Source: Fervidicoccus fontis Kam940 (lineage in GTDB: Archaea; Thermoproteota; Thermoprotei_A; Sulfolobales; Fervidicoccaceae). From it: 64,000 nucleotides of DNA. Made by a program: the position numbers and the translations under genes. The stretch's first letter is position 1, and every line of letters starts with the position of its first letter. The stretch lies in assembly GCF_000258425.1 (NCBI RefSeq), contig NC_017461.1, forward strand, positions 248,001 to 312,000, read 5' to 3'. Shown here in pieces: positions 1 through 64,000 of the stretch. The notes under the pieces were generated by a model. That model did not search any database. It worked only from the letters and a program-made list of their open reading frames with translations, and had not been told where the DNA came from.

Positions 1-2
1 TT

Positions 3-530
3 GTAAAAGAGGAAAGTGTGCTAGGAGACCCCATAAGTATTACTTCGAGAAGAGTTGGGCCTTTTGCGGGCAGAATTAGAGATACTGGAGTAATATTAGA
101 TCTAGCAATTCATGACATAGACCTCTCTCTAAGTCTCTTTGATAATGAACCTAAAGGAATAGATTCTTACAAGTACAATGTTTATAGCAAGGAGTACGAA
201 GACTCTTGCTTTATAATACTGAATTACGGAAAATTCCTCCACTTTATAGAGGCCAACAGAGTTACCCCATATAAAGAGAGGAAAGCTATATTTACAGGCA
301 CTAAAGGCATAGGTATAATAGATTATATGCAACAGTCATTAGAAGTATTTACTGGTCTATGGAAAATGGAAAGATCTGTTAACAAGAGAGAGCCTTTGGC
401 TGTTGAAGACGAAGCATTCCTTAATGCTGTTATTAAAAAAGAAAAAGTCCCTGTGACTTTTGAAGATGGAATTAGAAGCCTAGAAATCGCATTAAAGGCT
501 TTAGAAATAGCGAAAAATAACAATAAATAA
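3..530 (+). CDS. Gfo/Idh/MocA family NAD(P)-dependent oxidoreductase, 3' part
   Basis: The frame is open from the first bases of the window, so this is the C-terminal half (about 175 residues) of a protein whose family is usually 320-350 residues; the N-terminal Rossmann domain lies outside. The visible part begins with the stretch SRRVGPFAGRIRDTGVILD, followed by DLAIHDIDL, which is the conserved sugar-binding/catalytic region of the family (the HDxD histidine). The rest is the alpha/beta C-terminal domain. Members oxidise or reduce sugars, often UDP-N-acetyl sugars in archaea; the substrate here is not readable. A GTG at 18 is an internal Val, not the start. Confidence 0.85.
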   Translation, partial: VKEESVLGDPISITSRRVGPFAGRIRDTGVILDLAIHDIDLSLSLFDNEPKGIDSYKYNVYSKEYEDSCFIILNYGKFLHFIEANRVTPYKERKAIFTGTKGIGIIDYMQQSLEVFTGLWKMERSVNKREPLAVEDEAFLNAVIKKEKVPVTFEDGIRSLEIALKALEIAKNNNK

Positions 531-545
531 TTTTTAATAAAGTTA

Positions 546-555
546 AGCTTATTTA
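546..555 (+). promoter_or_regulatory. TATA-like element before the 582-651 RNA candidate
   Basis: AGCTTATTTA resembles an archaeal TATA box and lies about 27-35 bases before position 582, the usual distance to a transcription start. This supports an independent transcript beginning at the 5' arm of the stem described next. No start-site data; the call rests on spacing and composition. Confidence 0.35.
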
Positions 556-581
556 TTTGCACTGACTTATTAATGATATTA

Positions 582-651
582 GCCCGCTAGTCTCACGTCC
601 TCAGAAACGCCATAAGGCGGATGAAGATGAAAGAGGAACGGTTAAGCGGGC
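582..651 (+). ncRNA. candidate structured small RNA (H/ACA-like fold)
   Basis: A 70-nt GC-rich island in AT-rich DNA. A 7-bp terminal stem pairs GCCCGCT (582-588) with AGCGGGC (645-651). Inside it CGTCCTC pairs with GAGGAACG with one bulged A, and CGCC-ATAA-GGCG forms an apical hairpin. The internal loops (7 nt left, 4 nt right) between the first two helices look like a pseudouridylation pocket, and the purine-rich GATGAAGATGA strand could form a kink-turn. The stem is followed by AAA rather than a clear ACA box. No tRNA T-arm is present. It could also be an unknown RNA class, or a structure in the 3' end of the converging gene. Confidence 0.4.
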
Positions 652-658
652 AAAATTC

Positions 659-1838
659 TCAATCTAACAAATCTGAGTATATAGCTTTCTTAAGCTTTTT
701 TCTATATTCTTTATCTCTGATCAGCTTTAAAGACATTGTCAAGAAAAGCTTTGGGGAAAAAATAGGAAATAGAATAAAATTTTGGTGTTCATCGTAATCT
801 ATTGCTTTGCTGGATATTATCGAATAATTTTTAGATATGAAGCTAATTGTTTCATCTAATAATTCCTGATTACTTGGATTATGAAATACTCTAGAAATCC
901 TCTCCTGTTTTTTCAGCTCTCTAAGGACATTAAAAATATTGCTTTTTATTTTTTCAAACACGTCCTCACAATTTATTCGCGTTACGTCAAAGTTTAAAGC
1001 CTTACTTATGCCATATATACCACCACCACTAAGCGGCTTCGACATTCCGAGAGCATCTCCAATTGCTATGACTTTTTTTGGAAATGCTACAGCTTCAGGT
1101 AAAGATACATTTATGACTCCGCCGTAGCTTTTTACAATTTTTATCCTATTATTCCCAAATAGTTCGTTCTCAAACTTATTAAGCGATAGCGGTATTTTTT
1201 TAGGGTCAAGAGACCCCAGTCCCAAAATGAATGTTCCTCTATTTAATGGAACTTTCCAGCTGAAAAATCCTGGAGAAAGATAATGATTAAAATAAACAGA
1301 AATATAATTTTCTTCTTTTATATTTCCCTCAATTTCAATAAGTCTGTTGATTCCTATTATTTGACTTGTTCTTTTATGCAAAAAAGGAGGAGGATTTTGC
1401 TGTATTGAGTTTCCCCAAGCTAACACTATATTATTAAAATCTTCAATTTTTTTCGTAGAAAAGTTGTAAAATCTGTCATGATCAACTAAAGCTACCTTTG
1501 TCTTTAAATAAACATTAACTCCTAATCCTTCAGCTATTTTTAACAGCTTTTTTTCCAAGCAAACTCTGTCAATACTGAATATTGGCTCATTTAGTTTTAA
1601 TTTAATGCTTTCACCATTTGAATTAAAAAAAAGCGATCTCTGTAAATTCTTTTTTGATACACTCATCTATTGGCGCATTCATCATCTTTAATGTCTTCTT
1701 GGAAACTATGCCTGTACAGTGCTCAGGGAGGCCCACTTCTGTATGCTCTTCATATAAATAAACATTGCAACCTGATTCGGAGAGTCTTATAGAAGTAAGG
1801 AGGCCTGATATGCCTCCACCTATTACACCTGTTTTCAA
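659..1838 (-). CDS. geranylgeranyl reductase family FAD-dependent oxidoreductase, reading frame interrupted
   Basis: The N-terminal part (1838-1623) carries the FAD-binding motif GVIGGGISGLLTSIRL and the GLPEHCTG segment typical of geranylgeranyl reductases. The C-terminal part (1666-659) continues with the PIFSIDR segment and the AIGDALGMSKPLSGGGI FAD motif. The two parts are in different frames and overlap at a run of eight T (minus strand, 1625-1632); with seven T the protein reads through as EIAFFNSNGE, about 392 residues, the family's usual length. TTG at 1838 is the likely start: AAGGTG precedes it by a good distance and the FAD motif follows at once. Family members saturate the isoprenoid chains of archaeal lipids. 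The break may be a sequencing error, a real frameshift, or slippage. Confidence 0.7.
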
Positions 1839-1849
1839 AAAATACACCT

Positions 1850-2806
1850 TTATGGAAAAACGTTTAAGCTCCTGTATATTGTAATTTTTCTTGATTCTTC
1901 TTCTAGCAAAAGCCAATCATCATAGCTCATCTTCCAATCTGCGGCACCAACATTTTCTATAACTTGTTCAGGATTCTTCGCTCCTGGAATTACTATCACA
2001 TTATCATATGAAGTGAGGAGCCAGTTTAGCGATACTTGCGAGGGAATTTTTCCGTATTTTTCTGCAATTCCTTTAACAAGATCTATTAGCGGCATAATAT
2101 TTTTAAAGTTCTCAGGATAGAAGATGGGCTCATTCTGTCTTACATCAGAGAATTTAGGAAGATTTTCTGCTGTATATTTTCCGGAAAGGGCTCCTTTTGC
2201 GAGAGGACTCCATGCTATTATTGACATATCGTTTTGTAAAGCATGCGGTATTATTTCTTTTTCCGCATCCCTTTCAATCAAATTATATCTTACTTGATTG
2301 CTTACTACTTCTTCCCTAGAAAGGCAGAAGTTTGCCTCTTCAACTAATATTGAAGGAAAATTGCTAACACCGATATATCTCACCAAACCCTGAATTACCA
2401 ATTTTTCCAAAGCCCTCATGTATTCGCATGTAGGTATATTATTCCAAAGAGGAGGAGAATGCACTTGAAGAAGGTCAATGCTCTCCTTTCTCAGTCTTCT
2501 TAAGCTTCCTCTTACAGCCCTCAATACGTCGTGATAGCCAAGCATCTCTCCGGGTATTTTAGTAGCTACAAATACTTTCTCTTTGAGATTGAGCTCCTCG
2601 AGAGCTCTCCCTACGAAATCTTCACTCTTCCCTCTTCCATATGCTATTGCAGTATCAATCATGTTTATCCCATTGTCAACTGCCGTACTGATAATCTTTT
2701 TTATCATCTCATAATCCAACAGTCCCCAAGATTCACTGAACTGCCAAGCTCCTAAACTTACAGCACTTATTTTTTCTTCTGTTGAACCTAAAGATCTGTA
2801 TTCCAT
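1850..2806 (-). CDS. aldo/keto reductase
   Basis: A full-length (318 aa) TIM-barrel NAD(P)H-dependent aldo/keto reductase. The catalytic tetrad is visible: Asp51 and Tyr56 in NMIDTAIAYG, Lys83 in VATK, His116 in LLQVHSPP. The C-terminal cofactor-binding stretch IVIPGAKNPEQVIENVGA is also present. Start ATG at 2806 has AAGGTGA seven bases upstream. The gene lies directly upstream of the interrupted geranylgeranyl-reductase-like gene with 11 bases between them, so the two are probably co-transcribed. The substrate is unknown; the family includes many broad carbonyl reductases. Confidence 0.9.
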   Translation of the reverse strand: MEYRSLGSTEEKISAVSLGAWQFSESWGLLDYEMIKKIISTAVDNGINMIDTAIAYGRGKSEDFVGRALEELNLKEKVFVATKIPGEMLGYHDVLRAVRGSLRRLRKESIDLLQVHSPPLWNNIPTCEYMRALEKLVIQGLVRYIGVSNFPSILVEEANFCLSREEVVSNQVRYNLIERDAEKEIIPHALQNDMSIIAWSPLAKGALSGKYTAENLPKFSDVRQNEPIFYPENFKNIMPLIDLVKGIAEKYGKIPSQVSLNWLLTSYDNVIVIPGAKNPEQVIENVGAADWKMSYDDWLLLEEESRKITIYRSLNVFP

Positions 2807-2907
2807 TTTTTCACCTTAAACATTATTTAATCTTCTTTCTAAAAAATTTATTTAAAAGTTCGAATAATAACCAATTAAACATAAAAAAATAAAAATGGTG
2901 TTATTTA

Positions 2908-4287
2908 ATGAAAACTCCTTGGAAAAAACCTTTTCCACCCAGATGCCTTACAATTGCCGGAAGTGATAGCGGAGGAGGGGCTGGGATACAAGCAGATCTC
3001 AAGACTTTTACAGTTCATGGAGTATATGGAATGGTTGCAATAACAAGCATTACAGCACAGAATACAAAAGAAGTAAGAGCTATTTATGATGTTTCTCCTG
3101 AAGTAGTTGCATCACAGATAGAAGCAGTTTCGGATGATATAGGAGTAGATGCGGCTAAAACAGGAATGCTAAGCAACAAGGAAATAATCCATGCAGTTTC
3201 CGGCGTTTTAAAAAAATACGACTTTCCTCTCGTTATCGATCCTGTTATGGTCGCTAAAAGCGGAGCTAAATTGCTGAAGGATGATGCTATTGAAGCGTTG
3301 AAAAATGAGCTTTTACCGAGGGCGAAAATTGTTACTCCAAATAGAATGGAAGCTGAAATTCTTTCCAATGAAAAAATACAAACTATTGATGATGCTATAA
3401 AAGCTGCAAAAAAAATAAAAAAAGAATATGTTCCTGAAGCCGTTGTCGTGAAGGGAGGTCATATTTCAGAAGATAGTAAATATGCTGTTGACGTCTTGTA
3501 CGTTGAAGACCACGCAATTCTACTAGAAGGTGAGAGGGTTAATGGATGTACTCATGGGACAGGTTGTAGCTTTAGTGCTTCTATAGCTGCTAATTTAGCC
3601 TGGGGATACGATATTATTGAAGCTGTAAAAAATGCGAAAGAATTCATTACTCATTCAATAAAAACTGGCATTAATTACGGAAGTGGACATTGCCCTGTAA
3701 ATTCTTCATCTTGGATATACATTCCTGCAGAGAAGTTCAATATAATAAAAAATCTTGAGCAAGCAGTAAGTCTTTTAGTAGATAATAGTGAGGAATTCGT
3801 TAAGTATTACCCGGAAGTTGGCATTAATTTAGCAATGAGCCTTCCTTCATGGTACGTAAAAGATGAAAATGATGTAGCAGGGATTCCTGGGAGAATAATA
3901 AGAATTGGAAAGAAGCTAGAGGCGTGTTATAAGCCTGAATTTGGAGCTTCGAAGCATGTAGCAAAAAGCATTATAGCAATTCAGAAGCACGACCCCTCAA
4001 TTAGAGCAGCTATGAATTTAGTATATGATGAGAGTTTCTTAGAAAATGCCGAAAGGCTTGGATACATCATTTCAGGATTTGACAGAAAGTTTGAACCTGA
4101 AGATGTCAAGAAAACTGAAGGAGCCACCACACCATGGGGCATTGATTTTGCAATCAAAAAAATTGGGAAGGTGCCTGATATCATATATGATGTAGGAGAG
4201 CCTGGAAAAGAAGCATTAGTCTTCATATTTGGACAAAGCGCTAAGGATGTAGTAGAAAAAGCGCTTAGGATTATAAGAAGTAATTAA
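2908..4287 (+). CDS. thiDN: bifunctional HMP/HMP-P kinase and thiamine-phosphate synthase (ThiD-ThiN)
   Basis: Residues 1 to about 270 are ThiD (ribokinase fold): CLTIAGSDSGGGAGIQADLK near the start, DPVMVAKSG, TPNRMEAE and the anion hole NGCTHGTGCSFSASIA. Residues from about 275 to 459 are a ThiN domain, with the characteristic PGRIIRIG, ACYKPEFGASKHVA and ATTPWGIDFAI stretches. ThiD phosphorylates hydroxymethylpyrimidine twice; ThiN joins it to the thiazole phosphate, replacing ThiE in many archaea. GGTG ends eight bases before ATG 2908. No TPP-riboswitch-like sequence is seen upstream. Transcribed divergently from the aldo/keto reductase. Confidence 0.95.
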   Translation: MKTPWKKPFPPRCLTIAGSDSGGGAGIQADLKTFTVHGVYGMVAITSITAQNTKEVRAIYDVSPEVVASQIEAVSDDIGVDAAKTGMLSNKEIIHAVSGVLKKYDFPLVIDPVMVAKSGAKLLKDDAIEALKNELLPRAKIVTPNRMEAEILSNEKIQTIDDAIKAAKKIKKEYVPEAVVVKGGHISEDSKYAVDVLYVEDHAILLEGERVNGCTHGTGCSFSASIAANLAWGYDIIEAVKNAKEFITHSIKTGINYGSGHCPVNSSSWIYIPAEKFNIIKNLEQAVSLLVDNSEEFVKYYPEVGINLAMSLPSWYVKDENDVAGIPGRIIRIGKKLEACYKPEFGASKHVAKSIIAIQKHDPSIRAAMNLVYDESFLENAERLGYIISGFDRKFEPEDVKKTEGATTPWGIDFAIKKIGKVPDIIYDVGEPGKEALVFIFGQSAKDVVEKALRIIRSN

Positions 4288-4342
4288 TAAGAGAAAAACA
4301 TATTTTATTTTCTCACTTTATATAATAATAAGGTGGTTTCTT

Positions 4343-5026
4343 TTGAACAACTGTTTAAAGATTTTTTACCATGGACATTCATGCTTTGAAGTAAAAACTG
4401 GTTCAAATTCAATTTTATTTGATCCTCATCCAGGAGAAAGCATAGGGCTAAAGCCCATTGAAACAAAAGCAGACATCGTTTTAATAACGCACGAACATTT
4501 TGATCACAACGCAAAAGAAAATGTAGTTAAAGAAAACACACAAGTACTTTCGTCATATTTTGGAGAAAAAAGACTAAATGCTAATGCAGAAGAAATCTTC
4601 GTTAAAGGTTTTAAACTTCCACATGATAATCAAGGAGGAAGGAAAAGAGGTTTCGTTGCTGCATATCTTGTAAAGATAAGGAATTTCAAATTGCTTCATC
4701 TTGGAGATTTAGGAAGCGATATTTCCAATGAATTGCTAAATGAAGTTAAAAAAGAAAGGATTGACTTTCTATTTATCCCTGTGGGAGGATACTACACAAT
4801 AGGTCCTCAAGAGGCATGGGAGATTTCAAAAAAAATAAACCCGGAATATATAGTTCCTATGCATTATTGGAGAAAGAATATGAATTTGCCAATAAGTCCT
4901 CTAAGTGATTTTCTGAAATTTGTCAATGTTAAAAGAACTGAAACTACAAATCCATTTGAATATTGCAAAGACATAGAGAAAATTGAAAGAGAAATGGAAG
5001 TACTTTTATTTAAAGAATACTACTAA
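4343..5026 (+). CDS. metallo-beta-lactamase fold hydrolase (UlaG/UPF0173-like)
   Basis: 227 residues. N-terminal YHGHSCFEV, then the metal-binding signature ITHEHFDHNA, later GDLGSD and MHYWRKN for the remaining ligands; this order is that of the small UlaG-like/UPF0173 metallo-beta-lactamase-fold proteins. The start is TTG 4343, preceded by AAGGTGG. It follows thiDN by 55 bases on the same strand. The substrate is not predictable; relatives include lactonases and general phosphodiesterase-like enzymes. Confidence 0.8.
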   Translation: MNNCLKIFYHGHSCFEVKTGSNSILFDPHPGESIGLKPIETKADIVLITHEHFDHNAKENVVKENTQVLSSYFGEKRLNANAEEIFVKGFKLPHDNQGGRKRGFVAAYLVKIRNFKLLHLGDLGSDISNELLNEVKKERIDFLFIPVGGYYTIGPQEAWEISKKINPEYIVPMHYWRKNMNLPISPLSDFLKFVNVKRTETTNPFEYCKDIEKIEREMEVLLFKEYY

Positions 5027-5030
5027 TTCT

Positions 5031-5213
5031 TTAATCTTCAATTATTTTTATTCTCGGTTTTTTAACCGCAGACTCTTTTTCCGCTTTCGAGAGATACATT
5101 ATTATAGCTTTTCGTATTATATCGCTTCTATTTGTACCGCTTTCCTGCGCAAGCATGTCTATTCTTTCCAGCAATTCTTCATCTAGCTTAAATGTAATAA
5201 TTTTCATCGTCAT
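5031..5213 (-). CDS. ribbon-helix-helix (CopG/Arc family) DNA-binding protein
   Basis: A 60-residue protein whose residues 3-45 match the ribbon-helix-helix pattern: a short beta strand KIITFKLDEELL, helix LERIDMLAQESG, turn TNRSDIIR and helix KAIIMYLSKAE. The basic tail KKPRIKI may contact DNA or RNA. Such proteins act as dimeric repressors or antitoxins. Either ATG at 5213 or the one two codons later could start it; GGGGT lies just upstream. It faces a second ribbon-helix-helix gene (5357-5728) across a shared promoter region. No toxin-like partner is adjacent. Confidence 0.75.
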   Translation of the reverse strand: MTMKIITFKLDEELLERIDMLAQESGTNRSDIIRKAIIMYLSKAEKESAVKKPRIKIIED

Positions 5214-5310
5214 TTTTACCCCTATAAATAAGTAATGTCTACAATGTTTTATTTAATTATTTGATCGAGTATTACCTTATTAGTAATTAAATAAAAAGAC
5301 TAATGGCAAT

Positions 5311-5320
5311 ACTATATATA
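5311..5320 (+). promoter_or_regulatory. TATA box of the 5357-5728 gene
   Basis: CTATATATAC sits 37-46 bases upstream of the ATG at 5357, which leaves a leader of about 15-20 bases containing the ribosome binding site GGAAGGG. This placement shows that the in-frame ATG at 5303 lies upstream of transcription and is not the start. Confidence 0.55.
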
Positions 5321-5356
5321 CTTGTATTTCAGTATTTTTCTTGGAAGGGAAAGACT

Positions 5357-5728
5357 ATGCCAACAGTTCATCTTTCTATCTCAGATAAGCTGTATGATGA
5401 GCTCAGAGAGATAGCTGAAGAATATGGCATCCAAATAACAGACCTAATTAAAGTATTTATTAAAAATAATTTAAAAGCAGCAAGACGGGGTACTTTATCT
5501 CCAGATAATGAGGATACTGAAAAATTGGAAGAATTGGAAGAAAAGATTGAACAAATTTCAAGCCAAATAATTCAACTTAATAAGTTTACAGAAAGACAGT
5601 TAAAAATACAAAACTCTATGATCAAAGCTTTGGAAGAAAAAGTTTCTAACTTAGAGCTTATAATTGATGAGCTGGAAGAAAAAATGGATAATGAAAAACC
5701 TTACATTGAACCAGAAATCATGAAATAA
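5357..5728 (+). CDS. ribbon-helix-helix protein with C-terminal coiled coil
   Basis: 123 residues. Residues 1-45 read as a ribbon-helix-helix DNA-binding domain (PTVHLSISDKLYDELREIAE, then ITDLIKVFIKNNLKAA). Residues about 55-110 are strongly heptad-like (EDTEKLEELEEKIEQISSQI and so on) and should form a coiled coil. The design, DNA-binding domain plus a multimerising helix, suggests a chromatin or regulatory protein. Start at ATG 5357 is set by GGAAGGG just upstream and by the TATA box. It is divergent from the smaller ribbon-helix-helix gene. Confidence 0.75.
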   Translation: MPTVHLSISDKLYDELREIAEEYGIQITDLIKVFIKNNLKAARRGTLSPDNEDTEKLEELEEKIEQISSQIIQLNKFTERQLKIQNSMIKALEEKVSNLELIIDELEEKMDNEKPYIEPEIMK

Positions 5729-5833
5729 ACTTGTTAAGTTCGCTGATAGTAAATCAACTTTTAGCTGAAATTGAGCTCGGTAGTAGAAAAAATTATAAAA
5801 GGGTTGAATACAATAATTAAAAACTGATACCGC

Positions 5834-5852
5834 AAGCCTTGTTAAAAGGCTT
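5834..5852 (+). repeat. inverted repeat abutting the tRNA-Tyr 5' end
   Basis: AAGCCTT (5834-5840), loop GTTAA, AAGGCTT (5846-5852): a perfect 7-bp stem ending at the base before tRNA position 1. It could be part of the tRNA leader and influence RNase P processing, or chance in an AT-rich leader. Confidence 0.5.
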
Positions 5853-5962
5853 CCCCCCGTAGCTCAGCGGTAGAGCGGCCGGCTGTAGTGAGACGGCCTC
5901 CGAATTAAGGAGGAAGATCTGCCGAAACCGGCAGGTCCCGGGTTCGATGCCCGGCGGGGGGA
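5853..5962 (+). tRNA. tRNA-Tyr (GUA) with a 38-nt intron
   Basis: Acceptor arms CCCCCCG (5853-5859) and CGGGGGG (5955-5961), discriminator A5962, no encoded CCA. D arm GCTC...GAGC, anticodon stem GCCGG/CCGGC, anticodon GTA at 5885-5887, T arm CCGGG-TTCGATG-CCCGG. The intron occupies about 5889-5926, between positions 37 and 38, the canonical archaeal site cut by the bulge-helix-bulge splicing endonuclease. The mature tRNA would be 72 nt. Confidence 0.95.
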
Positions 5963-6085
5963 CTCTTCCCCCCAGTCAGCCTTTGAAAATTTCTTAAAAA
6001 TTGAAAAGCTTTTAAACTATACTTGATTTGGGAAAGCATAAACTTAACTAATAACTATTCTAAAAAATGCAAAATGGTGATTTTT

Positions 6086-7021
6086 TTGAGCGATGTGGCT
6101 ATTAAGGCAGAGGATGTATGGAAGATTTATAATCAGAATCACACTGACGAAGTTATTGCCTTAAGAGGTTTGAATTTAGAAATAAAAAAAGGAACGATCA
6201 CAACTCTTTTAGGAAAGAATGGGGCTGGAAAGACTACATTTTTAAGAATTATTGCAACGCAGTTAATTCCTACAAAAGGAAATATTAGCGTTTTAGGATA
6301 TGATGTGATTAAAGATGTTTGGAAAATAAGAGAAAAAATAGCTGTAATACCTCAGGACGCTAAACCTCTACTTTTCCCTTCTCCATTGGAGTTCATAAGC
6401 TCTTTTCTGGTAATGAGGGGGTATTCATTTTCTGATGCTAGAAAAAGAGCAAAGGAAACGCTCAGCGAATTAGAAATTCCTGAAGAATATTGGAATAGAG
6501 CTGCTTGGGATTTAAGCGGTGGATATCAAAGGAGACTTCTTCTAGCCGCAGTAATGGCAAGTGACTCTGAACTAATATTACTCGATGAGCCTAGCGTAGG
6601 ATTAGACCCTATTGCAAGGATGGAGCTTTGGGGAAAAATAACTCTGTTGAAAAAAATGGGAAAAACTGTTCTTCTCACAACGCATTATATGGAAGAGGCA
6701 GAAATGCTCAGCGATCATGTAATTATAATCGACAAAGGAAAGAAGATTTTAGAGGGAAATCCTAAAGAGTTAATAAACAGTTTTAAATGGAAGCATAAGA
6801 TTGAAGTTCTTGACGAATGCGATATAAGCTTAATGAAGAAAATGGGTGTACTATTCGGTTCAAGACCTCCTTTTGTCATTTATCTAAACTCTTCCATTGA
6901 TTCTGTTTTAGAAGAACTAAATTCAAATGGCTGCAGGGCTTCTGCTTCCCTAACAACACTTGAGGATGTATTTCTGTATGCTGTAGGTGAGGAAAAATGG
7001 AGCATAATAAAAGAAGAATAA
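6086..7021 (+). CDS. ABC transporter ATP-binding protein (ABC-2 type exporter)
   Basis: Nucleotide-binding subunit with Walker A LLGKNGAGKTT, Q loop VIPQD, signature DLSGGYQRRL, Walker B LILLDEPSVGLD and switch histidine TTHYMEEAE. The domain is followed by about 85 residues of the C-terminal region common in drug/antibiotic-type ABC-2 ATPases. The TTG at 6086 is chosen as start because GGTGA lies five bases upstream; ATG 6074 and ATG-like codons further up have no ribosome binding site. A TATA-like TTTAAACTA is at about 6011. The following permease gene overlaps the 3' end by 25 bases, so the two form one transporter. Confidence 0.88.
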   Translation: MSDVAIKAEDVWKIYNQNHTDEVIALRGLNLEIKKGTITTLLGKNGAGKTTFLRIIATQLIPTKGNISVLGYDVIKDVWKIREKIAVIPQDAKPLLFPSPLEFISSFLVMRGYSFSDARKRAKETLSELEIPEEYWNRAAWDLSGGYQRRLLLAAVMASDSELILLDEPSVGLDPIARMELWGKITLLKKMGKTVLLTTHYMEEAEMLSDHVIIIDKGKKILEGNPKELINSFKWKHKIEVLDECDISLMKKMGVLFGSRPPFVIYLNSSIDSVLEELNSNGCRASASLTTLEDVFLYAVGEEKWSIIKEE

Positions 7022-7758
7022 TATTGCAACTTAGAGGAGCTATATCTCTGGGTTGGCTAAACGGTGTTGTAGCTGCAAGGAGAAATCCGCTTTGGATAAT
7101 AAGTAATTTGATACCTCCTATTACATTCCTTATACTAATGAAGATATATGCAAGGCCGGAGATGGTGGAATACGCGCTGATTGGAGGTTTTATAATGATC
7201 ATCGCATCAAATGCGATAGGACTTATGGGGGATACCGTTTTTTATAAGAGGGAAGTTAAATTCCAGGATATGATAGTAGCAAGCCCTATGACGCCTGTGG
7301 CATATATGTTCGGTCTTGTGCTTAGTGGAGCTTTCTTCTCTATACCTGGCATAACGTTATTTTTAATATTAATGGCTTATTATCATCTGCTCTCTTTCGT
7401 AGCTTTTGGAGTAATAATACTTTCTAGCATTTTATCTCTAGTAGCACTTTCTGGACTAGCATTCACATTAGCAACTTTCGTCAAAGAGCCAAGATTCGTA
7501 TGGCCTCTCTCTGGAATTTTGTCCTTTTTAATCTCTGTACTTCCTCCCGTTTACTATCCTTGGATCCTGTTAAACAAGTGGCTTGCAGTTATCTCCATGT
7601 TTATTCCTTCTAGTTCTGCTGCCGCTTTATTTCAAAAACACTTGGGATTGACTTCATCATTGCCCATGAATGAATTATTTATATGGATAATTTTAATAGT
7701 AGAATCCTTACTATTATTAGAGGTTGCCATGAAGCTCAGTAATTGGAGAGAATCGTGA
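6997..7758 (+). CDS. ABC-2 type transporter permease
   Basis: 253 residues with about six hydrophobic segments, beginning with an amphipathic N-terminus and containing the ABC-2 pattern around LMGDTVFYKREVKFQDMIVA, which is the coupling region, and FTLATFVKEPRFVWPLSGIL. It overlaps the ATPase gene upstream and partners it, probably as a homodimeric exporter. Substrate unknown; such pairs export lipids, drugs or polysaccharides. Confidence 0.85.
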   Translation: MEHNKRRIILQLRGAISLGWLNGVVAARRNPLWIISNLIPPITFLILMKIYARPEMVEYALIGGFIMIIASNAIGLMGDTVFYKREVKFQDMIVASPMTPVAYMFGLVLSGAFFSIPGITLFLILMAYYHLLSFVAFGVIILSSILSLVALSGLAFTLATFVKEPRFVWPLSGILSFLISVLPPVYYPWILLNKWLAVISMFIPSSSAAALFQKHLGLTSSLPMNELFIWIILIVESLLLLEVAMKLSNWRES

Positions 7759-8189
7759 GGTGTTCGAAAATAACAATAAAGGTATTTTTTGATGGATTAT
7801 ATGTAAAAAAAGACGAGGAAGGTATAGGTACTTATGCTTTTGTAATATATAGGAACAAAGAGAAAATTTATGAGGAGATGGGTAAAGTTAGCAGAAAAGA
7901 AGGAAGGGTTACGAATAATGCTGCGGAATATATAGCTTTAGAAAAAGCACTTAGATGGATTATTGAAAGAGGACTTAATGATGAGAAAGTTATAATTTTG
8001 GGAGATTCTCAACTAGTTATAAGACAATTAAATGGGGAATATAAGATAAAAAGCGAAAATCTTTATCCTTTGTTCTTGCAAATTAAAAACTTGCTTAATA
8101 AATTTAAAGATGTTGAAATTTCATGGATACCAAGAGAAGAAAATCAGGAAGCCGATTTTCTGACAAAAAAGGCTTTAAGTCTAAAGTAA
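7755..8189 (+). CDS. rnhA: ribonuclease HI family protein
   Basis: Cleaves RNA in RNA/DNA hybrids. With the GTG at 7755 as start the four metal-binding carboxylates are Asp13 (VFFDG), Glu58 (NNAAEY), Asp84 (LGDSQLV) and Asp134 (NQEADFL), in the correct order and spacing for type 1 RNase H; length 144 aa is typical of the archaeal/Sulfolobus type. The GTGA overlaps the stop of the permease gene and GGAGA lies just upstream, so the TTG at 7743 is less likely to be the start. Co-transcribed with the ABC exporter, with no obvious functional link. Confidence 0.9.
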   Translation: MRCSKITIKVFFDGLYVKKDEEGIGTYAFVIYRNKEKIYEEMGKVSRKEGRVTNNAAEYIALEKALRWIIERGLNDEKVIILGDSQLVIRQLNGEYKIKSENLYPLFLQIKNLLNKFKDVEISWIPREENQEADFLTKKALSLK

Positions 8190-8243
8190 AAATAAAAATA
8201 ATCTTTAAAAATTTTAAACCCTTCTACAAACTTATTTGCCTTA

Positions 8244-8583
8244 ACAAACTGTTTTGAGTTTCATAAAAGTTTATATTTTGATGTTAATGTTTTTTTGCTA
8301 TTTATAAATCTCTCCGCATTTGATTTCTAGAGTTGAGCTGCTCTGTGAAGGGAAAAGAGCTCTTCCAGAGAGCAGCGATAAGAAGATTGTAGAATTTCTT
8401 TGGATGCTTCGCGATAAAATCTATAGAGCCCTCAGATGCTTTAGGATATTGTTGCATGCATAAACATGTTCTCCAAATACCTTGCTCTCGAAAGCCTTTA
8501 AGCCATATGCAGAACCAAGAAGGGATGCAGGAGAATAGAGATGATAGGATGATATCGATCTATAGGAACTTATATGAAACTTG
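8244..8583. mobile_element. 340-bp element with terminal inverted repeats, copy A
   Basis: One end reads GACAAACT-like ACAAACTGTTTTGAGTTTCA (8244-8263) and continues AAAAGTTTATA; the other end, read inward on the minus strand from about 8583, is CAAGTTTCATATAAGTTCC. These match as imperfect terminal inverted repeats. A second copy in the opposite orientation is at 39372-39694 and is nearly identical over most of its length. On the minus strand broken reading frames resembling protein (KVFGEHVYACNNILKHLR; then IAKHPKKFYNLLIAALWK in another frame) suggest a decayed, internally deleted insertion sequence or MITE. It accounts for most of the gene-free stretch 8190-8662. Confidence 0.75.
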
Positions 8584-8662
8584 ACACCCTCTCAGTATTA
8601 TTAGATGCAAATTTAAATAACTTCTTGTTTCTTAATTACATGCTTTAAAAAGTTTTTGAATT

Positions 8663-8905
8663 TTAAATTCTTTCAACATGAATCGCTACAACTGGGCAGG
8701 ATTCTTCGGCTCTCTTTGCGCATTCATAAAGCTCCTCGGGAATTTCACCTTCAGAAATTTCATCTGTCAACTTCATTGAATATTTATCGATAACTCTATT
8801 TTTACCATTATCTGAACCTAGTTGAAATATTTCGCTACAAACTGTAGGTGCGACACCACAAGCTATACAAGTTCTTCTATCGACTATAACTCTAATTTTT
8901 CCCAT
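8663..8905 (-). CDS. single-cluster ferredoxin
   Basis: 80 residues. Cys13 and Cys16 (TCIACG), Cys23, Cys62 and Cys70 (ESCPVVAI) are laid out as in single-cluster archaeal ferredoxins, where the last CP cysteine completes the cluster and two others can form a disulfide. The position that normally holds the third ligand (Cys of CxxCxxC) is Ala19. The protein carries electrons, possibly for 2-oxoacid:ferredoxin oxidoreductases, one of which is partly encoded at the right end of the window. The ATG is preceded by GGGGACAAAA. Confidence 0.8.
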   Translation of the reverse strand: MGKIRVIVDRRTCIACGVAPTVCSEIFQLGSDNGKNRVIDKYSMKLTDEISEGEIPEELYECAKRAEESCPVVAIHVERI

Positions 8906-9008
8906 TTTTGTCCCCTTTTTTATATTATTAAATAATAAGGTTATATTTTAATTTTTGTCTTTAAAAAAACTTTAAAAAAGATCTTTTTGAAGATCTCAAG
9001 CTGGAAAA

Positions 9009-9616
9009 TTAGCTTTTTACTTGATAGGTTTCAATAATATAACCATAAAAGCCGGAAAGAAGCATCTGAATAGCAAAAGATGCTATAATTAAAGACATGA
9101 ACTTTCCCAAACCGTTAATAAATGTAGGTCCTAAAAGTCTCAATAATGCAATCGATACTATCAACGTTAAATATACGAAAAAGCAAGACAAATACGCAGC
9201 TAAAAGAGTATTAATGATTCCATGCAGTTCTCCGAATATAATAAGTGACGTCATAGTTCCCGGGCCTATGATCAAAGGTGTTGCTATTGGAACGACTATC
9301 AAATCTCCTGTTTCTACCTCTTTTGGCTTATGTCCCGTAGTCAAAGTGTCAATAGCTACAGTAAGAAGAATTATCCCTCCTGCAATCTTTAAGCTATAAT
9401 ATGAGATGCCAAAAAAAGAAAGTATATATCCGCCAGCTAAAACAAAAATTGTACTGAGAAAAAGAATAGTCAAAAAGACCTTATTTGTTATTGAAAAGAA
9501 ACCCTCTCTCTGATTGCTTTCGACTAGGTCAGTAAATTTAGGTATAGCTACTAACGGATTCATTACAGCATAGAGCTGTAAAGACAAAACTATTATTTCA
9601 CTTGCTGAAATATTCA
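9009..9616 (-). CDS. MarC family integral membrane protein
   Basis: About 202 residues with six hydrophobic segments. The N-terminus ASEIIVLSLQLYAVMNPLVAIPKFTDLV and the mid-protein IPIATPLIIGPGTMTSLIIF carry the two NP/GP motifs of the MarC/YhgN family. The function of the family is unclear; the name derives from an old link with multiple antibiotic resistance that was not confirmed. Start ATG 9616 follows GGTGA by eight bases; the GTG at 9629 is part of that ribosome binding site. Confidence 0.88.
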
Positions 9617-9816
9617 TATATATGCTCACCTTTTTTCTTTAAAAATAATTTTGTGCATCTTAAATTTTTAGCTTTTCAAACAAAAATATTCGTACTAGTA
9701 TTCATTTCGCATTAATGAGGTTTTTAAATTATTGTGCAATTTCTTTATAAAGAAAAAAAGAATAAATTTTAATAATATTATTTCTACGCAAGTTTATAGA
9801 AATTTGGTGAATCCAT

Positions 9817-10674
9817 ATGTGTAGGTTGTTTGGATTTATAGGAGATCCTGGGTTTGAAGATACCCTTTATAAACCAACATTACATGCATTTGTATCCTCC
9901 AGTTATGAAGATCCGTACGCTGCCAATATTTTCAAAAGGGCTAACTTTTCTCATAAAGAAGGTTGGGGGGTATTTACAGCATTAATAAACGGGAGAAAGG
10001 TCTCATATAGCATAAGAAAAAGTTTGCATCCAGTATACATAGATAAGCCTAATGATAAGCTTTTAAATAGCGAAGATGAGAGATACTACCGTCCATTTGC
10101 AGTTAAAATTTTTCATGCAAGAGCTACAAGCGAAAAATCAACGGTCAATATATTAAATGTTCAGCCATTTGAATTCATGACCACATCTGGTTCAAGACTG
10201 ATTATAGCACATAATGGTGCAGTAGACAAGCAAAAACTTATTGGAATGATCGACGAAAAAGAAAGCTATAAAAAAATATTTGAAAAGTATAGCGACACAT
10301 ATGTGATGGGAAAATATTTATCATCTATAATTCAAGATGATATAAAACATGAACAAATAAAAAACCTTAAAGAGTTTACTCTTTCCGCTTTGAATATCTC
10401 TTTAGTTCTTCTAAATGAAGAAAAAATACAGGTTGTGTTCGGAAACTATTACGTAAACGACGAAGAAAAAGATTACTATAAACTATATGTCAAAAACTTA
10501 AGAGATGCGCTGGTGTTTTCTTCATCTACTGCTGTAGATTTTTACTTAAGCGCAGATGACAAGCAAAACTCTGGATGGTTTACACTAAATAATGGCGACT
10601 TTTATAAGTTTGAAGTGAATTATTCTAAAAAAATACCAAAGCTTGAAGATTTGACTGTATTTAACATTAGATAA
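9817..10674 (+). CDS. class II glutamine amidotransferase domain protein
   Basis: 285 residues. Starts MCRLFGFIG, so Cys2 becomes the N-terminal nucleophile after Met removal; further class II motifs are HARATSEKSTVNILNVQPF and LIIAHNGAV. It is a stand-alone Ntn-hydrolase glutaminase domain of the YafJ type, with no fused synthase, so the acceptor partner is unknown. GGTGA precedes ATG 9817 by eight bases. Confidence 0.87.
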   Translation: MCRLFGFIGDPGFEDTLYKPTLHAFVSSSYEDPYAANIFKRANFSHKEGWGVFTALINGRKVSYSIRKSLHPVYIDKPNDKLLNSEDERYYRPFAVKIFHARATSEKSTVNILNVQPFEFMTTSGSRLIIAHNGAVDKQKLIGMIDEKESYKKIFEKYSDTYVMGKYLSSIIQDDIKHEQIKNLKEFTLSALNISLVLLNEEKIQVVFGNYYVNDEEKDYYKLYVKNLRDALVFSSSTAVDFYLSADDKQNSGWFTLNNGDFYKFEVNYSKKIPKLEDLTVFNIR

Positions 10675-10677
10675 ATT

Positions 10678-11298
10678 TTAATATTTCTTTCTTATAGCAT
10701 TATAAGTCGAAAGTACATCTTCTATAAATCTATCTTTTTTGTATAAATATGCTGGGTGCCCAGAGCTTTCATATACTTTAAGCTTTCCATTTGGGAGAGA
10801 TTCTACAAATTTTTTAACCGAATCAAAATCGATTATCGTATCCTTTTCTCCTATAATCACGCAAACCGGAAAATTGTATTTGTTTAAAGAACTTAGTACA
10901 TATGTATCATCAGTTCCTACTGGGCCTATTAATAACAATCCTGAAACAGGGTTTGATGCGGAATATAAAAGAGCTAAATACCCTCCCATGCTAGCTCCAA
11001 CCAATAAAGGTGGTTTTAAATCTTTCTTTATTTTTTTAAGTGCTTCTTCCAAAAATGCCTCGTTTTTGTGCATATCTGTATCTTTTGGCTCGCAACTATT
11101 TTTTATGCCATAAGGCATATCCAAAGCAATGTAAGGTATTTTTTTCTCGTCAAAAATCTTAAATATCCCCACTTCATTCCATACATCGCTACTAAAGCTA
11201 TAACCATGTAATAAGACGATGGGACTATCTTCGAGATCTATATTGTCATATATGTAATTACACTGTGTCCTACCTACGCTGATTTTAGAGCTTTTCAA
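10678..11298 (-). CDS. alpha/beta hydrolase
   Basis: 206 residues. IVLLHGYSFSSDVW gives the oxyanion-hole HG motif, VGASMGGYLALLYS the nucleophile elbow with its Ser, GEKDTIIDF the likely acid, and SSGHPAYLY the catalytic His. No extra cap domain, so a small serine esterase or dienelactone-hydrolase-like enzyme; substrate unknown. It ends two bases from the end of the convergent amidotransferase gene. Confidence 0.85.
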   Translation of the reverse strand: MKSSKISVGRTQCNYIYDNIDLEDSPIVLLHGYSFSSDVWNEVGIFKIFDEKKIPYIALDMPYGIKNSCEPKDTDMHKNEAFLEEALKKIKKDLKPPLLVGASMGGYLALLYSASNPVSGLLLIGPVGTDDTYVLSSLNKYNFPVCVIIGEKDTIIDFDSVKKFVESLPNGKLKVYESSGHPAYLYKKDRFIEDVLSTYNAIRKKY

Positions 11299-11411
11299 TT
11301 TTGATCATCTTTTCTACAATAATTATATTAAATATTACATGTAAAATAAAAAATATTTTCGTCAAATTGCCTTAAATATATTGTAATATTTAAAGCAAAG
11401 GATTGATGAAT

Positions 11412-11789
11412 ATGCATGAAATAGCAATAGCCCAAGGAATTATAGAAGCTATTAAAGAAAAAGCTTTTCACGAAAAAATCAGCGAAGTAAAAGTATTATT
11501 TGGAGAGCTACAAAATATAGATATAAACATTGTTATGAATTACGTAACGATGACATTAGAATCATTAAACATAAAAGTAAAGCTTTCATATGAAATTCGG
11601 GAAGCCCGATTCAAATGTAACAAATGCGGTTATGAATGGAGTCTGAGCGATGTTAGTTTGAGCGAGGACGAAAGAGAAATGATACATTTTATGCCTGAAG
11701 CTGTACACACAGTAGTTTCATGTCCTAATTGTAAAAGCTCTGACTTCGAAGTTCTCGACGGAAAAAATGTTATGATGCTGGTGAGATAA
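11412..11789 (+). CDS. hypA: hydrogenase/nickel maturation protein HypA
   Basis: 125 residues from ATG 11412. This start is favoured because HypA needs His2 directly after Met to bind nickel (MHEIAIAQ); upstream in-frame TTG 11403 and ATG 11406 would bury it. The structural zinc site is formed by Cys69, Cys72, Cys104 and Cys107, with a long insert between the two pairs as in archaeal HypA. HypA delivers Ni to [NiFe]-hydrogenase. The next gene, one base downstream, is a Mrp-type ATPase, the arrangement known from Thermococcus where it replaces HypB. Confidence 0.92.
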   Translation: MHEIAIAQGIIEAIKEKAFHEKISEVKVLFGELQNIDINIVMNYVTMTLESLNIKVKLSYEIREARFKCNKCGYEWSLSDVSLSEDEREMIHFMPEAVHTVVSCPNCKSSDFEVLDGKNVMMLVR

Positions 11790-11790
11790 T

Positions 11791-12555
11791 TTGAGTCAGA
11801 AATTAATAGATCCCAGAATATTCGGGATAAGAACCAAGACAGCTAATGTAAAAAATATTATTGGAATAGTGAGCAGTAAAGGAGGTGTAGGGAAAACAAC
11901 CATTTCTACCCTCTTAGCAATAGCACTTAATGAGCTAGGTTTAAAAACAGGGCTTTTAGATCTCGATTTGACCAATCCTAATACGCATTTAATATTAGGA
12001 GCTGACATGAAAATTAACTTCGAAGAAGAAAATGGGATAAAACCAGTAATTATAAATGAGATAAAGTACTTCTCTCCTGTCATTTTAACAGAAGGAAGAA
12101 TTTCCCCTTTAAGAGGAAGAGAAATAGATAGCGCATTAAAAGAACTTCTTTCTATACTCGACTGGGGAAGTCTCGATTTTCTAATAATTGACACCCCTCC
12201 TGGAATGTCGGATGAGCTATATGACTTGATAGAATTGCTTCCCCAGATAAAATTGATATTAGTATCTTCTCCTGACAAATTATCTTTGGAAAGCATCAAG
12301 AATATGATTAAAAATTTGGAAAAAGAAAATGCAAAAATTTTGGGAATTGTAGTGAACTTGTATAGAACAACCTTCGATGCTTATAAAAACCATAAAGAAT
12401 TATTAAATAAAGGATTAAAGATGCTAAAGCTTATCTCGTATGACGATACTTTTATTTTTTCATTAGGATCAATAGACAAAGTTAAAAACACAACAGTATT
12501 TAAAGAAGTTTATGATATCGCTCTCGAAATATTAAAAGAAGCCAGAAAAGACTGA
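11791..12555 (+). CDS. Mrp/MinD-type ATPase, likely HypA partner (HypB-type role)
   Basis: 254 residues from TTG 11791. It has the deviant Walker A SSKGGVGKTT, switch I/II stretches LDLDLTNPNTH and LIIDTPPGMSDE, typical of SIMIBI-class Mrp/ParA ATPases. In Thermococcus kodakarensis an ATPase of this kind acts with HypA in nickel insertion (established knowledge). Here the direct hypA neighbour makes the same role likely. No classical HypB GTPase or His-rich N-terminus is present. An iron-sulfur cluster carrier role (ApbC/Nbp35-like) is the alternative. Confidence 0.85.
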   Translation: MSQKLIDPRIFGIRTKTANVKNIIGIVSSKGGVGKTTISTLLAIALNELGLKTGLLDLDLTNPNTHLILGADMKINFEEENGIKPVIINEIKYFSPVILTEGRISPLRGREIDSALKELLSILDWGSLDFLIIDTPPGMSDELYDLIELLPQIKLILVSSPDKLSLESIKNMIKNLEKENAKILGIVVNLYRTTFDAYKNHKELLNKGLKMLKLISYDDTFIFSLGSIDKVKNTTVFKEVYDIALEILKEARKD

Positions 12556-12565
12556 GGTATTTGAT

Positions 12566-13096
12566 ATGAAGCTTAAGGACATATTATATATAGCAGTAAT
12601 TGCTGCTGGGTATGCTGGATTAACTGTTTTAATCGCTCCAATAGCATATGGTCCAATTCAGGTGAGGATTAGCGATATTTTTTTAGTGCTTCCGTTCAAC
12701 AAAAAGTTCGGAACAAAGGCTATTTGGGGGCTTACTATTGGCACGTTCATTGCAAATTTAAATTCTCCATATAACCCATATGACCTTATCCTGGGAACTA
12801 CTGCTTCTTTCATTTCAGCTCTTGCTATCTATCTTTGTGGCAAGTATATCAAGAATAGAAAAGTAGGACTTATAGCTGGAATTGCTGCATCCATTGTAAT
12901 TGTGGACTTTTTCATAGCCTTTTTGCTCCTAAACTATATATTTAAAGTACCTCTAGGTATAAGCATGCTTGGCGTTACTATAGGTCAAATAATATCTGTA
13001 GGTATAGGTGGATATCTACTAGCTATAGGGCTAGAAAAGAAGTTTCCAGAAGAAGGTGAGCAACAAATTGCTGAAAGTCTCCAATCTAACAGTTGA
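12566..13096 (+). CDS. QueT-like substrate-binding (S) component of an ECF transporter
   Basis: 176 residues with about five membrane segments. The N-terminal stretch IAPIAYGPIQVRISDIFLVLPF matches the QueT family, whose bacterial members are predicted to take up a queuosine precursor. In archaea, the related 7-deazaguanine preQ0 feeds archaeosine in tRNA, so salvage of such a base is a reasonable inference. The energising ATPase and T component follow with overlapping ends, which makes a complete dedicated ECF module. GAGGTAT precedes ATG 12566. Confidence 0.8.
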   Translation: MKLKDILYIAVIAAGYAGLTVLIAPIAYGPIQVRISDIFLVLPFNKKFGTKAIWGLTIGTFIANLNSPYNPYDLILGTTASFISALAIYLCGKYIKNRKVGLIAGIAASIVIVDFFIAFLLLNYIFKVPLGISMLGVTIGQIISVGIGGYLLAIGLEKKFPEEGEQQIAESLQSNS

Positions 13097-13778
13097 ATTT
13101 TTTAAAAAAGTGGCTTTAGAAGATATAACTCTTGAACTTCCCCCAGGAGTGCATGCGATTTTGGGACCGAATTCCAGCGGAAAATCGACTCTACTGAAAG
13201 CGATTGCCTCTTTAATTCCAATAAAAAAGGGAGAAGTTATATATGATGGAATTTCAATCTCTAAACTTCCGCCCAAAAAAAGAGCTCAAATTGTTGGATA
13301 TTGTTGGCAAAATCCGTATCAAGGTTTTTTTGAAGATAGTGTGAAGAGGGAAATCGAGTTTATCCTCAAAAATACAAACGCAAAAGCCTCCGAAGAAGTC
13401 TTAGAAATACTTGGTGTAAATAAGCTATACGAAAAAAATCCATTTAGGCTAAGCGGAGGAGAAGCTAGAAGAGTGAGCATTGCTAGTATAGTTGTCGCTG
13501 ATCAACCGATAATACTGCTTGATGAACCTTTCAATGATATGGATTTGGATGGTTATTTATCTATAGTAAATCTTTTAAGCTTTTTCAGAAAAAGAAACAA
13601 GACCGTTATTATAGCTTTAAACAATTCTATGCACCTTAATTTAGTTAAACCTGATGATGTATTTGTTATATACAGTGGAAGGATCGTTGAAAAGACGACT
13701 CTTAGAGAATTGAATGATGATGTCTTAGAAAAGTACAATATTGTAACGAGGAAGCTGATCCTTGAATCCGCTTGCTGA
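13068..13778 (+). CDS. ECF transporter ATPase (A component)
   Basis: About 236 residues. Walker A AILGPNSSGKSTLL, Q loop YCWQNPYQGFF, signature RLSGGEARRVSIA and Walker B IILLDEPFNDMD. The switch position that is His in nearly all ABC ATPases reads IIALNNSM, with Asn instead. Only one ATPase gene is present, so it presumably works as a homodimer. AAGGTGAG lies seven bases before TTG 13068, while GTG 13056 is inside that site. It overlaps the S-component gene by 29 bases and the T-component gene by 17. Confidence 0.85.
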   Translation: MLKVSNLTVEFFKKVALEDITLELPPGVHAILGPNSSGKSTLLKAIASLIPIKKGEVIYDGISISKLPPKKRAQIVGYCWQNPYQGFFEDSVKREIEFILKNTNAKASEEVLEILGVNKLYEKNPFRLSGGEARRVSIASIVVADQPIILLDEPFNDMDLDGYLSIVNLLSFFRKRNKTVIIALNNSMHLNLVKPDDVFVIYSGRIVEKTTLRELNDDVLEKYNIVTRKLILESAC

Positions 13779-14343
13779 GGTTATAAAAGCCAAAGAAATA
13801 GATACTTGGCTACATAAAGAAAAATCTTTTTATTTAAAGATTTTCTTGCTATTTTTTACAGTTTTCGGAGCCTTTTATCCAAATAGAATAGATGTTATGA
13901 TTTTTGATTCTATTTTGCTAGCATCTTTATTTATTTCTGGAAAGCTTTACGATCTTTTTATCAGTTTGATATTTTTATATTCAATGACTATTCTTCCAAT
14001 TGAGCTGATAAGCTTTTTAAGTGGAACGAATGTTAGTTATCTTATATTTCTAGCAATTTACACCCTTTCCACTGTTCTTTCTTTTTTCTTATTTACTTCG
14101 ACGACAAAAAATGAAACGATCGAAGAGAAGATTAAAATAAAAGTGCTTATATATTCTTTCAATTTCATTTATTATGCAATTTATGAGCTCCAAGAAATAA
14201 TAAACAGTTTTAAAGTAAGAGGATATCAAGTTTCTTATTTAAAACCTTGGAAAGCTGTTCCTATTTTGGTAAGCTATGTATATTTATTGTCGCAAAGACT
14301 AGACATGATAGAAATTTCAGTTGAAGCGAGAGGTGGAGATTGA
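13762..14343 (+). CDS. ECF transporter transmembrane (T) component
   Basis: 193 residues from TTG 13762. Four to five hydrophobic segments, then the two coupling-helix signatures of EcfT/CbiQ proteins: FKVRGYQV and ISVEARGGD at the very C-terminus, which dock on the ATPases. The family is usually 220-270 aa, so this is a compact member. It completes the S-A-T operon 12566-14343. Confidence 0.82.
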   Translation: MNPLAEVIKAKEIDTWLHKEKSFYLKIFLLFFTVFGAFYPNRIDVMIFDSILLASLFISGKLYDLFISLIFLYSMTILPIELISFLSGTNVSYLIFLAIYTLSTVLSFFLFTSTTKNETIEEKIKIKVLIYSFNFIYYAIYELQEIINSFKVRGYQVSYLKPWKAVPILVSYVYLLSQRLDMIEISVEARGGD

Positions 14344-14433
14344 ACATATTTATTTATAAAAATAACTCATTAAATATTGGTATTACAAAGCTGAAAAGTA
14401 TATTAAATTGATGCTGTTTATCAATAATTTTAA

Positions 14434-14509
14434 GGGCCCGTAGCCTAGCCAGGATCAAGGTACCGGCCTTCGGAGCCGGGGATCCCGGGTTCAAATCCCG
14501 GCGGGCCCG
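14434..14509 (+). tRNA. tRNA-Arg (UCG)
   Basis: Acceptor GGGCCCG (14434-14440) pairs with CGGGCCC (14502-14508); discriminator G14509; no encoded CCA. Anticodon stem CCGGC/GCCGG encloses CTTCGGA with anticodon TCG at 14470-14472, reading CGA. T arm CCGGG-TTCAAAT-CCCGG is perfect. No intron. A TATA-like AGTATATTAAA lies about 30 bases upstream. Confidence 0.95.
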
Positions 14510-14996
14510 CATGAATTTTTCTTTTCAAATTTTTATTAGTTTTTTTAAATGACTTGCCGAATAGCTGTTGGAAAGAGTAATACGGATAAAAATATTTTTC
14601 TCTAATTTTTATCAAAAAAGACTTCACGTAATAAAGTATATTCTTTTAATAATTTATTAATGAGAAATGCCTAGACAAACTATTTTGAGTTCCATATAAG
14701 CTTATAAGTTCGGTATCAAATTATATCAAGACCTATGAAGCTCGAACCCCTAAGAATTAAATTCCTCTTTTCTCCTAATATAATGTTAGATTTATTTTAT
14801 TTATATTTGCTAATAAAATTAGCAAACTTTTATAATTATAAATAATATAAAATATTATAATAAGGTTAGTATTTTAAAAATCTTGTGCGAGTTATAAAAG
14901 AAAAATTAGAGAAAAGTTTTTATATCATGATGAAATATTTTCTAAAATCTTAAGATCCAAAAATAAAAATTTCAATCAATAAGATGGGGAAAATGG
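14510..14996. other. 487-bp gene-free region between tRNA-Arg and the permease
   Basis: Apart from the solitary repeat end at 14675-14706 and the promoter region of the permease gene, I see no coding frame, RNA or repeat. It is very AT-rich, and a TATA-like TTTTTATATC occurs at about 14917-14926. Confidence 0.6.
14675..14706 (+). repeat. solitary terminal repeat of the 340-bp element
   Basis: ACAAACTATTTTGAGTTCCA followed by TATAAGCTTATA matches the left terminal repeat of the elements at 8244 and 39694 with a handful of substitutions. The rest of an element cannot be found beside it, so it looks like the scar of an older, largely deleted copy. Confidence 0.6.
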
Positions 14997-16829
14997 ATGG
15001 ATAATCCTTCAAATAATAGTTCATCAGAAAAAACACAGACGGAAAAAAGTTCACAGCCAAAATTGAAAAAAGTTTTGACTTTTACTGATATTTTCTTGGT
15101 TTCTCTAACAGGAATGATCGGTTCTGCGTGGCTTTTTTCCGCTTTAGGAGCATTAAACTATATGGGACCTGCTGCTATACTTTCTTGGATAGTTGCAGCT
15201 ATTTTGTTTGTTTTCATGATAGTGACATTTGCAGAGCTCGGGGGTCTATTTCCTTATAGCGGAGGAATCGCTAGATATAACCACTACACACATGGGCCAA
15301 TCAGCAATTTCTTTTTGAGTTGGGCATATCTAATTAGTTCAATAACCACTTCACCTGTTGAAGCTGTCGCTATTGTTGAATATTCCAGTGCATGGTTGAA
15401 ATGGGCCTGGAACCCCGAGAAAAACGTTCTTACTCCTGAAGGCATGGGTCTAGCGGCGCTTTTGATAATTTTCTTCTTTATAATTCAGTATATAGGTGTC
15501 AGCACTTACCAATGGTTCAACAGAATTATAACAGCGCTAAAATTTGTAATCCCAGTTTTGACGATAATTTTGATATTTACGATGTACTTTGATGGAAGGA
15601 ATTTTATGGGATTACCAGGAGGATTTTTCCCATTTGGAGCAGCAAGCATTTTAACAGGTTCAATAATCAGCGGTGTAGTATTTGCTTATGAAGGATTTGA
15701 AGAAGGACTTATGTATGCTGGAGAGGCTAAAAATCCGCAGAGAGATGTCCCATTAGGTATAATAACAGCATTGTTTGTAGTTGCAGCTATCTACATCCTC
15801 CTTCAGGTAGCTTATATAGGGGGCATAAACTGGTCTGCAGCAAGAGTATCTCCAGGAGATTGGACAGGGCTTTATAATGCTTGGGGATCCTCTCCATTTT
15901 ACTATGAACTAGTTTCGACAGGCGTTCCTCTGTTGGTCGGATTTGCAGTAATAATCGCTATTGATGCAATACTTTCCCCTGCTGGCACATTTGCAGCGTA
16001 TGTAGGAAGTACTGCTAGGCAAATATTTGCGATGGCAAAAATTGGATATCTGCCAGAAATTTTTGGGAGTATTCACAAGAAGTACAGAACTCCATGGGTC
16101 GCTTTGATCTTTTCAACTATTATTGCCATCATATTCTTAATGCCATTCCCAACTTGGTATAGTATAATGAGCGTTTCAGTTTCTGCAGCTGTTTATTCCT
16201 ACATGACCGGCGGAATTACAGCACATGCACTGAAAAAACTTGTGCCAGATCTTAAAAGACCATATAAGACTCCATTTTGGCAGTTGTTCTATCCTGCCGC
16301 CTTCGTTGTAGCATCTCTATTCGTTTACTGGTCTGGCTGGAGCGTAGTAAATGTAATCATTGAAGTTTTGCTAATAGGATTGCCCCTGCTATTTTTAGGT
16401 CCTTATGGAAAGAAGTTGTCTGTTTCCAGATCGTTCATTTATGCGATATCATTATTTGTATGGATCGGTACAGGATCTGCAATAGGACTTTACTATTATG
16501 TATTGGATGGAATGGGAATTCAAGGGTTCATCATATACTGGTCATTAGTGTCTTTGATACAGATCATAACCCTTTCTCTAATATGGTTAAAGACAAAATC
16601 CCCAGATATAAAAGCGTCGTCTTGGCTCATCATATATAACATAGTCATAGGAATCGTCTCTTACATAGGTAGTTTAGGAGCCCTTTCATCGCCACTCTTG
16701 CCAGTACCATATGATATAATTGTAATGATAATAGTCTCTTTGCTAGTATACTATATAGGTTTGAAAGTAGCATACAAAACTGAAGATCTAGAAAAAATAG
16801 AGAAAACAGGTATTGTCCCAGAGGAGTAA
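14997..16829 (+). CDS. APC superfamily amino acid permease
   Basis: 610 residues with about 14 hydrophobic segments. The first reads VSLTGMIGSAWLFSALGAL, with the GxIGS turn that binds the substrate alpha-amino/carboxyl group in APC transporters; later FAYEGFEEGLMYAGEAKNPQRDVPLGI is the conserved unwound helix 6 and following loop. About 25 hydrophilic residues lead the protein. It is longer than most bacterial members (450-500), with extra C-terminal helices. Imports amino acids or amines by proton or ion coupling. GGGGA precedes ATG 14997. Confidence 0.88.
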   Translation: MDNPSNNSSSEKTQTEKSSQPKLKKVLTFTDIFLVSLTGMIGSAWLFSALGALNYMGPAAILSWIVAAILFVFMIVTFAELGGLFPYSGGIARYNHYTHGPISNFFLSWAYLISSITTSPVEAVAIVEYSSAWLKWAWNPEKNVLTPEGMGLAALLIIFFFIIQYIGVSTYQWFNRIITALKFVIPVLTIILIFTMYFDGRNFMGLPGGFFPFGAASILTGSIISGVVFAYEGFEEGLMYAGEAKNPQRDVPLGIITALFVVAAIYILLQVAYIGGINWSAARVSPGDWTGLYNAWGSSPFYYELVSTGVPLLVGFAVIIAIDAILSPAGTFAAYVGSTARQIFAMAKIGYLPEIFGSIHKKYRTPWVALIFSTIIAIIFLMPFPTWYSIMSVSVSAAVYSYMTGGITAHALKKLVPDLKRPYKTPFWQLFYPAAFVVASLFVYWSGWSVVNVIIEVLLIGLPLLFLGPYGKKLSVSRSFIYAISLFVWIGTGSAIGLYYYVLDGMGIQGFIIYWSLVSLIQIITLSLIWLKTKSPDIKASSWLIIYNIVIGIVSYIGSLGALSSPLLPVPYDIIVMIIVSLLVYYIGLKVAYKTEDLEKIEKTGIVPEE

Positions 16830-17059
16830 TTTAATTTTTCAATTTCTTTTTTTAATTTATAGCTGAAAGCCTAATTTTTCTGGGAAAAAATAAAAAGCTT
16901 ATACTTTTTATTTTATTTTCAGTTTTGATACTAAGTACTAAAAAGTGTGTATTCATTGAATGAAAGGTTGTTTCTAGAAAAAAAGTTAGGAGATAATGAT
17001 AAATTTTCAAAGGAGGATCTCTGATCACGCCACTTCCCTACAGATGAAGGATATAAAAA

Positions 17060-17974
17060 TCAGTCTCTGTGAGCTGAGCCTACCAATTCTAATAACGAAG
17101 TTACGTTGTGAAATCTTAGCCAATTTTCTAGTCCACCTAAAATAGATTTTATGGTATGTTTGGGGTCATCATTCGAAATCAATGCAGAACCTATTTGAAT
17201 GGCTTTTGCGCCTGCTGAGATGAATTCAGCGGCGTCCTTCCAATCTTTCACTCCTCCACTTCCGATGATTTCTGCTCTGTACTCTCTATATACATCATAA
17301 ATTACTCTGACTGCAATCGGATGTATAGGCGGACCTGATAAACCTCCATGAATATTAGAAAGTACTGGCTTTAATGTATATACATCTATATAAATAGCCT
17401 TTACAGTATTTATCAAACCTAAAGCTTTTGCACCAGCCTCAAGTGCTTTGCCTGAAGCTTCAACTATTTTATCATTCAGACCAAGCTTTGCTATAACAGG
17501 TATTTTTATAATTGATGAAACATTCTTTACAACGTTGAAAACGTTTCGAGGGTCGGCACCTATTTCTAGACCATATCCTTTCGTATGGGGGCAACTTAGA
17601 TTTAGCTCAATAGCATTAGCTCCAGAGATCTCCGCCTCCTTTGCTACTTCTGAGAATTCATCCTCATTAGTACCACCAACACTCACAATAATAGGGATGT
17701 TGAGCTCTTTTGCCTCTTCTACAAGCTCTTTTATAGTACCTTTTCCCGGATTTTCTAGCCCAACAGCATTAATGAGTCCCCCATTCGGCAAAGAGAGAAT
17801 TATCGGAGGTTTGTTGCCAATTCTTGGCATCGGAGTTATAGTTTTTGAAACCACTGCTCCAAAACCATATTCATATAGCCTTTTTATCGCTTCCTTGTTC
17901 TGTCCTAATATTCCACTTGCATTCATTAATGGATTCTTTAAAATTATTCCCGCTAATTCTATATTTAATGTCAT
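17060..17974 (-). CDS. pyrD: dihydroorotate dehydrogenase, class 1B catalytic subunit
   Basis: Oxidises dihydroorotate to orotate with FMN. 304 residues from ATG 17974 (MTLNIELAGI), which follows GGTGAT by a few bases; the ATG at 17995 has no such site. NASGILGQNK, VSKTITP, ELNLSCPHTKGYG (Cys as catalytic base, the class 1 hallmark) and GSGGVKDWKDA are all present. A PyrK-type electron-transfer subunit is encoded in the same operon, so electrons should go to NAD or ferredoxin. Last gene of the pyrBIKCD operon, 17 bases after pyrC. Confidence 0.95.
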   Translation of the reverse strand: MTLNIELAGIILKNPLMNASGILGQNKEAIKRLYEYGFGAVVSKTITPMPRIGNKPPIILSLPNGGLINAVGLENPGKGTIKELVEEAKELNIPIIVSVGGTNEDEFSEVAKEAEISGANAIELNLSCPHTKGYGLEIGADPRNVFNVVKNVSSIIKIPVIAKLGLNDKIVEASGKALEAGAKALGLINTVKAIYIDVYTLKPVLSNIHGGLSGPPIHPIAVRVIYDVYREYRAEIIGSGGVKDWKDAAEFISAGAKAIQIGSALISNDDPKHTIKSILGGLENWLRFHNVTSLLELVGSAHRD

Positions 17975-17991
17975 TAATATCACCATCCAGT

Positions 17992-19260
17992 TCATTTTAA
18001 ATAGGATATTTTGGGCCTTTCTATTATTTCTCCGTCTAAATAAACTACAGTTCCATTAATTATAGTTGAAGAGACGTCTCCTTTAATGATTAATCCGTCG
18101 TATGGAGAGAATCTCGCTTTTGTGTAAAACTTTGAAGAATCTATTTTCCATTCTTTATCTAAGTCAACGACAGTATAGTTCGCCTTACAACCTATATCAA
18201 AGCACCCCCATCCGGGCTTCATGTTCAGTATTTTATGAGGGCCCATAGACAACAGTTGAATCAAGTCTTCTAGATTTAATATTCCCTTATTTACCAAATT
18301 TATCATCAAAGGTACAGCAATTTCAATCGATGCTATTCCTGATGGGCATTTTTCAAATGGGAGAGACTTCTCCTCTATGCTATGAGGTGCGTGATCTGTA
18401 CTTATTGCATCAAAATGAGGTAGCAACCCTATAAGCTCTTTAGCTATATCTCTTGTTCTCAATGGAGGATTGACCTTTGCAAGGCATCCAAATTTTTCCT
18501 CATCTTCTGAACTTAAATATAAATAATGAGGACATGTATCCGTTGTGAATTTATACTTTTTAGCCATTTCATAAACATACTTATTTGTAACATGAGTAAT
18601 ATGTAGCTTTGCCTTTATACGTGCACTTTCAAGCATATATCCGATTTCTTTCAAAGCGAGCATTTCTGATTCAATGGGCCTGCATGCCCATCTTTTTCCT
18701 TTTCCACACTCGCCTAAAGCATCCTTATGCTCAAGATGTATTATTATTGGTTTTTCTATTCCATTAGCCACAAAGCTTTTTAAAATTTCTGGAAGTCTCT
18801 CGTGTTCTTCTGGAAAAAGCTCTCCTACGGAAACGACTTCTTTTGCTTTAAGCATTTCAATAAAATCATCAACATCTTTGCCAATTGTTACAGAGATACC
18901 GAAATTCACGTATGCTTTTTCATATAAGCTTTTAATTTTCAAATTCAAAGACTTTGTATTATCTATTTTCGGCTTAGTATTTGGCATATCTACAATCCCT
19001 GTAAAACCTCCTCTTGCTGCAGCCTTTGTGCCGCTTTCCTCATCTTCCTTGTAACTCAGCTCAAGCCCTCTCAAATGAGCATGTAGATCTATGAAGCCTG
19101 GTAAAGCTATCCCTTTCTCTCTCAAGTCTATGCATTCTATATTTCTGCATATAGCTTCATCAGTATTAAGGAGCCTCTTTGAAACAATACCGTCCTCAAT
19201 AATTAGTGTGAGCTCTTTTAATTCTTTTCCAATAAGAGCCTTAAGCAATAATGCTCTCAA
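17992..19260 (-). CDS. pyrC: dihydroorotase
   Basis: 422 residues from TTG 19260. Metal ligands in DLHAHLRG near residue 60, then LHITHVTNK, TTDTCPHYLYL and the conserved AISTDHAPHS, as in class I amidohydrolase-type dihydroorotases. It cyclises carbamoyl aspartate to dihydroorotate. The start overlaps the 3' end of pyrK by 20 bases, and GGAGGT lies about 12 bases upstream, a rather long spacing, so translational coupling is likely. Confidence 0.95.
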   Translation of the reverse strand: MRALLLKALIGKELKELTLIIEDGIVSKRLLNTDEAICRNIECIDLREKGIALPGFIDLHAHLRGLELSYKEDEESGTKAAARGGFTGIVDMPNTKPKIDNTKSLNLKIKSLYEKAYVNFGISVTIGKDVDDFIEMLKAKEVVSVGELFPEEHERLPEILKSFVANGIEKPIIIHLEHKDALGECGKGKRWACRPIESEMLALKEIGYMLESARIKAKLHITHVTNKYVYEMAKKYKFTTDTCPHYLYLSSEDEEKFGCLAKVNPPLRTRDIAKELIGLLPHFDAISTDHAPHSIEEKSLPFEKCPSGIASIEIAVPLMINLVNKGILNLEDLIQLLSMGPHKILNMKPGWGCFDIGCKANYTVVDLDKEWKIDSSKFYTKARFSPYDGLIIKGDVSSTIINGTVVYLDGEIIERPKISYLK

Positions 19261-20020
19261 AATGGTATTTTACCTCCGAACATTCAAATACTGGCCCATC
19301 TGAGCACATGAGCTTCGTTGTTCCTTTTATATAGCATGAACCACAAATTCCCATTCCACATTTAGTTAAATTCTCTAAAGCTACATAACAATCATTCTTT
19401 TTATTACATAAGTTGCAGAAGTTTTTCATCATTACTTCAGGACCTACTGATAAAATCCTATTGTATTCATTTAATCTAATTTCTCTTAGCGCATCCAATG
19501 CCTTTCCGCATTTTCCATAGCTACAGTCCTCGGTATAAATTATGAAGTTCTTCAAATTGTTCATTTTTCCATATATTTTAGTTACTTCAAAAAGCTCTGA
19601 GCCTTTCTTTACACCCCATACCAAATCAATTTCTGAGCCTTTTGAAAACTTTACAAAATAAGGTATTGGGGCAATTCCTATTCCCCCTGCAACAACTAAA
19701 ATCTTTTCTCCATTTTTAAAGAAGAACTCTTTTCCAAGAGGACCCATAATGCCCAAAATTTCATTTTTCTTTTTTAAGCTTAGGGCCTTAGTGCCGTTTC
19801 CCTTAATTTTATATAAAAAAGTCAAGCTATTTCCGTCATAATCTGAAACGCTAAGCGGAATAAAATCGATTCTAGGAATCCATACCATAAAGAAATTAAA
19901 TGGCTTGACTTCTAAACTTAAATCTTCTAATGGCAAAAAAGAAATTAAAAAAGTATTTTCAGCGACTTCTTCGTTTCTTTCAATCTTAACGGGCTTAATT
20001 TCAAACTTTTTCTTTTCCAT
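19241..20020 (-). CDS. pyrK: dihydroorotate dehydrogenase electron-transfer subunit (PyrK-like)
   Basis: 259 residues from ATG 20020, which has AGGA five bases upstream; in-frame ATGs further up lack a site. An N-terminal FAD-binding barrel (FIPLSVSDYDG), an NAD-binding part with VVAGGIGIAPI, and a C-terminal [2Fe-2S] cluster motif CGMGICGSCYI...LMCSDGPVF. It passes electrons from PyrD's FMN through FAD and the cluster. Operon position between pyrI and pyrC is the crenarchaeal order. Confidence 0.93.
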   Translation of the reverse strand: MEKKKFEIKPVKIERNEEVAENTFLISFLPLEDLSLEVKPFNFFMVWIPRIDFIPLSVSDYDGNSLTFLYKIKGNGTKALSLKKKNEILGIMGPLGKEFFFKNGEKILVVAGGIGIAPIPYFVKFSKGSEIDLVWGVKKGSELFEVTKIYGKMNNLKNFIIYTEDCSYGKCGKALDALREIRLNEYNRILSVGPEVMMKNFCNLCNKKNDCYVALENLTKCGMGICGSCYIKGTTKLMCSDGPVFECSEVKYHFESIIA

Positions 20021-20064
20021 TTTTCCTATTCCTCTCAAATTTTGCATATATATCAAATTAATCT

Positions 20065-20550
20065 TTATTTCTTTAGATAGTTAGTCAGCTTTACTATATC
20101 ATCTTTATATATTATCGTACCGCAGTACTCGCACTGAAGCTTTAAAGGATCTCTTGACAGGACTTTGAACTTTGTCTTTATGCTTTCATTCCTTTCGTTA
20201 GTAATGCAAGTCATATTTGGGCATTTTAACAGCCCTTCAACACGATCTGGTAAGCTGACTTTATATTTCTTAACAACCTCAAAATTTTCTACTATGTTAA
20301 CTGTCGCAGAAGGCGCAATTAGTGATATGACATCGAAGTCTCTTGGTTCAAGCCACTTTCCTTCTATTTTTATGATGTCTTTTTTCCCCAGCTTTTCACT
20401 TTCTACGTTCATTATTATTGCGATCCTATCTCCTTTCTCTCCCCTTATGCCTAGTACTGAAAGTATGTTCATTGCCTTTCCAGCAGGTATGTGGTCTATG
20501 ACAGTTCCATGTTTTATTTTTGAAACAACTAATGTGGACTTCTCGCTCAT
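20065..20550 (-). CDS. pyrI: aspartate carbamoyltransferase regulatory chain
   Basis: 161 residues. The N-terminal nucleotide-binding part starts KIKHGTVIDHIPAGKAMNIL, and the C-terminal zinc domain has four Cys (CPNMTC ... CEYC). It binds nucleotide effectors and holds catalytic PyrB trimers together, giving feedback control of the pathway. Its ATG overlaps the pyrB stop codon by four bases (ATGA). Confidence 0.96.
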   Translation of the reverse strand: MSEKSTLVVSKIKHGTVIDHIPAGKAMNILSVLGIRGEKGDRIAIIMNVESEKLGKKDIIKIEGKWLEPRDFDVISLIAPSATVNIVENFEVVKKYKVSLPDRVEGLLKCPNMTCITNERNESIKTKFKVLSRDPLKLQCEYCGTIIYKDDIVKLTNYLKK

Positions 20551-21482
20551 AGCTCAACACCAAAGATGAGTGATAATAGAGCCATCCTCACAGGCACTCC
20601 ATTTTTGGCTTGTTGAAAATATGCGGCATATTCGGTAGAATCGATCTCTTTGTCTATCTCATCCAGCTTAGGTAAGGGGTGCATTATTTTCAACCCCTTT
20701 TTCGCATTTTTTAAAAGATCAAGCGTTATTTTATATGACCCTTTTGCTTTTTCGTACTCGGTAATATCTGGAAACCTCTCTTTTTGCAACCTTATAGTAT
20801 AGAGAACATCAATTTCATCAATTATTTCTTCTAAATTTCTGATTTCCTCGAAAGCAACTCCTTTTTCTTTTAGATAACTTATAACCTCTTCCCTTGCGCC
20901 CAAATTCGGCGGAGAAACTAAGTAAAGTTTCTTAGGATTATAAATGAGAAGGCCGTAAATGAATGATGTTGAAGCTCTTCCATATCTCAAATCTCCTACT
21001 ACTGCATAAGTTAGCTCATCGATCGTGCCAAAAATTTCTCTTATAGTATAAAGATCGATCATTGCTTGAGTAGGGTGATGTTGCTTTCCATCACCCGCAT
21101 TAATAACAGGATTTTCCGCAATTTCGGATGCATATTTTGCTGCTCCTTCCAGTTTGTGCCTTATTACAATCAAGTTTGAATATGAGTCAAGCATTCTTAT
21201 AGTATCGGTAAAGTTTTCTCCTTTGCTTATGCTTGTTCCCTCTTCTCCAGAAAAACCGACTACATCTGCTCCCAACCTTTTTGCAGCAACTTCAAAGCTG
21301 AATCTCGTCCTTGTCGAAGGCTCAAAAAAAGCCAGCATGACTACTTTATCTTTTAAAAGCTCAAGCTTTTTATCCTTATGCTTTTTTGCTCTGTCTGCAT
21401 ATTCGAACAATGTTTCCAAATCTTCTCTAGTGAACTGCTGTATAGAAATAACATCTTGGTTATAGAAATCTTTATTTATCAT
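20547..21482 (-). CDS. pyrB: aspartate carbamoyltransferase catalytic chain
   Basis: First committed enzyme of pyrimidine synthesis. The carbamoyl-phosphate site AFFEPSTRTRFSFEVAAKRLG, the swinging loop EEGTSISKGENFTDT, the AGDGKQHHPTQAMIDLYTI stretch and the C-terminal MHPLPKLDEI are all intact. The start is placed at ATG 21482 (311 aa); the ATG at 21506 lies at or above the expected transcription start set by the TATA box at 21517-21527, and AAGGGCG lies just before 21482. Carbamoyl phosphate synthetase is not in the window. Confidence 0.95.
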   Translation of the reverse strand: MINKDFYNQDVISIQQFTREDLETLFEYADRAKKHKDKKLELLKDKVVMLAFFEPSTRTRFSFEVAAKRLGADVVGFSGEEGTSISKGENFTDTIRMLDSYSNLIVIRHKLEGAAKYASEIAENPVINAGDGKQHHPTQAMIDLYTIREIFGTIDELTYAVVGDLRYGRASTSFIYGLLIYNPKKLYLVSPPNLGAREEVISYLKEKGVAFEEIRNLEEIIDEIDVLYTIRLQKERFPDITEYEKAKGSYKITLDLLKNAKKGLKIMHPLPKLDEIDKEIDSTEYAAYFQQAKNGVPVRMALLSLIFGVEL

Positions 21483-21516
21483 AACGCCCTTGCTTAAACA
21501 TTTCATAAAAAAACGG

Positions 21517-21527
21517 TATAAAAGCTT
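21517..21527 (-). promoter_or_regulatory. TATA box of the pyrBIKCD operon
   Basis: On the minus strand AAGCTTTTATA is a good archaeal TATA element with purine-rich sequence just upstream. The transcription start would fall near 21493, leaving a leader of about ten bases before the pyrB ATG at 21482. It lies in the 56-80 base gap after pyrE, so pyrFE and pyrBIKCD are probably separate transcription units in the same direction. Confidence 0.55.
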
Positions 21528-21562
21528 TTCTTCTGAAAGTTTCCATTGCCTTTTATATCTTA

Positions 21563-22147
21563 TCAGTATTTTGAGAGATACTCCTGAATTTCTTTATAGG
21601 TTTTTTCATCTATAGTATTACTTTCATAGAGCTCTTTAAATAGTTCTTTCGCGGTAAAGAGGCTGTAAAGCTCAACTCCTATGGACTTAAGCTTTTCTCT
21701 CGCTCCTTGCTCTCTATCAACTACAACAACTGAGAACATAACATTCCCTCCCATTTCTTTGACGGCACTTATTGCATGTTCTAGAGAACCTCCAGTTGTT
21801 GCAACGTCATCTACAACCACGGCTTTTTTGTTTCTCACTTCACCTTCAAGCAGTGCTTGTGTTCCATGCTCCTTTCTATCAAGCCTAACATAAGCAATAG
21901 GCTTTCCTGTTTTACACCCGATAAATGAAGCGAGAGCAATTCCAGATGTTGCAATACCAACTATAACATCAGCCTGATCAGTTGGAAATCTCTTCACGAT
22001 TTCTTCTACAACCTTCTCTCTAAGCGAAGGAAAGCTGTAAAGCCTTCTCAAATCAATGTAAAATGGACTCTCTATCCCAGATGTAAGCTTAAACTTTCCA
22101 ATTTTTATTATTCCGTTTTTTAAAAATTCTACTGCAATCCCCGACAT
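21563..22147 (-). CDS. pyrE: orotate phosphoribosyltransferase
   Basis: 194 residues. The PRPP-binding motif AVVVDDVATTGGSLEHAI and the YVRLDRKEHGTQALLEG catalytic loop are clear. It joins orotate to PRPP. GAGGGTG precedes ATG 22147 and the gene overlaps the pyrF 3' end by 19 bases, so PyrF and PyrE, the last two steps of UMP synthesis, are coupled at translation. Confidence 0.96.
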   Translation of the reverse strand: MSGIAVEFLKNGIIKIGKFKLTSGIESPFYIDLRRLYSFPSLREKVVEEIVKRFPTDQADVIVGIATSGIALASFIGCKTGKPIAYVRLDRKEHGTQALLEGEVRNKKAVVVDDVATTGGSLEHAISAVKEMGGNVMFSVVVVDREQGAREKLKSIGVELYSLFTAKELFKELYESNTIDEKTYKEIQEYLSKY

Positions 22148-22818
22148 ATTTTCACCCTCTCCTCTATCGTTTTTATAATTTGGGTAGCTTTTTCTTTTAT
22201 ATTTTCTGCGCCAGTTATAGACCTTCCAATAATTTCGTAATCAGCTCCATTGCATATAGCACTTCCAAAATCTGCCCCTTGGGCGCCTACTCCAGGTGAT
22301 AAAATTTTAATATCTTTTCCCACTTTGCTCCTTACGTTCCTTATTACATCAACTCTTGTTGCTGGCGCTACAACCCCCCAGGCGTTAGCCTTAACTGCAA
22401 TTTGAAGGAAATCATTTAAATGTCCATCAATATACTCCTTTGATCCTTCATGCGACATTGAAACAACTAATATGAGTTTCAAGCCGAGATCTTTAGCTTT
22501 CTTAGAAAGCTTATCTATAGCATTTGAATACCCTACAAAGCTATGTGCGATCATCGCATTAAATCCGTAGCTCTTTATTATTTCTGCAGACATCGACATA
22601 ATATCCCCTATATCTGCTAGCTTAAAATCAGCTATCAAAAGCCCTTTATAATCTTTAAAAATACGTTTATATGATTCAAGCCCGTTTTTCAAAACTGCTG
22701 GGAGACCAATTTTAAAACCGCTAACTAAACCATTTAGTTCATAAAACCTATTTTCTATCCATTCAACCTCGTCTACATTTGGAGGAGGATCCAGTGCTAT
22801 GATTATAATTTTAACCAC
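22129..22818 (-). CDS. pyrF: orotidine-5'-phosphate decarboxylase
   Basis: 229 residues. Catalytic DxKxxD: Asp64, Lys66, Asp69 in LIADFKLADIGD; substrate phosphate site SPGVGAQGADFGSA. Produces UMP. The only standard start codon in reach is GTG 22818, which overlaps the GGTGG sequence, so a leaderless start or a rare codon a few bases on is possible. An IS200/IS605 remnant begins about 25 bases upstream, so the promoter may have been altered by that insertion. Confidence 0.94.
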   Translation of the reverse strand: MVKIIIIALDPPPNVDEVEWIENRFYELNGLVSGFKIGLPAVLKNGLESYKRIFKDYKGLLIADFKLADIGDIMSMSAEIIKSYGFNAMIAHSFVGYSNAIDKLSKKAKDLGLKLILVVSMSHEGSKEYIDGHLNDFLQIAVKANAWGVVAPATRVDVIRNVRSKVGKDIKILSPGVGAQGADFGSAICNGADYEIIGRSITGAENIKEKATQIIKTIEERVKICRGLQ

Positions 22819-22844
22819 CTTTTTAACTTTTGAGTGTTAATGGG

Positions 22845-23165
22845 GCAAAAGTCCCCTTCAATAAAGGAGGGGATGAATAGCCCTCTATAGAAATGTTCTT
22901 ATGATTATCAAAAAATAAATATAACTATTCGATACAGACTTGACAAAGATACTTATGGTCACACTGGAGGCCCTGAAAAAATATGTGAAGAGCCAAAGGG
23001 AGAGAATAACGTGATCCAATTGGCATTCAAGTACAAGATTTATCCAACGAGAGAAGATGTAAAAAAGATGAGTGTATAGTAAGTTTCCTGGAAGAAACAG
23101 GAAACCTCCACCGCAAGGGGGGAGATGCCTCTTCAGTAAGGGCGGGGTAGTTCACATATCATACT
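22845..23165 (+). mobile_element. internally deleted IS200/IS605-type element (tnpA-tnpB junction remnant)
   Basis: A hairpin CCCCTTC-AATAAA-GGAGGGG near 22862-22881 stands at the left. Then comes the C-terminus of an IS200-type TnpA (MVTLEALKKYVKSQRERIT, 22955-23014). Its TGA overlaps the GTG of a TnpB N-terminal fragment (23011-23079, QLAFKYKIYPTRED). After a stop the right end follows: CAGGAAACC, a GC-rich hairpin region and GGGGTAGTTCACA (about 23147-23160), the usual end of archaeal tnpB elements. Both genes are deleted to about 20 codons, so the element cannot move by itself. It fills most of the gene-free stretch 22819-23252. Confidence 0.8.
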
Positions 23166-23252
23166 ATCATATTTTTAAGCTTCGATTCTAGTTATTTAGA
23201 ATAATATTACAAAATAACAAAAGTTATTAAACAATAGAGGAGGGTGCTGTTA

Positions 23253-23990
23253 ATGAACTTGCTACTTTCTATAAAGAACTTATCGAAAAGCTTCAAGTCA
23301 AACAGCGGCGAAATAAAAGTTATAGATAACATATCATTAGATATTTATAACGAATTTTTTGTGATTTTAGGACCTTCTGGATGCGGAAAATCTACTCTAC
23401 TTAGGATTATTGCAGGAGTTGATAAGCCTACTAGTGGAAATATAATATTTCAAACTGGTAAGCCTCCAAGGTTCGGATTCGTATTCCAGTTTCCATCGCT
23501 TATTCCATGGATTACCGTTTTAGAAAACGTAGCAATTGTTCTGAAAAATATGGGTATTCCTAAAAATGAAGCTGAAGAATCCGCAAAAAAGTATCTTTCA
23601 ATTGTTGGTTTAAGCGGTTTTGAAAATGTATATCCGTATGAGTTAAGCGGAGGGATGAGGCAAAGAGTTAATCTAGCAAGAGCTTTATCAGTTCAGCCAG
23701 AAATTCTCCTTATGGATGAGCCTTTTTCCAATTTAGATCCCTTAACTGCAGAAAACTTAAGGGCTGAAATTCTAGATATATGGCTTTCTAACATAACGCC
23801 AATGAAAGCGATTATAATGGTGACTCATTCTGTCGATGAAGCAATATTCCTTGCTGATAGAATAGTTATTCTAACTCCTAGACCTTCTAAGATATCAAAT
23901 ATTGTTAATGTTGATTTACCAAGACCGAGAAACAGGAGATCCCCTGAATTTGAAAAAATAGAAGACTTAGTCTACTCCTATGTTAGTTAG
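23253..23990 (+). CDS. ABC transporter ATPase, nitrate/sulfonate/taurine type
   Basis: About 245 residues. Walker A LGPSGCGKSTLL, Q loop FVFQFPSLIPW with the LIPW typical of the SsuB/TauB/NrtD group, signature YELSGGMRQRVNLARA, Walker B ILLMDEPFSNLD, switch MVTHSVDEA. Members energise uptake of nitrate, sulfonates, taurine or pyrimidine precursors. AGGAGGGTG precedes ATG 23253, and GTG 23244 is inside that site. No intact permease or binding protein is adjacent; only a 38-codon membrane ORF follows. Confidence 0.88.
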   Translation: MNLLLSIKNLSKSFKSNSGEIKVIDNISLDIYNEFFVILGPSGCGKSTLLRIIAGVDKPTSGNIIFQTGKPPRFGFVFQFPSLIPWITVLENVAIVLKNMGIPKNEAEESAKKYLSIVGLSGFENVYPYELSGGMRQRVNLARALSVQPEILLMDEPFSNLDPLTAENLRAEILDIWLSNITPMKAIIMVTHSVDEAIFLADRIVILTPRPSKISNIVNVDLPRPRNRRSPEFEKIEDLVYSYVS

Positions 23991-24096
23991 AATATATATA
24001 ACTATATTTTTATTATTATTTGCGTTTCTATTCGTCTCTAATTCTAAAAATAGAGCATATATAGGATCGAACATAATTTTAAAAATTCAAGAATAA
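23980..24096 (+). CDS. 38-aa single-segment membrane ORF, possibly a truncated permease start
   Basis: The ATG overlaps the last codons of the ABC ATPase gene. The product is one hydrophobic segment (RIYITIFLLLFAFLFVSNSK) followed by a short tail. Position and composition fit the first helix of the missing ABC permease after a deletion or frameshift, but no more permease sequence is found before the convergent mscS gene. It may equally be a small membrane protein or not translated. Confidence 0.3.
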   Translation: MLVRIYITIFLLLFAFLFVSNSKNRAYIGSNIILKIQE

Positions 24097-24120
24097 TTAT
24101 TAAAGATCAATGACATAACA

Positions 24121-24735
24121 TCAAGAACTGGCTATTTCCTTTTTATATATTTTCTGTGAAATCACTGAATTGTTGGGAATATATACTAATGTATTATCGC
24201 TCTTCTTTAATAGTATGAACATTACTCCAATATCTAGAACTTCTCCATCCTCGCCTACGATATTGACTTTATCTCCTATTTTGAATGGTCTTATAGTTAA
24301 AAGAAATAGACCAGATATTGCCTGCCCTAGAACCTGTTGGCTTGCATAACCTACTACTAATCCTAGAAAACCTCCTAAAGCTACACCAGCCGTCCCTCCA
24401 GCAACACCTCCAGCAATAGAGGAAAGAATTGCTCCTATCCCTATGATTTTAATAGCATTTCTCGCTCCAGCAGCAGCAGAGTGATCATATTTGAACCTTA
24501 GATTCCAATATATCACATCAGATAATGATGCGACAATTAAATATCCAAAAAGAATAGCTAAAGGAATATTTATATATGAAGAGTAAGATGAAACATTAAG
24601 ATTATGTTCTGCCAAAAGCTTAAATACATACCCATTTATTAAGGCACTTATTATTATATATGCAGCGATCCAAAGAGTTAATTTATATATAGAATAAGTG
24701 AATTTTTTAGCTATTTCTTTTCTATTGGAAGACAT
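24121..24735 (-). CDS. small mechanosensitive ion channel (MscS family)
   Basis: 204 residues. Three to four hydrophobic N-terminal segments, the last being the Gly/Ala-rich pore helix (GGVAGGTAGVALGGFLGLVVG), then the MscS beta domain start RPFKIGDKVNIVGEDGEVLDIG and VYIPNNSVIS. It ends soon after the beta domain, lacking the larger C-terminal cage of E. coli MscS. Releases osmolytes under hypo-osmotic stress. Confidence 0.85.
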   Translation of the reverse strand: MSSNRKEIAKKFTYSIYKLTLWIAAYIIISALINGYVFKLLAEHNLNVSSYSSYINIPLAILFGYLIVASLSDVIYWNLRFKYDHSAAAGARNAIKIIGIGAILSSIAGGVAGGTAGVALGGFLGLVVGYASQQVLGQAISGLFLLTIRPFKIGDKVNIVGEDGEVLDIGVMFILLKKSDNTLVYIPNNSVISQKIYKKEIASS

Positions 24736-24854
24736 AACTAAATCACTATATTTAATTTACTTTTTCGTTTCTTAAAAATTTTTTAATTTTGAAAAGCGAT
24801 CAAAAAAATCTTAAAATAAAAACAATGATATAAGGAGCCCATTTTCATTAAATG

Positions 24855-24899
24855 TGGCGGGCCCGCCGGGATTTGAACCCGGGACCTACGGGTTAAGAG
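24855..24899 (-). pseudogene. tRNA-Lys (CUU) 3' fragment including CCA
   Basis: On the minus strand a perfect 3' tRNA half: anticodon loop CTCTTAA (anticodon CTT, 24895-24897), 3' anticodon strand CCCGT, variable AGGTC, T arm CCGGG-TTCAAAT-CCCGG, acceptor strand CGGGCCC, G73 and an encoded CCA at 24855-24857. Upstream of the loop the sequence no longer pairs: there is no anticodon 5' strand, no normal D arm and no GGGCCCG acceptor 5' strand within 200 bases. Such fragments, from anticodon loop to the 3' end, are what archaeal integrases leave at the far end of an integrated element. A split-tRNA 3' half is the alternative. Confidence 0.7.
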
Positions 24900-25079
24900 C
24901 CTCGGCGAGCTCTTGCCTAGTACCTGTTTTTAATAAAAATTATCATAGTTAATATTTTTTTCTTCTTTTTGTTTTGTTTGGAAAATATAAATCAATGAAA
25001 ACTCCTTATATAAAAATTTATCTTTTTGTTAACAATCAAGAATATTTAGAAATGGAGCATTCCTTATTATAACATAAGT

Positions 25080-25328
25080 TTAGTATTGAGTATGCTCAAG
25101 GCTAATAAACAGGATTTGGCTACCTCTTATAAGAATGGTACCATATTTCGCTTTAGGTTCCCCAGTTCTCTCCTTTACTTCTGTGCAATTTTTCAATATC
25201 ACGTTCATAGTGCTATCGCTAAAATCAAGCTCTCCTATATATTCTCCGCCATCTTTTAGTTTAACTAATACATTATTCCCTTTAGCATCTTGTAAATATT
25301 TCAATGGTAATTGTGTTTTTGATGACAT
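25080..25328 (-). CDS. archaeal Sm-like (LSm) RNA-binding protein
   Basis: 82 residues from ATG 25328, which follows AAGGTG by about nine bases. Sm1 motif VLVKLKDGGEYIGELDFSDSTMNVIL and Sm2 motif TILIRGSQILFISL are both clear. These proteins form heptameric rings that bind U-rich RNA; in archaea they contact tRNAs and small RNAs. The gene stands alone between the tRNA-Lys fragment and a repeat remnant. Confidence 0.92.
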   Translation of the reverse strand: MSSKTQLPLKYLQDAKGNNVLVKLKDGGEYIGELDFSDSTMNVILKNCTEVKERTGEPKAKYGTILIRGSQILFISLEHTQY

Positions 25329-25442
25329 TAAATTTGCACCTTTATACATATTCGATATAATTTTTACACTAATATGCTTATTATGATGGGGTTTTTATCT
25401 CTATCGTTCTACTTTTTGGAGTATCTTATAATGATCTCTTTC

Positions 25443-25492
25443 TTCATCTCAGGAATAAGCTCCCTTCAGTAAGGTCATTGGCCCACATATCA
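25443..25492 (+). repeat. degenerate right end of an IS200/IS605-type element
   Basis: CTCCCTTCAGTAAGG followed by CCCACATATCA (25459-25491), with CAGGAA before it, aligns with the right end of the element at 23097-23165 (CCTCTTCAGTAAGG, then TTCACATATCA). No tnpB sequence remains. It is an older scar of the same element family. Confidence 0.5.
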
Positions 25493-25612
25493 ATTCGTTT
25501 TTTTACATCTTTCATATACATTACAATAAGAATGTTTTCAAAGATCTCTTTTCAACTTTTCTAAAGGTTTCTCTTCGACATTCATGAAGTAAAGTTAAAA
25601 ACTTTTTAATTA

Positions 25613-26494
25613 TCACTGCTTTGAAAAGTGAAGCTTTCGGTTGTAAAGTTCATCTCTATTTGATTCTAGTGGATTTCGCTCTACTCCCATAAATTCAGCT
25701 GCATCTGTGATTTTAATTTTTTGATTATAATTTATTCTCAATCTTTCTAGCCTGTTTACATAGTTTTTTTCTCTGGCAAAGTGATGATCTATAATAATTG
25801 TGTTCAAAGTATTAATAGAAAAAATTTTTTCTAAATTTTTCTCTCCGTTTTCAACTTCTTCTACGCCCTTTATTGATCCTATGAGATAATAAGGAGGACC
25901 ACTGATATATACAATTGTAGGTTTGTTATTTATAATCCAACGAGCAGCTTCATCATCTCCCGGACCCTGTGTATCTGAAGCGAACAAATATCTTTGTTCT
26001 TCATCATCAATTAATATAACTAGAACTTTTCCTAAAGGCGTATTTTGAGATCCATGCCATAGCGGGAAGGAAATCTTCATTTTTATTCCTTCAAATACAA
26101 AATCTTCACCGTTAGTGAAAATTAACTTAGAAATATCCTTAGTTTTTTTAATAAATTCTTTGGCTCTCATTTTTTGACTATAATTAATATCAATTTCAGG
26201 ATGCTTCATAATGATAGTTTTATTTTTAAAAGCTTCAATACAATAATCATTGCTAAGGTAATGATCTCTATGAAAATGAGTTATTACTATTAAATTTGAA
26301 TCATTAAGATTTTTGCAAATTTTTTCAATACTTTTTTCCAATTCATTTAATTCAATCTCATGAGGAGGTAGTCCATATCTATATGGAGCCAGTGCAGCTC
26401 CTGGATCAATAAAGATTTTAAAGCCTTTGGCTTCAACAATATTAGCCATTGATCGAACTCCCAAACTGTCCGATGTAATAATAGTAATTTTCGT
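25613..26494 (-). CDS. UPF0282 family metallo-beta-lactamase fold protein, apparent ACG start
   Basis: Archaeal UPF0282 proteins are about 300 residues and begin with Met-Lys-Ile followed by a SLGVRSMA stretch. Here TTG 26464 starts at LGVRSMANIVEAKG, too late, but the frame is open ten codons further to an ACG at 26494 giving (M)KITIITSDSLGVRSMA. GGAGGT (26503-26508) lies exactly eight bases before that ACG and no ATG, GTG or TTG is available there. Metal site VITHFHRDHYL and FASDTQGPGD follow. Function unknown; possibly nucleic acid processing. Confidence 0.8.
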   Translation of the reverse strand, partial: TKITIITSDSLGVRSMANIVEAKGFKIFIDPGAALAPYRYGLPPHEIELNELEKSIEKICKNLNDSNLIVITHFHRDHYLSNDYCIEAFKNKTIIMKHPEIDINYSQKMRAKEFIKKTKDISKLIFTNGEDFVFEGIKMKISFPLWHGSQNTPLGKVLVILIDDEEQRYLFASDTQGPGDDEAARWIINNKPTIVYISGPPYYLIGSIKGVEEVENGEKNLEKIFSINTLNTIIIDHHFAREKNYVNRLERLRINYNQKIKITDAAEFMGVERNPLESNRDELYNRKLHFSKQ

Positions 26495-26570
26495 TTAAGT
26501 CTACCTCCTAATAATGAATTAAATTAAAAAAAATAAAAGTTTTAATTGTACAACAATAAGATGGAAAACC

Positions 26571-27134
26571 ATGGAAGAAAAAATATCAATAATGCAAAAA
26601 TATAACATAACTTATGACACTTATGAGATGCTTTATAAAATAGAACAAGAAGAAAAATATAAGCTAATTGATAAGTTAATTGACCAAATAAGAGGAAAAA
26701 TATTAGATGCTGGAATTGGGACAGGTCTTTTTGAAGAGTATTTATTTAGAAATGGAAAGATGATAAATTTCGATTTGATTGTTGGCATTGACATAAGCAT
26801 TAAAATGTTAGATGAGCTGATTAAGAAAAGAGATTTTTTAAAAGAAAAAATTGAGTTAGTAAACGGAGATATTGCATTTGCGCCATTTAGAGAAAAAATT
26901 TTCGATTATACTTTTTCCTTCACATCTCTTTTTTTAAATAACGATTATGAAAATGAGCTAAACGAGCTTGAAAGGGTCACTAAAAAGAGCATTGTATTAA
27001 GTATTCTAAAAAAGGGACTAAAAGAAAAAATGCTTGAAATTCTTCAACATCATAATGCTACTATGATCACGCAAAATGATAAAGATGCAGTATACTTAAT
27101 TAAATTAAAAAATCATTATCAAAATCAGCTTTGA
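26571..27134 (+). CDS. class I SAM-dependent methyltransferase
   Basis: 187 residues. Motif I ILDAGIGTGLFEEYL binds AdoMet, VGIDIS follows as the acidic loop, and VNGDIAFAPFREKIFDYTFSF matches motifs III-IV. Short for the class and without a recognisable substrate domain, so the substrate cannot be named. Sixteen bases before the NFACT gene, on the same strand, which suggests co-transcription. Confidence 0.8.
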   Translation: MEEKISIMQKYNITYDTYEMLYKIEQEEKYKLIDKLIDQIRGKILDAGIGTGLFEEYLFRNGKMINFDLIVGIDISIKMLDELIKKRDFLKEKIELVNGDIAFAPFREKIFDYTFSFTSLFLNNDYENELNELERVTKKSIVLSILKKGLKEKMLEILQHHNATMITQNDKDAVYLIKLKNHYQNQL

Positions 27135-27150
27135 TATGTTGTGATTAAAA

Positions 27151-29040
27151 ATGAACATAAAAGAATCAATGACAGTTATTGATCTTATTGCATTTTTAAG
27201 AGAGCTAGAAAAAGAAAAAATTAACTTAAAAGTTTCTAATATTTATCACATCCCTCAGACTAAGAGAATCTTAATCAAGTTAAAAGATCCTTATTTTAAG
27301 TTCCTAGTAGCTGAAGCTTCTAAGAAAATTTATTTTTCTAAGTATTCATTACCAACTCCGGAAAAGCCGAGTATTTTTGCACTTTCGCTTAGGAAGTATT
27401 TAAATGAAAGAGTTATTACGAGCATAAAACAGATAGGTTTTGATAGAATTTTAAAACTTGAATTCGATAATGACTACGCTCTATATATCGAACTACTCCC
27501 TAGAGGAGAAATCATCTTAACAGATCCTACAGAAAGAATCATTCATGCATCATCATTCAAAAAAATGAGAGATAGAAAAATAGAAAGAAATTCGCAATAT
27601 ATTCTGCCTCCAATTTTTGAGAAAAGGCCTACGGCCGAAATGTGCATCGAAGCTTTATCAAGCGAAGGTAAAAAGGGCTTAATTAAAAAACTTGGGCTTC
27701 CACATGAACTTATTGATGAAGCTATAGGAGAAGTTGGTTGCGAAAATTGTTTTGAAAAAATTTGCAATAAAATTGAAGAAATAATGGGTTCTTTAGGAAT
27801 TGATGGAGGATATATAGTTCATCAAGATGATACGCTTATAGCATTCTATCCTTTTAATCCATCTGTAATTCATAAGAATTCTAAAATTGAAAAAACCGAA
27901 AAATTCAATGATGCTCTTGATAAGTATTTTTATAGTATTGATGTTCTGAGACCCGTTGCTTTGGAAGACGAAGAAATTTCAAGAACAAAAGCTAGCATTG
28001 ATAAGATTAGAGAAGATATTGAAAAAGGTGAGCAAAAGGTAAAAGAGCTATATGAAGTTGCAAACAGATTAGCTTCATTTTCTTCATATATAGAAGAAAA
28101 AATTAAATGTGCTAGAGAGGTTCAAAAGAAATACGGTTGGGAAAAAGTAAAGGAAAGATGCCCAGGCATACAAAAAGTTTTTCAAAACAGTGGAGAGTTC
28201 ACTTTAGATTTAGAGGGAAAAGAATATAAATTCAATATATTTGAAGATGCCTTTACGCAAATTGGTAAAATTTTTGATGAAGCTAAAAAACTAAAGAAAA
28301 AAGTTGAAAATGCAAAAGCTAATTTAGAAACACTCGAATTAAAGCTCAAAGAGTTGAACTTAAAAAAGCATGAAAAAGAAAGAGAAGTTAAAGCTATAGC
28401 GAGAAAAAGAGATTGGTATGAAAAATACATATGGAGCTTTACAAGAAACAGGTTATTGATTATAGCTGGCAGGGATGCACAGCAAAATGAAGCTATAGTA
28501 AAAAAATATCTTATGAAGAACAAAAAATCTCTGTATTTCCATGCAGAAATTCATGGCGCGCCTTCTACGATATTATTAGCAGAAAATGAAGATATTAAAG
28601 AAGAGGATATATATGACACATCTGTTATAGCAGCATCTTATTCGAAAGCATGGAAGGCCTCTCTAAAAGTCGTGGACGTATTTTGGGTACATAGTGATCA
28701 GGTTTCAAAAACTCCCCCTGCTGGAGAATACCTTGAAAAAGGAAGTTTTATGATATATGGAGAAAAAAATTATGTAAGAAACGTTCCATTAAAACTTGGA
28801 ATTGGATTGCAACAAACTGCCGATAATGCTTATAGATTTTTTGTTGGAAGCGAAGAATCAGTTAAGAAGAATTCCTATCCAGTAGCTATTATTGAACCGG
28901 GAAATATTGAAGCTCAAGAAGTAGCAAATAAAATATATCAATATATTAAGAATTTAAACTTTGAGTCGCTTCCATCGTTAAAAGAACTGGTTCAGATAAT
29001 ACCTGGAAAGTCTAATTTATCTTTTGAAATCAATCATTAA
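27151..29040 (+). CDS. rqcH: NFACT (RqcH/Rqc2/NEMF-like) ribosome quality control protein
   Basis: 629 residues. An N-terminal NFACT-N domain (LRELEKEKINLKVSNIYHI; LRKYLNERVITSIKQIGFDRI), a middle coiled coil (about 285-440), and the C-terminal NFACT-R domain RLLIIAGRDAQQNEAIVKKYL...LYFHAEIHGAPSTIL. Family members bind stalled 50S/60S subunits carrying nascent chains and recruit charged tRNA to add C-terminal Ala (bacteria) or Ala/Thr tails (yeast). The archaeal role is inferred from these. ATG 27151 follows the methyltransferase closely. Confidence 0.9.
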   Translation: MNIKESMTVIDLIAFLRELEKEKINLKVSNIYHIPQTKRILIKLKDPYFKFLVAEASKKIYFSKYSLPTPEKPSIFALSLRKYLNERVITSIKQIGFDRILKLEFDNDYALYIELLPRGEIILTDPTERIIHASSFKKMRDRKIERNSQYILPPIFEKRPTAEMCIEALSSEGKKGLIKKLGLPHELIDEAIGEVGCENCFEKICNKIEEIMGSLGIDGGYIVHQDDTLIAFYPFNPSVIHKNSKIEKTEKFNDALDKYFYSIDVLRPVALEDEEISRTKASIDKIREDIEKGEQKVKELYEVANRLASFSSYIEEKIKCAREVQKKYGWEKVKERCPGIQKVFQNSGEFTLDLEGKEYKFNIFEDAFTQIGKIFDEAKKLKKKVENAKANLETLELKLKELNLKKHEKEREVKAIARKRDWYEKYIWSFTRNRLLIIAGRDAQQNEAIVKKYLMKNKKSLYFHAEIHGAPSTILLAENEDIKEEDIYDTSVIAASYSKAWKASLKVVDVFWVHSDQVSKTPPAGEYLEKGSFMIYGEKNYVRNVPLKLGIGLQQTADNAYRFFVGSEESVKKNSYPVAIIEPGNIEAQEVANKIYQYIKNLNFESLPSLKELVQIIPGKSNLSFEINH

Positions 29041-29137
29041 TCGCAAGAGGTTAGGTATAGCATAACATATTATAATTAGAAAGAAAAAAATATAACTTTT
29101 TTAATTTATATTTAGCTTTTGAATAGAGGGAACATCA

Positions 29138-29566
29138 ATGGATATAAAAAGAAAAGAGTATTCAGTTAAAGATTTAATGAGTTTTAATGTTGTTACAGTT
29201 GATCCTAATACTTCGTTAGATGAAGCAGTAAGGATTATGCTAGAAAATAATATTGGAAGTGTAGTTGTTGTAAACGAAAAAGGGGTTTTAATTGGAATAT
29301 TAACAGAAAAAGACTTAATCACAAAAGTGATTAAAGGAAAGCTCGATTTGAAGGATCTTAAGGTGAAAGATATAATGAGTGCTCCAGTCGTATACGTTGA
29401 GCCCGATACTCCTCTTTACGAAGCGGTTGCATTAATGCAATCAAAAAAGATAGGTCATCTTCCAGTTGTAAAAAATGGAAGAGTTGTAGGAATTATTGCA
29501 ACAGGAGATATTATATCAATAGCGCCTGAATATTTGGAGCTACTAAGAATAAAGAAAAAAAGATGA
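29138..29566 (+). CDS. two-CBS-domain protein
   Basis: 142 residues: two CBS domains back to back forming one Bateman module (VKDLMSFNVVTVDPNTSLDE... then VKDIMSAPVVYVEPDTPLYE...), each with the GILTEKD or GIIATGD adenine-nucleotide-binding pattern. No attached enzyme or DNA-binding domain. Probably senses AMP, ATP or AdoMet and regulates a partner. MetK follows downstream, which makes AdoMet a tempting but unproved ligand. Confidence 0.88.
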   Translation: MDIKRKEYSVKDLMSFNVVTVDPNTSLDEAVRIMLENNIGSVVVVNEKGVLIGILTEKDLITKVIKGKLDLKDLKVKDIMSAPVVYVEPDTPLYEAVALMQSKKIGHLPVVKNGRVVGIIATGDIISIAPEYLELLRIKKKR

Positions 29567-29643
29567 ATGGATTTATTAAGTTGAGTGTCATGATAGTTTC
29601 TCTCGTTTCATTGTCAATATTTATTAGATTTGTTTATATGTGA
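29563..29643 (+). CDS. 26-aa single-segment membrane ORF
   Basis: ATG 29563 overlaps the CBS gene stop codon (ATGA) and encodes MNGFIKLSVMIVSLVSLSI followed by FIRFVYM, a single hydrophobic helix with one N-terminal Lys and a C-terminal Arg. Coupled translation of very small membrane proteins in this way is plausible, but the length allows chance. No homologue recognised. Confidence 0.25.
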   Translation: MNGFIKLSVMIVSLVSLSIFIRFVYM

Positions 29644-29809
29644 AAAGAATTCTTCATCAGCCAAATCTTTTATCCTTTTCGTAATATTCATTAGGTTGTT
29701 TTCATACCACTCTTTTCACCTTTTTTCGAAAAATTAAAAAGTAACATTTAAAATGTCATTATGTTTCTATTAATATTCTATAAAAATCATTAAATAAGAG
29801 GTTTTTAAA

Positions 29810-31027
29810 ATGACAAAAAACATATATGTCGAAGAAGTTGAGTGGCAACTGCCTCAAGATATGGAAATTGAATTAGTCGAAAGAAAAGGTATAGGCCATC
29901 CAGATTATATAGCTGATTCTGCTTCTGAAGAGGTTAGCATAGGATTATCGAACTATTATATTGAGCATTACGGTAGAATTCTTCATCACAATGTGGATAA
30001 GGTATTAATTGTTGGAGGACAATCAGATCCTAAGTTCAGAGGAGGTCGCGTCCTCCATCCTATATACATATTAGTTTCAGGCAGAGCAACAACTACAGTA
30101 AAAACTGACGATGGCATTGAGAACGTCCCAATTGGAACTATTATAATGTCATCAGTAAAAAAATGGATTAAGAACAACATGAGATATTTAGATCCAGAAG
30201 AGCACGTCATTGTGGACTATAAAATAGGAAAAGGAAGTGAAGATCTTACAGGGATATTTGATAGAGGACTTAGTGTTCCGCATGCAAATGATACGAGCTT
30301 CGGTATAGGATTTTACCCATATTCTACATTGGAAAATGTTGTTTATCAAACCGAAAGGTTCTTAAATAGTCCAGAAATGAAGAAGAAAATTCCAGAACTA
30401 GGAGAAGACATTAAGGTAATGGGCTTAAGAAATAAAAAAGAAATCGATTTAACTATCGCAGGAGCTATGATTAGCAAGCTTGTCGACGACAAAGATCATT
30501 ATATCAATATTAAAGAAAAAGTGGTTGAAGAAGTTTATAAATATACAGAGAGATTGGCACCTGAATATGAAATAAAGATATTCTTTAATACAGGCGATTC
30601 TCCTGAAAAGAATATCTTCTATTTAACAGTTACGGGAACGAGCGCAGAGCATGGAGATGATGGCGCAACTGGTAGAGGAAATAGAGCCAACGGGCTTATC
30701 ACACCGATGAGACCTATGAGCTTAGAAGCAACAGCAGGAAAAAACCCAGTCAATCACGTTGGAAAAATTTACAATATCATCGCTATGCTAGCAAGCAAGA
30801 AAATATATGAGGAACTTCATGAAGAGGCTCATGTTATAGTTCAGATATTAAGCCAAATTGGAAGGCCAATCGATGATCCTTTGGCAACTTCTATTAAATT
30901 AACATCTAAAACAAAACCGATAACTAATGATATGAAAGAAGAAGCAAGAAACATAATTGAACAAGAACTAAAAGAAATAACAAAATATACGAAATTAATC
31001 CTCGAAAAAAAGGTACAACTATTCTAA
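29810..31027 (+). CDS. metK: S-adenosylmethionine synthetase, archaeal type
   Basis: 405 residues. Archaeal-type MAT motifs: [38 protein letters not shown]-like [17 protein letters not shown], and [16 protein letters not shown] followed by [19 protein letters not shown]. Makes AdoMet from methionine and ATP. GAGG precedes the ATG by a few bases. Stand-alone transcription unit with an AT-rich 240-base leader region. Confidence 0.96.
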
Positions 31028-31162
31028 TATTTTATTTAAAAAATAGTTTTTAAATAATGGTCATATTTTTTAAATTTAGCTTATAATTTTAAATCATAAA
31101 GATGACAAAATTTTTAGTAATTTAGAATTTATCTCCATTGATTATAAACCTAAGTCAGATTT

Positions 31163-33136
31163 TTACCTATCTTTTCTCCTCTTTTCCCTATATTCATTGA
31201 ATATCTTTTCAAACTTTTCTATCTCTTTAACTTTCTCTATCTCTTTAAGCTTTTCCTCGGCTTCTTTGATCTTATCCAGTACTTTTCTTTCTATGATAAT
31301 AATGTCTTTAATTTTTTTGTAGTCGTATTCAAATATGGAAACAACAGGTATACCATTTTCTTTTAACAAATTGTATATACCACTATTTTCGCTATACTGA
31401 TATGAGATGAGAATTCCTCGGATATTTTTATTTTTTAAAAGAATTCCAATATCGCTTTGGTAAGAATCAGGGTTTTCAACATAAATCAAGTTTACATTAT
31501 ATTCGAGTAGTTTGTTAAGATTGCTTTTCGTTAAACTTGAAACAATTGGAACGGGTATATATTCTCCTTTAACTAACTTGTCAAGTATATCTTCATATTC
31601 CTTTACCCTTTCTTCGAGCATTTTTATATCTAAATTCTTTGCTTCCAGCTGTTTATTTAATTCGCTAATTGATTCTTTTAAAACACTCATAGTCCTTTCA
31701 ATGCTAGAATTTATATCAACCAGCTGAACATTCTTTTTTGCTAGTTTAATTTCCTTATCTTTGTTTTTTAGTTCTTCGTAAAGTTTGTTAATCTTTGCCT
31801 TTAACAAAATGTTTTCTTTTTTTATTTTTTCAAGCTCTTCATTTAATTTCTTTTCTAAATCTCTGGCTCCGGCTTTATAATCTATTATCACTTTATTTTC
31901 TCTTTCCATACTCAGTATCCGTTTCAGTTCTTCTTCTATGGCATCAGAGACAGCCTTACCTTTAATTACTTCCTGCTTTATTTTTCTAGAAGATAAAGAG
32001 AGCCCGGTTCTCAAAAGATATTCATCAACTTCTTTTAATTTTTTAGAAAGCGTTTTGAATGCGTTGTAAGCGGCGGAATATGCGTCTCGCATATGAGAAT
32101 CTAATGATATATCGCTAGTTCCTGATAACGCATTAAATGCCATTTCTCTTTTTACTTCTACGCTCAAAGATTCCTCAGGTATAAAAAGTTCCGCATTAAA
32201 TTTACTTGCAATTTTTTTAACGGTATCAGGAACAGGTTTAACATCTGCAGCAATTATTACCGGACTTCCATAGCTTTGAATCAACTCTATAACTTCTTCT
32301 CTATCTCCAGATCTTTTTGTTCCTAAATATAGTAAATTTCCTTCTATGTCTAAGATTGCAATGCCGAAATTTAGTCCAGGATCTATACCTACAATAATAG
32401 GTTTATCTTCTTTCTTCTCCTTTTTAAAAGCGAAGGATATTACCAGGTCATTCTTTATTTCTATACTAACACTTGTTCCTTGCCTGGGTTTTATCAATCC
32501 TATTAAACTACTTCTTGGGGTATAGACTGTAAAAATCGCACCATCTATTCCCGCTCCTGATTTTCTATACAAAAGTTCATAATCAAAATTGTTCTTGTCT
32601 AAAACATCTTTTATATCATTGGTTATTTGGAGGATAGTAACTCTAACTTTTCTCTTATATCTGTTGTTACTCATTCCTCCAGGTCCATAGCTTCTATTTT
32701 TTCTAACAATTATTTTAGTTCTGATCTGTTTTTTAATTAAAGAAGTGCCATAACCTGTATAAGCAAGATATGCTAGATAATAAGCAGTTTTTTGCGGAGT
32801 TAAATTAAAAGTTGAAATGCCGGACTTTTTCAAAATGCCTCTAAAATCCTCAAAACCTTCATCATTTAAATTCACTTGAATGAATTCTGTATTTTCGGGG
32901 AATAAAGAAATTATCCTTTTTAATTCTCTTACGTTTGGAGCTAATTCAAAAATGTTATCTGTAGCGACTTTTTTAACATTATAGTCCCATGCCAATCTTA
33001 TTATTTTTTCTAGGCCTCCATTTTCAATTTTAGAAATGAGTTTGCCATCACATATAAGTACAATAGCATATAATTTTTCCATTTGGTTACTAATATCAAA
33101 ACCAAGTACGCATATATTCGCGTTTGTTTTGCTCAT
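31163..33136 (-). CDS. DUF460 protein, RNase H-fold domains and long coiled coil
   Basis: 657 residues. N-terminal VLGFDISNQMEKLYAIVL and a second VGIDPGLNFGIAILDIEGN at about residue 250 have the RuvC/RNase H-like nuclease first-strand pattern with Asp; HMRDAYSAAYNAFK carries further acidic residues. Residues about 430-545 are coiled coil, followed by a small alpha/beta domain and a basic C-terminal helix. The DUF460 family occurs across crenarchaea and its function is unknown; a nucleic-acid-cleaving role is only inferred from the fold. Confidence 0.85.
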   Translation of the reverse strand: MSKTNANICVLGFDISNQMEKLYAIVLICDGKLISKIENGGLEKIIRLAWDYNVKKVATDNIFELAPNVRELKRIISLFPENTEFIQVNLNDEGFEDFRGILKKSGISTFNLTPQKTAYYLAYLAYTGYGTSLIKKQIRTKIIVRKNRSYGPGGMSNNRYKRKVRVTILQITNDIKDVLDKNNFDYELLYRKSGAGIDGAIFTVYTPRSSLIGLIKPRQGTSVSIEIKNDLVISFAFKKEKKEDKPIIVGIDPGLNFGIAILDIEGNLLYLGTKRSGDREEVIELIQSYGSPVIIAADVKPVPDTVKKIASKFNAELFIPEESLSVEVKREMAFNALSGTSDISLDSHMRDAYSAAYNAFKTLSKKLKEVDEYLLRTGLSLSSRKIKQEVIKGKAVSDAIEEELKRILSMERENKVIIDYKAGARDLEKKLNEELEKIKKENILLKAKINKLYEELKNKDKEIKLAKKNVQLVDINSSIERTMSVLKESISELNKQLEAKNLDIKMLEERVKEYEDILDKLVKGEYIPVPIVSSLTKSNLNKLLEYNVNLIYVENPDSYQSDIGILLKNKNIRGILISYQYSENSGIYNLLKENGIPVVSIFEYDYKKIKDIIIIERKVLDKIKEAEEKLKEIEKVKEIEKFEKIFNEYREKRRKDR

Positions 33137-33598
33137 TTTAAACTTTTACCTTATTTGCTTATTTTTAAAAGGTATTTTTCACCAAATAGCAATTATCTAT
33201 TAATTTTAGAAGCTTAATATTACATTATTAACAACGTAGATTATAAGTTTTTAGCGTATTTCCCACTTAAAAATATTGTTGATTTTTTAAATATTTTTCA
33301 CATAGTAAAAAATTTCTTCTTTTGCTAAAAATTTACGAATGAAAGCCTAAATTTTAAATCAGTGATTAAGGTTTAAATATTTTTTAGATTTCGATCTCTA
33401 TTTAAGTTTAGCGATCAGCTTTCCAAGGTAATTAGGTATTACTAAATCTAACTGTTTGCATGATGGTTGACCTGAATTTAAGCTAATAGAGCTTTTAATG
33501 CTTAAGAATGATCTCCGACCACTATGTTTTGATGAAATATGTATTCAAAAATAGATGCGGAAAACCTCCTCGCTCTTTAGGGCTAAGAAGAGATCAGC
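33137..33598. other. 462-bp gene-free region
   Basis: Between the DUF460 start and the RIO2 stop I find no coding frame of plausible composition. TATA-like stretches before the DUF460 start are likely. A short stretch at 33455-33480 has ATGATGG and CTGA but not the spacing of a C/D sRNA. The part 33540-33600 is less AT-rich and could hold the RIO2 3' untranslated region. Confidence 0.5.
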
Positions 33599-34486
33599 TC
33601 AGGATTTTAGTATTTTTATAAAAAATTCCTCGCAATTAAGTTGTGAATTATATTTTTTATTAAAAAAAGTGCAGACATTATAAATATCTCTTTTTAAATA
33701 GCTGTTTGCATTTGGATGATTTTTATCAAAATATTGCGGCCAGTCAATGAGTACAGGAATCTCATCGGGTAGTTTTATTATAATGTTATATTCGCTCAGA
33801 TCGCCGTGCACTATTCCAACTTTGTTATAAGCGATATCGATGACTTCCAATATTTTGAGAAAAACAGTTTCAGGATTTTTCAGCTCTTTTATTTTATACA
33901 ATTCTACTCCTTCAACATATTTCATAACTACAAGGTTTCTGTTGTATCCAACTACCTCACTTACGTACTTAGTATATTTTGAAAGTATGTCTAAAGCCTT
34001 ATACTCTCTTTGTGCGCTTATTTTTGATTCATCGAACCAGTTTGATGTCCTCTGCTCTAAAACATACGATCTGAGCCTTTCAGTTTTTTTAAAACTCCTC
34101 CTTCCAACCATATGAAACTTTAAAGCAAGTCTTAAGTTCCCTGGACCTATTGCTTCATAAATTTCGCTTTCTTTACCAACATTAGTAAGATCTCCTATAG
34201 CCGTTACTAGTCCCTTTCTTACAATTGCACTTAGTGAAATCATATTTAATCCAAGATATGTAAGTTTATATCCTACTATACTTCCTATTTGCCTTCTTAT
34301 TAACTTCAACGATGAAAGAAGATTTAAAATTGAGTTCATTTTTTCAGAACTAATCCTTGCCTTTTGATGAATATAAGATATTGGAACATATTCGTATTTA
34401 TGAAGACCACTTTCAATCGCAATCAATATTCTAAACCCTTCATTAGGTATTTTCAAATATAATTCTCCCAATTTCAAAGTTATCAC
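33599..34486 (-). CDS. rio2: RIO2-type serine/threonine protein kinase
   Basis: 295 residues. An N-terminal winged helix (residues 1-85), as specific to RIO2, then the RIO kinase domain: GPGNLRLALKFHMVGRRSFKK with the ATP-binding Lys, catalytic loop VHGDLSEYNIII and metal-binding VLIDWPQ. RIO2 takes part in late maturation of the small ribosomal subunit. Expressed divergently from the four-CBS operon across an 80-base promoter region. Confidence 0.95.
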   Translation of the reverse strand: MITLKLGELYLKIPNEGFRILIAIESGLHKYEYVPISYIHQKARISSEKMNSILNLLSSLKLIRRQIGSIVGYKLTYLGLNMISLSAIVRKGLVTAIGDLTNVGKESEIYEAIGPGNLRLALKFHMVGRRSFKKTERLRSYVLEQRTSNWFDESKISAQREYKALDILSKYTKYVSEVVGYNRNLVVMKYVEGVELYKIKELKNPETVFLKILEVIDIAYNKVGIVHGDLSEYNIIIKLPDEIPVLIDWPQYFDKNHPNANSYLKRDIYNVCTFFNKKYNSQLNCEEFFIKILKS

Positions 34487-34527
34487 TGAAACATTACCAA
34501 ATTTCTATAGAATTGTTAATCAAATAG

Positions 34528-34537
34528 GTTTATATGT
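34528..34537 (+). promoter_or_regulatory. TATA box of the four-CBS operon
   Basis: GGTTTATATG is a good TATA element; the predicted start near 34558 leaves under ten bases before GTG 34567, so the first gene would be nearly leaderless. It sits in the divergent region shared with rio2. Confidence 0.45.
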
Positions 34538-34566
34538 TATTTCTGAGTAATAATATTATGGTTTAG

Positions 34567-35382
34567 GTGATTTCTATTCCAGTTGGAAAAGTTAAAGCTG
34601 AGAACATATTGAAAAAATTTCCATATCTTTTGCCATATGACAAAGCTTCTCATGCTAGAGAGCTGATAAGAGAGTATAAAATAAGGGTCCTGGCTGTTGC
34701 GAATTCTCCTAATAATCCAAAAATAGTTGGACTAATAAAAAGAGTTAATATCTTAAATATAAGTTCGACAAAGTCAAATCTTCAGGTTAATGATATAATG
34801 GAACAGCCTATTGCTATTATTAGAGAAGATGATGAAGTTGATGTCATCCTTAATGCTTTATTAAAAAACAATGAATGGTATGGGATTGTTACAAACAGCA
34901 GTGGAGAATATAAAGGTATTGTCGGTCTAGAAGATGTAATTAATTATTATTACAAAAATGAGCCTGAAATCTTTAATGTTGAGGCCTCGGTGCTTTCAAA
35001 AAAATTAGAATATCTCTATGAAGATGACGAGATTTCAAAAGCTTGGTACAAAATGCTAGAACATGATTATGCTGGTTTTCCAGTTGTTAAGAGAGATTTA
35101 AAAGTTGTAGGATCTTTGACGCAACATGATTTGATAAGCAAAGGCTATACGAGAATCCAACTTGAATCACAGACCTCACCAAGAAAAATACTTGTAAAAG
35201 AAGCTATGAACGTGCCGCCTATATGCATCAAACAAAGCGATAAAGTTACAAATGCTGTAGATGAAATGGTAAATAAAAATGTAGGCAGAGTTTTTATTAT
35301 TGATGATGGTGGAAAAATAAAAGGAATAATAGACAGATCAGATATCGCTAGACTAATATTTGAAAAGAAAATTAAAAGTTAA
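34567..35382 (+). CDS. four-CBS-domain protein 1
   Basis: 271 residues, four CBS domains in two Bateman modules with nothing else. Domain boundaries show as DKASHARELIREYKIRVLAV, VNDIMEQPIAIIREDDEVDV, YEDDEISKAWYKMLEHDYAG and VKEAMNVPPICIKQSDKVTN, each followed by a GxI-x-xxD adenosyl-binding turn (GLIKRVNIL, GIVGLEDV, GSLTQHDL, GIIDRSDI). GTG 34567 is near the predicted transcription start. First of four adjacent paralogues; ligand and partner unknown. Confidence 0.85.
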   Translation: MISIPVGKVKAENILKKFPYLLPYDKASHARELIREYKIRVLAVANSPNNPKIVGLIKRVNILNISSTKSNLQVNDIMEQPIAIIREDDEVDVILNALLKNNEWYGIVTNSSGEYKGIVGLEDVINYYYKNEPEIFNVEASVLSKKLEYLYEDDEISKAWYKMLEHDYAGFPVVKRDLKVVGSLTQHDLISKGYTRIQLESQTSPRKILVKEAMNVPPICIKQSDKVTNAVDEMVNKNVGRVFIIDDGGKIKGIIDRSDIARLIFEKKIKS

Positions 35383-35396
35383 ATAGGTGAATTAAT

Positions 35397-36329
35397 TTGG
35401 GTTCAAATTATTTTAGAAGCAGGATAGAAGGTTATAGATGGCTTAGGAGCGATGGGAAGCCCAGTTTCAGTACAAGGGTATATAGAGTAGAAAAAGAGCT
35501 CGAAAGATTAGCAAAGAAAATCTTTGTTAGCGTAAGTCAAACTTCACCTGTTTTAGATGCAATTGAAAAAATGTATACATTTCAAGAAGAGCAATTGTTA
35601 GTGCTACATGGAGAGAGTAATTTTTCAGGTTTAGTGACAAGTGAAAACGTTATTGATTATTTAGGTGGGGGGGAGCTTTATAACATTGTCATGGATAGGC
35701 ATGGTGGGGAAATCCATAGCGCTTTAAATGAGCAAGTCAAAACGATAATGATAAAGGAATCTCCATTTGTATATATCAATGAAAAGCTTCCTGACGTCAT
35801 ATCATCAATGATTAAAAATAAAACAAGAGCTCTACCCGTCTTATATAAAGATAACACAGTATATGGAATAATTACGCAGAGAGATATTGTAATGCTATTG
35901 GCAGAAAAGAGGACCGGAGTCAAAGCAGGTGAAATTTGTTCACCTATCATTTCAGTTAATTCTCTTGATCCTCTTATTGTCGGCATGAAAATGCTTGTTC
36001 AGACAAGCTTAGATAGCATATATGTAAAAAATGAGATGGATCAGATAATAGGTACTTTAGATTCAAGTGGAATAGTACAGCTTTTCGGTTCACATGAGGC
36101 TTTTAAGTTCGTTAAAAAAGGATACTTAACAGAAGTTAATTCTATACCAATAAAAGATGTTATGCAGTTTAATATTGAGAGAGTTTATAAGCAGGTCGAT
36201 ATGGGTGATGTAATAAGTAAAATGTTCAATAAAAAGCTCAAAACTGTTCTTGTAACAGACGAGAATGATGAAGATATTGGCATGATAACATTTGATGACG
36301 CTTTTTTTGTTTTAGCCTTGCCTATTTAA
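35397..36329 (+). CDS. four-CBS-domain protein 2
   Basis: 310 residues from TTG 35397, with GGTGA about seven bases upstream. A basic 35-residue N-terminal tail (NYFRSRIEGYRWLRSDGKP) precedes four CBS domains; the tail is not found in the other three paralogues and could bind nucleic acid or a protein. The first and fourth CBS domains are the most diverged, while VYGIITQRDIVMLLAEK in the second is canonical. Fourteen bases after the previous gene. Confidence 0.82.
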   Translation: MGSNYFRSRIEGYRWLRSDGKPSFSTRVYRVEKELERLAKKIFVSVSQTSPVLDAIEKMYTFQEEQLLVLHGESNFSGLVTSENVIDYLGGGELYNIVMDRHGGEIHSALNEQVKTIMIKESPFVYINEKLPDVISSMIKNKTRALPVLYKDNTVYGIITQRDIVMLLAEKRTGVKAGEICSPIISVNSLDPLIVGMKMLVQTSLDSIYVKNEMDQIIGTLDSSGIVQLFGSHEAFKFVKKGYLTEVNSIPIKDVMQFNIERVYKQVDMGDVISKMFNKKLKTVLVTDENDEDIGMITFDDAFFVLALPI

Positions 36330-36363
36330 TTTTTGCAAAAATATCATTGGGGTTGAAATCTAA

Positions 36364-37209
36364 ATGGTCGTAAAAATAAATGACTATATAAGTTCTCCTG
36401 TTATTTCCGTATTACCTTCTGATACCTTGGCATATGCGAGAAACTTAATGCTTAGACACGAAATAAGCCGGCTCCTTGTTATTGATGAGGGCAAGCTTGT
36501 AGGAATTCTCACATCATCCGATCTCTTAAAAGCCTTGAGCGTTCCAGAATTTTCTAACGTATCGTGGGATAAAATTTTAGTTAGAGATGTGATGAGTAAA
36601 AATGTTATAACCATAAAAATAAACTCTTCAATTTCAGATGCTGCTGCTCTGATGAAAAAATACATGATTGGTTCACTGGCTGTAATAGACAACAATGGAG
36701 ATGTCGTCGGATTAATTACGAGAACCGATTTAATCAAAGCATACGCTGACAATTACACAAATAATTATACAGTTAAAGATTATATGGACAAAAATCCGCC
36801 AACAATATCACCATTTCATCCAATTACTTCAGTATTTGACAAAATTGAGGAAAAGCCATATTACAAGGTAATCATAGTAGACAGCGGAAAGCCGGTCGGA
36901 ATCATAACTAAGAAAGATATAATATTTCTAAGAAAGGATGTATTTTCTAGGCAGGAAAAATATATAAAAAGAGACGAGCTTCTAGAAAAAGGAAGAACGG
37001 GCGGAGTTAGATATTATATCGTCCCTCTTGCAAGCGATATTATGAGTACAAATTTGGTGACTGTTTATCCAGACGAAAAGCTTCCAGAAGCAGCAAAAGT
37101 TATGATAAAAAATAAGATAGGAAGCTTAGTTGTTATAAGCGAATCTAATGGCCTTCTCTTAGGGTTGCTGACGAAAAATGAAATAATAGATGCTATAAGT
37201 AAGCTTTGA
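36364..37209 (+). CDS. four-CBS-domain protein 3
   Basis: 281 residues from ATG 36364 with GGGGTTGA upstream. The best-conserved of the four: all four CBS domains show the beta-alpha-beta core and closing turn (LVGILTSSDLL, VVGLITRTDLI, PVGIITKKDII, LLGLLTKNEII), with the -DxMS- start motifs VRDVMSKNVITI and ASDIMSTNLVTV. A basic linker (RQEKYIKRDELLEKGRTGG) joins the third and fourth domains. Confidence 0.87.
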   Translation: MVVKINDYISSPVISVLPSDTLAYARNLMLRHEISRLLVIDEGKLVGILTSSDLLKALSVPEFSNVSWDKILVRDVMSKNVITIKINSSISDAAALMKKYMIGSLAVIDNNGDVVGLITRTDLIKAYADNYTNNYTVKDYMDKNPPTISPFHPITSVFDKIEEKPYYKVIIVDSGKPVGIITKKDIIFLRKDVFSRQEKYIKRDELLEKGRTGGVRYYIVPLASDIMSTNLVTVYPDEKLPEAAKVMIKNKIGSLVVISESNGLLLGLLTKNEIIDAISKL

Positions 37210-37219
37210 GGTGGGAAAA

Positions 37220-38035
37220 ATGGCATGTGATATAAAAAATTTATTAAATGAGAATGTTAGCTTTCTATTGAGAACAGATTTTCCGACTATTGATAAAAAT
37301 CAAACACTCACGCAAGCTTTCAAATTAATGGAAAAGTATAGAATTGATAGAGTTGTTGTCACGGAAAACAAAATACCAATAGGTATAATGACAAAAAAAG
37401 ACGTTCTGAATAAGTTAATGGTAGAAAGGACAAGATTAGTTTCTGCATCAAGATTGCATGTTTCGAGCTTTTATACGCCAAATCTATATCATGTTGATGA
37501 AAGATCAACAGTAGCCGATGCTGGAAGAGAAATGAAAGAGAAAAAGATCAGTTCAGTTGCAGTAATGAAGGACGATGCTCTAGTGGGTATCGTAATAAGA
37601 ATGGACTACTCAAAGCTATTGTCAAGCTGTGAAGAAATTTCATCAAAAAGTTTTGCATCTTCTTTGAAAAAAGTTGTTAGATTTGGAGAAAGAATTACAA
37701 GTCTAAGAGAAATATTCCTCAAAGAAGATGTAGTATACCTACCAGTAGTTGACCCAAATAATTATTTAGCAGGGTATATAACAGTCAACAATATTGCTGA
37801 TGCACTTTTATTTTATCAAAAAGACACAAAAGAATCTCTCAGGAAAGTTGCAAGAAAAGAAATTGTGGTAGAAGAAGTAATGAGTAGACCTCCTTTATTC
37901 GTATATTCAAGCGATCCGATTTCAAAAGCATCAAAATTAATAATAGAGCATCAGTCAAGAGGAGTTTCAGTAATTGAGAAAGATTTGCTAATTGGAATAA
38001 TAGATGATAATGATATATTAAGAAACATAATTTGA
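37220..38035 (+). CDS. four-CBS-domain protein 4
   Basis: 271 residues from ATG 37220, which has GAGGTGGG four bases upstream; GTG 37211 is inside that site. Four CBS domains (IGIMTKKDVL, VGIVIRMDYS, AGYITVNNIA, IGIIDDNDIL), the second and third with altered closing turns. The stop codon of the previous gene lies ten bases before, so the four genes are one operon. Confidence 0.85.
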   Translation: MACDIKNLLNENVSFLLRTDFPTIDKNQTLTQAFKLMEKYRIDRVVVTENKIPIGIMTKKDVLNKLMVERTRLVSASRLHVSSFYTPNLYHVDERSTVADAGREMKEKKISSVAVMKDDALVGIVIRMDYSKLLSSCEEISSKSFASSLKKVVRFGERITSLREIFLKEDVVYLPVVDPNNYLAGYITVNNIADALLFYQKDTKESLRKVARKEIVVEEVMSRPPLFVYSSDPISKASKLIIEHQSRGVSVIEKDLLIGIIDDNDILRNII

Positions 38036-38134
38036 TTAAAACTGAGATGACTTAAATAACTTAAATTTTTTAGATTTTTTAAATGAAAATATAAAAATTA
38101 TCAAGGATTCTTATTTTCGAATGGTAGTATTAAA

Positions 38135-38614
38135 ATGGAAAAAAGATTTATTGTCGATTGTATGCTCGGAAATGTTGCTAGGTATTTAAGAATATTAGGA
38201 TATGATACATTGTATGAAATAGATATATCAGATGATGAAATTATCGAAAAAGCAAAAAAGGAAGATAGAATAATAATTACTAAAGACAATCTTTTATGGA
38301 AAAAGGCACTTTCAGACGGAGCAAATGCTTTTCTTGTTAAAAAAAGTTATTCTAATACAAAGGACATTCTATGTGAGTTAAAAAAGAACGGGTTAATATC
38401 TTTGAAATTCAGTCCGCATAATAGCAGATGCCCATTATGCAATGGGAAGTTAATGATCAGTATAAATCAACCGCTTCTAAAAATACATAAAAATAGCGAA
38501 ATGAGAGTTTATTTTGTATGTCAATCATGTGGAAATATATATTGGATCGGAAAACATTTTAAAAATATATTGAAAACTTTGGAGGATGCAGAATATGAAG
38601 CAAATAGAACCTGA
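38135..38614 (+). CDS. Mut7-C RNase domain protein (PIN-like) with zinc ribbon
   Basis: 159 residues. FIVDCMLGNVARYLRILGYDT followed by IIEKAKKEDRIIITKDNLL are the acidic motifs of the Mut7-C PIN-like nuclease domain. The C-terminal third has CPLC and CQSC, a zinc ribbon. The family is related to the C-terminal part of animal Mut-7 and is thought to act as an RNase. It overlaps the start of the AMMECR1 gene. Confidence 0.88.
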   Translation: MEKRFIVDCMLGNVARYLRILGYDTLYEIDISDDEIIEKAKKEDRIIITKDNLLWKKALSDGANAFLVKKSYSNTKDILCELKKNGLISLKFSPHNSRCPLCNGKLMISINQPLLKIHKNSEMRVYFVCQSCGNIYWIGKHFKNILKTLEDAEYEANRT

Positions 38615-39215
38615 AGAACTAACATTGGAAGATGGAAGAATTTTGGTGAAAAAAGCTAGAGAAAGCGTAGAGAAAGCATTCATTTATGAAGAAGCCAAAA
38701 TTAATGATGTACCTGAAAAACTGAGGAGACCAGGAGCGGCTTTTGTTACTATAAATATTATAAAAAACAGGAAAAAAGAGCTAAGAGGATGTATAGGCTA
38801 TGTAAAGCCCGTATATCCGCTGATTCAAACGGTAATAGAAGTTGCAAGGGAAGCAGCATTTAATGATCCTAGATTTCCACCGCTTCAGAGAAGAGAATAT
38901 CCATTCACTCACTTTGAAGTTTCTGTTCTCTCTGGTATGAGGGAGCTACCGAGAGACCCTGAGGAAAGATTAAAGAGCATAGTTATGGGAAAAATGGGTT
39001 TAATGGTAGTCAGAGGAATATTCTCGGGTCTTCTTTTACCTCAAGTTCCTATTGAAGAAGGATGGGATAAGGAGACTTTTTTAGAATATACATGCTATAA
39101 AGCTGGATTAGAGGGATCATGCTGGAAGGATGAAAAAACTGAATTTTATTATTTTGTAGCAAGAGTTTTTGAGGAGAAATATCCATTTGGTGAAATTATT
39201 GAGAAAGAACTTTGA
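38595..39215 (+). CDS. AMMECR1 domain protein
   Basis: 206 residues. AMMECR1 hallmarks: PGAAFVTINIIKNRKKELRGCIGY (the LRGCIG motif with its Cys) and AAFNDPRFPPLQRREYPFTHFEVSVL. The fold is conserved from archaea to human but its reaction is unknown; the conserved Cys has suggested an enzyme. GGAGG lies nine bases before ATG 38595; ATG 38586 is too close to that site. It overlaps the Mut7-C gene by 20 bases. Confidence 0.9.
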   Translation: MKQIEPEELTLEDGRILVKKARESVEKAFIYEEAKINDVPEKLRRPGAAFVTINIIKNRKKELRGCIGYVKPVYPLIQTVIEVAREAAFNDPRFPPLQRREYPFTHFEVSVLSGMRELPRDPEERLKSIVMGKMGLMVVRGIFSGLLLPQVPIEEGWDKETFLEYTCYKAGLEGSCWKDEKTEFYYFVARVFEEKYPFGEIIEKEL

Positions 39216-39371
39216 ATTAAATTTTTGTGATGGATCAAAAATAGGTTACAAATTGCAAACTGAAAGTCTCGCCTTTTGATGTAGCGATAAATATCTAAAA
39301 GCTTTTCTAGTTTTGGTTTTTATTGAAGATGAACATAAAAGCGATGTACGCATTGAATAAAAGAGGTTCAG

Positions 39372-39694
39372 ATCTCATATAAGTTCATATTAGTTGATGC
39401 ATCCCTTCTTGGTTCTGCATATGGCTTTGGAGCTTTCAAGAGCAAGGTATTTGGAGAACATGTTTATGCATGCAACAATATCCTAAAGCATCTGAGGGTT
39501 CTATAGATTTTATCGCGAAGCATCCAAAGAAATTCTACAATCTTCTTATCGCTGCTCTCTGGAAGAGCTCTCTAACCCTCATTGAGGTATGTCCTTAAAA
39601 GAACATTTTAAAAGAATGCGGAGAGATTTATAAATAGCGAAGAAATAACATTAACATCAAAATATAAACTTTTATGAAACTCAAAACAGTTTGT
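39372..39694. mobile_element. 340-bp-class element with terminal inverted repeats, copy B
   Basis: Reverse orientation relative to copy A at 8244-8583. Its right end, 39661-39694, is identical base for base to the left 34 bases of copy A. The central 39399-39570 stretch (from GCATCCCTTCTTGG to GGAAGAGCTC) is nearly identical too, while a short piece after it and the left end differ by small indels. On this strand the remnant reads LVDASLLGSAYGFGAF and KVFGEHVYACNNILKHLR, then after a shift IAKHPKKFYNLLIAALWK: a decayed protein not recognised. Immediately right of it (39695-39790) lie further broken frames such as ILEKALTVLRKKEAFMNK. The flank 39216-39371 shows nothing. Confidence 0.75.
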
Positions 39695-39871
39695 CGAGGC
39701 TCTCACCGAGAAAAAGGTGAGGAATAGACGATCCTAGAAAAAGCTCTCACTGTTCTGCGTAAGAAAGAAGCATTCATGAATAAATGAGGAAAACTAATGA
39801 TTTCCCGAAGGGAGAATAAGTTGCCATCGAAAAACTAACATATGGTTTGATGTATTGTTTGAAACTACAAA

Positions 39872-39937
39872 ACAATCAGTTTAACTCTGATTAATCATTG
39901 ACAAAAGTCTCATGCTTGCCGGTTATCATCATCTTGC
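39872..39937 (-). ncRNA. C/D box sRNA (2'-O-methylation guide)
   Basis: On the minus strand: box C ATGATGA (39932-39926), 12-nt guide TAACCGGCAAGC, box D' ATGA (39913-39910), 11-nt spacer, box C' ATGATTA (39898-39892), 12-nt guide ATCAGAGTTAAA, box D CTGA (39879-39876). The two 12-base guide intervals equal those of the sRNA at 47020. D' is one base off the consensus. The targets are probably rRNA or tRNA and cannot be identified here. Both guides direct methylation of the nucleotide paired five bases from D/D' (established rule). Confidence 0.7.
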
Positions 39938-40035
39938 ATAAATCACATAGAACGGATATTTTATTTTTTTCTTGATATGAAATTGTTTAATTATTAATAT
40001 ATAAAAAATATAAATATATCTTGGGGTAATTTTCT

Positions 40036-41835
40036 ATGGATTTCGAGATAATTGCAAGAACCTTTGACGCTTTAGAAAAAATTTCATCAAGGATCGCTTT
40101 AACTAACGCTCTTGTAGACTTATTCAAACAAACTTCTAAAGATGAAGTAAAGATTGTAGTTTATTTAATACAAGGAAGATTATGGCCAGATTGGAAGGGC
40201 ATGCCAGAAATAGGTGTTGCTGAAAAGCTTTTAATTAAGGCAGCTAGTATAGCACTGAATGTAAAAGAAGAACAAATAAATAAAATTTACAAAGAAGTTG
40301 GTGATCTTGGAAAAGCTATTGAGCAGATTAAAGCAAGCAAAGATGCTACTGCAGGTACATTGACATCATTTTTAGGAGTTCAGAAAAAAGAAAAGCTAAG
40401 CGTGAAAAAAATATATGAATCATTTGTGAAAATAGCTACTGCGGAAGGGGAAGGCAGCAGAGATATAAAACTTAGAGTTCTTGCTGGGCTTTTGAAAGAT
40501 GCGCAACCTATTGAAGCTAGATTTATTGTGAGATTTGTTGAAGGTAGATTGAGAATAAATATTGGAGATGCAACAGTTATGGATGCTTTATCGATAGCCT
40601 TTACTGGAACTGATGCAAACAGACCCATTATAGAAAGAGCTTATAACTTGAGAGCAGATCTAGGAGATATAGCAGAGATTTTAGTCAAAGATGGCATCAA
40701 TGCTTTGCAGAATATTACTCCTAAAGTTGGCATACCGATTAGGCCGATGTTAGCAGAAAGACATAATGATCCAAAAGTTATGTTAGAAAAGGTTGGCGGA
40801 AAAGCATATGTTGAATATAAATATGATGGAGAAAGGGCACAAATACACAAGTCCAACGATGAAATTACAATCTTTTCTAGAAGACTTGAGAATATAACGC
40901 ACCAATATCCAGACGTAGTAGAGTACTCAAGGAAATATATTAAGGCTAATGAAGCTATAGTTGAGGGAGAAATAGTTGCCATTGATCCTGATACAAGAGA
41001 GCTTAGACCATTCCAAATACTCATGACAAGGAAAAGAAAACATGACATTACAAAAATGATGAAAGAAGTACCAGTGAGTGTTTTCTTGTTTGATGCTATT
41101 TATGTTGACGGCAAAGACCTTACTAACTTTCCTCTTCCTGAAAGAAGAAAGTATCTTGAAAGCGTTATTGCTCAGAGTGATGATATGCAAATTGCTCAAT
41201 ACAAATATATAGATAATGCGGAAGATCTTGAAAAGATGTTTTATGAAGCTATCAGTAATGGAGCGGAAGGGGTAATGATAAAATCAATAAGCGAAAAGAG
41301 CATTTATCAGGCTGGAAACAGAGGATGGTTGTGGATAAAGTATAAAAGAGATTACAGAAGCGAAATGAGCGATTCAGTCGACTTAGTTGTCGTAGGTGCA
41401 TTCTATGGCAAAGGAAAAAGGGCTGGTAAGCTCAGTACAATCCTTGTTGCAGGCTACGATCCAGATGCAGATGTTTTTAGGACTGTCTGTAAGGTTGGAA
41501 CTGGGTTTACAGACGAAGAACTAGATAAAATGACAGAAGAGTTCAAGGGCTACATCATTGATCATAAAGATCCTAGAGTTATAAGCGAGATAACTCCTGA
41601 TGTATGGCTGATACCGAAAAAAGTCGTCGAAGTCATAGGAGCAGAATTAACTTTGAGTCCATTGCATACTTGTGCAAAGGGAGAAATAAGTAAAGAGGCT
41701 GGCTTAAGTATAAGATTCCCTAGATTTATTAATTGGAGACCAGATAAAGGTCCTGAAGATGCTACAACTTGCAAGGAATTGGTTGAAATGTACAGAATGC
41801 AACTCAAGCAAGTCGAAGAGGAGCAAAATCCATAA
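40036..41835 (+). CDS. lig: ATP-dependent DNA ligase
   Basis: 599 residues, the usual archaeal length. An N-terminal all-helical DNA-binding domain (1-215), then the adenylation domain with the nucleotidyl Lys262 in EYKYDGERAQIH, motifs SRRLENITHQYP, VEGEIVAID, VFLFDAIYV, EGVMIKS and WIKYKRDY, followed by an OB-fold domain with VCKVGTGFTDEEL and SIRFPRFINWRPDK. Seals nicks in replication and repair. GGGGTAA lies upstream of ATG 40036. Confidence 0.97.
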   Translation: MDFEIIARTFDALEKISSRIALTNALVDLFKQTSKDEVKIVVYLIQGRLWPDWKGMPEIGVAEKLLIKAASIALNVKEEQINKIYKEVGDLGKAIEQIKASKDATAGTLTSFLGVQKKEKLSVKKIYESFVKIATAEGEGSRDIKLRVLAGLLKDAQPIEARFIVRFVEGRLRINIGDATVMDALSIAFTGTDANRPIIERAYNLRADLGDIAEILVKDGINALQNITPKVGIPIRPMLAERHNDPKVMLEKVGGKAYVEYKYDGERAQIHKSNDEITIFSRRLENITHQYPDVVEYSRKYIKANEAIVEGEIVAIDPDTRELRPFQILMTRKRKHDITKMMKEVPVSVFLFDAIYVDGKDLTNFPLPERRKYLESVIAQSDDMQIAQYKYIDNAEDLEKMFYEAISNGAEGVMIKSISEKSIYQAGNRGWLWIKYKRDYRSEMSDSVDLVVVGAFYGKGKRAGKLSTILVAGYDPDADVFRTVCKVGTGFTDEELDKMTEEFKGYIIDHKDPRVISEITPDVWLIPKKVVEVIGAELTLSPLHTCAKGEISKEAGLSIRFPRFINWRPDKGPEDATTCKELVEMYRMQLKQVEEEQNP

Positions 41836-41837
41836 AG

Positions 41838-42290
41838 TTATTCCGATATTTTATTTATATTTTTATAATAATCTGTAATAAAAAGCTTTAAAGCTTCAGA
41901 AATTCCCTTTATCGATAAAGGGGTCAATTTTTTTATTTCAATAGAGATTTCCTTAACAAGATTCCTATCTTCAATAACAGAAGTTTTCGCATCTTCTGCT
42001 ATAAGTTCAATATCTTTTTTCAGTTCCTTAAGCATATCTTCGTTTTTTTCTACATCGAATAGCGGTCTTAATTTTATATAAGAAGACGACATAGAAATGA
42101 TAGCTATAGATTTTTTATTAACTTTTATCTCAACGCTTTCTTCCTTTTCTTCTTGATAATTTTGTTTTTGAGAAGAGATTCCTGATTCAAGAATCGCGAG
42201 CAAAAATTCGTAATATTCCTGCTCTTTTTTCAATTGTCCAATTTTTTCTTCTAGAAATTTTTTTAGTTCGCTTTTTTTGTCATTACTCAT
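41838..42290 (-). CDS. hypothetical coiled-coil protein
   Basis: 150 residues from ATG 42290, preceded by AAAGGA. Residues 1-35 form a heptad-rich helix (SELKKFLEEKIGQLKKEQEY), followed by a linker and a compact part with KSIAIISMSSSYIKLRPLF and two further helices. I do not recognise the family; archaeal proteins of this build are often annotated only as conserved hypothetical. It converges on the ligase gene with two bases between the stops. Confidence 0.65.
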   Translation of the reverse strand: MSNDKKSELKKFLEEKIGQLKKEQEYYEFLLAILESGISSQKQNYQEEKEESVEIKVNKKSIAIISMSSSYIKLRPLFDVEKNEDMLKELKKDIELIAEDAKTSVIEDRNLVKEISIEIKKLTPLSIKGISEALKLFITDYYKNINKISE

Positions 42291-42403
42291 TATATTCATT
42301 CCTTTAAATTTTTAGTTATTCAAATCTAAAATATTGAAAATAACTTGTTTAGAATATTAAATAATAACGGATATAAAATTTTAACTATATTGGAGGAATA
42401 AAA

Positions 42404-44209
42404 TTGAGGCATTATAGAAATAAGTCAGAAAAGTTTTTCGCTTTATTCTTTACGTCATTGTTCATTCTGTTTTTAGTCGTTTATCCAATAATAACTAATG
42501 CATCTGAGATAGCAGGAAAGAGCATTGAAATATTTGTTCCGGCAGTGACTGAAAAAGGCGGAGTCATTTTAAAATTAAAGATATCTCTTATTCCAAATGG
42601 TTCTGGCAACATTTACATTAAAGGAGCACTTTTTGCTGGGAACGATACTCTCAATTCTGCTGCAGTAGCATTCTACGTTGGGCTTTTGATGGCGAATAAA
42701 AATCCAATGAATTATAATGGAATTATTGAGTTCACAAGTCCCTTAACACAAATTGAGGGGCCAAGTGCAAGCCTAGCTATAGCAGAAGCTTTTTATATGC
42801 TCGCTAAAGATATGAACCCAACTTCTCTTTCTTCCAGTGTTATAACTGGTGCAATAAATATCGACGGTCTGTCTGTCATCATAGGTGGAGTAGAGGATAA
42901 GCTTAATGCCTCAATAAATAGTGGTGCCTCTTATTTTTACCTTCCATATTCAAACTACAACTTACTTGCTGAAACCAATAGCATCCAAAATATCGGAAAT
43001 ATAAACATAATTGGAGTTGGTGGCATAGCTTCTCTTTCTAACTCTTTAAGAGGCATTAATGCTTTACCTTCAATATATATGAACGCTGTTATGCCAACTG
43101 ATATTTCAAACTATATGGGAGAAGTGGCTTTATATTTTATGAATAAAACGAAAGAAATTTCTTATAATTTTTCAATAAGCAATTTTACCGATATAACTAA
43201 TCTCGTAAGTCAAGGCGAAAATTATACAGCATCGAGCTTGTCCTTTACCCTTTACATAGATTCACTGTATTATTACTTGCAGCAATCTTTGAATAATAAA
43301 ACATTAGTAGAGGAGTACATCAAAAAAGTAAATGAAACTATCAATGAATTAAAAGAGAAAACTTTAGAAGATGAAAATAAATTAACCAATAACGATAAAA
43401 TTCCGATCAGTTTATTTGAAATCTTCTCAACCGAAGAAGAAAGGATATGGGAGGCGCAAGGGTATTTAAATATGGCATCACAATCCCAACAGCAAAATGA
43501 TACCGCCTATTATTTAGCATATGCTATTGGCAGACTGGAAACAGCGAAAACTTGGTACGATATGAGTAAATTGAATATAAGTGAAGGACAATTATTGAAT
43601 TTAGAAGCTTTTCAAAATTCTATGAAACAGTATATCGATTTTTTGAGTATAATCTTGAACTATATTAATAGCATTATTTCTCAATCTTCAGATGCATCCG
43701 TCCAGAACTATTATAAAGAGCTATTAGATATATATAACAAAATTTGCTCTAATTCAACAGATATATTTCTAAAGTATTCTTTAGCTTCAGTACTTACATA
43801 CGATGCAACGTCTTTATTATCGTCCATGAATTATATAGATGAATACACAATGCAAGAATATTATAATGAAGATCTTTATAATTTTGAAATCTTTTACTCA
43901 AATCTTCTTTCAAATGGCATTTCACTATTTATTCCATTAGCTTATTATCAATATTCTAGTAGCAATTTGCTTACTTATGATAATAGGCTATACCTTTTGG
44001 AAAACTCGATATCTTGTATTTTGCCCTTTTTATTCTACTCTTTTAATGCAAATTTATTATATTCAACAAGTCCTTCTTCGCAAGTAAAATTGGTAATACC
44101 TAGCCAAAACATAATTTTTGAGACGCTATTATTTTGGGGAGTAGGTAGTGCTATTGCAGCATTTTTCTCCCTCCTTATTTATCATACGAAAAAGAAGATT
44201 AATATGTAA
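42404..44209 (+). CDS. secreted/membrane-anchored Lon-like (S16) serine protease
   Basis: 601 residues from TTG 42404 with GGAGG upstream. Residues 15-32 are a signal-type helix, then an S16 protease domain: Ser121 in IEGPSASLAIA and Lys166 in IIGGVEDKLNA, 45 residues apart, match the Lon Ser-Lys dyad (43 apart in E. coli Lon). About 300 residues of Asn/Ser/Tyr-rich helical sequence follow and a C-terminal helix (LLFWGVGSAIAAFFSLLIYH) ends in KKK. There is no AAA ATPase domain, so it is an ATP-independent protease outside the membrane, with both ends anchored or the first one cleaved. Confidence 0.82.
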   Translation: MRHYRNKSEKFFALFFTSLFILFLVVYPIITNASEIAGKSIEIFVPAVTEKGGVILKLKISLIPNGSGNIYIKGALFAGNDTLNSAAVAFYVGLLMANKNPMNYNGIIEFTSPLTQIEGPSASLAIAEAFYMLAKDMNPTSLSSSVITGAINIDGLSVIIGGVEDKLNASINSGASYFYLPYSNYNLLAETNSIQNIGNINIIGVGGIASLSNSLRGINALPSIYMNAVMPTDISNYMGEVALYFMNKTKEISYNFSISNFTDITNLVSQGENYTASSLSFTLYIDSLYYYLQQSLNNKTLVEEYIKKVNETINELKEKTLEDENKLTNNDKIPISLFEIFSTEEERIWEAQGYLNMASQSQQQNDTAYYLAYAIGRLETAKTWYDMSKLNISEGQLLNLEAFQNSMKQYIDFLSIILNYINSIISQSSDASVQNYYKELLDIYNKICSNSTDIFLKYSLASVLTYDATSLLSSMNYIDEYTMQEYYNEDLYNFEIFYSNLLSNGISLFIPLAYYQYSSSNLLTYDNRLYLLENSISCILPFLFYSFNANLLYSTSPSSQVKLVIPSQNIIFETLLFWGVGSAIAAFFSLLIYHTKKKINM

Positions 44210-44242
44210 GCAAAAGCATTCCTTGCTTCAAATGTTAAGTAA

Positions 44243-44830
44243 TCAGCTTTTTAGGTACATATCTAAATCTTCCTTGAAAACTTCATACAATCGGGGATTT
44301 CTCAAAATCATTGCAGGATGATAAGTAGCATAAGTCTGGAAACTTCTATCATAGGCTTTGAAATTTCCTAATTTCCCTCTGATTTCCGAGATCTTTTTTT
44401 CTTTAGGAATTTTCTTATAAGGAAAAGATTCATCGTACAAATATTTTACAGCTGTACCACCTAAAAGGACAATTTTTAAAGGATTTATATACATCAATTG
44501 AAATATCAAATAGTGTAAACATGAAAGAACTTCATTTGTTTTTGGCTTTCTGTTTTTTGGCGGCCTGCATTTCACAACGTTTGTAATGTACACATTAATT
44601 CTATCAACCTTAATCTCATCTAGGGCTCTGTTTAATACTTCGCCTGCCCTTCCAACAAAAGGCCTACCATAAATGTCCTCATTTTTACCCGGCGCCTCTC
44701 CTATTAATACAAACTTAGAATTTAAGTTACCTTCTCCAACCACTGGTTTAGTTCTGCTGAGATAAAGCTCGCATTTTTTACAGTTTTCAATTTGTTTTAT
44801 AAATTCATCATAGGAAATAAAGCTCATCAT
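44243..44830 (-). CDS. udg: uracil-DNA glycosylase, family 4
   Basis: 195 residues. Cys17 and Cys20 (NCKKCEL) with two later Cys (VVKCRPPKNRKP; LSCL) bind the [4Fe-4S] cluster of family 4. Motif A GEAPGKNEDIYGRPFVGRAG and motif B THPAMILRNPRLYE-type HPA are present. Removes uracil from DNA in base excision repair. The start overlaps the stop of the glycosyltransferase gene by four bases. Confidence 0.94.
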   Translation of the reverse strand: MMSFISYDEFIKQIENCKKCELYLSRTKPVVGEGNLNSKFVLIGEAPGKNEDIYGRPFVGRAGEVLNRALDEIKVDRINVYITNVVKCRPPKNRKPKTNEVLSCLHYLIFQLMYINPLKIVLLGGTAVKYLYDESFPYKKIPKEKKISEIRGKLGNFKAYDRSFQTYATYHPAMILRNPRLYEVFKEDLDMYLKS

Positions 44831-45960
44831 ACTGGAACCCTCCTTTTACTGAATTGGCTATTTAGTCCAGAATCTTCAATCTTCCAAACATAATGTTCAC
44901 TCAACAGATAATTTGCTACGAAACCAAAAATTATGCCGACCAAATTTGATATTAAAGGTTCCACTTTCAAAATAGTGCTTAAAAACAGTAATATGACATA
45001 GTTAATAGAAATTCCTATTGCAGAAGAAATATGATATCTAAAAAATTTTTTAAAAGTGATGCTTTTTTCAGAGCTTTTAAATGTATAAATAGAATTCAAT
45101 ATGAAATTGTTAATTATGCTTAGTTCTATAGAAAAAGCGCCAGAAATATATAATGGTAGATGGAAAATATAGTGAAATATCCACAAAGCTGCTTCATTAA
45201 CAGCAGTTCCGGACAATCCCACTAGCATAAACTTAAGAATTCTATATTCATTTAAAGACAGAAGATGGAGAATATAATTGATATACTCTTTTAAACCAAG
45301 CTTACTTTTTCCCGCATATCTTTTCTCAAAAACGTATTCTATCTCTCCAATATCATTTTGCTTTACATGGCTTTTTACTATAATTTCTAGAAGTATCTTA
45401 TATCCCTTAGGATTCAGCTTATCTTTCGTTTCTAAGTACACTTCCCTTTTAAGCGCAAAAAAGCCCGACATAGGATCGCTGACATTTTTTAGTTTTGGCA
45501 GTAATAGCTTTGCAAGCCCTCCAGCTATTTTTGAAATTAATCTTCTATATGTAGGCATGTTTTTGTAACCATTTTTCCCCATTCTTGTAGCTATTACAAT
45601 TTTATAATTTTCAATAGCTATTTTCCTATACAGATCTGGAATTTTCTCAGGAGGATGTTGGAGATCGGCATCCATTACGACAAGAACCTTACCTTTAGCT
45701 TCATTCATTCCTCTTAGCACCGCTGTTGATAGCCCCCTTTCATTATTCCTTACAATAACTCTTACGTTTTTTTCAATATCAAGTCTTTTTGCTTCTTGGA
45801 CAGCTACTTTCGAAGTATTGTCCGGGCTGTTATCATCTACTATGATGACTTCATAATCATAATTAGCTAGAGAGGCTGCTATCCTCTCAAAAAGTGCACC
45901 TATGTTTTCCGCTTCATTAAAAGTAGGAATTATAATTGAAATTTCTTTTAATTCTTCCAA
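44827..45960 (-). CDS. dolichol/polyprenol-phosphate mannosyltransferase-like glycosyltransferase fused to GtrA
   Basis: 377 residues. Residues 1-235 are a GT2 family domain with SIIIPTFNEAENI, VDDNSPDNT and the VMDADLQHPPE acceptor/metal motif, as in DPM1. Residues from about 240 hold four membrane helices of the GtrA type (FMLVGLSGTAVNEAAL, NFILNSIYTFK). Such fusions transfer a hexose to a polyprenyl phosphate and are probably used in protein or lipid glycosylation. Start codon 45960 is fourteen bases after the metallophosphoesterase gene. Confidence 0.9.
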   Translation of the reverse strand: MEELKEISIIIPTFNEAENIGALFERIAASLANYDYEVIIVDDNSPDNTSKVAVQEAKRLDIEKNVRVIVRNNERGLSTAVLRGMNEAKGKVLVVMDADLQHPPEKIPDLYRKIAIENYKIVIATRMGKNGYKNMPTYRRLISKIAGGLAKLLLPKLKNVSDPMSGFFALKREVYLETKDKLNPKGYKILLEIIVKSHVKQNDIGEIEYVFEKRYAGKSKLGLKEYINYILHLLSLNEYRILKFMLVGLSGTAVNEAALWIFHYIFHLPLYISGAFSIELSIINNFILNSIYTFKSSEKSITFKKFFRYHISSAIGISINYVILLFLSTILKVEPLISNLVGIIFGFVANYLLSEHYVWKIEDSGLNSQFSKRRVPV

Positions 45961-45972
45961 AACTTCTCACTT

Positions 45973-46734
45973 TTAAATATGTATCCCAAAAGATTCTTCA
46001 ATAGCTTTTAGCGTTGGGAACTCAATAAGGTCTTTATTGTATGTATCAATTATGATTGGGACTATCTCATCGATTATTCCATATTCTCTAATGATCGGTG
46101 AAAGATAGTTTTCTCTAATAAGTGAGATTGGGTTTCCTGATTGATAGTAACCTGCAGCGGGAATCACTATTACGTTGCTACCATTTTTTAAGGGAACCTT
46201 CAAGAAGCAAGGCATTTTTACAACACTTCCTATTTCGTCTTTTATAGTAAAAGAAGGATGTTCATGCCCTATTATAATATTTTTATAACTAAAGATCTCT
46301 TCTGTCAATTTGTGTCCATGTAGCAAAATAGTCATATTTGAAAGCTTATAGCTTTCAACAATGGGTACATTCATTTTTTCAGCAATTATTGAAACATAAT
46401 TATCATGATTACCCCTTACTAAAATGACTTCATCGTAGAGATCTTTTGACTTCCCAAAAAATCTTATTATTTCTTCTCTCTCTTGAATTGTCAGTCTATT
46501 GAAGCTGTTTTTTATGTCTCCATTAATAATGAGTTTTTTAGCTTTAGTTAATTCCTTTAACCTTATTATCAAATCAATTGCTTTTTTCAATTGCATCTTA
46601 GGGAGAAAGACTCCACTCTCAGCCGCTTCATCCTCGAATCCTAAATGCAGATCTGCAATTATAATGCTCTGAGAAGCCTCATGGAATATCGCTGGCTCTC
46701 CAGCTATTATAGAAAACTCGCCTAAATTGAGCAT
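45973..46734 (-). CDS. calcineurin-like metallophosphoesterase
   Basis: 253 residues from ATG 46734, with AGAGGAA just upstream; the ATG at 46797 adds 21 residues without a site. Metal ligands are intact: IIADLHLGFED, LIINGDIKNS, LVRGNHDNY, LLHGHK and IIGHEHPSF. This pattern matches the archaeal proteins often called ICC-like phosphoesterases that sit with Lhr-type helicases in other genomes. No such helicase is adjacent here. Confidence 0.88.
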   Translation of the reverse strand: MLNLGEFSIIAGEPAIFHEASQSIIIADLHLGFEDEAAESGVFLPKMQLKKAIDLIIRLKELTKAKKLIINGDIKNSFNRLTIQEREEIIRFFGKSKDLYDEVILVRGNHDNYVSIIAEKMNVPIVESYKLSNMTILLHGHKLTEEIFSYKNIIIGHEHPSFTIKDEIGSVVKMPCFLKVPLKNGSNVIVIPAAGYYQSGNPISLIRENYLSPIIREYGIIDEIVPIIIDTYNKDLIEFPTLKAIEESFGIHI

Positions 46735-47019
46735 TTTTGTTCCTCTTAATAATTTATTTGTGGCAAAAAATATAAAATTTAAGAACTCTTGCAACAACTT
46801 AAAAATTTTTCGATAAAATTATGAATAAAAGTTTTTCAAGCTCATTTACAGCAAATTTCGTAGCTCGATAGTAATGATAATTTTGTTCACATTAATGTTA
46901 TATATGCGGATAAAAATTATTTCGCAAATATACACAGAGAACTAATTAAGTTTTATAAATAGATCTAGCTTAGAAAGACCGTATTTAACTTTATAATTTG
47001 CTATTTTATTAAATCATAT

Positions 47020-47084
47020 AGACGATGATGATGTGGGCAGCCCTTGACCGAATGGAGTGATGCCCCTATCTCACACTGAGTTAT
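47020..47084 (+). ncRNA. C/D box sRNA (2'-O-methylation guide)
   Basis: Box C ATGATGA (47025-47031), 12-nt guide TGTGGGCAGCCC, box D' TTGA (47044-47047), spacer of nine, box C' GTGATGC (47057-47063), 12-nt guide CCCTATCTCACA, box D CTGA (47076-47079). The spacing is ideal for an archaeal guide with two targets. A TATA-like TTTATAATTT at 46990-46999 suggests a promoter. It lies in a 365-base gap (46735-47099) in which nothing else is evident, and ends about 16 bases before the following ATG. Confidence 0.85.
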
Positions 47085-47099
47085 TTAAGTAGTGATTAT

Positions 47100-47537
47100 A
47101 TGACAAGCAAGTTAACATGGGGAAGTATAGTAATTGCAGATTTGGATAACTTTGAAGAAGTAGTTAGAGAAAAAGGTTTAAATGAATACGTTAAAAATTC
47201 TATAACAAACGCATTAACAGAGGGTGTAATTTTTTTAGCAATAAAGTTCAGAGGAATAATTATTTACGGAGTAAATAAAGAAAGAGGGACAGAAGAAGCA
47301 GTTTTAGAGTTTCCCATGATGAGATGCTCAGATTTAGAATCAGATCTGTATTCTATAAAAGAAGAAATAAACAAAAACGGTGCAAATATTACAGTCGTAT
47401 GCTTAGAAGGCTACGTTTTAGGAAAAAATGCAAATAGTAGAAAGGAAGCATATTATGGAACTCCATGGAGATCATTTGCTAGAAAGATTTTAGAGGAAGC
47501 AAAAAGGAAAGGCGGTAATAGGATAATAATTATTTGA
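47100..47537 (+). CDS. conserved hypothetical protein, possible nucleotidyl-cyclase-like fold
   Basis: 145 residues with a strand-rich start SIVIADLDNFEEVVREKGLNEY, a later FRGIIIYGVNK and LEGYVLGKN. The DLDNF acidic motif on the first strand recalls the nucleotide-cyclase/GTP cyclohydrolase III fold, but the second acidic motif is not evident, so this is only a suggestion. GTGAT lies about five bases upstream of ATG 47100. Expression may be tied to the C/D sRNA placed immediately upstream. Converges with the radical SAM gene. Confidence 0.6.
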   Translation: MTSKLTWGSIVIADLDNFEEVVREKGLNEYVKNSITNALTEGVIFLAIKFRGIIIYGVNKERGTEEAVLEFPMMRCSDLESDLYSIKEEINKNGANITVVCLEGYVLGKNANSRKEAYYGTPWRSFARKILEEAKRKGGNRIIII

Positions 47538-47540
47538 TTT

Positions 47541-48581
47541 CTAAACTGGAATTGCGATTAAAATCCCGTCTTTATCATGGATAATTTTGGCATAGACGAT
47601 ATCCCCTATGCTTAAGCTTTCTCTTCTGCTTATCAAAGTAAAAACTCTATCTTTTTTTGGTGGTATAGCAAGATATTCGTTTTTAAGTAAGCCCTTTTCT
47701 ACTAAAGATAACTTCACAATCTCCCCTTTCTTATATCCGTTCGGTATCCTTTCAGATTTTTCTAGTCCGTAGTCTTTAGGGTCTAATAGGAGCTTTATCT
47801 TATATCTATCTTCAAGCTTTCTCATCCATTTTTCAAATTCCTTCCATGATAATGCTATTATTCCTGGGACTTTTCTTCCGTATTTATGAGAAACATACTT
47901 TTGAATTCCTAATGGGGGAAACTTTTCACCTAATCCAATTTTTATCGCAAACTGTATTATTTCTTCAATATCCTCATCGTTAACTGTTGGAATCCAAACT
48001 GGTGCTAAATGAATAGCAATTCCAAGTTCTTCATGAGCATATTTAATGAGCTCTTTAACTTTTTTTACCGAATAAAAATTATTTCCAGAAAGCAATTTTC
48101 CTTTTTCCTCGTTTAAAGTATCTATACTTACATTTAGCCTGTCAATTCCAGCATCTTTTAGTTTTTCCAATGTTTTAATGTTTGCTGGAAATAACCTAGT
48201 TTCTACTGTTATCGATTTTACATTTTTCATTTCCCTTACAGCTTTGACAAACTCTGGAAGATCTTTATGAGTAATAGGATCGCCCATCCCGTCAAAAATT
48301 AAATGAAAACTACTTTTAAAATTGCATGCATACTTAATCCATTCGTAAAGCCATTCAGGATCCCTTAGGATAAACTCTCTTTCCCTATTTGATTTTGGAC
48401 CCGCTGAAACGCTACAGAAAATGCATGATAAACTGCATAACGTTGTAATTCTTACCTGTAAGTTATTGTAGCCTCTATCAATTATTCCAAACGAAATATG
48501 ACCTATAAGAGGGAAAGGTTTCCTTATTTCTAAAACTTTTCCAACTTTTGTAAGTCCAAGCTTAGATTCTAGGATAACCAT
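47541..48581 (-). CDS. radical SAM protein with C-terminal TRAM-like domain
   Basis: 346 residues. Cys49, Cys53 and Cys56 (TTLCSLSCIFCSV) bind the [4Fe-4S] cluster that cleaves AdoMet; FDGMGDPITHKDL and VETRLFPAN are the next core strands. The last 60 residues (FTLISRRESLSIGDIVYAKIIHDKDGILIAI) resemble a TRAM/OB RNA-binding domain, which suggests a tRNA- or rRNA-modifying enzyme. The exact reaction is unknown. It overlaps the methyltransferase gene upstream by 20 bases. Confidence 0.83.
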   Translation of the reverse strand: MVILESKLGLTKVGKVLEIRKPFPLIGHISFGIIDRGYNNLQVRITTLCSLSCIFCSVSAGPKSNREREFILRDPEWLYEWIKYACNFKSSFHLIFDGMGDPITHKDLPEFVKAVREMKNVKSITVETRLFPANIKTLEKLKDAGIDRLNVSIDTLNEEKGKLLSGNNFYSVKKVKELIKYAHEELGIAIHLAPVWIPTVNDEDIEEIIQFAIKIGLGEKFPPLGIQKYVSHKYGRKVPGIIALSWKEFEKWMRKLEDRYKIKLLLDPKDYGLEKSERIPNGYKKGEIVKLSLVEKGLLKNEYLAIPPKKDRVFTLISRRESLSIGDIVYAKIIHDKDGILIAIPV

Positions 48582-49119
48582 AAAACCTTCTTATCCTCCA
48601 AGCAGATGGATTAGAAATTCCTATAAAATATAAAAATATACTCCTGATAATACCTTTTTCATCTTCTATTCTTTTCATAAGAATTGGAATCCAGCCTTCT
48701 ATCGAAAAATCTAACGTTACGATCTTTGTTCCTTCTTTGAGCTCTTTATCGAGCTTTAGCGAAATCTCTCTCAAAAAAGATGGAAACATGTATATGTAAA
48801 TAAAGTCAAATTCGCTATAGTCGATCTTTCTCGCATCTTCGCATATGACTGAAAATTTATCGTTTACACTATTATAAATAGCGTTGCTCAATGCCAAAGC
48901 GCATAAATCTTCCCTTTTTTCTATGCACGTAGAACTGCAACCGAAATACTTTGAAGCAATTATTGCAACTCTCCCATCTCCACAACCAATATCGCATATT
49001 TTAGAATCTTTATTTAGTTTTGCAATCTCAAAAGAAAAAATTATGGGTTTAATGGAGGAGGGTATCCAGGGAGCGTCAACCTTTTCTTCTTTAGGCCATA
49101 TTGGAATATCTTCCCTCAT
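48562..49119 (-). CDS. SAM-dependent methyltransferase, similar to crenarchaeal protein-lysine methyltransferase
   Basis: 185 residues. WIPSSIKPIIFSFEIAKLN precedes motif I VCDIGCGDGRVAI-like ICDIGCGDGRVAIIAS, with CIEKREDLCALA as the acidic loop. A short N-terminus with a P-x-x-P element and the DIGCGDGR motif are features of the aKMT group that methylates surface lysines of many crenarchaeal proteins (established for Sulfolobus). Substrate assignment is inference. AAAGGG precedes ATG 49119. Confidence 0.75.
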   Translation of the reverse strand: MREDIPIWPKEEKVDAPWIPSSIKPIIFSFEIAKLNKDSKICDIGCGDGRVAIIASKYFGCSSTCIEKREDLCALALSNAIYNSVNDKFSVICEDARKIDYSEFDFIYIYMFPSFLREISLKLDKELKEGTKIVTLDFSIEGWIPILMKRIEDEKGIIRSIFLYFIGISNPSAWRIRRFYGYPRI

Positions 49120-49216
49120 AGACGACCCTTTTAGAGATGGTTAACTTTATATATAATTCCCTTAGTATTAAATTATAGTGCATACAAATAAATTAATTAG
49201 TAAAAAGGTGGAATGT

Positions 49217-51865
49217 ATGGAAAAATTAAAGATTTTTTCACTCCTTTTAATAATAACATTAGCTTTTGGTATAGCAGCGCCAGGAATCTTGTCTAGCGCA
49301 CAGACAGCAAACTCGATAACGTTGATTGAATTTAGCTCTTCCGGAGGACTTTTCATGAGTCCATGGAATCCAGTGCTAGGATTTACAGACATATACAGCT
49401 ACCAGCTTTGGATACACGTTAGAGAGTGGGGACTGTATCCAAGTCCATCCACAGGAATGCCAGTTCAAACAACAGCAACTTATCAATACATAGGAAATTA
49501 TACGGTTAATCAAACCACAGGAGTAATAACTCCTTATCTTACCATACCGAGCAATGCTCTAGTATTTGATCCAATTGCTCTTCAATGGGTTCCAATAAAT
49601 CAAGCTGCTCAAAATTCGACATACGCTTCATTCGTAAATTCTCAGCTTCAAAGCTCAGGAGGAACCCCACCTGGGTTTTATCAGTCGCTAGCATCTTATA
49701 TTCAGAACGATGGAAAAGCACCTGTTGAAATAATATTCAACTTCGAGCAAGTTCCATGGCATGATGGCATAAACTTTAGTGTTGCAGATGTGCTTGCGTG
49801 GCTAGCCTTCATGTGGAGATGGAGTACTGATACAAGCTATATAACAAATCAAACAGATCAGTATTACGACGAGACATTCTCTTCGCAGTATGGACCTACA
49901 ATAGGAATGTTTGAAGGTGTCCAAATAATTAATGATACGTCCTTAGCGATTTACACAACCTATGTTGATGTTGATCCTTCATTAATTGCTTATACTGTAG
50001 ATCCATATCCAGGAGTTCCTTATGATTTACTTGCGGCAATGGAGCTTGCAGTAATGAATAGTACTAACTTATGGTGGGAAAGTACAACAACTTCAAAGGG
50101 AACAGTCAGCGGAATTGATATGCTCATAAATGCGCAACAAATCAAAGCTGCTGCCTTAGCCCTAACTCCATCTAACGTTTATTACTTTAATGGGTTGTCA
50201 AAATTTGGATATAATTATGGAAGCGATCTCTCTCAGAGAGTAAATGCTTTGGTGAACTGGATTAACACTCATGGAGTCGCAGTAGTCAGCAACGGACCAT
50301 TCTATGTAGACTCTTACAATGCTCAATCAAACACTATGGTTCTGAAGAGCAGAACATTCTTAGGACTACCAAAGATTCACTATATATGGAACAATTTAAC
50401 GGTTCCAAGCCTTGATGAAATATTTGTAGAGTCAGTTACAACGGAAGATGCGGGCATACAAGCTGTAAAGAGCGGTACAGCTGACATATTCTTCTATAGT
50501 GAGCCAATAAACAAGATAGGTACAGTTCCCTCAACTGTAACATTAATCCCAACAACAACGAACTATAATGACCTTGGAGTTAACCCAGTTAACAATGTTT
50601 ACGATCCTTCACAGCCAGGAACTATTCCACTAAAGGATAGAACTCTCAATGGCACAATTGTTCCAGGATTAGTACTCTACAACCCAAGCTCGACATTAGG
50701 AATAGACCTGTCTAAATACGGACATCCTGACTGGGTACCAATCAATTTGATAAACTCTACCGTAATGGAAAGCAATTACTTCCAGTTCAACCCAATGGCT
50801 CTTCAGGGAGTGAGATTTGCATTAAACGTTTTGATCAATAGAAACTCTTTGGTACAAAACGTTTACCAGGGTAGCGCGGTGCCATGCTTCAGTGCGATAA
50901 TTCCAGGATCCCCAGCATATAAAGCATTGAATATCAGTACATATGAGCAGCAACTTGGTCTTTATGGGAGTGGAGATCCTACAACTGCGGTAGCAATTTA
51001 TAACCAGTCAATACAGCAGGCCAACCAGAGCTTGAATAGCTATGGAATGTCGCTTAAGTATATCACAGATTCAAGCGGAACATGGCTATATCTGATATTA
51101 CCCGATGGAACACAGAAGAAAGTTACAATATACTTTGAGGTCAGAGGTGACGATCCGTTTAGAAAAGCTATAGGAGATCAGATAACTCAATGGATTGAAC
51201 AGTATTTCCACATATATGTACAGGAAGATTACATAACTAGACAAGTAGCAAATAAAGCTATTTATGGAACTGATATGGCGTCATTCTCTATGGGGAACCA
51301 TCCATGGACGATGTATACTGAAGGTTGGGTAGCCAACTACGATGAGCCTATATACTTCGCGAGATATGATGTAGCTCAGATGTATGCTCCGTTTACATAC
51401 GGATTCCAGCCTACCCCATCGAATAGCCAGCAGTGGTATCCATGGAACCAGACAATCTATCAGCTAGGTCAGAATTTGGCATTTGGTATATACACTCCAC
51501 AACAGGCAAATCAATTACTTAATGACATAGTAAAGCTTGATGTAATGGGAATGCAACAGTCCTGGAGAATATTCTTAACGCAGGGATTGCAGTACTATAT
51601 GGTTAATGGAGCCAGAGTAGTTATTCCATACTATGGCGTTCAGACAGGATTAGGGAGCATCTGGGCTCTTAATACTGCATATGTGGTCAGCGGAACTACA
51701 ACATCTCCGTCTACAACTACTACAACAACTCCAACTACTACCACTACTCCAACTACTACAACAGCACTTTCAGGTACGTCATCTGCATTGCTCTGGGGAA
51801 TAGTGATTGTAATTATCATAATAATCGTTATATTGGCATACTACCTCACAAGAAGGAAGAAATAA
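49217..51865 (+). CDS. extracellular solute-binding protein of a dipeptide/oligopeptide-type ABC importer
   Basis: 882 residues from ATG 49217, preceded by AAGGTGG. Residues 1-28 form a signal sequence; the large SBP family 5 (OppA-like) body follows, with the conserved VPWHDGINFSVADVLAWLAF and LKDRTLNGTIVP. A Thr-rich linker (TSPSTTTTTTPTTTTTPTTT, residues about 832-851, probably O-glycosylated) leads to a C-terminal membrane helix and RRKK, so the protein is tethered to the cell surface as is usual in crenarchaea. Substrate could be peptides or, as in some archaeal members, oligosaccharides. Confidence 0.92.
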   Translation: MEKLKIFSLLLIITLAFGIAAPGILSSAQTANSITLIEFSSSGGLFMSPWNPVLGFTDIYSYQLWIHVREWGLYPSPSTGMPVQTTATYQYIGNYTVNQTTGVITPYLTIPSNALVFDPIALQWVPINQAAQNSTYASFVNSQLQSSGGTPPGFYQSLASYIQNDGKAPVEIIFNFEQVPWHDGINFSVADVLAWLAFMWRWSTDTSYITNQTDQYYDETFSSQYGPTIGMFEGVQIINDTSLAIYTTYVDVDPSLIAYTVDPYPGVPYDLLAAMELAVMNSTNLWWESTTTSKGTVSGIDMLINAQQIKAAALALTPSNVYYFNGLSKFGYNYGSDLSQRVNALVNWINTHGVAVVSNGPFYVDSYNAQSNTMVLKSRTFLGLPKIHYIWNNLTVPSLDEIFVESVTTEDAGIQAVKSGTADIFFYSEPINKIGTVPSTVTLIPTTTNYNDLGVNPVNNVYDPSQPGTIPLKDRTLNGTIVPGLVLYNPSSTLGIDLSKYGHPDWVPINLINSTVMESNYFQFNPMALQGVRFALNVLINRNSLVQNVYQGSAVPCFSAIIPGSPAYKALNISTYEQQLGLYGSGDPTTAVAIYNQSIQQANQSLNSYGMSLKYITDSSGTWLYLILPDGTQKKVTIYFEVRGDDPFRKAIGDQITQWIEQYFHIYVQEDYITRQVANKAIYGTDMASFSMGNHPWTMYTEGWVANYDEPIYFARYDVAQMYAPFTYGFQPTPSNSQQWYPWNQTIYQLGQNLAFGIYTPQQANQLLNDIVKLDVMGMQQSWRIFLTQGLQYYMVNGARVVIPYYGVQTGLGSIWALNTAYVVSGTTTSPSTTTTTTPTTTTTPTTTTALSGTSSALLWGIVIVIIIIIVILAYYLTRRKK

Positions 51866-52035
51866 AGTATAATAATTGAATAAAAATAATAAATTTTTTT
51901 TAAAATTTCATTATTTATTTCATTTTTTAATAAAAATTTGTTCTATGGCATTCTCATTTTTCTTTAATAAACTTTAAATATAACAATATTTTTTCATAGT
52001 TTTAGTTAAGTAAAATTATGTGTGGTTGGATTATA

Positions 52036-53145
52036 ATGGCGAGCCTGAGCAGAACTATAACTTTACAAATAATTAGCAATATAGCCGCATTAATCATAAT
52101 AGTCGCAGTCATATCTGCGTTATTGGTTTTTTATAGTCAGACAACTTTACAGGGTATAGTTGTTGAAATGGTGCAGGATTTTGCAAGGCAACTTGCAAAG
52201 AATCCAACTATTCCTCCAGATCAAAGACAACAACTTGTTAATATGTATCAGCAATCATTAATGGTACGTTTTGGACTTGTCGGAAATCCGTTAACGAAAG
52301 TTTATCATATGATGATAAATATTTTTATGTTGAATTTGGGCAATTCAAGGCAATCATATATGGCAGGCACTACATCAATTTCGGGTCAAGTTATTTTTGC
52401 TTTGAAGAATACAGTAATTCTGTTTCTCACAGCAACGTTAATTTCAACCTTATTAGGTTTGGGTCTTGGTATGTACGCTGCTAGAAGACCGCACGGAATA
52501 ATAGACAGCTTAGTTTCGTTTTTCGCAATACTATCATCGAGTTTGCCGATGTGGTGGGTAGGAATGCTTATGTTGCTGGCTTTCGCTTTTAACTTGCATT
52601 GGTTCCCTACACAGAGCCTTCCAGTATATTTTGCTATTCAACAATTGCATGCTCAATATGCTTCTGGAGCAATAGGATTTTTTACTTATGTATTTGACTA
52701 CATACAAACGTGGCTTTATTATATGACATTGCCGCTTATTACCGTAGTTTTAGTAAGCATCGGAGGATGGGCATATATAGTTAGAAATGTTGTTATAGGA
52801 AAAATGGCTGAAGACTTTGTTATGACTGCTAGAGCAAAAGGAGTGCCAGAAAGAAGAGTTTTATTCGGGCACGTCCTCAGAGCAGCAAGTCCTCCAATTG
52901 TTACTACAGCTGTTCTGAATATCATAGTAAGCCTAGGAGGAGCTATAATTACTGAAACAGTATTCGGATGGCCTGGAATGGGTCTTTTGTTCTGGATAGC
53001 TATAGAAAACAGTGAGCCAATGTTGATTGCAGGGAACGTGTATATTACAGTGTTATTGTTTATAATTGCAGTAATTATCCTCAACATACTTTACGTGTTC
53101 CTTGATCCGAGAGTGAAGACATCTGGTGGACAACAAATTTTCTAA
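52036..53145 (+). CDS. ABC importer permease 1 (DppB/OppB-like)
   Basis: About 369 residues with six helices and the EAA loop RAKGVPERRVLFGHVLRAASPP, the ATPase contact. A long periplasm-side loop follows the first helix. The start may be ATG 52036 (MASLSRTITLQII) or 52018; the ribosome binding site is weak for both. A TATA-like TTTAAATATA at 51970-51980 suggests that the permease/ATPase genes have their own promoter apart from the binding protein. Confidence 0.9.
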   Translation: MASLSRTITLQIISNIAALIIIVAVISALLVFYSQTTLQGIVVEMVQDFARQLAKNPTIPPDQRQQLVNMYQQSLMVRFGLVGNPLTKVYHMMINIFMLNLGNSRQSYMAGTTSISGQVIFALKNTVILFLTATLISTLLGLGLGMYAARRPHGIIDSLVSFFAILSSSLPMWWVGMLMLLAFAFNLHWFPTQSLPVYFAIQQLHAQYASGAIGFFTYVFDYIQTWLYYMTLPLITVVLVSIGGWAYIVRNVVIGKMAEDFVMTARAKGVPERRVLFGHVLRAASPPIVTTAVLNIIVSLGGAIITETVFGWPGMGLLFWIAIENSEPMLIAGNVYITVLLFIIAVIILNILYVFLDPRVKTSGGQQIF

Positions 53146-53158
53146 GGGGGGAATAATT

Positions 53159-54628
53159 TTGAGTAAGAGATTTTCTACAAAAGGCTTAAAGAGGTTTTTT
53201 GGTGAATTAAAAAGATCAAAAGTCGGGATTGCAGGATTTACTTTATTTTTAATTTTTTTATTATTAGCTTTATTATTTCCATATATCGGAAATATGAACG
53301 ATATAAAAAACTGGGATAATTTGCAATATTGGCAAGACAACCCTAAAGCCGTCCCACCCTGCTGGGCAACGAGTAATCAGTTTTCCACAGTAAGAGTCGT
53401 TGGTGAAGAAAAATCTGATAACTTAATCGTGAGAACTGGCGAATTTGAGAACTTTACCTATAAAGAATATTCGTTTATGTATGAATTGAAAAACGTTCCT
53501 CCTAACGAAATAATATTTTCATTCAATATAAATTATAACAGTCCAGTATATGTCATGCTGGTGTTGATAAGACCTGACAATAAAACACTGTATTTAACTG
53601 GAAATCCAATCAGTGGACAATATACATCAATTACAAATTTATTCGGTGTTAGTCCTAACAGCTATACAGGTTCAATAAGACTTCCTGTTTCCACCTATAT
53701 AAACAACATGGTAACTGATAACACATACATACTTCCATGGTTGCAAGAGAATAACATAACTCTCCCTATTCAAGATGTATATAGACTACCGAGCCTGGCT
53801 TTTAATGCTATTCATGAAGTCCTATCTCCAAACATGCTTGAAACAATAAGTCCTACATACTTGACAGGAACTTATAACTGGACAATAATGTTCTATAGCA
53901 CAGGCAACTTTACAGTAAATGTCAAAGAAATAACAGCATTAGGTGGGTGCTATGGAATATTTGGAACTGACAATGTGGGCAGAGATTTATTTATGGGTTT
54001 AATATACGGAATTAGGTGGGCACTGATAATCGGTTTTAGCGTCAGCGTGATTTCGGTTCTCTTCGGAGGGCTTTATGGAGTAATAGGTGGGTACTTAGGC
54101 GGAAAAACTGATGAAATATTGTTAAGAGTAGCTCAGATATTCTACTCTATACCAATTCTACCAATATTGATATTGTTAGCAATAATATTTAGACCTTCAA
54201 TATGGAACGTAATTAGTATGCTAATTATATTTGGCTGGCCATCAACCGCTATAGTTACAAGAAGTATGGCTTTACAAATTAAAGAGGAAACTTATGTTGA
54301 AGCAGCTAAAGCGCTAGGTGCTAGTTCCTCTAGGATCTTGCTAAGATACATCTTTCCACAGGTGCTTCCATATCTATTCGCTAGCATGGCTTTAAGCGTT
54401 CCCGGCGCTATACTTACGGAAGCAAGCTTGAGCTTTTTAGGATTAGGCGATCCTAGCATTGTAACTTGGGGGAGAATATTAAATGAGGCGGAAATTGCTG
54501 GGGCGACAATAAACGGATATTGGTGGTGGGTAATTCCTCCAGGATTAATGATAACATTGATAGGATTGACATTTATATTGATTGGGCAGGCATTGGATAC
54601 CATACTTAATCCAAAGCTAAAGAGGTGA
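53159..54628 (+). CDS. ABC importer permease 2 (DppC/OppC-like)
   Basis: 489 residues, longer than the usual 280-300 because an extracellular domain of about 200 residues lies between the first helix and the permease core (NWDNLQYWQDN to VNVKEITALGG). The core begins GIFGTDNVGRDLFMGLIYG and includes the EAA loop AAKALGASSSRILLRYIFPQ. The TTG at 53159 follows GGGGGG; the ATG at 53126 lies in the previous gene. Enlarged OppC proteins of this type are common in crenarchaea. Confidence 0.9.
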   Translation: MSKRFSTKGLKRFFGELKRSKVGIAGFTLFLIFLLLALLFPYIGNMNDIKNWDNLQYWQDNPKAVPPCWATSNQFSTVRVVGEEKSDNLIVRTGEFENFTYKEYSFMYELKNVPPNEIIFSFNINYNSPVYVMLVLIRPDNKTLYLTGNPISGQYTSITNLFGVSPNSYTGSIRLPVSTYINNMVTDNTYILPWLQENNITLPIQDVYRLPSLAFNAIHEVLSPNMLETISPTYLTGTYNWTIMFYSTGNFTVNVKEITALGGCYGIFGTDNVGRDLFMGLIYGIRWALIIGFSVSVISVLFGGLYGVIGGYLGGKTDEILLRVAQIFYSIPILPILILLAIIFRPSIWNVISMLIIFGWPSTAIVTRSMALQIKEETYVEAAKALGASSSRILLRYIFPQVLPYLFASMALSVPGAILTEASLSFLGLGDPSIVTWGRILNEAEIAGATINGYWWWVIPPGLMITLIGLTFILIGQALDTILNPKLKR

Positions 54629-54633
54629 TCATA

Positions 54634-55596
54634 ATGTCAGTTGTATTAGAAGTTAATGATTTAGAAACTCACTATTATACGTCAAGAGGTACTGTAAAAG
54701 CTGTTCACGATGTGAGCTTTAAATTAAATAAAGAGGAAGTGCTTGGAATTGCTGGAGAAAGCGGATGCGGAAAATCTACACTTGGGTGGAGCATAATGGG
54801 AATGCCTCCGCCACCAGGGAGAGTTGTAAAAGGTAGCGTGAAAGTCGATGGTATCGATGTTTTAAAACTATCAGATGCCGAAAGAAGAAGAACAGTGTTA
54901 TGGAAGAAGATTAGCATGGTATTTCAAGGTGCTATAAACGCTTTCAACCCGGTATATACAATAGGAGATCAATTAGCTGAACCACTAATTATTCATGAAA
55001 ACTATACTAAAAAAGAGGCAATAGAAAAAGTAAAAGAATACTTAAAGATGGTAGGGTTGAATCCAGATGTAGTAAAAAGGTATCCTCATGAATTAAGCGG
55101 GGGAATGAAGCAGAGAGCTGTAATTGCGATGGCACTCATATTAGAGCCAACTGTTTTTATTGCCGATGAACCTACAACTGCTTTAGATGTAGTAGTTCAA
55201 GCCCAGATATTAAACTTAATGAAGGAGCTGAAGAAGGAGAAAAAACTGAGCTTCATATTAATTACTCATGATATGAGCGTTATTGCAGAACTTGCTGATA
55301 AAGTAGCAATAATGTATGCAGGCGAAATCGTCGAGCTTGGAACATCTGAGCAGATCTTTCTAAATCCAATGCATCCTTATACGCAAGCATTGCTGAGGAG
55401 TATACCGAGGCTGAAAGGTGATATTAAGAAGCTTGAATATATACCTGGAGAGCCGCCAAATCTAATCTTTCCACTCAAGGGATGTCCGTTCAATCCTAGG
55501 TGCACTAAAGCGGTGGATATTTGTACAAAAGAAAGGCCTCACTTTGTTGAAGTAGAAAAGGATCATTATGTGAAGTGTTGGCTTTATGAAAAATGA
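54634..55596 (+). CDS. ABC importer ATPase 1 (DppD/OppD-like)
   Basis: 320 residues. Walker A GESGCGKSTLG, signature ELSGGMKQRAVIA, Walker B VFIADEPTTALD, switch LITHDMSV, and the C-terminal OppD/F extension with CPFNPRC, whose Cys usually bind an [4Fe-4S] cluster. GGTGAT is four bases upstream of ATG 54634, and the GTG at 54625 is in that site. Overlaps the permease stop. Confidence 0.93.
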   Translation: MSVVLEVNDLETHYYTSRGTVKAVHDVSFKLNKEEVLGIAGESGCGKSTLGWSIMGMPPPPGRVVKGSVKVDGIDVLKLSDAERRRTVLWKKISMVFQGAINAFNPVYTIGDQLAEPLIIHENYTKKEAIEKVKEYLKMVGLNPDVVKRYPHELSGGMKQRAVIAMALILEPTVFIADEPTTALDVVVQAQILNLMKELKKEKKLSFILITHDMSVIAELADKVAIMYAGEIVELGTSEQIFLNPMHPYTQALLRSIPRLKGDIKKLEYIPGEPPNLIFPLKGCPFNPRCTKAVDICTKERPHFVEVEKDHYVKCWLYEK

Positions 55597-55613
55597 GTAA
55601 TGGTGAGAAATAA

Positions 55614-56765
55614 ATGACCGAAATTAAAGAGCTTGAAAAGTTCTTTGAAGATCATCCTGAAAATTTGTTGATAGTCAACAACTTGATGGTATGGTTCCCG
55701 ATCAAAAGGGGTATAGGGGAGATTTTCAGAAGAAAGCCCCAAAGATACGTGAAAGCAGTAGACAATGTTTCATTTAACATTAAAAAGGAAGAGACATTTT
55801 GTCTAGTAGGAGAATCTGGTTGCGGAAAGACAACGACTGGTAAATCATTATTAAGATTGGTTCCAATTACAAGCGGTGTCGGGTTATTCCGACCTAGTGA
55901 TATAACTATTGAGAGGCTGAAGAAAGAAGGAATAAAAGTCAACAACGGATATGTCAATATCTATGGCTTACCTCCAAAAAAGGTAAAACCAATTAGAAAA
56001 GATATACAAATGATTTACCAAGATCCGTTTGGTAGCTTAAATCCGAGATATAAGATAATGGACATTCTTACAGAACCGTTAAAAATACATAATATTGGCT
56101 TGAGTGAAGAGGAAGAAAGAGAGTTAGTATATAAAACTTTAGAAAAGGTTAAATTAAAGCCACCTGAAGATTTTGCTGATAGGCATCCTCATCAGCTTAG
56201 CGGAGGACAAAGGCAGAGAATTGCTATTGCTAAAGCAATGATAATGGGCCCAAGATTAATAGTTGCAGATGAACCTGTATCTATGTTGGATGTTAGTATC
56301 AGGGCCGAAGTACTTGAATTATTGATGAACTTTAAGAACGAGAATAAATTAAGTTATCTTTTTATAACTCATGACCTTGCAGTCGCCCGATACATATGTG
56401 ATAGAATAGCAGTAATGTATTTGGGAAAAATTGTCGAAATGGGAAAAGCTAGAAACATTATAGAACAGCCGATGCATCCTTATACAAGGGCATTAGTTGC
56501 AGCTATACCTGAGCCTGATCCCTCTAATAGATTAAAAGTCAGAAAGCTATTTATAAAAGGAGAGGTACAAAGTGCAGCTAATATTCCCAGTGGATGCCGC
56601 TTCCATCCTAGATGCATGGCTTACGATGAAAATAAACCAATATTAGGAGACATATGTGAAAAAGAGGATCCAGGGTACTATATAACTGAAGATGGAAGGC
56701 TAGTAAGTTGCTGGTTATATAAAAATCTTAAGAAAGCAGAGAAATTTGAAGATTTCTACATGTAA
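55614..56765 (+). CDS. ABC importer ATPase 2 (DppF/OppF-like)
   Basis: 383 residues. Walker A GESGCGKTTTG, a DPFGSLNPR Q-loop region (MIYQDPFGSLNPRYKIMDIL), signature QLSGGQRQRIAIA, Walker B LIVADEPVSMLD, switch FITHDLAVA and the C-terminal CRFHPRC cluster motif. Pairs with the preceding ATPase. GGTGA sits seven bases before ATG 55614. About 35 extra residues between Walker A and the Q loop are typical of OppF-like proteins. Confidence 0.93.
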   Translation: MTEIKELEKFFEDHPENLLIVNNLMVWFPIKRGIGEIFRRKPQRYVKAVDNVSFNIKKEETFCLVGESGCGKTTTGKSLLRLVPITSGVGLFRPSDITIERLKKEGIKVNNGYVNIYGLPPKKVKPIRKDIQMIYQDPFGSLNPRYKIMDILTEPLKIHNIGLSEEEERELVYKTLEKVKLKPPEDFADRHPHQLSGGQRQRIAIAKAMIMGPRLIVADEPVSMLDVSIRAEVLELLMNFKNENKLSYLFITHDLAVARYICDRIAVMYLGKIVEMGKARNIIEQPMHPYTRALVAAIPEPDPSNRLKVRKLFIKGEVQSAANIPSGCRFHPRCMAYDENKPILGDICEKEDPGYYITEDGRLVSCWLYKNLKKAEKFEDFYM

Positions 56766-56769
56766 ATTC

Positions 56770-57372
56770 TTATAAGTTATCTTTTTGAATAGAAATTTTT
56801 TCCTTTTTTATTAGTAGGTTAAGCATTTTCTCAATATTTTTGAGTCTTTTATCAAGAATACGAACAGCATTTAAGTTTTTATCTACTTCAGCTTTTACAA
56901 AAAATCCATCTTTTCTTATAATAGAGAAATCTTTACCAAAAATCTCATCGTAAATTCCTAGGAGAAAATAATCTTTAGAGATTTTCCCTCCTTTAGGCAT
57001 ATTGTATTTGTTAAATATTCCACCTAAAAATATTCTGTTTAGTTCTGTAGTTAAAAATTTCTTCACATATCCACCTTCTTTTTTCGCATCGTTATATCTG
57101 TCTTCACTTGCCTTATTATACCAATTTTTTACATGCGTTTCAATGTCTTTATAATTTATGCACATAGATAAAGTATGTTCAAAACCAGAATTAAACCAAG
57201 TTACGTTTATCTTTGATACATCTAATGGACTAATTTTTGAGGCAAGAATAATCCTTTCCTTTTCATCTAATTGGCACAAATAATGATTTTCCATAACATA
57301 ACTGCTTATACGTTCATTATCTTTTTTTACCTCAAAGAAAATCATAGGAATAATAACGTTTGCATGACTCAA
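56770..57372 (-). CDS. hypothetical protein
   Basis: 200 residues from TTG 57372 (MSHANVIIPMIFFEVKKD), which GGTGA precedes by five bases; the GTG at 57384 is in that site. Soluble, mixed alpha/beta at the start, with a Lys-rich amphipathic C-terminus (RLKNIEKMLNLLIKKEKI). No family is recognised. It lies convergent to the importer operon with four bases between stops and is divergent from the mevalonate genes. Confidence 0.6.
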   Translation of the reverse strand: MSHANVIIPMIFFEVKKDNERISSYVMENHYLCQLDEKERIILASKISPLDVSKINVTWFNSGFEHTLSMCINYKDIETHVKNWYNKASEDRYNDAKKEGGYVKKFLTTELNRIFLGGIFNKYNMPKGGKISKDYFLLGIYDEIFGKDFSIIRKDGFFVKAEVDKNLNAVRILDKRLKNIEKMLNLLIKKEKISIQKDNL

Positions 57373-57510
57373 TATTTTCACCACTTAATATTATTAGTTA
57401 AAACATAGACTTATCTAATTTTTATTTTTGATATAGTCTTTTGTCTAATTTTATTTTAGCAATAGTAAAAAATTTTAATAATAAAAGTTAAAGTTAATTT
57501 GGTGAAAATT

Positions 57511-58581
57511 TTGATAAGGATCTTTCCAGAAAGTAAGGCAGGAATTATTGGATGGGGAGCTTATATTCCAATATATAGAATTAAAGTTGAAGAAATAGCT
57601 GGTATGTGGGGCAATGATTTGGAATCGATTAAAGGTCTAAATGTCGAGGAAAAAAGCGTCGCTGGTATAGATGAAGATGCAATTACTATGGGATATGAAG
57701 CAGCAAAAAATGCCATCAAGAGGGCATTAATTAATCCAAAACAAATTGAGGCTGTGTTCTTTGGAAGCGAGTCAAAGCCATATGCTGTTAAGCCTAGTGC
57801 AACGGTTATTGCAGATGCATTAGGGATAACTCCCACTACTATGGCAAGCGACTTAGAATTTGCGTGCAGGGCTGGCAGCGAGGGAATTCGGGCTTCTATT
57901 GGACTAGTCTCTTCACAAATGGTTAATTATGCGCTTGTTATTGGAAGTGATACTGCCCAAGCTAATCCTGGCGATGTACTTGAATATACTGCTAGTAGTG
58001 GAGCTGCGGCATTCGTTATAGGTCCAAGTAATGAGGCAGTAGCAGTTTTTGAGGCATCATATACATATGTAACTGATACAACTGATTTTTGGAGAAGAAG
58101 TTTAAGTCCTTACCCTCTGCATGGGGAGGCATTTACGGGGGATCCCGCATATTTTGATCATATTGTAGGTGCTGTAAAAGGCTTGCTAAATAAAACAGGT
58201 TTAAAGGTAGAGGATTTCGACTATGCGATTTTTCACCAGCCAAATGGAAAATTTCCATTAAGAGTAGCTGAGAAGCTCGGTTTCCCAAAGGAAAAGGTGT
58301 TTCCCAGTATTGTGGTTAACAAGATAGGAAATACGTACAACGGATCTGCTTTACTGGGTCTTAGTAAGATCCTTGATAGTGTAGATCCTGGAAAAAGAAT
58401 TTTGGTTGCTCCATTCGGAAGCGGTGCGGGAAGTGATGCCTATAGTATTGTAACTACAGATAAGATTAAAAACAAAAGAGACCTAGCTAAAAAAGTCTCA
58501 GATTATATTGAAAAAAAGACTTACATAAATTACTCAACATATTCTAGATACAGGAACTTGATAAAAAAGATTGGTGTGTGA
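57511..58581 (+). CDS. mvaS: hydroxymethylglutaryl-CoA synthase
   Basis: 356 residues from TTG 57511, preceded by GGTGA. Catalytic Cys119 in DLEFACRAGSEG, the His of FHQPNGKFP, and GNTYNGSALLGL follow the archaeal HMG-CoA synthase pattern. It condenses acetyl-CoA with acetoacetyl-CoA for the mevalonate pathway of isoprenoid lipid synthesis. In archaea it forms a complex with a thiolase and a DUF35 protein (established for a methanogen); both are encoded directly downstream. Confidence 0.95.
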   Translation: MIRIFPESKAGIIGWGAYIPIYRIKVEEIAGMWGNDLESIKGLNVEEKSVAGIDEDAITMGYEAAKNAIKRALINPKQIEAVFFGSESKPYAVKPSATVIADALGITPTTMASDLEFACRAGSEGIRASIGLVSSQMVNYALVIGSDTAQANPGDVLEYTASSGAAAFVIGPSNEAVAVFEASYTYVTDTTDFWRRSLSPYPLHGEAFTGDPAYFDHIVGAVKGLLNKTGLKVEDFDYAIFHQPNGKFPLRVAEKLGFPKEKVFPSIVVNKIGNTYNGSALLGLSKILDSVDPGKRILVAPFGSGAGSDAYSIVTTDKIKNKRDLAKKVSDYIEKKTYINYSTYSRYRNLIKKIGV

Positions 58582-58586
58582 TTTAT

Positions 58587-59747
58587 ATGAGTGCATTTAT
58601 AACAGGATTTGGTCTGACTAAAATTTCAAGAGACTTTTACAGTACGATTGAAGATATGGTATATAATGCTGTGAAAAAAATGCTTGATCAATTTGGGAAT
58701 TTATCTTTCGTTGATACAGTTATAGTTGCAAACGCGTTTGGATATTCTATGCAAAGACAAAACATGTTTTCATCTTTAATATCTGAAGAGCTTGGAATAA
58801 AAGGTGCAAGAACCTTCAATGTAGAAGCAGGACAAATAAGTGGTCACTCTGGTTTAATCTTAGCTGACAGTTTAATAAAATCCGGTTATTCAAAACATGT
58901 CCTTTTGATTGGGTTTGAAAAAATGTCCGATTATAATTCAGAAGTTTATAATTCACTGATTTCTCAACTTACGAACATAGAATATGAAGGAATCTACGGC
59001 TCTACTTTAGCATCTAATTTCGGTATAATTGCTAGATATTATCAAGAGAAGTATGGATTGAAGGAGGAAGAATTTGCTAGTTGGCCGATTCTTATGCATG
59101 AAAACGCATCTGAAACGTATCATGCTCAGTTGAGGTTTAAAATCTCTACTAAGCAGGTGCTTGAATCAGAAGCGGTTTCTCTTCCAATCAGGATGTTACA
59201 TTCGCCACCAATTAGCGACGGTGCTGCTGCATTGCTTATTAGTAGAGAGGATCGGGAGTTAGTGGGTAAAGAAAAAAGGGTAGTAGAAATAAGAAAAGGA
59301 TGCATTAGTTCGGGAACATTTGAACTTTCTTTAAGAGAAAGTTTGTTGTTTTTTGATTCGTTAGAATATGCAAGACAATGCTATGGGATAAACGCTTTTG
59401 CGGAAGATATAGCTAAAACCGAATATATAAGCATGTCTGATGATTATACAATAACTGCTGCTGTTATTGCAGAAACTATAGGTTTATCTAAAAAAGGTCA
59501 ATTTTTTGCCGATATTTACAGTGGGAAGTTTCGGATCGGAGATAAGCAAATGATAAATATAACTGGAGGTACAAAGGCAAGAGGGTACCCGATTGGTGCA
59601 TTGGGGGTTTATGAAGCTGCAGAAATTTCCGCTATGATGTCGGGAGAAAAAATAAGAAGTAATCAAATTGATTTAAATGATGCTATTATGATTGGAATAG
59701 GAGGAGCGGGCAGCTCTTCTGCTATTTTGCATTTGACAAAAGCCTAA
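58587..59747 (+). CDS. thiolase family protein (acetyl-CoA acetyltransferase position) lacking the catalytic Cys
   Basis: 386 residues from ATG 58587. Thiolase fold throughout, in the gene position of the acetoacetyl-CoA thiolase. The nucleophile region, normally V-E-A-x-C-A-S-G, reads VEAGQISGHSG, with Gln83 in place of Cys; and the C-terminal G-H-P motif reads RGYPIGALG with Tyr334 in place of His. IGIGGAGSSSAIL ends the protein without the second Cys of biosynthetic thiolases. It may be a non-catalytic scaffold for HMG-CoA synthase and the DUF35 protein, or use other residues. The start overlaps the mvaS end closely. Confidence 0.85.
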   Translation: MSAFITGFGLTKISRDFYSTIEDMVYNAVKKMLDQFGNLSFVDTVIVANAFGYSMQRQNMFSSLISEELGIKGARTFNVEAGQISGHSGLILADSLIKSGYSKHVLLIGFEKMSDYNSEVYNSLISQLTNIEYEGIYGSTLASNFGIIARYYQEKYGLKEEEFASWPILMHENASETYHAQLRFKISTKQVLESEAVSLPIRMLHSPPISDGAAALLISREDRELVGKEKRVVEIRKGCISSGTFELSLRESLLFFDSLEYARQCYGINAFAEDIAKTEYISMSDDYTITAAVIAETIGLSKKGQFFADIYSGKFRIGDKQMINITGGTKARGYPIGALGVYEAAEISAMMSGEKIRSNQIDLNDAIMIGIGGAGSSSAILHLTKA

Positions 59748-59758
59748 AGGTGAGAAAC

Positions 59759-60160
59759 ATGGAAAAACTTTCAATTTCTAAATTTTGGAGGAAAAAATCA
59801 CAATATTATAATTTAGTAGGAAAAAGATGCAAAAAATGCGGATATGTTTTTTATCCGCCAAAACATGTTTGCCCCAAATGTAACTCAAGTGATTTAGAGG
59901 ACTACTTCCCCCCTGAAACGGGAACATTGATATCATTTACCAAGCTATATGAAACACCAAATACCTATAAATCTCAGAAGCCAATTTATTTGGGAATAAT
60001 CAAATTTGGAGAAATTAACGTTCTTACTCAAATAGTTGATGTGCAAAATGAGGATGAACTAAAGCCAGGAATAACTGTAGAAAGAGTCTTTAGGAAAATC
60101 AACGAAGATGGAAATTATGGACTGATATACTATGGGATTAAAGTTAGGCCAGTCGTATAA
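59759..60160 (+). CDS. DUF35 OB-fold/zinc-ribbon protein (thiolase-HMG-CoA synthase complex component)
   Basis: 133 residues. A rubredoxin-like zinc ribbon with two CxxC pairs (GKRCKKCGYVFYPPKHVCPKC) is followed by an OB fold (ETGTLISFTKLYETP). In the archaeal complex the DUF35 protein bridges thiolase and HMG-CoA synthase and helps pass acetoacetyl-CoA. AAAGGTGA precedes ATG 59759, and GTG 59750 lies in that site. Third gene of the operon. Confidence 0.92.
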   Translation: MEKLSISKFWRKKSQYYNLVGKRCKKCGYVFYPPKHVCPKCNSSDLEDYFPPETGTLISFTKLYETPNTYKSQKPIYLGIIKFGEINVLTQIVDVQNEDELKPGITVERVFRKINEDGNYGLIYYGIKVRPVV

Positions 60161-60355
60161 AAACGATATAGAAATCTTTATGCACAATACAATAGATTTT
60201 TTCTATATATAATATAATAAATAAATGTTTATAAGTTCTTTTTATTTAAAAATATTCAAATTAAAAAATTTCAAAAAGTGTAAAACTTAGATATATTTTC
60301 AATTTGTTTAAGAAAAACATGTAAAACAATGTTCAAAAAGAGGGTGTATATAAAT

Positions 60356-60670
60356 ATGAGCAAACCGAAAAAATTAATCTTAGTTTCAGCGGAACATCAT
60401 CCTTATCATAAAAAATGGCTTCAGCTATCTCAAGAAGTAGCACAAACATTAGGATTAGACTTTGAATTAAAACTCGAAGATTACGTTTTCGCTATCGAAC
60501 ACGGAGTGACAGATGAGCTGGGAATGGCAGGCTTACCTCAGCTTTTTGTAGAGATGGAAGATGGCAGGATAGCGGTAGTCCTTTCGGAAGTACCATTAGA
60601 TTCAAACTATCAGCCAGATTTTGAGAAGTCAAAAGCTGAAGTTATAGAAAAGATTAAAAATATTGAATAA
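60356..60670 (+). CDS. small thioredoxin-fold protein with HPYH instead of CPYC
   Basis: 104 residues from ATG 60356, with GAGGGTG upstream. The layout is that of a glutaredoxin/thioredoxin-like domain: strand KLILVSAEH, then His15-Pro16-Tyr17-His18 where glutaredoxins have CPYC, helix KKWLQLSQEVAQTLG, and Gly-Leu-Pro61 in the cis-Pro position before a strand FVEMEDGRIAVV. No Cys is present in the whole protein. It therefore cannot be a redox disulfide protein; metal binding or a structural role is possible. The assignment to the fold is by pattern only. Confidence 0.6.
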   Translation: MSKPKKLILVSAEHHPYHKKWLQLSQEVAQTLGLDFELKLEDYVFAIEHGVTDELGMAGLPQLFVEMEDGRIAVVLSEVPLDSNYQPDFEKSKAEVIEKIKNIE

Positions 60671-60770
60671 TAATCTCAAAATAATTTTTAAAGCTAATAA
60701 TTCTTTTATTTATTTAATGATAACATAGTTAAATAAGCATTGAAAATATTTTATACTCAAGGTGAACGGG

Positions 60771-61835
60771 TTGAGTTTATTTAAATTAGGAAAGCTACCA
60801 AACGATATATTTGATAGAATTATCTATCCAAATATAGGTCTACTCAGAGATAATGTTATGGTAAGGCCCAAGCATGGAGTTGATGTTGGAGTTTTCGACA
60901 TTGGCGAATATTCAATCATCGTAAAGACAGATCCGGTTTTTGTTGTACCAGAATACGGATGGGAAAAAAGCGCATGGTTTGCAGTTCATATACTTGCCAG
61001 CGATGTTTCAACAAGCGGGAATCCCGCACAATATATGGCAATAGACCTTAATTTGCCTAAAAAAATTACAAAAGAGCAATTTTCGGTATTATGGAGCAAA
61101 ATTAGTGATGAATGTAAAAAGCTTGGCATTTCAATTGTAGCCGGTCATACTGGAATATATGATGGTACAGATTATCCTATGATAGGTGGCGCAACAGTAC
61201 TTTCAGTAGCAAAAAAAGGTAATTATGTCACCACAGAAATGGCTGAAGAAGGAGATTTGATCCTAATGACAAAGGGACCTGCTATAGAAGCAGTAGGGAT
61301 ACTTTCTACTATGTATCCGGAAATTGTTGAAAAAGAAGGAGGAAATGAGCTGAGAAGAAAAGGAGAGAGTTTTTTCTATAAAATGAGCGTTGTAGAAGAC
61401 GCACTAAGTTTGTCATCATTAGGTTTAAGAACTGCTATAACTAGCATGCATGACGCTACCGAATATGGAGTATGGGGTGCACTACACGATATATCAAGAG
61501 CTAGCAATTCTTTAGTAGAAATTCAGGAAGAATCTCTTTTTATTGATGATGATGTTGAAAAAATATTGAGAATTTTCGAAGAAAAAACCAAAATCCCAAT
61601 AGACCCATATGCTTCAATAAGCGAAGGCACATTGATTGCTACCGTTAAGAAAGAATATGCTGATCAAGCTATTGATGTTCTTTCTAGAAAAGGAATTAAA
61701 GCAGGTATAATTGGAAGAATTAGAGAGAAAGGAAAAAGAGGGGTATATATAAAAGGTAAAAATACTATTAAAGAATTAAAATTTCCAGAGGAGGATCCCT
61801 TTTGGAAAGTATTTTTTGCTTTAAATAAAAAATAA
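60771..61835 (+). CDS. AIR synthase-related (PurM/HypE/ThiL superfamily) protein
   Basis: 354 residues from TTG 60771, with AAGGTGA five bases upstream. The N-terminal half has VKTDPVFV and LASDVSTSGNPAQYMAIDL, and later GGATVLS and LMTKGPAIEAVGIL, which are superfamily ATP-binding and dimer motifs. It lacks the C-terminal PRIC-type Cys motif of HypE, so it is not a hydrogenase cyanation protein. Archaeal relatives are annotated only as AIR-synthase-like. ATP-dependent chemistry on a small molecule is inferred. Confidence 0.8.
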   Translation: MSLFKLGKLPNDIFDRIIYPNIGLLRDNVMVRPKHGVDVGVFDIGEYSIIVKTDPVFVVPEYGWEKSAWFAVHILASDVSTSGNPAQYMAIDLNLPKKITKEQFSVLWSKISDECKKLGISIVAGHTGIYDGTDYPMIGGATVLSVAKKGNYVTTEMAEEGDLILMTKGPAIEAVGILSTMYPEIVEKEGGNELRRKGESFFYKMSVVEDALSLSSLGLRTAITSMHDATEYGVWGALHDISRASNSLVEIQEESLFIDDDVEKILRIFEEKTKIPIDPYASISEGTLIATVKKEYADQAIDVLSRKGIKAGIIGRIREKGKRGVYIKGKNTIKELKFPEEDPFWKVFFALNKK

Positions 61836-61863
61836 AATCATCACGCAAAAGAAAGGGTTTAAA

Positions 61864-63168
61864 ATGAGTTCAAAACCTGAAGTTCCTAGAGGGTTCAGAG
61901 ACTTTCCGCCAGAGGTTATGGAACTAAGATTAAAAGTTATAAATACAGTAAGAAATATTTTTGAAATTAATGATTTTCCGCCAATGGATACTCCTTCAAT
62001 TGAATATTGGGAAACCTTGGCTGGAAAGTATGGTCCAGAAGCTGAAAACAAGCTAATTTGGAGATTTAAGGATCCTTTTAGTGAAAAAGAGTATGCTTTA
62101 AGATACGACTTAACTGTACCATTAGCTAGGTATGTAGCATCACATCCTGAGCTTCAGCTACCTTTTAAAAGGCACCAAATTAGCTATGTATGGAGACATG
62201 AAGAACCACAGAGAGGAAGATATAGAGAATTCCTTCAGGCAGATATCGATACAGTAGGTTCAAAATTTGTAGAATCTGATGCCGAAATAATAAATACAAT
62301 GAGTTTAGTTCTAGAAGAGCTTGGCTTAGACGACTTTATAGTTAAGATTAACCATAGAAAAATCCTTTATATAATATTCGAAAAAAGACTTGGAAGTAAC
62401 GTGACGTCAGTTTTGAGAGCTATTGATAAACTAGATAAAATAGGAATTGATGGAGTTATATTAGAATTGCAGAAAATTGGGTTGGACGAATCCAGTATAA
62501 ATTGGATTATAAATCTCATAAGCAACAGAGATTCGATAGATAACTTAGAAAACATAAAAAAGAATCTCGTCGAATTCGATTTTTCGCTCGAAGATCCATT
62601 AAATGAGCTAATAGAATTTAGAGAGTTTTTGGCTCATAGAAAACATATAGTGTTCGATTTAAGTCTTGTAAGAGGGTTGGATTATTACACTGGCATTATA
62701 TTTGAAATTTCTCTGGAAAAGGGAAGTCCTGGTTCGATAGCAGGAGGAGGCAGATATGACAATCTTATTAAGATGTTTAAAGGAAGCGATCTTCCAGCTA
62801 CAGGGGGTAGTCTGGGCATAGAAAGAATTTTTGATGTACTTGAAGAAAGAAATATAACGAGTAAATTTAAGAAGAAAAATAAGGTTTTTATTATCACTTT
62901 AAATGAAGATAGCTATAAATACGCATGGAACTTTTCATATGAGCTAAGAACAAGAGGTATTAAAACTGAAATTGATTTAATGAGAAGGAATGTTGATAAA
63001 CAGAAGAAGAAAGGTGCTTCTGAAAATATTTTATTCCATGTATATATAGGCAAGAAAGAAAAAGAAGGAAGATACATAACCATTGTAGAAAGAGATACAG
63101 GTAAAAGGCTAGAGCTTCCTTATGATAAGGCAATTGATTACATATTGATTCAATTAAAAGAGAGGTAA
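61864..63168 (+). CDS. hisS: histidyl-tRNA synthetase
   Basis: 434 residues. Class II motif 2 SYVWRHEEPQRGRYREFLQADID, histidine-specific RGLDYYTGIIFE and GGGRYDNLI, motif 3 ATGGSLGIERI, and a C-terminal anticodon-binding domain. The N-terminus PRGFRDFPPEVM and DLTVPLARYVA are conserved. Charges tRNA-His. AAAGGG lies upstream of ATG 61864. Confidence 0.97.
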   Translation: MSSKPEVPRGFRDFPPEVMELRLKVINTVRNIFEINDFPPMDTPSIEYWETLAGKYGPEAENKLIWRFKDPFSEKEYALRYDLTVPLARYVASHPELQLPFKRHQISYVWRHEEPQRGRYREFLQADIDTVGSKFVESDAEIINTMSLVLEELGLDDFIVKINHRKILYIIFEKRLGSNVTSVLRAIDKLDKIGIDGVILELQKIGLDESSINWIINLISNRDSIDNLENIKKNLVEFDFSLEDPLNELIEFREFLAHRKHIVFDLSLVRGLDYYTGIIFEISLEKGSPGSIAGGGRYDNLIKMFKGSDLPATGGSLGIERIFDVLEERNITSKFKKKNKVFIITLNEDSYKYAWNFSYELRTRGIKTEIDLMRRNVDKQKKKGASENILFHVYIGKKEKEGRYITIVERDTGKRLELPYDKAIDYILIQLKER

Positions 63169-63176
63169 ATGTAAAG

Positions 63177-63401
63177 ATGAAGAGGTTAATAGATGTAAGA
63201 GAAGGAGAAAAAGTAAAAATTGTTAGAATTGATGCTGGCGAAGAAGCTGTAAAAAAACTTTTGAGATTGGGAATTATTCCAGGAACCGAGGTTGAAGTTA
63301 TAAAAAACAATTATGGTCCTTTGCTTGTAAAAATAAGAGATTTAAATATTGCAATCGGTAGGGGGATTTCTCAAAAAATATTGGTTGAAGAAACGCAATG
63401 A
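63177..63401 (+). CDS. FeoA-domain protein
   Basis: 74 residues: an SH3-like FeoA domain (VREGEKVKIVRIDAGEEAVKKLLRLGIIPGTEVEVI) with the closing GRGISQKILVE. FeoA proteins usually regulate the FeoB ferrous iron channel; some stand-alone copies link to metal-dependent regulators. No FeoB is in the window. Eight bases after the hisS stop, so probably co-transcribed. Confidence 0.88.
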   Translation: MKRLIDVREGEKVKIVRIDAGEEAVKKLLRLGIIPGTEVEVIKNNYGPLLVKIRDLNIAIGRGISQKILVEETQ

Positions 63402-63444
63402 TGTTATTCTTCAAAATTTTAATTAAAAAATTTGTTTATGGATT

Positions 63445-64000
63445 TTATAATAATTTTTTAATCCATTCAATGTTATTATCTCTCATCCTTTGGATTTCTA
63501 AAATCCCTTCTCCGTTTATATTGCTAAATCTTCTTTGGATTTTAATATAATCTTCAATAGGTTTAATTTTTCCTTCTTTTATTACAGGCATGCTAGGACC
63601 TGAAACTCTCAACTTGTTATCAAAGTACTCATAGAGTATCCACATGCCAGTCTCTACAGCCAGTCTTGCTACTTCTACGGTTTTCGATGCATCAAATCTC
63701 CATCCTACAGGACAAGGAGAATGTAACTGAATAAATCTAAATCCTCTAATTTCTTGAGCTTTTTTAAGTTTTTGATAAAGATCTTGCGGATATGCAATGC
63801 TTGCAGTAGCGACATATGGAACATTATGAGCAATCATTATTCTTGCTACATCTTTTTTAGGTTCGCTCTTTCCATATACGGGAGTTGTAGTTGTCCAAGC
63901 CTTTATTGGTGTAGAACTGCTTCTTTGTATTCCTGTATTCATATATGCTTCATTATCATACATTATATATATTATGTCTTCGTTTCTTTCTGCAGCCCCA
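63445..64000 (-). CDS. 2-oxoacid:ferredoxin oxidoreductase beta subunit, C-terminal part
   Basis: The frame is open to the right edge (through 63999) and the ATG at 63963 is internal, in EDIIYIMYDNEAYMNTGIQRS, the core ThDP/metal-binding NEAY(M/S)NTG motif. The C-terminal half follows with PVYGKSEPKKDVARIM and LHSPCPVGW. Typical of pyruvate:ferredoxin oxidoreductase PorB. It oxidatively decarboxylates a 2-oxoacid and reduces ferredoxin. About 185 residues are visible; the N-terminus and partner subunits are outside. Confidence 0.92.
   Translation of the reverse strand, partial: GAAERNEDIIYIMYDNEAYMNTGIQRSSSTPIKAWTTTTPVYGKSEPKKDVARIMIAHNVPYVATASIAYPQDLYQKLKKAQEIRGFRFIQLHSPCPVGWRFDASKTVEVARLAVETGMWILYEYFDNKLRVSGPSMPVIKEGKIKPIEDYIKIQRRFSNINGEGILEIQRMRDNNIEWIKKLL

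What the first reader, a model, noticed from the sequence alone, without database searches (positions are those of the whole stretch)
34567..38035. Operon of four consecutive four-CBS-domain proteins, sixteen CBS domains in 3.5 kb
Four tandem paralogous genes with no attached effector domain, spacing of 10-34 bases, and one of them with a unique basic N-terminal tail. Free CBS proteins normally bind AMP, ATP or AdoMet and regulate partners. Four diverged copies in one operon suggest a heteromeric nucleotide sensor, perhaps a ring or filament of different subunits, with an unknown target. Neighbours are RIO2 (divergent), Mut7-C RNase and AMMECR1, so a link with RNA or ribosome metabolism is possible. 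I know of no described function for such an array.
Basis: partly seen in the sequence, partly recalled or inferred. Interest (0 to 1): 0.65.

Follow-up and report, generated by a model that had tools for sequence, protein, structure and literature searches.

The report
Archaeal ribosome-hibernation CBS gene quartet (SriA-D)
Four neighbouring genes in this heat-loving archaeon encode the counterparts of SriA, SriB, SriC and SriD, proteins seen bound to the ribosome of a methanogen, so they most likely park idle ribosomes during stress; the kind is already known, but this shows it is ancient and, in this branch of archaea, packed beside a ribosome-rescue gene.

Summary
In detail: four tandem genes (34567-38035, +), each encoding only a four-CBS module. 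They are neither a local duplication nor a system without known function. Each has a separate counterpart in the Protein Data Bank: CBS1 = SriA, CBS2 = SriB, CBS3 = SriC, CBS4 = SriD, solved on the Methanosarcina acetivorans 70S ribosome (9ZNF, 9ZNG, 9ZNI). The same order A-B-C-D occurs in Methanosarcina and in many Thermoproteota, and trees put CBS1-4 in four ancient clades. Dri, the Pyrobaculum hibernation factor, is a fusion of a CBS1-type and a CBS3-type module. The cluster matches the published 'CM-5/4/1/2' hibernation cluster. Best explanation: four ribosome-docking CBS modules, probably working as A+B and C+D pairs that block the peptidyl-transferase centre and mRNA channel of inactive ribosomes, possibly under adenylate control. 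The RIO2 link is a local accident. The conserved Thermoproteia context is NFACT (RqcH/NEMF), a two-CBS gene, SriA-B-C-D, Mut7-C RNase, AMMECR1, which ties hibernation genes to ribosome quality control; I found no published mention of that. SriB's basic N-terminal tail is strongly conserved (RWLRSDGxPNF) and predicted disordered. New member of a known kind; moderate interest.

The parts
34567..35382 (+). CBS1 = SriA ortholog (CM-5 type): four CBS domains; related to the N-terminal lobe of Dri
   Evidence: phmmer to 9znf_4 (M. acetivorans 70S + SriA/SriB) E=1.3e-29 (title); clade with methanogen CBS1 and Dri N-halves 100/100
35397..36329 (+). CBS2 = SriB ortholog (CM-4 type): four CBS domains behind a conserved basic N-terminal tail (TTG start)
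   Evidence: phmmer to 9znf_5 E=1.4e-25; AlphaFold2 pLDDT 90.4, full four-CBS disk; clade with methanogen CBS2 92/73
35397..35501 (+). Conserved basic, predicted disordered N-terminal tail of CBS2 (residues 1-35, motif RxExxRWLRSDGxPxF), net charge +4
   Evidence: 15 of the 39 columns before the first CBS domain are at least 80% conserved in 30 Thermoproteia orthologs, net charge +1 to +8 in the complete ones; residues 1-8 and 10-12 have pLDDT under 50
36364..37209 (+). CBS3 = SriC ortholog (CM-1 type): four CBS domains with the best conserved adenosine-type motifs; predicted beta-hairpin between domains 3 and 4
   Evidence: phmmer to 9zni_6 (70S + SriC/SriD) E=1.1e-34; Foldseek to 9zni_6 E=2.2e-23; clade with methanogen CBS3 and Dri C-halves 100/99
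36928..37029 (+). Inserted loop between the third and fourth CBS domains of CBS3 (residues 189-222, net charge +4), the place of the ribosome-contacting loops described in Dri and HibA
   Evidence: two strands 200-206 and 212-218 with low-confidence tip in the model; net charge; loop position in Dri and HibA from PMC13324472
37211..38035 (+). CBS4 = SriD ortholog (CM-2 type): four CBS domains
   Evidence: phmmer to 9zni_7 and 9zng_7 E about 6e-17; clade with methanogen CBS4 100/96
29138..29566 (+). CBS0: two-CBS protein, first gene of the ancestral array, here parted from CBS1 by the MAT-DUF460-RIO2 block
   Evidence: Pfam CBS x2; directly before CBS1 (or the first remaining array gene) in most other arrays and before SriA in Methanosarcina loci
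27151..29040 (+). NFACT protein (RqcH/Rqc2/NEMF family), conserved upstream neighbour of the array in Thermoproteia
   Evidence: Pfam NFACT-R_1 9.1e-31 and NFACT_N 5.4e-28; same-strand neighbour within 600 bp of the array in 21 loci, window included
38135..38614 (+). Mut7-C RNase-domain protein, conserved downstream neighbour
   Evidence: Pfam 3e-34; follows CBS4 in most Thermoproteia arrays
38586..39215 (+). AMMECR1-domain protein, overlaps the end of the Mut7-C gene
   Evidence: Pfam 7.1e-50; follows Mut7-C in many arrays

Best explanation
The four genes are the SriA-SriB-SriC-SriD quartet of standalone four-CBS ribosome-binding proteins (the published CM-5/4/1/2 cluster). Each product folds into a disk of four CBS domains. 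When translation stops, SriA (CBS1) plus SriB (CBS2), or SriC (CBS3) plus SriD (CBS4), dock into a vacant 70S ribosome. By homology with the two lobes of Dri, CBS1 should sit in the large subunit at the peptidyl-transferase centre and CBS3 in the small-subunit mRNA channel; CBS2 and CBS4 would be their companions on the same particle. The CBS2 tail and the CBS3 loop are candidate rRNA-contacting elements. This keeps ribosomes inactive and protected until growth resumes; adenylate binding by the best preserved domains may tune it. Shown here: identity, orthology, gene order, and that the homologs are solved on 70S ribosomes. Taken from papers: what Dri and HibA do. Inferred: subunit placement in this organism, inhibition, protection, nucleotide control.
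For: One-to-one PDB matches by sequence: CBS1-9znf_4 1.3e-29, CBS2-9znf_5 1.4e-25, CBS3-9zni_6 1.1e-34, CBS4-9zni_7 6e-17. Entry titles: 9znf = M. acetivorans 70S with SriA and SriB, 9zni = with SriC and SriD, 9zng = with SriD. All three also hold the uL2 and uS12 sequences of 9O17, the M. acetivorans 70S. Same gene order in Methanosarcina, Methanosalsum, Ca. Methanohalarchaeum and a further euryarchaeote. Tree: each quartet member joins its methanogen counterpart; Dri halves join CBS1 and CBS3, as published for CM-5 and CM-1. No Dri-type fusion at E<=1e-25 and no HPF/RaiA domain in this genome, in line with the published exclusion between HibA and these families.
Against: No experiment exists on this species. 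The CBS2 clade of Thermoproteia plus methanogens has only 92/73 support. A profile from methanogen CBS4 alone scores window CBS3 slightly above window CBS4 (127.7 against 123.1 bits), although window CBS4 itself is scored best by that profile. The publication behind 9ZNF, 9ZNG and 9ZNI was not found, so inhibition by Sri proteins rests on entry titles and on analogy with Dri and HibA. The CM labels are placed from the printed order CM-5/4/1/2 and from the Dri halves, not from the paper's sequences.
Confidence: 0.88

Rival explanations
1. A free heteromeric adenylate sensor of the AMPK-gamma kind (like MJ1225) that regulates a kinase or enzyme partner such as RIO2, not the ribosome.
For: The best fold matches of the CBS2 and CBS3 models are MJ1225 (3kh5, 3lfz), with AMPK gamma further down. 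S/T and D motifs typical of adenosine binding are well kept in CBS3 and partly in CBS2 and CBS4. RIO2 is the divergent neighbour.
Against: By sequence, the closest solved chain of each of the four is a ribosome-bound Sri protein, above MJ1225. RIO2 adjacency is absent from the 40 other rio2 loci read. The motifs are eroded in CBS1 and CBS4, which suits a structural role.
Confidence: 0.06
2. Ribosome-associated factors of quality control or biogenesis rather than hibernation: they would work with NFACT and Mut7-C on stalled large subunits, clearing or marking them.
For: NFACT sits directly upstream on the same strand in 21 loci, and Mut7-C follows CBS4 in most arrays. Both are RNA- or ribosome-linked families.
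Against: The NFACT and Mut7-C link is missing in the methanogen loci, where the same quartet is kept. The solved complexes are with whole 70S ribosomes, whereas NFACT proteins act on split large subunits (general knowledge).
Confidence: 0.05
3. Transcription regulators of the HhpR (CM-3) type.
For: HhpR also has four CBS domains and a loop between domains 3 and 4 (PMC13324472).
Against: All four score far below the HhpR cut-off (57.3, 32.7, 72.8 and 43.5 bits against 520) and match ribosome-bound chains instead.
Confidence: 0.01

Closest known systems
SriA, SriB, SriC, SriD of Methanosarcina acetivorans (PDB 9ZNF, 9ZNG, 9ZNI, released 2026-01-28)
   Same: One-to-one sequence counterparts; same fold; same gene order in Methanosarcina relatives
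   Different: Crenarchaeal sequences, only 21-27% (CBS2) and 28-33% (CBS3) identical to methanogen orthologs; CBS0 split off by the MAT-DUF460-RIO2 block; NFACT/Mut7-C/AMMECR1 context not seen in the methanogen loci
CM-5/4/1/2 gene cluster of archaeal CBS-module families (PMC13324472)
   Same: Order and family content agree: CBS1 and CBS3 group with the two Dri halves, published as CM-5 and CM-1
   Different: The paper calls the role of CM-2 unresolved; the order makes CM-2 = CBS4 = SriD, which is in a 70S structure. The paper does not mention NFACT or Mut7
Dri of Pyrobaculum calidifontis (9E6Q, 9E7F)
   Same: Its N half is CBS1-type, its C half CBS3-type
   Different: Dri is one eight-CBS chain; this genome has no such fusion at E<=1e-25
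HibA of Pyrococcus (PMC13324472)
   Same: A four-CBS module bound at the large-subunit active site
   Different: HibA carries an HPF/RaiA domain; none is found in this genome
MJ1225 / AMPK gamma
   Same: Four-CBS disk
   Different: Weaker sequence match than the Sri chains; no kinase partner known for the array

Membership tests
Sri quartet / CM-5/4/1/2 cluster | Four standalone proteins, each of four CBS domains, no effector domain | tested here: met
Sri quartet / CM-5/4/1/2 cluster | Each orthologous to a different one of SriA-D | tested here: met
   PDB matches; tree with methanogen orthologs: CBS4 100/96, CBS1 and CBS3 clades (with Dri halves) 100/100 and 100/99, CBS2 92/73
Sri quartet / CM-5/4/1/2 cluster | Gene order A-B-C-D | tested here: met
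Sri quartet / CM-5/4/1/2 cluster | Binds the 70S ribosome | not testable with these tools
   shown for homologs by PDB entries, not for this species
Sri quartet / CM-5/4/1/2 cluster | Absence of HibA (published exclusion pattern) | tested here: met
   no PF02482 match in the whole genome; the Pfam model may miss a divergent HibA
Dri | CBS1-type and CBS3-type modules fused in one chain | tested here: not met
   none in this genome or its four family members at E<=1e-25
[quoted passage not shown]
HhpR (CM-3) regulator | Score above the NCBIfam cut-off of 520 bits | tested here: not met
   57.3, 32.7, 72.8 and 43.5 bits
AMPK-gamma-like adenylate sensor | Binds AMP, ADP or ATP | tested here: inconclusive
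   motifs kept in CBS3, partly in CBS2, eroded in CBS1 and CBS4; no binding data
AMPK-gamma-like adenylate sensor | Regulates a kinase or other catalytic partner | not testable with these tools
   no conserved kinase neighbour; RIO2 adjacency not conserved

The most novel reading that the evidence does not exclude
In Thermoproteia the gene string NFACT, CBS0, SriA-B-C-D, Mut7-C is one functional system in which hibernation and rescue compete for the same vacant or stalled ribosomes: Sri pairs cap idle ribosomes, NFACT handles those with a stuck nascent chain, and the Mut7-C RNase trims or destroys failed RNA, with the two-CBS protein CBS0 as the energy-sensing switch.
Probability: 0.2. Interest if true: 0.6.

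Novelty: new member of a known kind. Interest (0 to 1): 0.36.

Why it matters
It turns an unexplained CBS gene array, annotated only by domain, into a named ribosome-hibernation set in a hyperthermophile lineage with neither Dri nor a recognisable HibA, so the quartet may be its main dedicated hibernation machinery. The same order in Thermoproteota and Methanosarcina implies an ancient archaeal operon, probably older than the Dri fusion. The order also links SriD to the CM-2 family, whose role the 2026 survey left open. The NFACT/Mut7-C neighbourhood makes a link between hibernation and ribosome rescue directly testable.

Tried and rejected
RIO2 partnership: 40 other rio2 loci read; none has the array divergently beside rio2. 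Recent tandem duplication: rejected by the tree and by shared order. 'Dri replaces the quartet': rejected as a general rule, because several genomes with all four genes also have a Dri-type fusion (families f4, f9, f11); in f1 and f8 it was not found. Loss of CBS1-3 in family f3: first suspected, then found as a separate CBS1-2-3 (or CBS2-3) cluster in the four f3 genomes read. NCBIfam names (PrdR, IMP dehydrogenase and so on): all far below cut-off, generic CBS similarity. Literature: no hit for CBS with Fervidicoccus, CBS with NFACT, or the Sri names; the Dri paper is not held.

Full report
What is there. The window lies in a single 1,319,206-base contig (G000, positions 248001-312000). Its size and low GC fit Fervidicoccus fontis, which is my guess from memory and is not needed for the argument. 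Four ORFs fill 34567-38035 on the + strand, with gaps of 14, 34 and 1 bases. Pfam sees only CBS domains in them: 4, 3, 4 and 4 stretches. The missing domain of CBS2 is present in an AlphaFold2 model of mean pLDDT 90.4; the CBS3 model has 90.7. So sixteen domains is right.

Not a local duplication. I read 40 rio2 loci and about 60 array-related loci from the same class. The full order CBS1-CBS2-CBS3-CBS4 on one strand recurs in five families of the same order (f1, f4, f8, f9, f11), with partial sets elsewhere, and median gaps of 11, 6 and 5 bases between neighbours. Some lineages keep subsets: CBS2-CBS4 in f2; CBS0-CBS4 in f3, with CBS1-2-3 (or CBS2-3) elsewhere in the four f3 genomes read (L141-L144); CBS0-1-2-3 with CBS4 elsewhere in a member of the own family (L160, L115). 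A tree of 107 proteins splits into four clades, each with 100% bootstrap, that agree with gene position. The order was never inverted in what I read.

What it is. Comparing each window protein with all PDB sequences gave four different chains: CBS1 to 9znf_4, CBS2 to 9znf_5, CBS3 to 9zni_6, CBS4 to 9zni_7 and 9zng_7. These entries share uL2 and uS12 sequences with 9O17, published as the M. acetivorans 70S ribosome (PMC12605026). Foldseek gave the titles: 70S with SriA and SriB (9ZNF), with SriC and SriD (9ZNI), with SriD (9ZNG), all released 2026-01-28. A scan with a 9znf_4 fragment found Methanosarcina and other methanogen loci in which a two-CBS gene and SriA, B, C, D stand in the same order as in the relatives of the window.

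Relation to Dri and HibA. A joint tree places the N halves of Dri-type eight-CBS proteins with CBS1 (100/100) and the C halves with CBS3 (100/99); a fusion of this type matches P. calidifontis Dri at 1.4e-53. PMC13324472 (April 2026) describes Dri as a fusion of CM-1 and CM-5 and mentions a CM-5/4/1/2 gene cluster. Hence CBS1 = CM-5, CBS2 = CM-4, CBS3 = CM-1, CBS4 = CM-2; this mapping rests on order and on the Dri halves, not on the paper's sequences. That paper reports that these families rarely co-occur with HibA; here no HPF/RaiA domain is found, and no Dri-type fusion at E<=1e-25 in this genome or its four family members.

How it most likely works. [quoted passage not shown] By homology CBS1 should take the large-subunit site and CBS3 the mRNA channel. 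The pairing in the PDB entries suggests A+B and C+D as working pairs; where B and D sit I could not see. Candidate contact elements are the CBS2 tail, with 15 of 39 columns at least 80% conserved and pLDDT under 50 at its start, and the loop between the third and fourth domains of CBS3, predicted as a hairpin, at the place where Dri and HibA carry their ribosome loops. CBS3 keeps adenosine-type motifs best, CBS1 and CBS4 least. Nucleotide control is therefore possible but unshown.

Neighbourhood. The ancestral Thermoproteia arrangement is NFACT - CBS0 - CBS1-2-3-4 - Mut7-C - AMMECR1. NFACT is on the same strand within 600 bases of the array in 21 of the loci, in several families; these loci were chosen for holding the array and are related, so this is not a rate. 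In the window, a MAT-DUF460-RIO2 block lies between CBS0 and CBS1, while the sister genome L101 has them adjacent. That block is itself common elsewhere, so RIO2 beside CBS1 is best read as a rearrangement. In other Thermoproteota classes a CBS0-CBS1-CBS2 unit occurs with Mut7-C 1.3-3.2 kb further on. Methanogen loci show no NFACT or Mut7-C within the stretch read.

Verdict. Real, ancient and of a known kind: the archaeal Sri / CM-5/4/1/2 ribosome-hibernation quartet. New here, as far as I could find: the NFACT and Mut7-C linkage, the conserved SriB tail, and the tie between SriD and CM-2.

Noticed in passing
window 39216-40035: An 820-base stretch without a listed ORF of 80 aa or more between AMMECR1 and DNA ligase; it reads like a decayed gene, perhaps a transposase remnant.
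   Followed up: no
window 31163-33136 and 29810-31027: DUF460 and AdoMet synthetase lie next to rio2 in most Thermoproteia loci read, a conserved block of its own; DUF460 has no known function.
   Followed up: partly
L248:920-1798 and L251:740-1561 (own genome, near C1:1191000 and C1:138300): Two further four-CBS proteins of the own genome, outside the Sri clades on long branches.
   Followed up: partly
L188-L207: Dri-type eight-CBS fusions, full or nearly full length, in 35 of 147 class genomes, several of which also hold the whole quartet: the two systems can coexist.
   Followed up: partly
L228-L234, L243-L247: Lone CBS2-type genes in other Thermoproteota classes, away from other quartet genes in the stretch read; a genome search shows CBS3-type genes elsewhere in several of them.
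   Followed up: partly
L162-L186: The two-CBS protein before SriA in methanogens is longer (about 190-260 aa) than CBS0 here (142 aa), with an extra part that has no clear Pfam match.
   Followed up: partly
window 34525-34545: A TATA-like stretch (GTTTATATGTT) some 35 bases before the start of CBS1, a possible promoter of the array.
   Followed up: no

Follow-up and report, generated by a model that had tools for sequence, protein, structure and literature searches.

A thiolase-like subunit without catalytic residues in the mevalonate operon of Fervidicoccus fontis, probably a pseudo-thiolase of the HMG-CoA synthase complex

The stretch of DNA analysed here, which we call the window, comprises 64,000 nucleotides of the heat-loving archaeon Fervidicoccus fontis Kam940 (contig NC_017461.1, positions 248,001 to 312,000). 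Between window positions 57499 and 60160 three adjacent genes are encoded on one strand. The first, mvaS (57499..58581, +), encodes HMG-CoA synthase (NCBIfam NF003274, E 1e-167); its start is uncertain, with a TTG at 57499 and a family match that begins near 57535. It is followed by a gene for a thiolase-like subunit (58587..59747, +) with the Pfam domains Thiolase_N and Thiolase_C_1, whose unbroken frame of 386 amino acids runs from an ATG at 58587 to a stop ending at 59747, with an alternative GTG at 58578. The third gene (59750..60160, +) starts at GTG 59750 or ATG 59759 and encodes a DUF35 subunit made of a zinc ribbon and an OB fold (Pfam PF12172, E 7e-12; PF01796, E 1e-8). The profile matches of the two outer genes confirm the original prediction that the thiolase gene lies between mvaS and the DUF35 gene, and the three together show the gene order of the archaeal thiolase/HMGCS/DUF35 complex. 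The thiolase and synthase of this complex are known for handing acetoacetyl-CoA from one active site to the other by way of a CoA site that they share.

Several further frames were observed nearby. A 204-residue frame without a Pfam match (56770-57384, -) is divergent to mvaS, and a 189-residue frame has the same place and strand in another locus of the order (L007, 3222-3791). A frame of about 106 residues, again without a Pfam match (60329-60670, +), is, as judged by eye, clearly similar to one found 3' of the operon in that locus (L007, 6615-6983). Elsewhere in the window, four CBS-domain proteins are encoded consecutively (34567-38035, +; Pfam PF00571), with a separate two-CBS protein upstream of this row (29138-29566; also PF00571).

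The best PDB match of the thiolase-like protein is 6esq_A, the thiolase of the thiolase/HMG-CoA synthase complex of Methanothermococcus thermolithotrophicus. Window residues 4-383 align with residues 5-387 of this chain (HMMER, E 5.7e-45), and by sequence the protein has the thiolase fold. The three residues on which acetoacetyl-CoA thiolases depend are all replaced. At the nucleophile site the window protein reads VEAGQISG where 6esq_A has VEAACASG, which places Gln83 (codon caa, 58833..58835, +) at the position of Cys85. At the HDxF site SDDY stands for HDCF, with Ser284 (tct, 59436..59438, +) in place of His, and at the GHP site KARGYPIG stands for KAAGHALG, with Tyr334 (tac, 59586..59588, +) in place of His. 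A MAFFT alignment with other fetched thiolases puts all three sites in the same columns as HMMER does. The replacements at 83 and 334 had been recognised in the original prediction, and for both of them codon and alignments agree; the exchange at 284 is a third loss that it did not include. Against the NCBIfam equivalog NF053570 the protein scores 184 bits, with a cut-off of 600 bits, a shortfall that distance alone could explain. The synthase beside it has an intact site, with GSESKPY (Glu), EFACRAG (Cys) and IFHQPNGK (His) as read in columns against other mvaS-adjacent copies. The locus thus resembles the M. thermolithotrophicus complex (PDB 6esq/6et9) in the full-length alignment of its thiolase, in its synthase site and in the DUF35 gene alongside. 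It differs in a thiolase without the nucleophilic Cys and both His, and because of this the channelled pair cannot carry out its first step there in the way described.

Two trivial explanations were rejected. A sequencing error or frameshift is ruled out, since all seven copies of the family f1, to which the window belongs, lack the Cys in our sample. A substitute Cys elsewhere in the protein is ruled out as well: in the seven-row family alignment, any column with a Cys shows it in just a single row, and the family has no Cys column in common. An AlphaFold model of the monomer, built from 4 sequences, reached a pLDDT of 46 and was not used.

Is the loss peculiar to the window protein, as had been supposed? 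We searched 59 genomes of the same order, fetched the loci and read the active-site columns on alignments. Beside mvaS, 43 thiolases were found in 42 genomes; 8 have the Cys and 35 across the order are Cys-less, so that over much of the order the loss is the rule. The Cys-less copies carry Glu (19, one of these rows being a 168-residue fragment at a contig end), Asp (9), Gly (5), Gln (1) or Leu (1). The synthases are conserved throughout, as all 43 mvaS-adjacent and 6 solitary ones that were aligned keep Glu, Cys and His. Among thiolases that do not lie beside mvaS (families f2, f3, f4 and f9), 19 of 20 have the Cys; the exception is a Glu copy (L066 of G023), for which the mvaS is likely at the edge of another contig (L105).

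All seven f1 genomes of the sample, F. fontis included, have a Cys-less copy beside mvaS as a full-length open frame, and an eighth genome of the family (G059) has a partial copy with Gly at the nucleophile site. Over these seven rows, position 83 reads Q/G/G/G/G/E/G, position 284 S/S/S/P/L/T/L and position 334 Y/H/H/H/H/H/F. The families f5, f6 and f2 show Glu at the nucleophile site in 17 of 17 rows and mostly keep both His. Asp is found in 5 of 5 rows of f11, with Tyr replacing the GHP His, and Asp or Glu in 4 of 4 rows of f7. With the acid conserved and both His mostly kept outside f1, the site there resembles a functional one more than a decaying one, and total catalytic loss may hold only for f1.

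The loss may be old. We built a quick maximum-likelihood tree from 78 proteins, which is tentative given its long branches. In it the 33 Cys-less copies from f1, f2, f5, f6, f7 and f11 group together (SH-aLRT 95), and the copy from f8 is their neighbour (92). Outside this group lie the f10 copy and the Ser-type proteins, and on the same tree three changes of the Cys state suffice. The grouping leans also on position 82, which is Gly in 33 of 33 Cys-less rows from six families vs Ala in 26 of 26 Cys rows; this comparison leaves L059 (f8), L025 (f10) and the fragment L108 (f5) out of the Cys-less groups, and out of the Cys set L071 and L073 (mvaS-adjacent, f2 and f9) as well as Cys paralogues from further subgroups, among them L041, L076, L077, L078 and L102.

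The subunit also evolves faster where the Cys is gone. Among pairs with an mvaS identity of 68-74%, the thiolases are 65% identical where both complexes carry the Cys, 50% identical for other Cys-less copies and 43% identical within f1 (4, 37 and 10 pairs, which are not independent). An alignment of 26 Cys-bearing copies has 101 near-invariant columns; all seven f1 rows conserve 32 of these, and 25 are conserved in none of the seven. This acceleration comes without decay of the frames. In three pairs from other families the Cys-less subunits have dN/dS values of 0.035, 0.093 and 0.114 vs 0.022, 0.054 and 0.063 for mvaS, so that, as judged from these sequences, purifying selection on Cys-less subunits is visible where synonymous change is unsaturated. 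Within f1 the ratio says little because dS is saturated. Since the catalytic positions scatter and the subunit is fast in f1, the window's family looks catalytically dead, and the acid-bearing Cys-less copies of other families may have a function of their own.

A mirror image of this situation is encountered in f2. Here the mvaS operon has a Glu-type thiolase; the Cys thiolase of a second operon, which also contains DUF35, is preceded by a short frame of 220-300 residues. Six such frames, each located directly before the Cys thiolase, are HMG-CoA-synthase-like: L008 4108-4971, L009 4100-4969, L034 2624-3427, L035 722-1495, L038 2635-3537 and L103 1338-2213. Those of L008 and L009, which stem from named Sulfolobales MAGs outside the 59-genome sample, match the NCBIfam synthase model (E 2.6e-6 and 1.4e-7), and the other four match the L008 frame with E 5e-8 to 6e-5. 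Frames at the same place in L054 and L055 gave no match to either L008 or the NCBIfam synthase model. In the alignment none of the eight short frames has the Glu, the Cys or the His of the synthase at its place. It thus seems that one f2 complex has retained its synthase site and its counterpart the thiolase site, and the two would be sisters that arose by duplication.

For F. fontis these findings raise a sharp question: where does acetoacetyl-CoA come from? The genome (G000) is a single contig of 1,319,206 bp, and a search with P0001 and PF00108 found no Cys thiolase in it; only a Ser-type thiolase and, weakly, mvaS were matched. The original prediction had acetoacetyl-CoA supplied by another thiolase if the window protein is inactive, and proposed a genome search for one with an intact Cys. 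The supply from another enzyme is likely, with the Ser-type protein as candidate; the intact Cys was not found in this genome by either search. Of the 35 genomes whose mvaS-adjacent copy is Cys-less, residue reading shows a Cys thiolase elsewhere in 27, mostly classical ones (L079-L099) and otherwise of the SCP2 kind, that of G001 being a fragment at a contig end; one more (G032) has a classical thiolase by score alone. No Cys thiolase was found in the remaining 7, namely G000, G008, G019, G029, G040 and G048 of f1 together with G047, which is 81% complete. The only Cys-bearing thiolase piece found in G029 is a truncated remnant of 143 residues with the motif VENACVSS (L045 2310-2741). Cys thiolases do occur in two further genomes of the window's family, G057 and G059.

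The analysis covered eight genomes of the family, four of them at least 90% complete, and other routes were considered in these four. All have HMG-CoA reductase. Crotonase (PF00378) and CoA transferase (PF01144) were found in none of the four, and searches for 3-hydroxyacyl-CoA dehydrogenase (PF02737) gave only short Rossmann matches below 28 bits. A carboxyltransferase (PF01039) is present in all four, for which reason acetoacetyl-CoA may also be formed from malonyl-CoA.

The second thiolase of F. fontis (P0004, G000:C1:570333-571490) carries Ser at the nucleophile site (VENTSGSGG) and has HDM and GHP intact. The gene after it encodes 106 amino acids and scores with the DUF35 profile. P0004 and a plasmid-borne Haloferax mediterranei thiolase, which has the same Ser/His/His, are 46% identical, and the small partner genes found in both organisms encode proteins that are 32% identical. 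PMC7137286 states that acetoacetyl-CoA is made by the beta-ketothiolases of H. mediterranei, which have Ser-His-His as catalytic residues and depend on a beta subunit with an OB fold. The BktB gene pair is given as HFX_6004/6003 in PMC8387396, and the plasmid protein WP_004060618 would be the product of the studied gene HFX_6004. P0004 thus shares with the haloarchaeal BktB/PhaA enzymes the Ser site, both His and the gene for an OB-fold partner; the window protein, in contrast, is 27% identical in this comparison and has none of the three residues. For a relative from Sulfolobus tokodaii, named ST0096 in PMC6392133, a solved structure (4yzo) was deposited under the label of a putative acyl-CoA acyltransferase. 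In more distant relatives the nucleophile site is occupied by Ala, Thr, Pro or Cys, which identifies Ser as a feature of this thiolase group and not of the wider clade. Such variation casts some doubt on the Ser-type protein, but its match to H. mediterranei and the account in the review PMC7137286 favour it after all. From its sequence, P0004 is probably the best candidate for the source of acetoacetyl-CoA, the starting compound for membrane lipids, and provides one testable enzyme.

What, then, is the protein encoded at 58587-59747? We consider it likely to be a pseudo-thiolase of the HMG-CoA synthase/thiolase/DUF35 complex, which makes no acetoacetyl-CoA and is kept as a scaffold and as partner in the CoA site. 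An inactive subunit that shapes the complex had been put forward in the original prediction, and the three lost residues, their free variation among relatives, the lack of a shared Cys column and the faster evolution all support it. The subunits are predicted to assemble as in 6esq. In this arrangement the synthase would take acetoacetyl-CoA from solution, where it would arrive from the second thiolase, and condense it with its own acetyl-Cys. The pseudo-thiolase would, together with DUF35, keep the synthase in place and supply the missing part of the CoA-binding interface, a role comparable to that proposed for PhlA in the assembly around PhlC. The gene would be retained because a subunit of thiolase fold is needed by the complex and by the CoA site that its subunits share; the dead subunit would then matter for stability or CoA binding.

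A precedent is given by the acyltransferase PhlABC (PDB 5m3k), which similarly unites a synthase-like, a thiolase-like and a DUF35 subunit, with one thiolase-fold partner devoid of its residues. As described in PMC6392133, the HMG-CoA-synthase-like PhlA lacks Cys and Glu, activity needs all three subunits, and PhlA is considered necessary if the complex is to assemble properly around its active subunit, PhlC. The roles are reversed with respect to the window operon, since in PhlABC the synthase-like subunit is dead and the thiolase-like one active. Such a scaffold is not needed universally: at two loci of f9 (L109, L110) the DUF35 gene comes immediately after mvaS, and no thiolase gene separates them. 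The genomes of these two loci have a Cys thiolase elsewhere, without DUF35.

An alternative to the pseudo-thiolase is a subunit repurposed for another, non-covalent reaction on CoA esters such as an aldol or retro-aldol reaction or a decarboxylation. A model for this is provided by Ltp2 and Sal, Cys-less aldolases of the thiolase fold that bind DUF35 (PDB 6ok1), and CtSal has Gly at the Cys position according to PMC12329534. Two plasmid-encoded 'lipid-transfer proteins' that are Ltp2-like (YDCF, YDHF) even have Tyr at the GHP position, like the window protein, and the conserved Glu or Asp of other families, mostly with both His, would also fit a new chemistry. However, the Tyr base of Ltp2 and Sal (YDHF/YDCY) is Ser in the SDDY of the window protein and S, P, L or T within its family, which makes an Ltp2/Sal-like aldolase role less likely, and the site varies even between species of one family. 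Overall we regard repurposing as unlikely.

Could the gene simply be a relic in the course of being lost? Fast evolution, the loss of catalytic residues and the f9 loci that have no thiolase gene beside mvaS would suit such a process. Against it speak the full-length open frames beside mvaS in all seven family copies of the sample, the low dN/dS of Cys-less copies in other families and the extension of the Cys-less group over six families, so that decay appears very improbable.

That the protein still is an acetoacetyl-CoA thiolase, for instance by direct transfer between two bound CoA esters, is the least credible reading, as both His are gone along with the Cys, most relatives have Gly at the nucleophile site, and Gln is to our knowledge not known as an acyl-accepting nucleophile in the thiolase fold. 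It would fit the position of the gene in the complex operon and the lack of a Cys thiolase among those found in the genome, and the Cys is dispensable in this fold, since haloarchaeal beta-ketothiolases are active with Ser in its place (PMC7137286).

If the pseudo-thiolase is taken as the starting point, the observations across the order can be drawn together in a broader scenario, which we offer tentatively and hold to be somewhat less probable than not. The channelling complex would have split within the order: its thiolase half ceased early on to be an enzyme, the nucleophile gave way to a conserved acid, maybe with a new function, and the production of acetoacetyl-CoA moved elsewhere. Two sister complexes of one family would have lost opposite sites, and in the window's family the entire supply would rest on the Ser-type thiolase. 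If many members of this large order do have one dead site, channelling cannot explain why they retain the complex, and the routine annotation of such a subunit as acetyl-CoA acetyltransferase misleads. A literature search that extended neither to the complex paper of 2018 nor to that on the Ltp2 structure turned up no recognised description of Cys-less thiolases in this complex.

A further observation concerns the relatives of the Ser-type protein at L155, L157, L158, L165, L169 and L177, which keep both His and show Ala, Thr or Pro where the nucleophile belongs. Several of them adjoin a zinc-ribbon-like small gene, and together they form a wider set of Cys-less thiolases in Thermoproteota.
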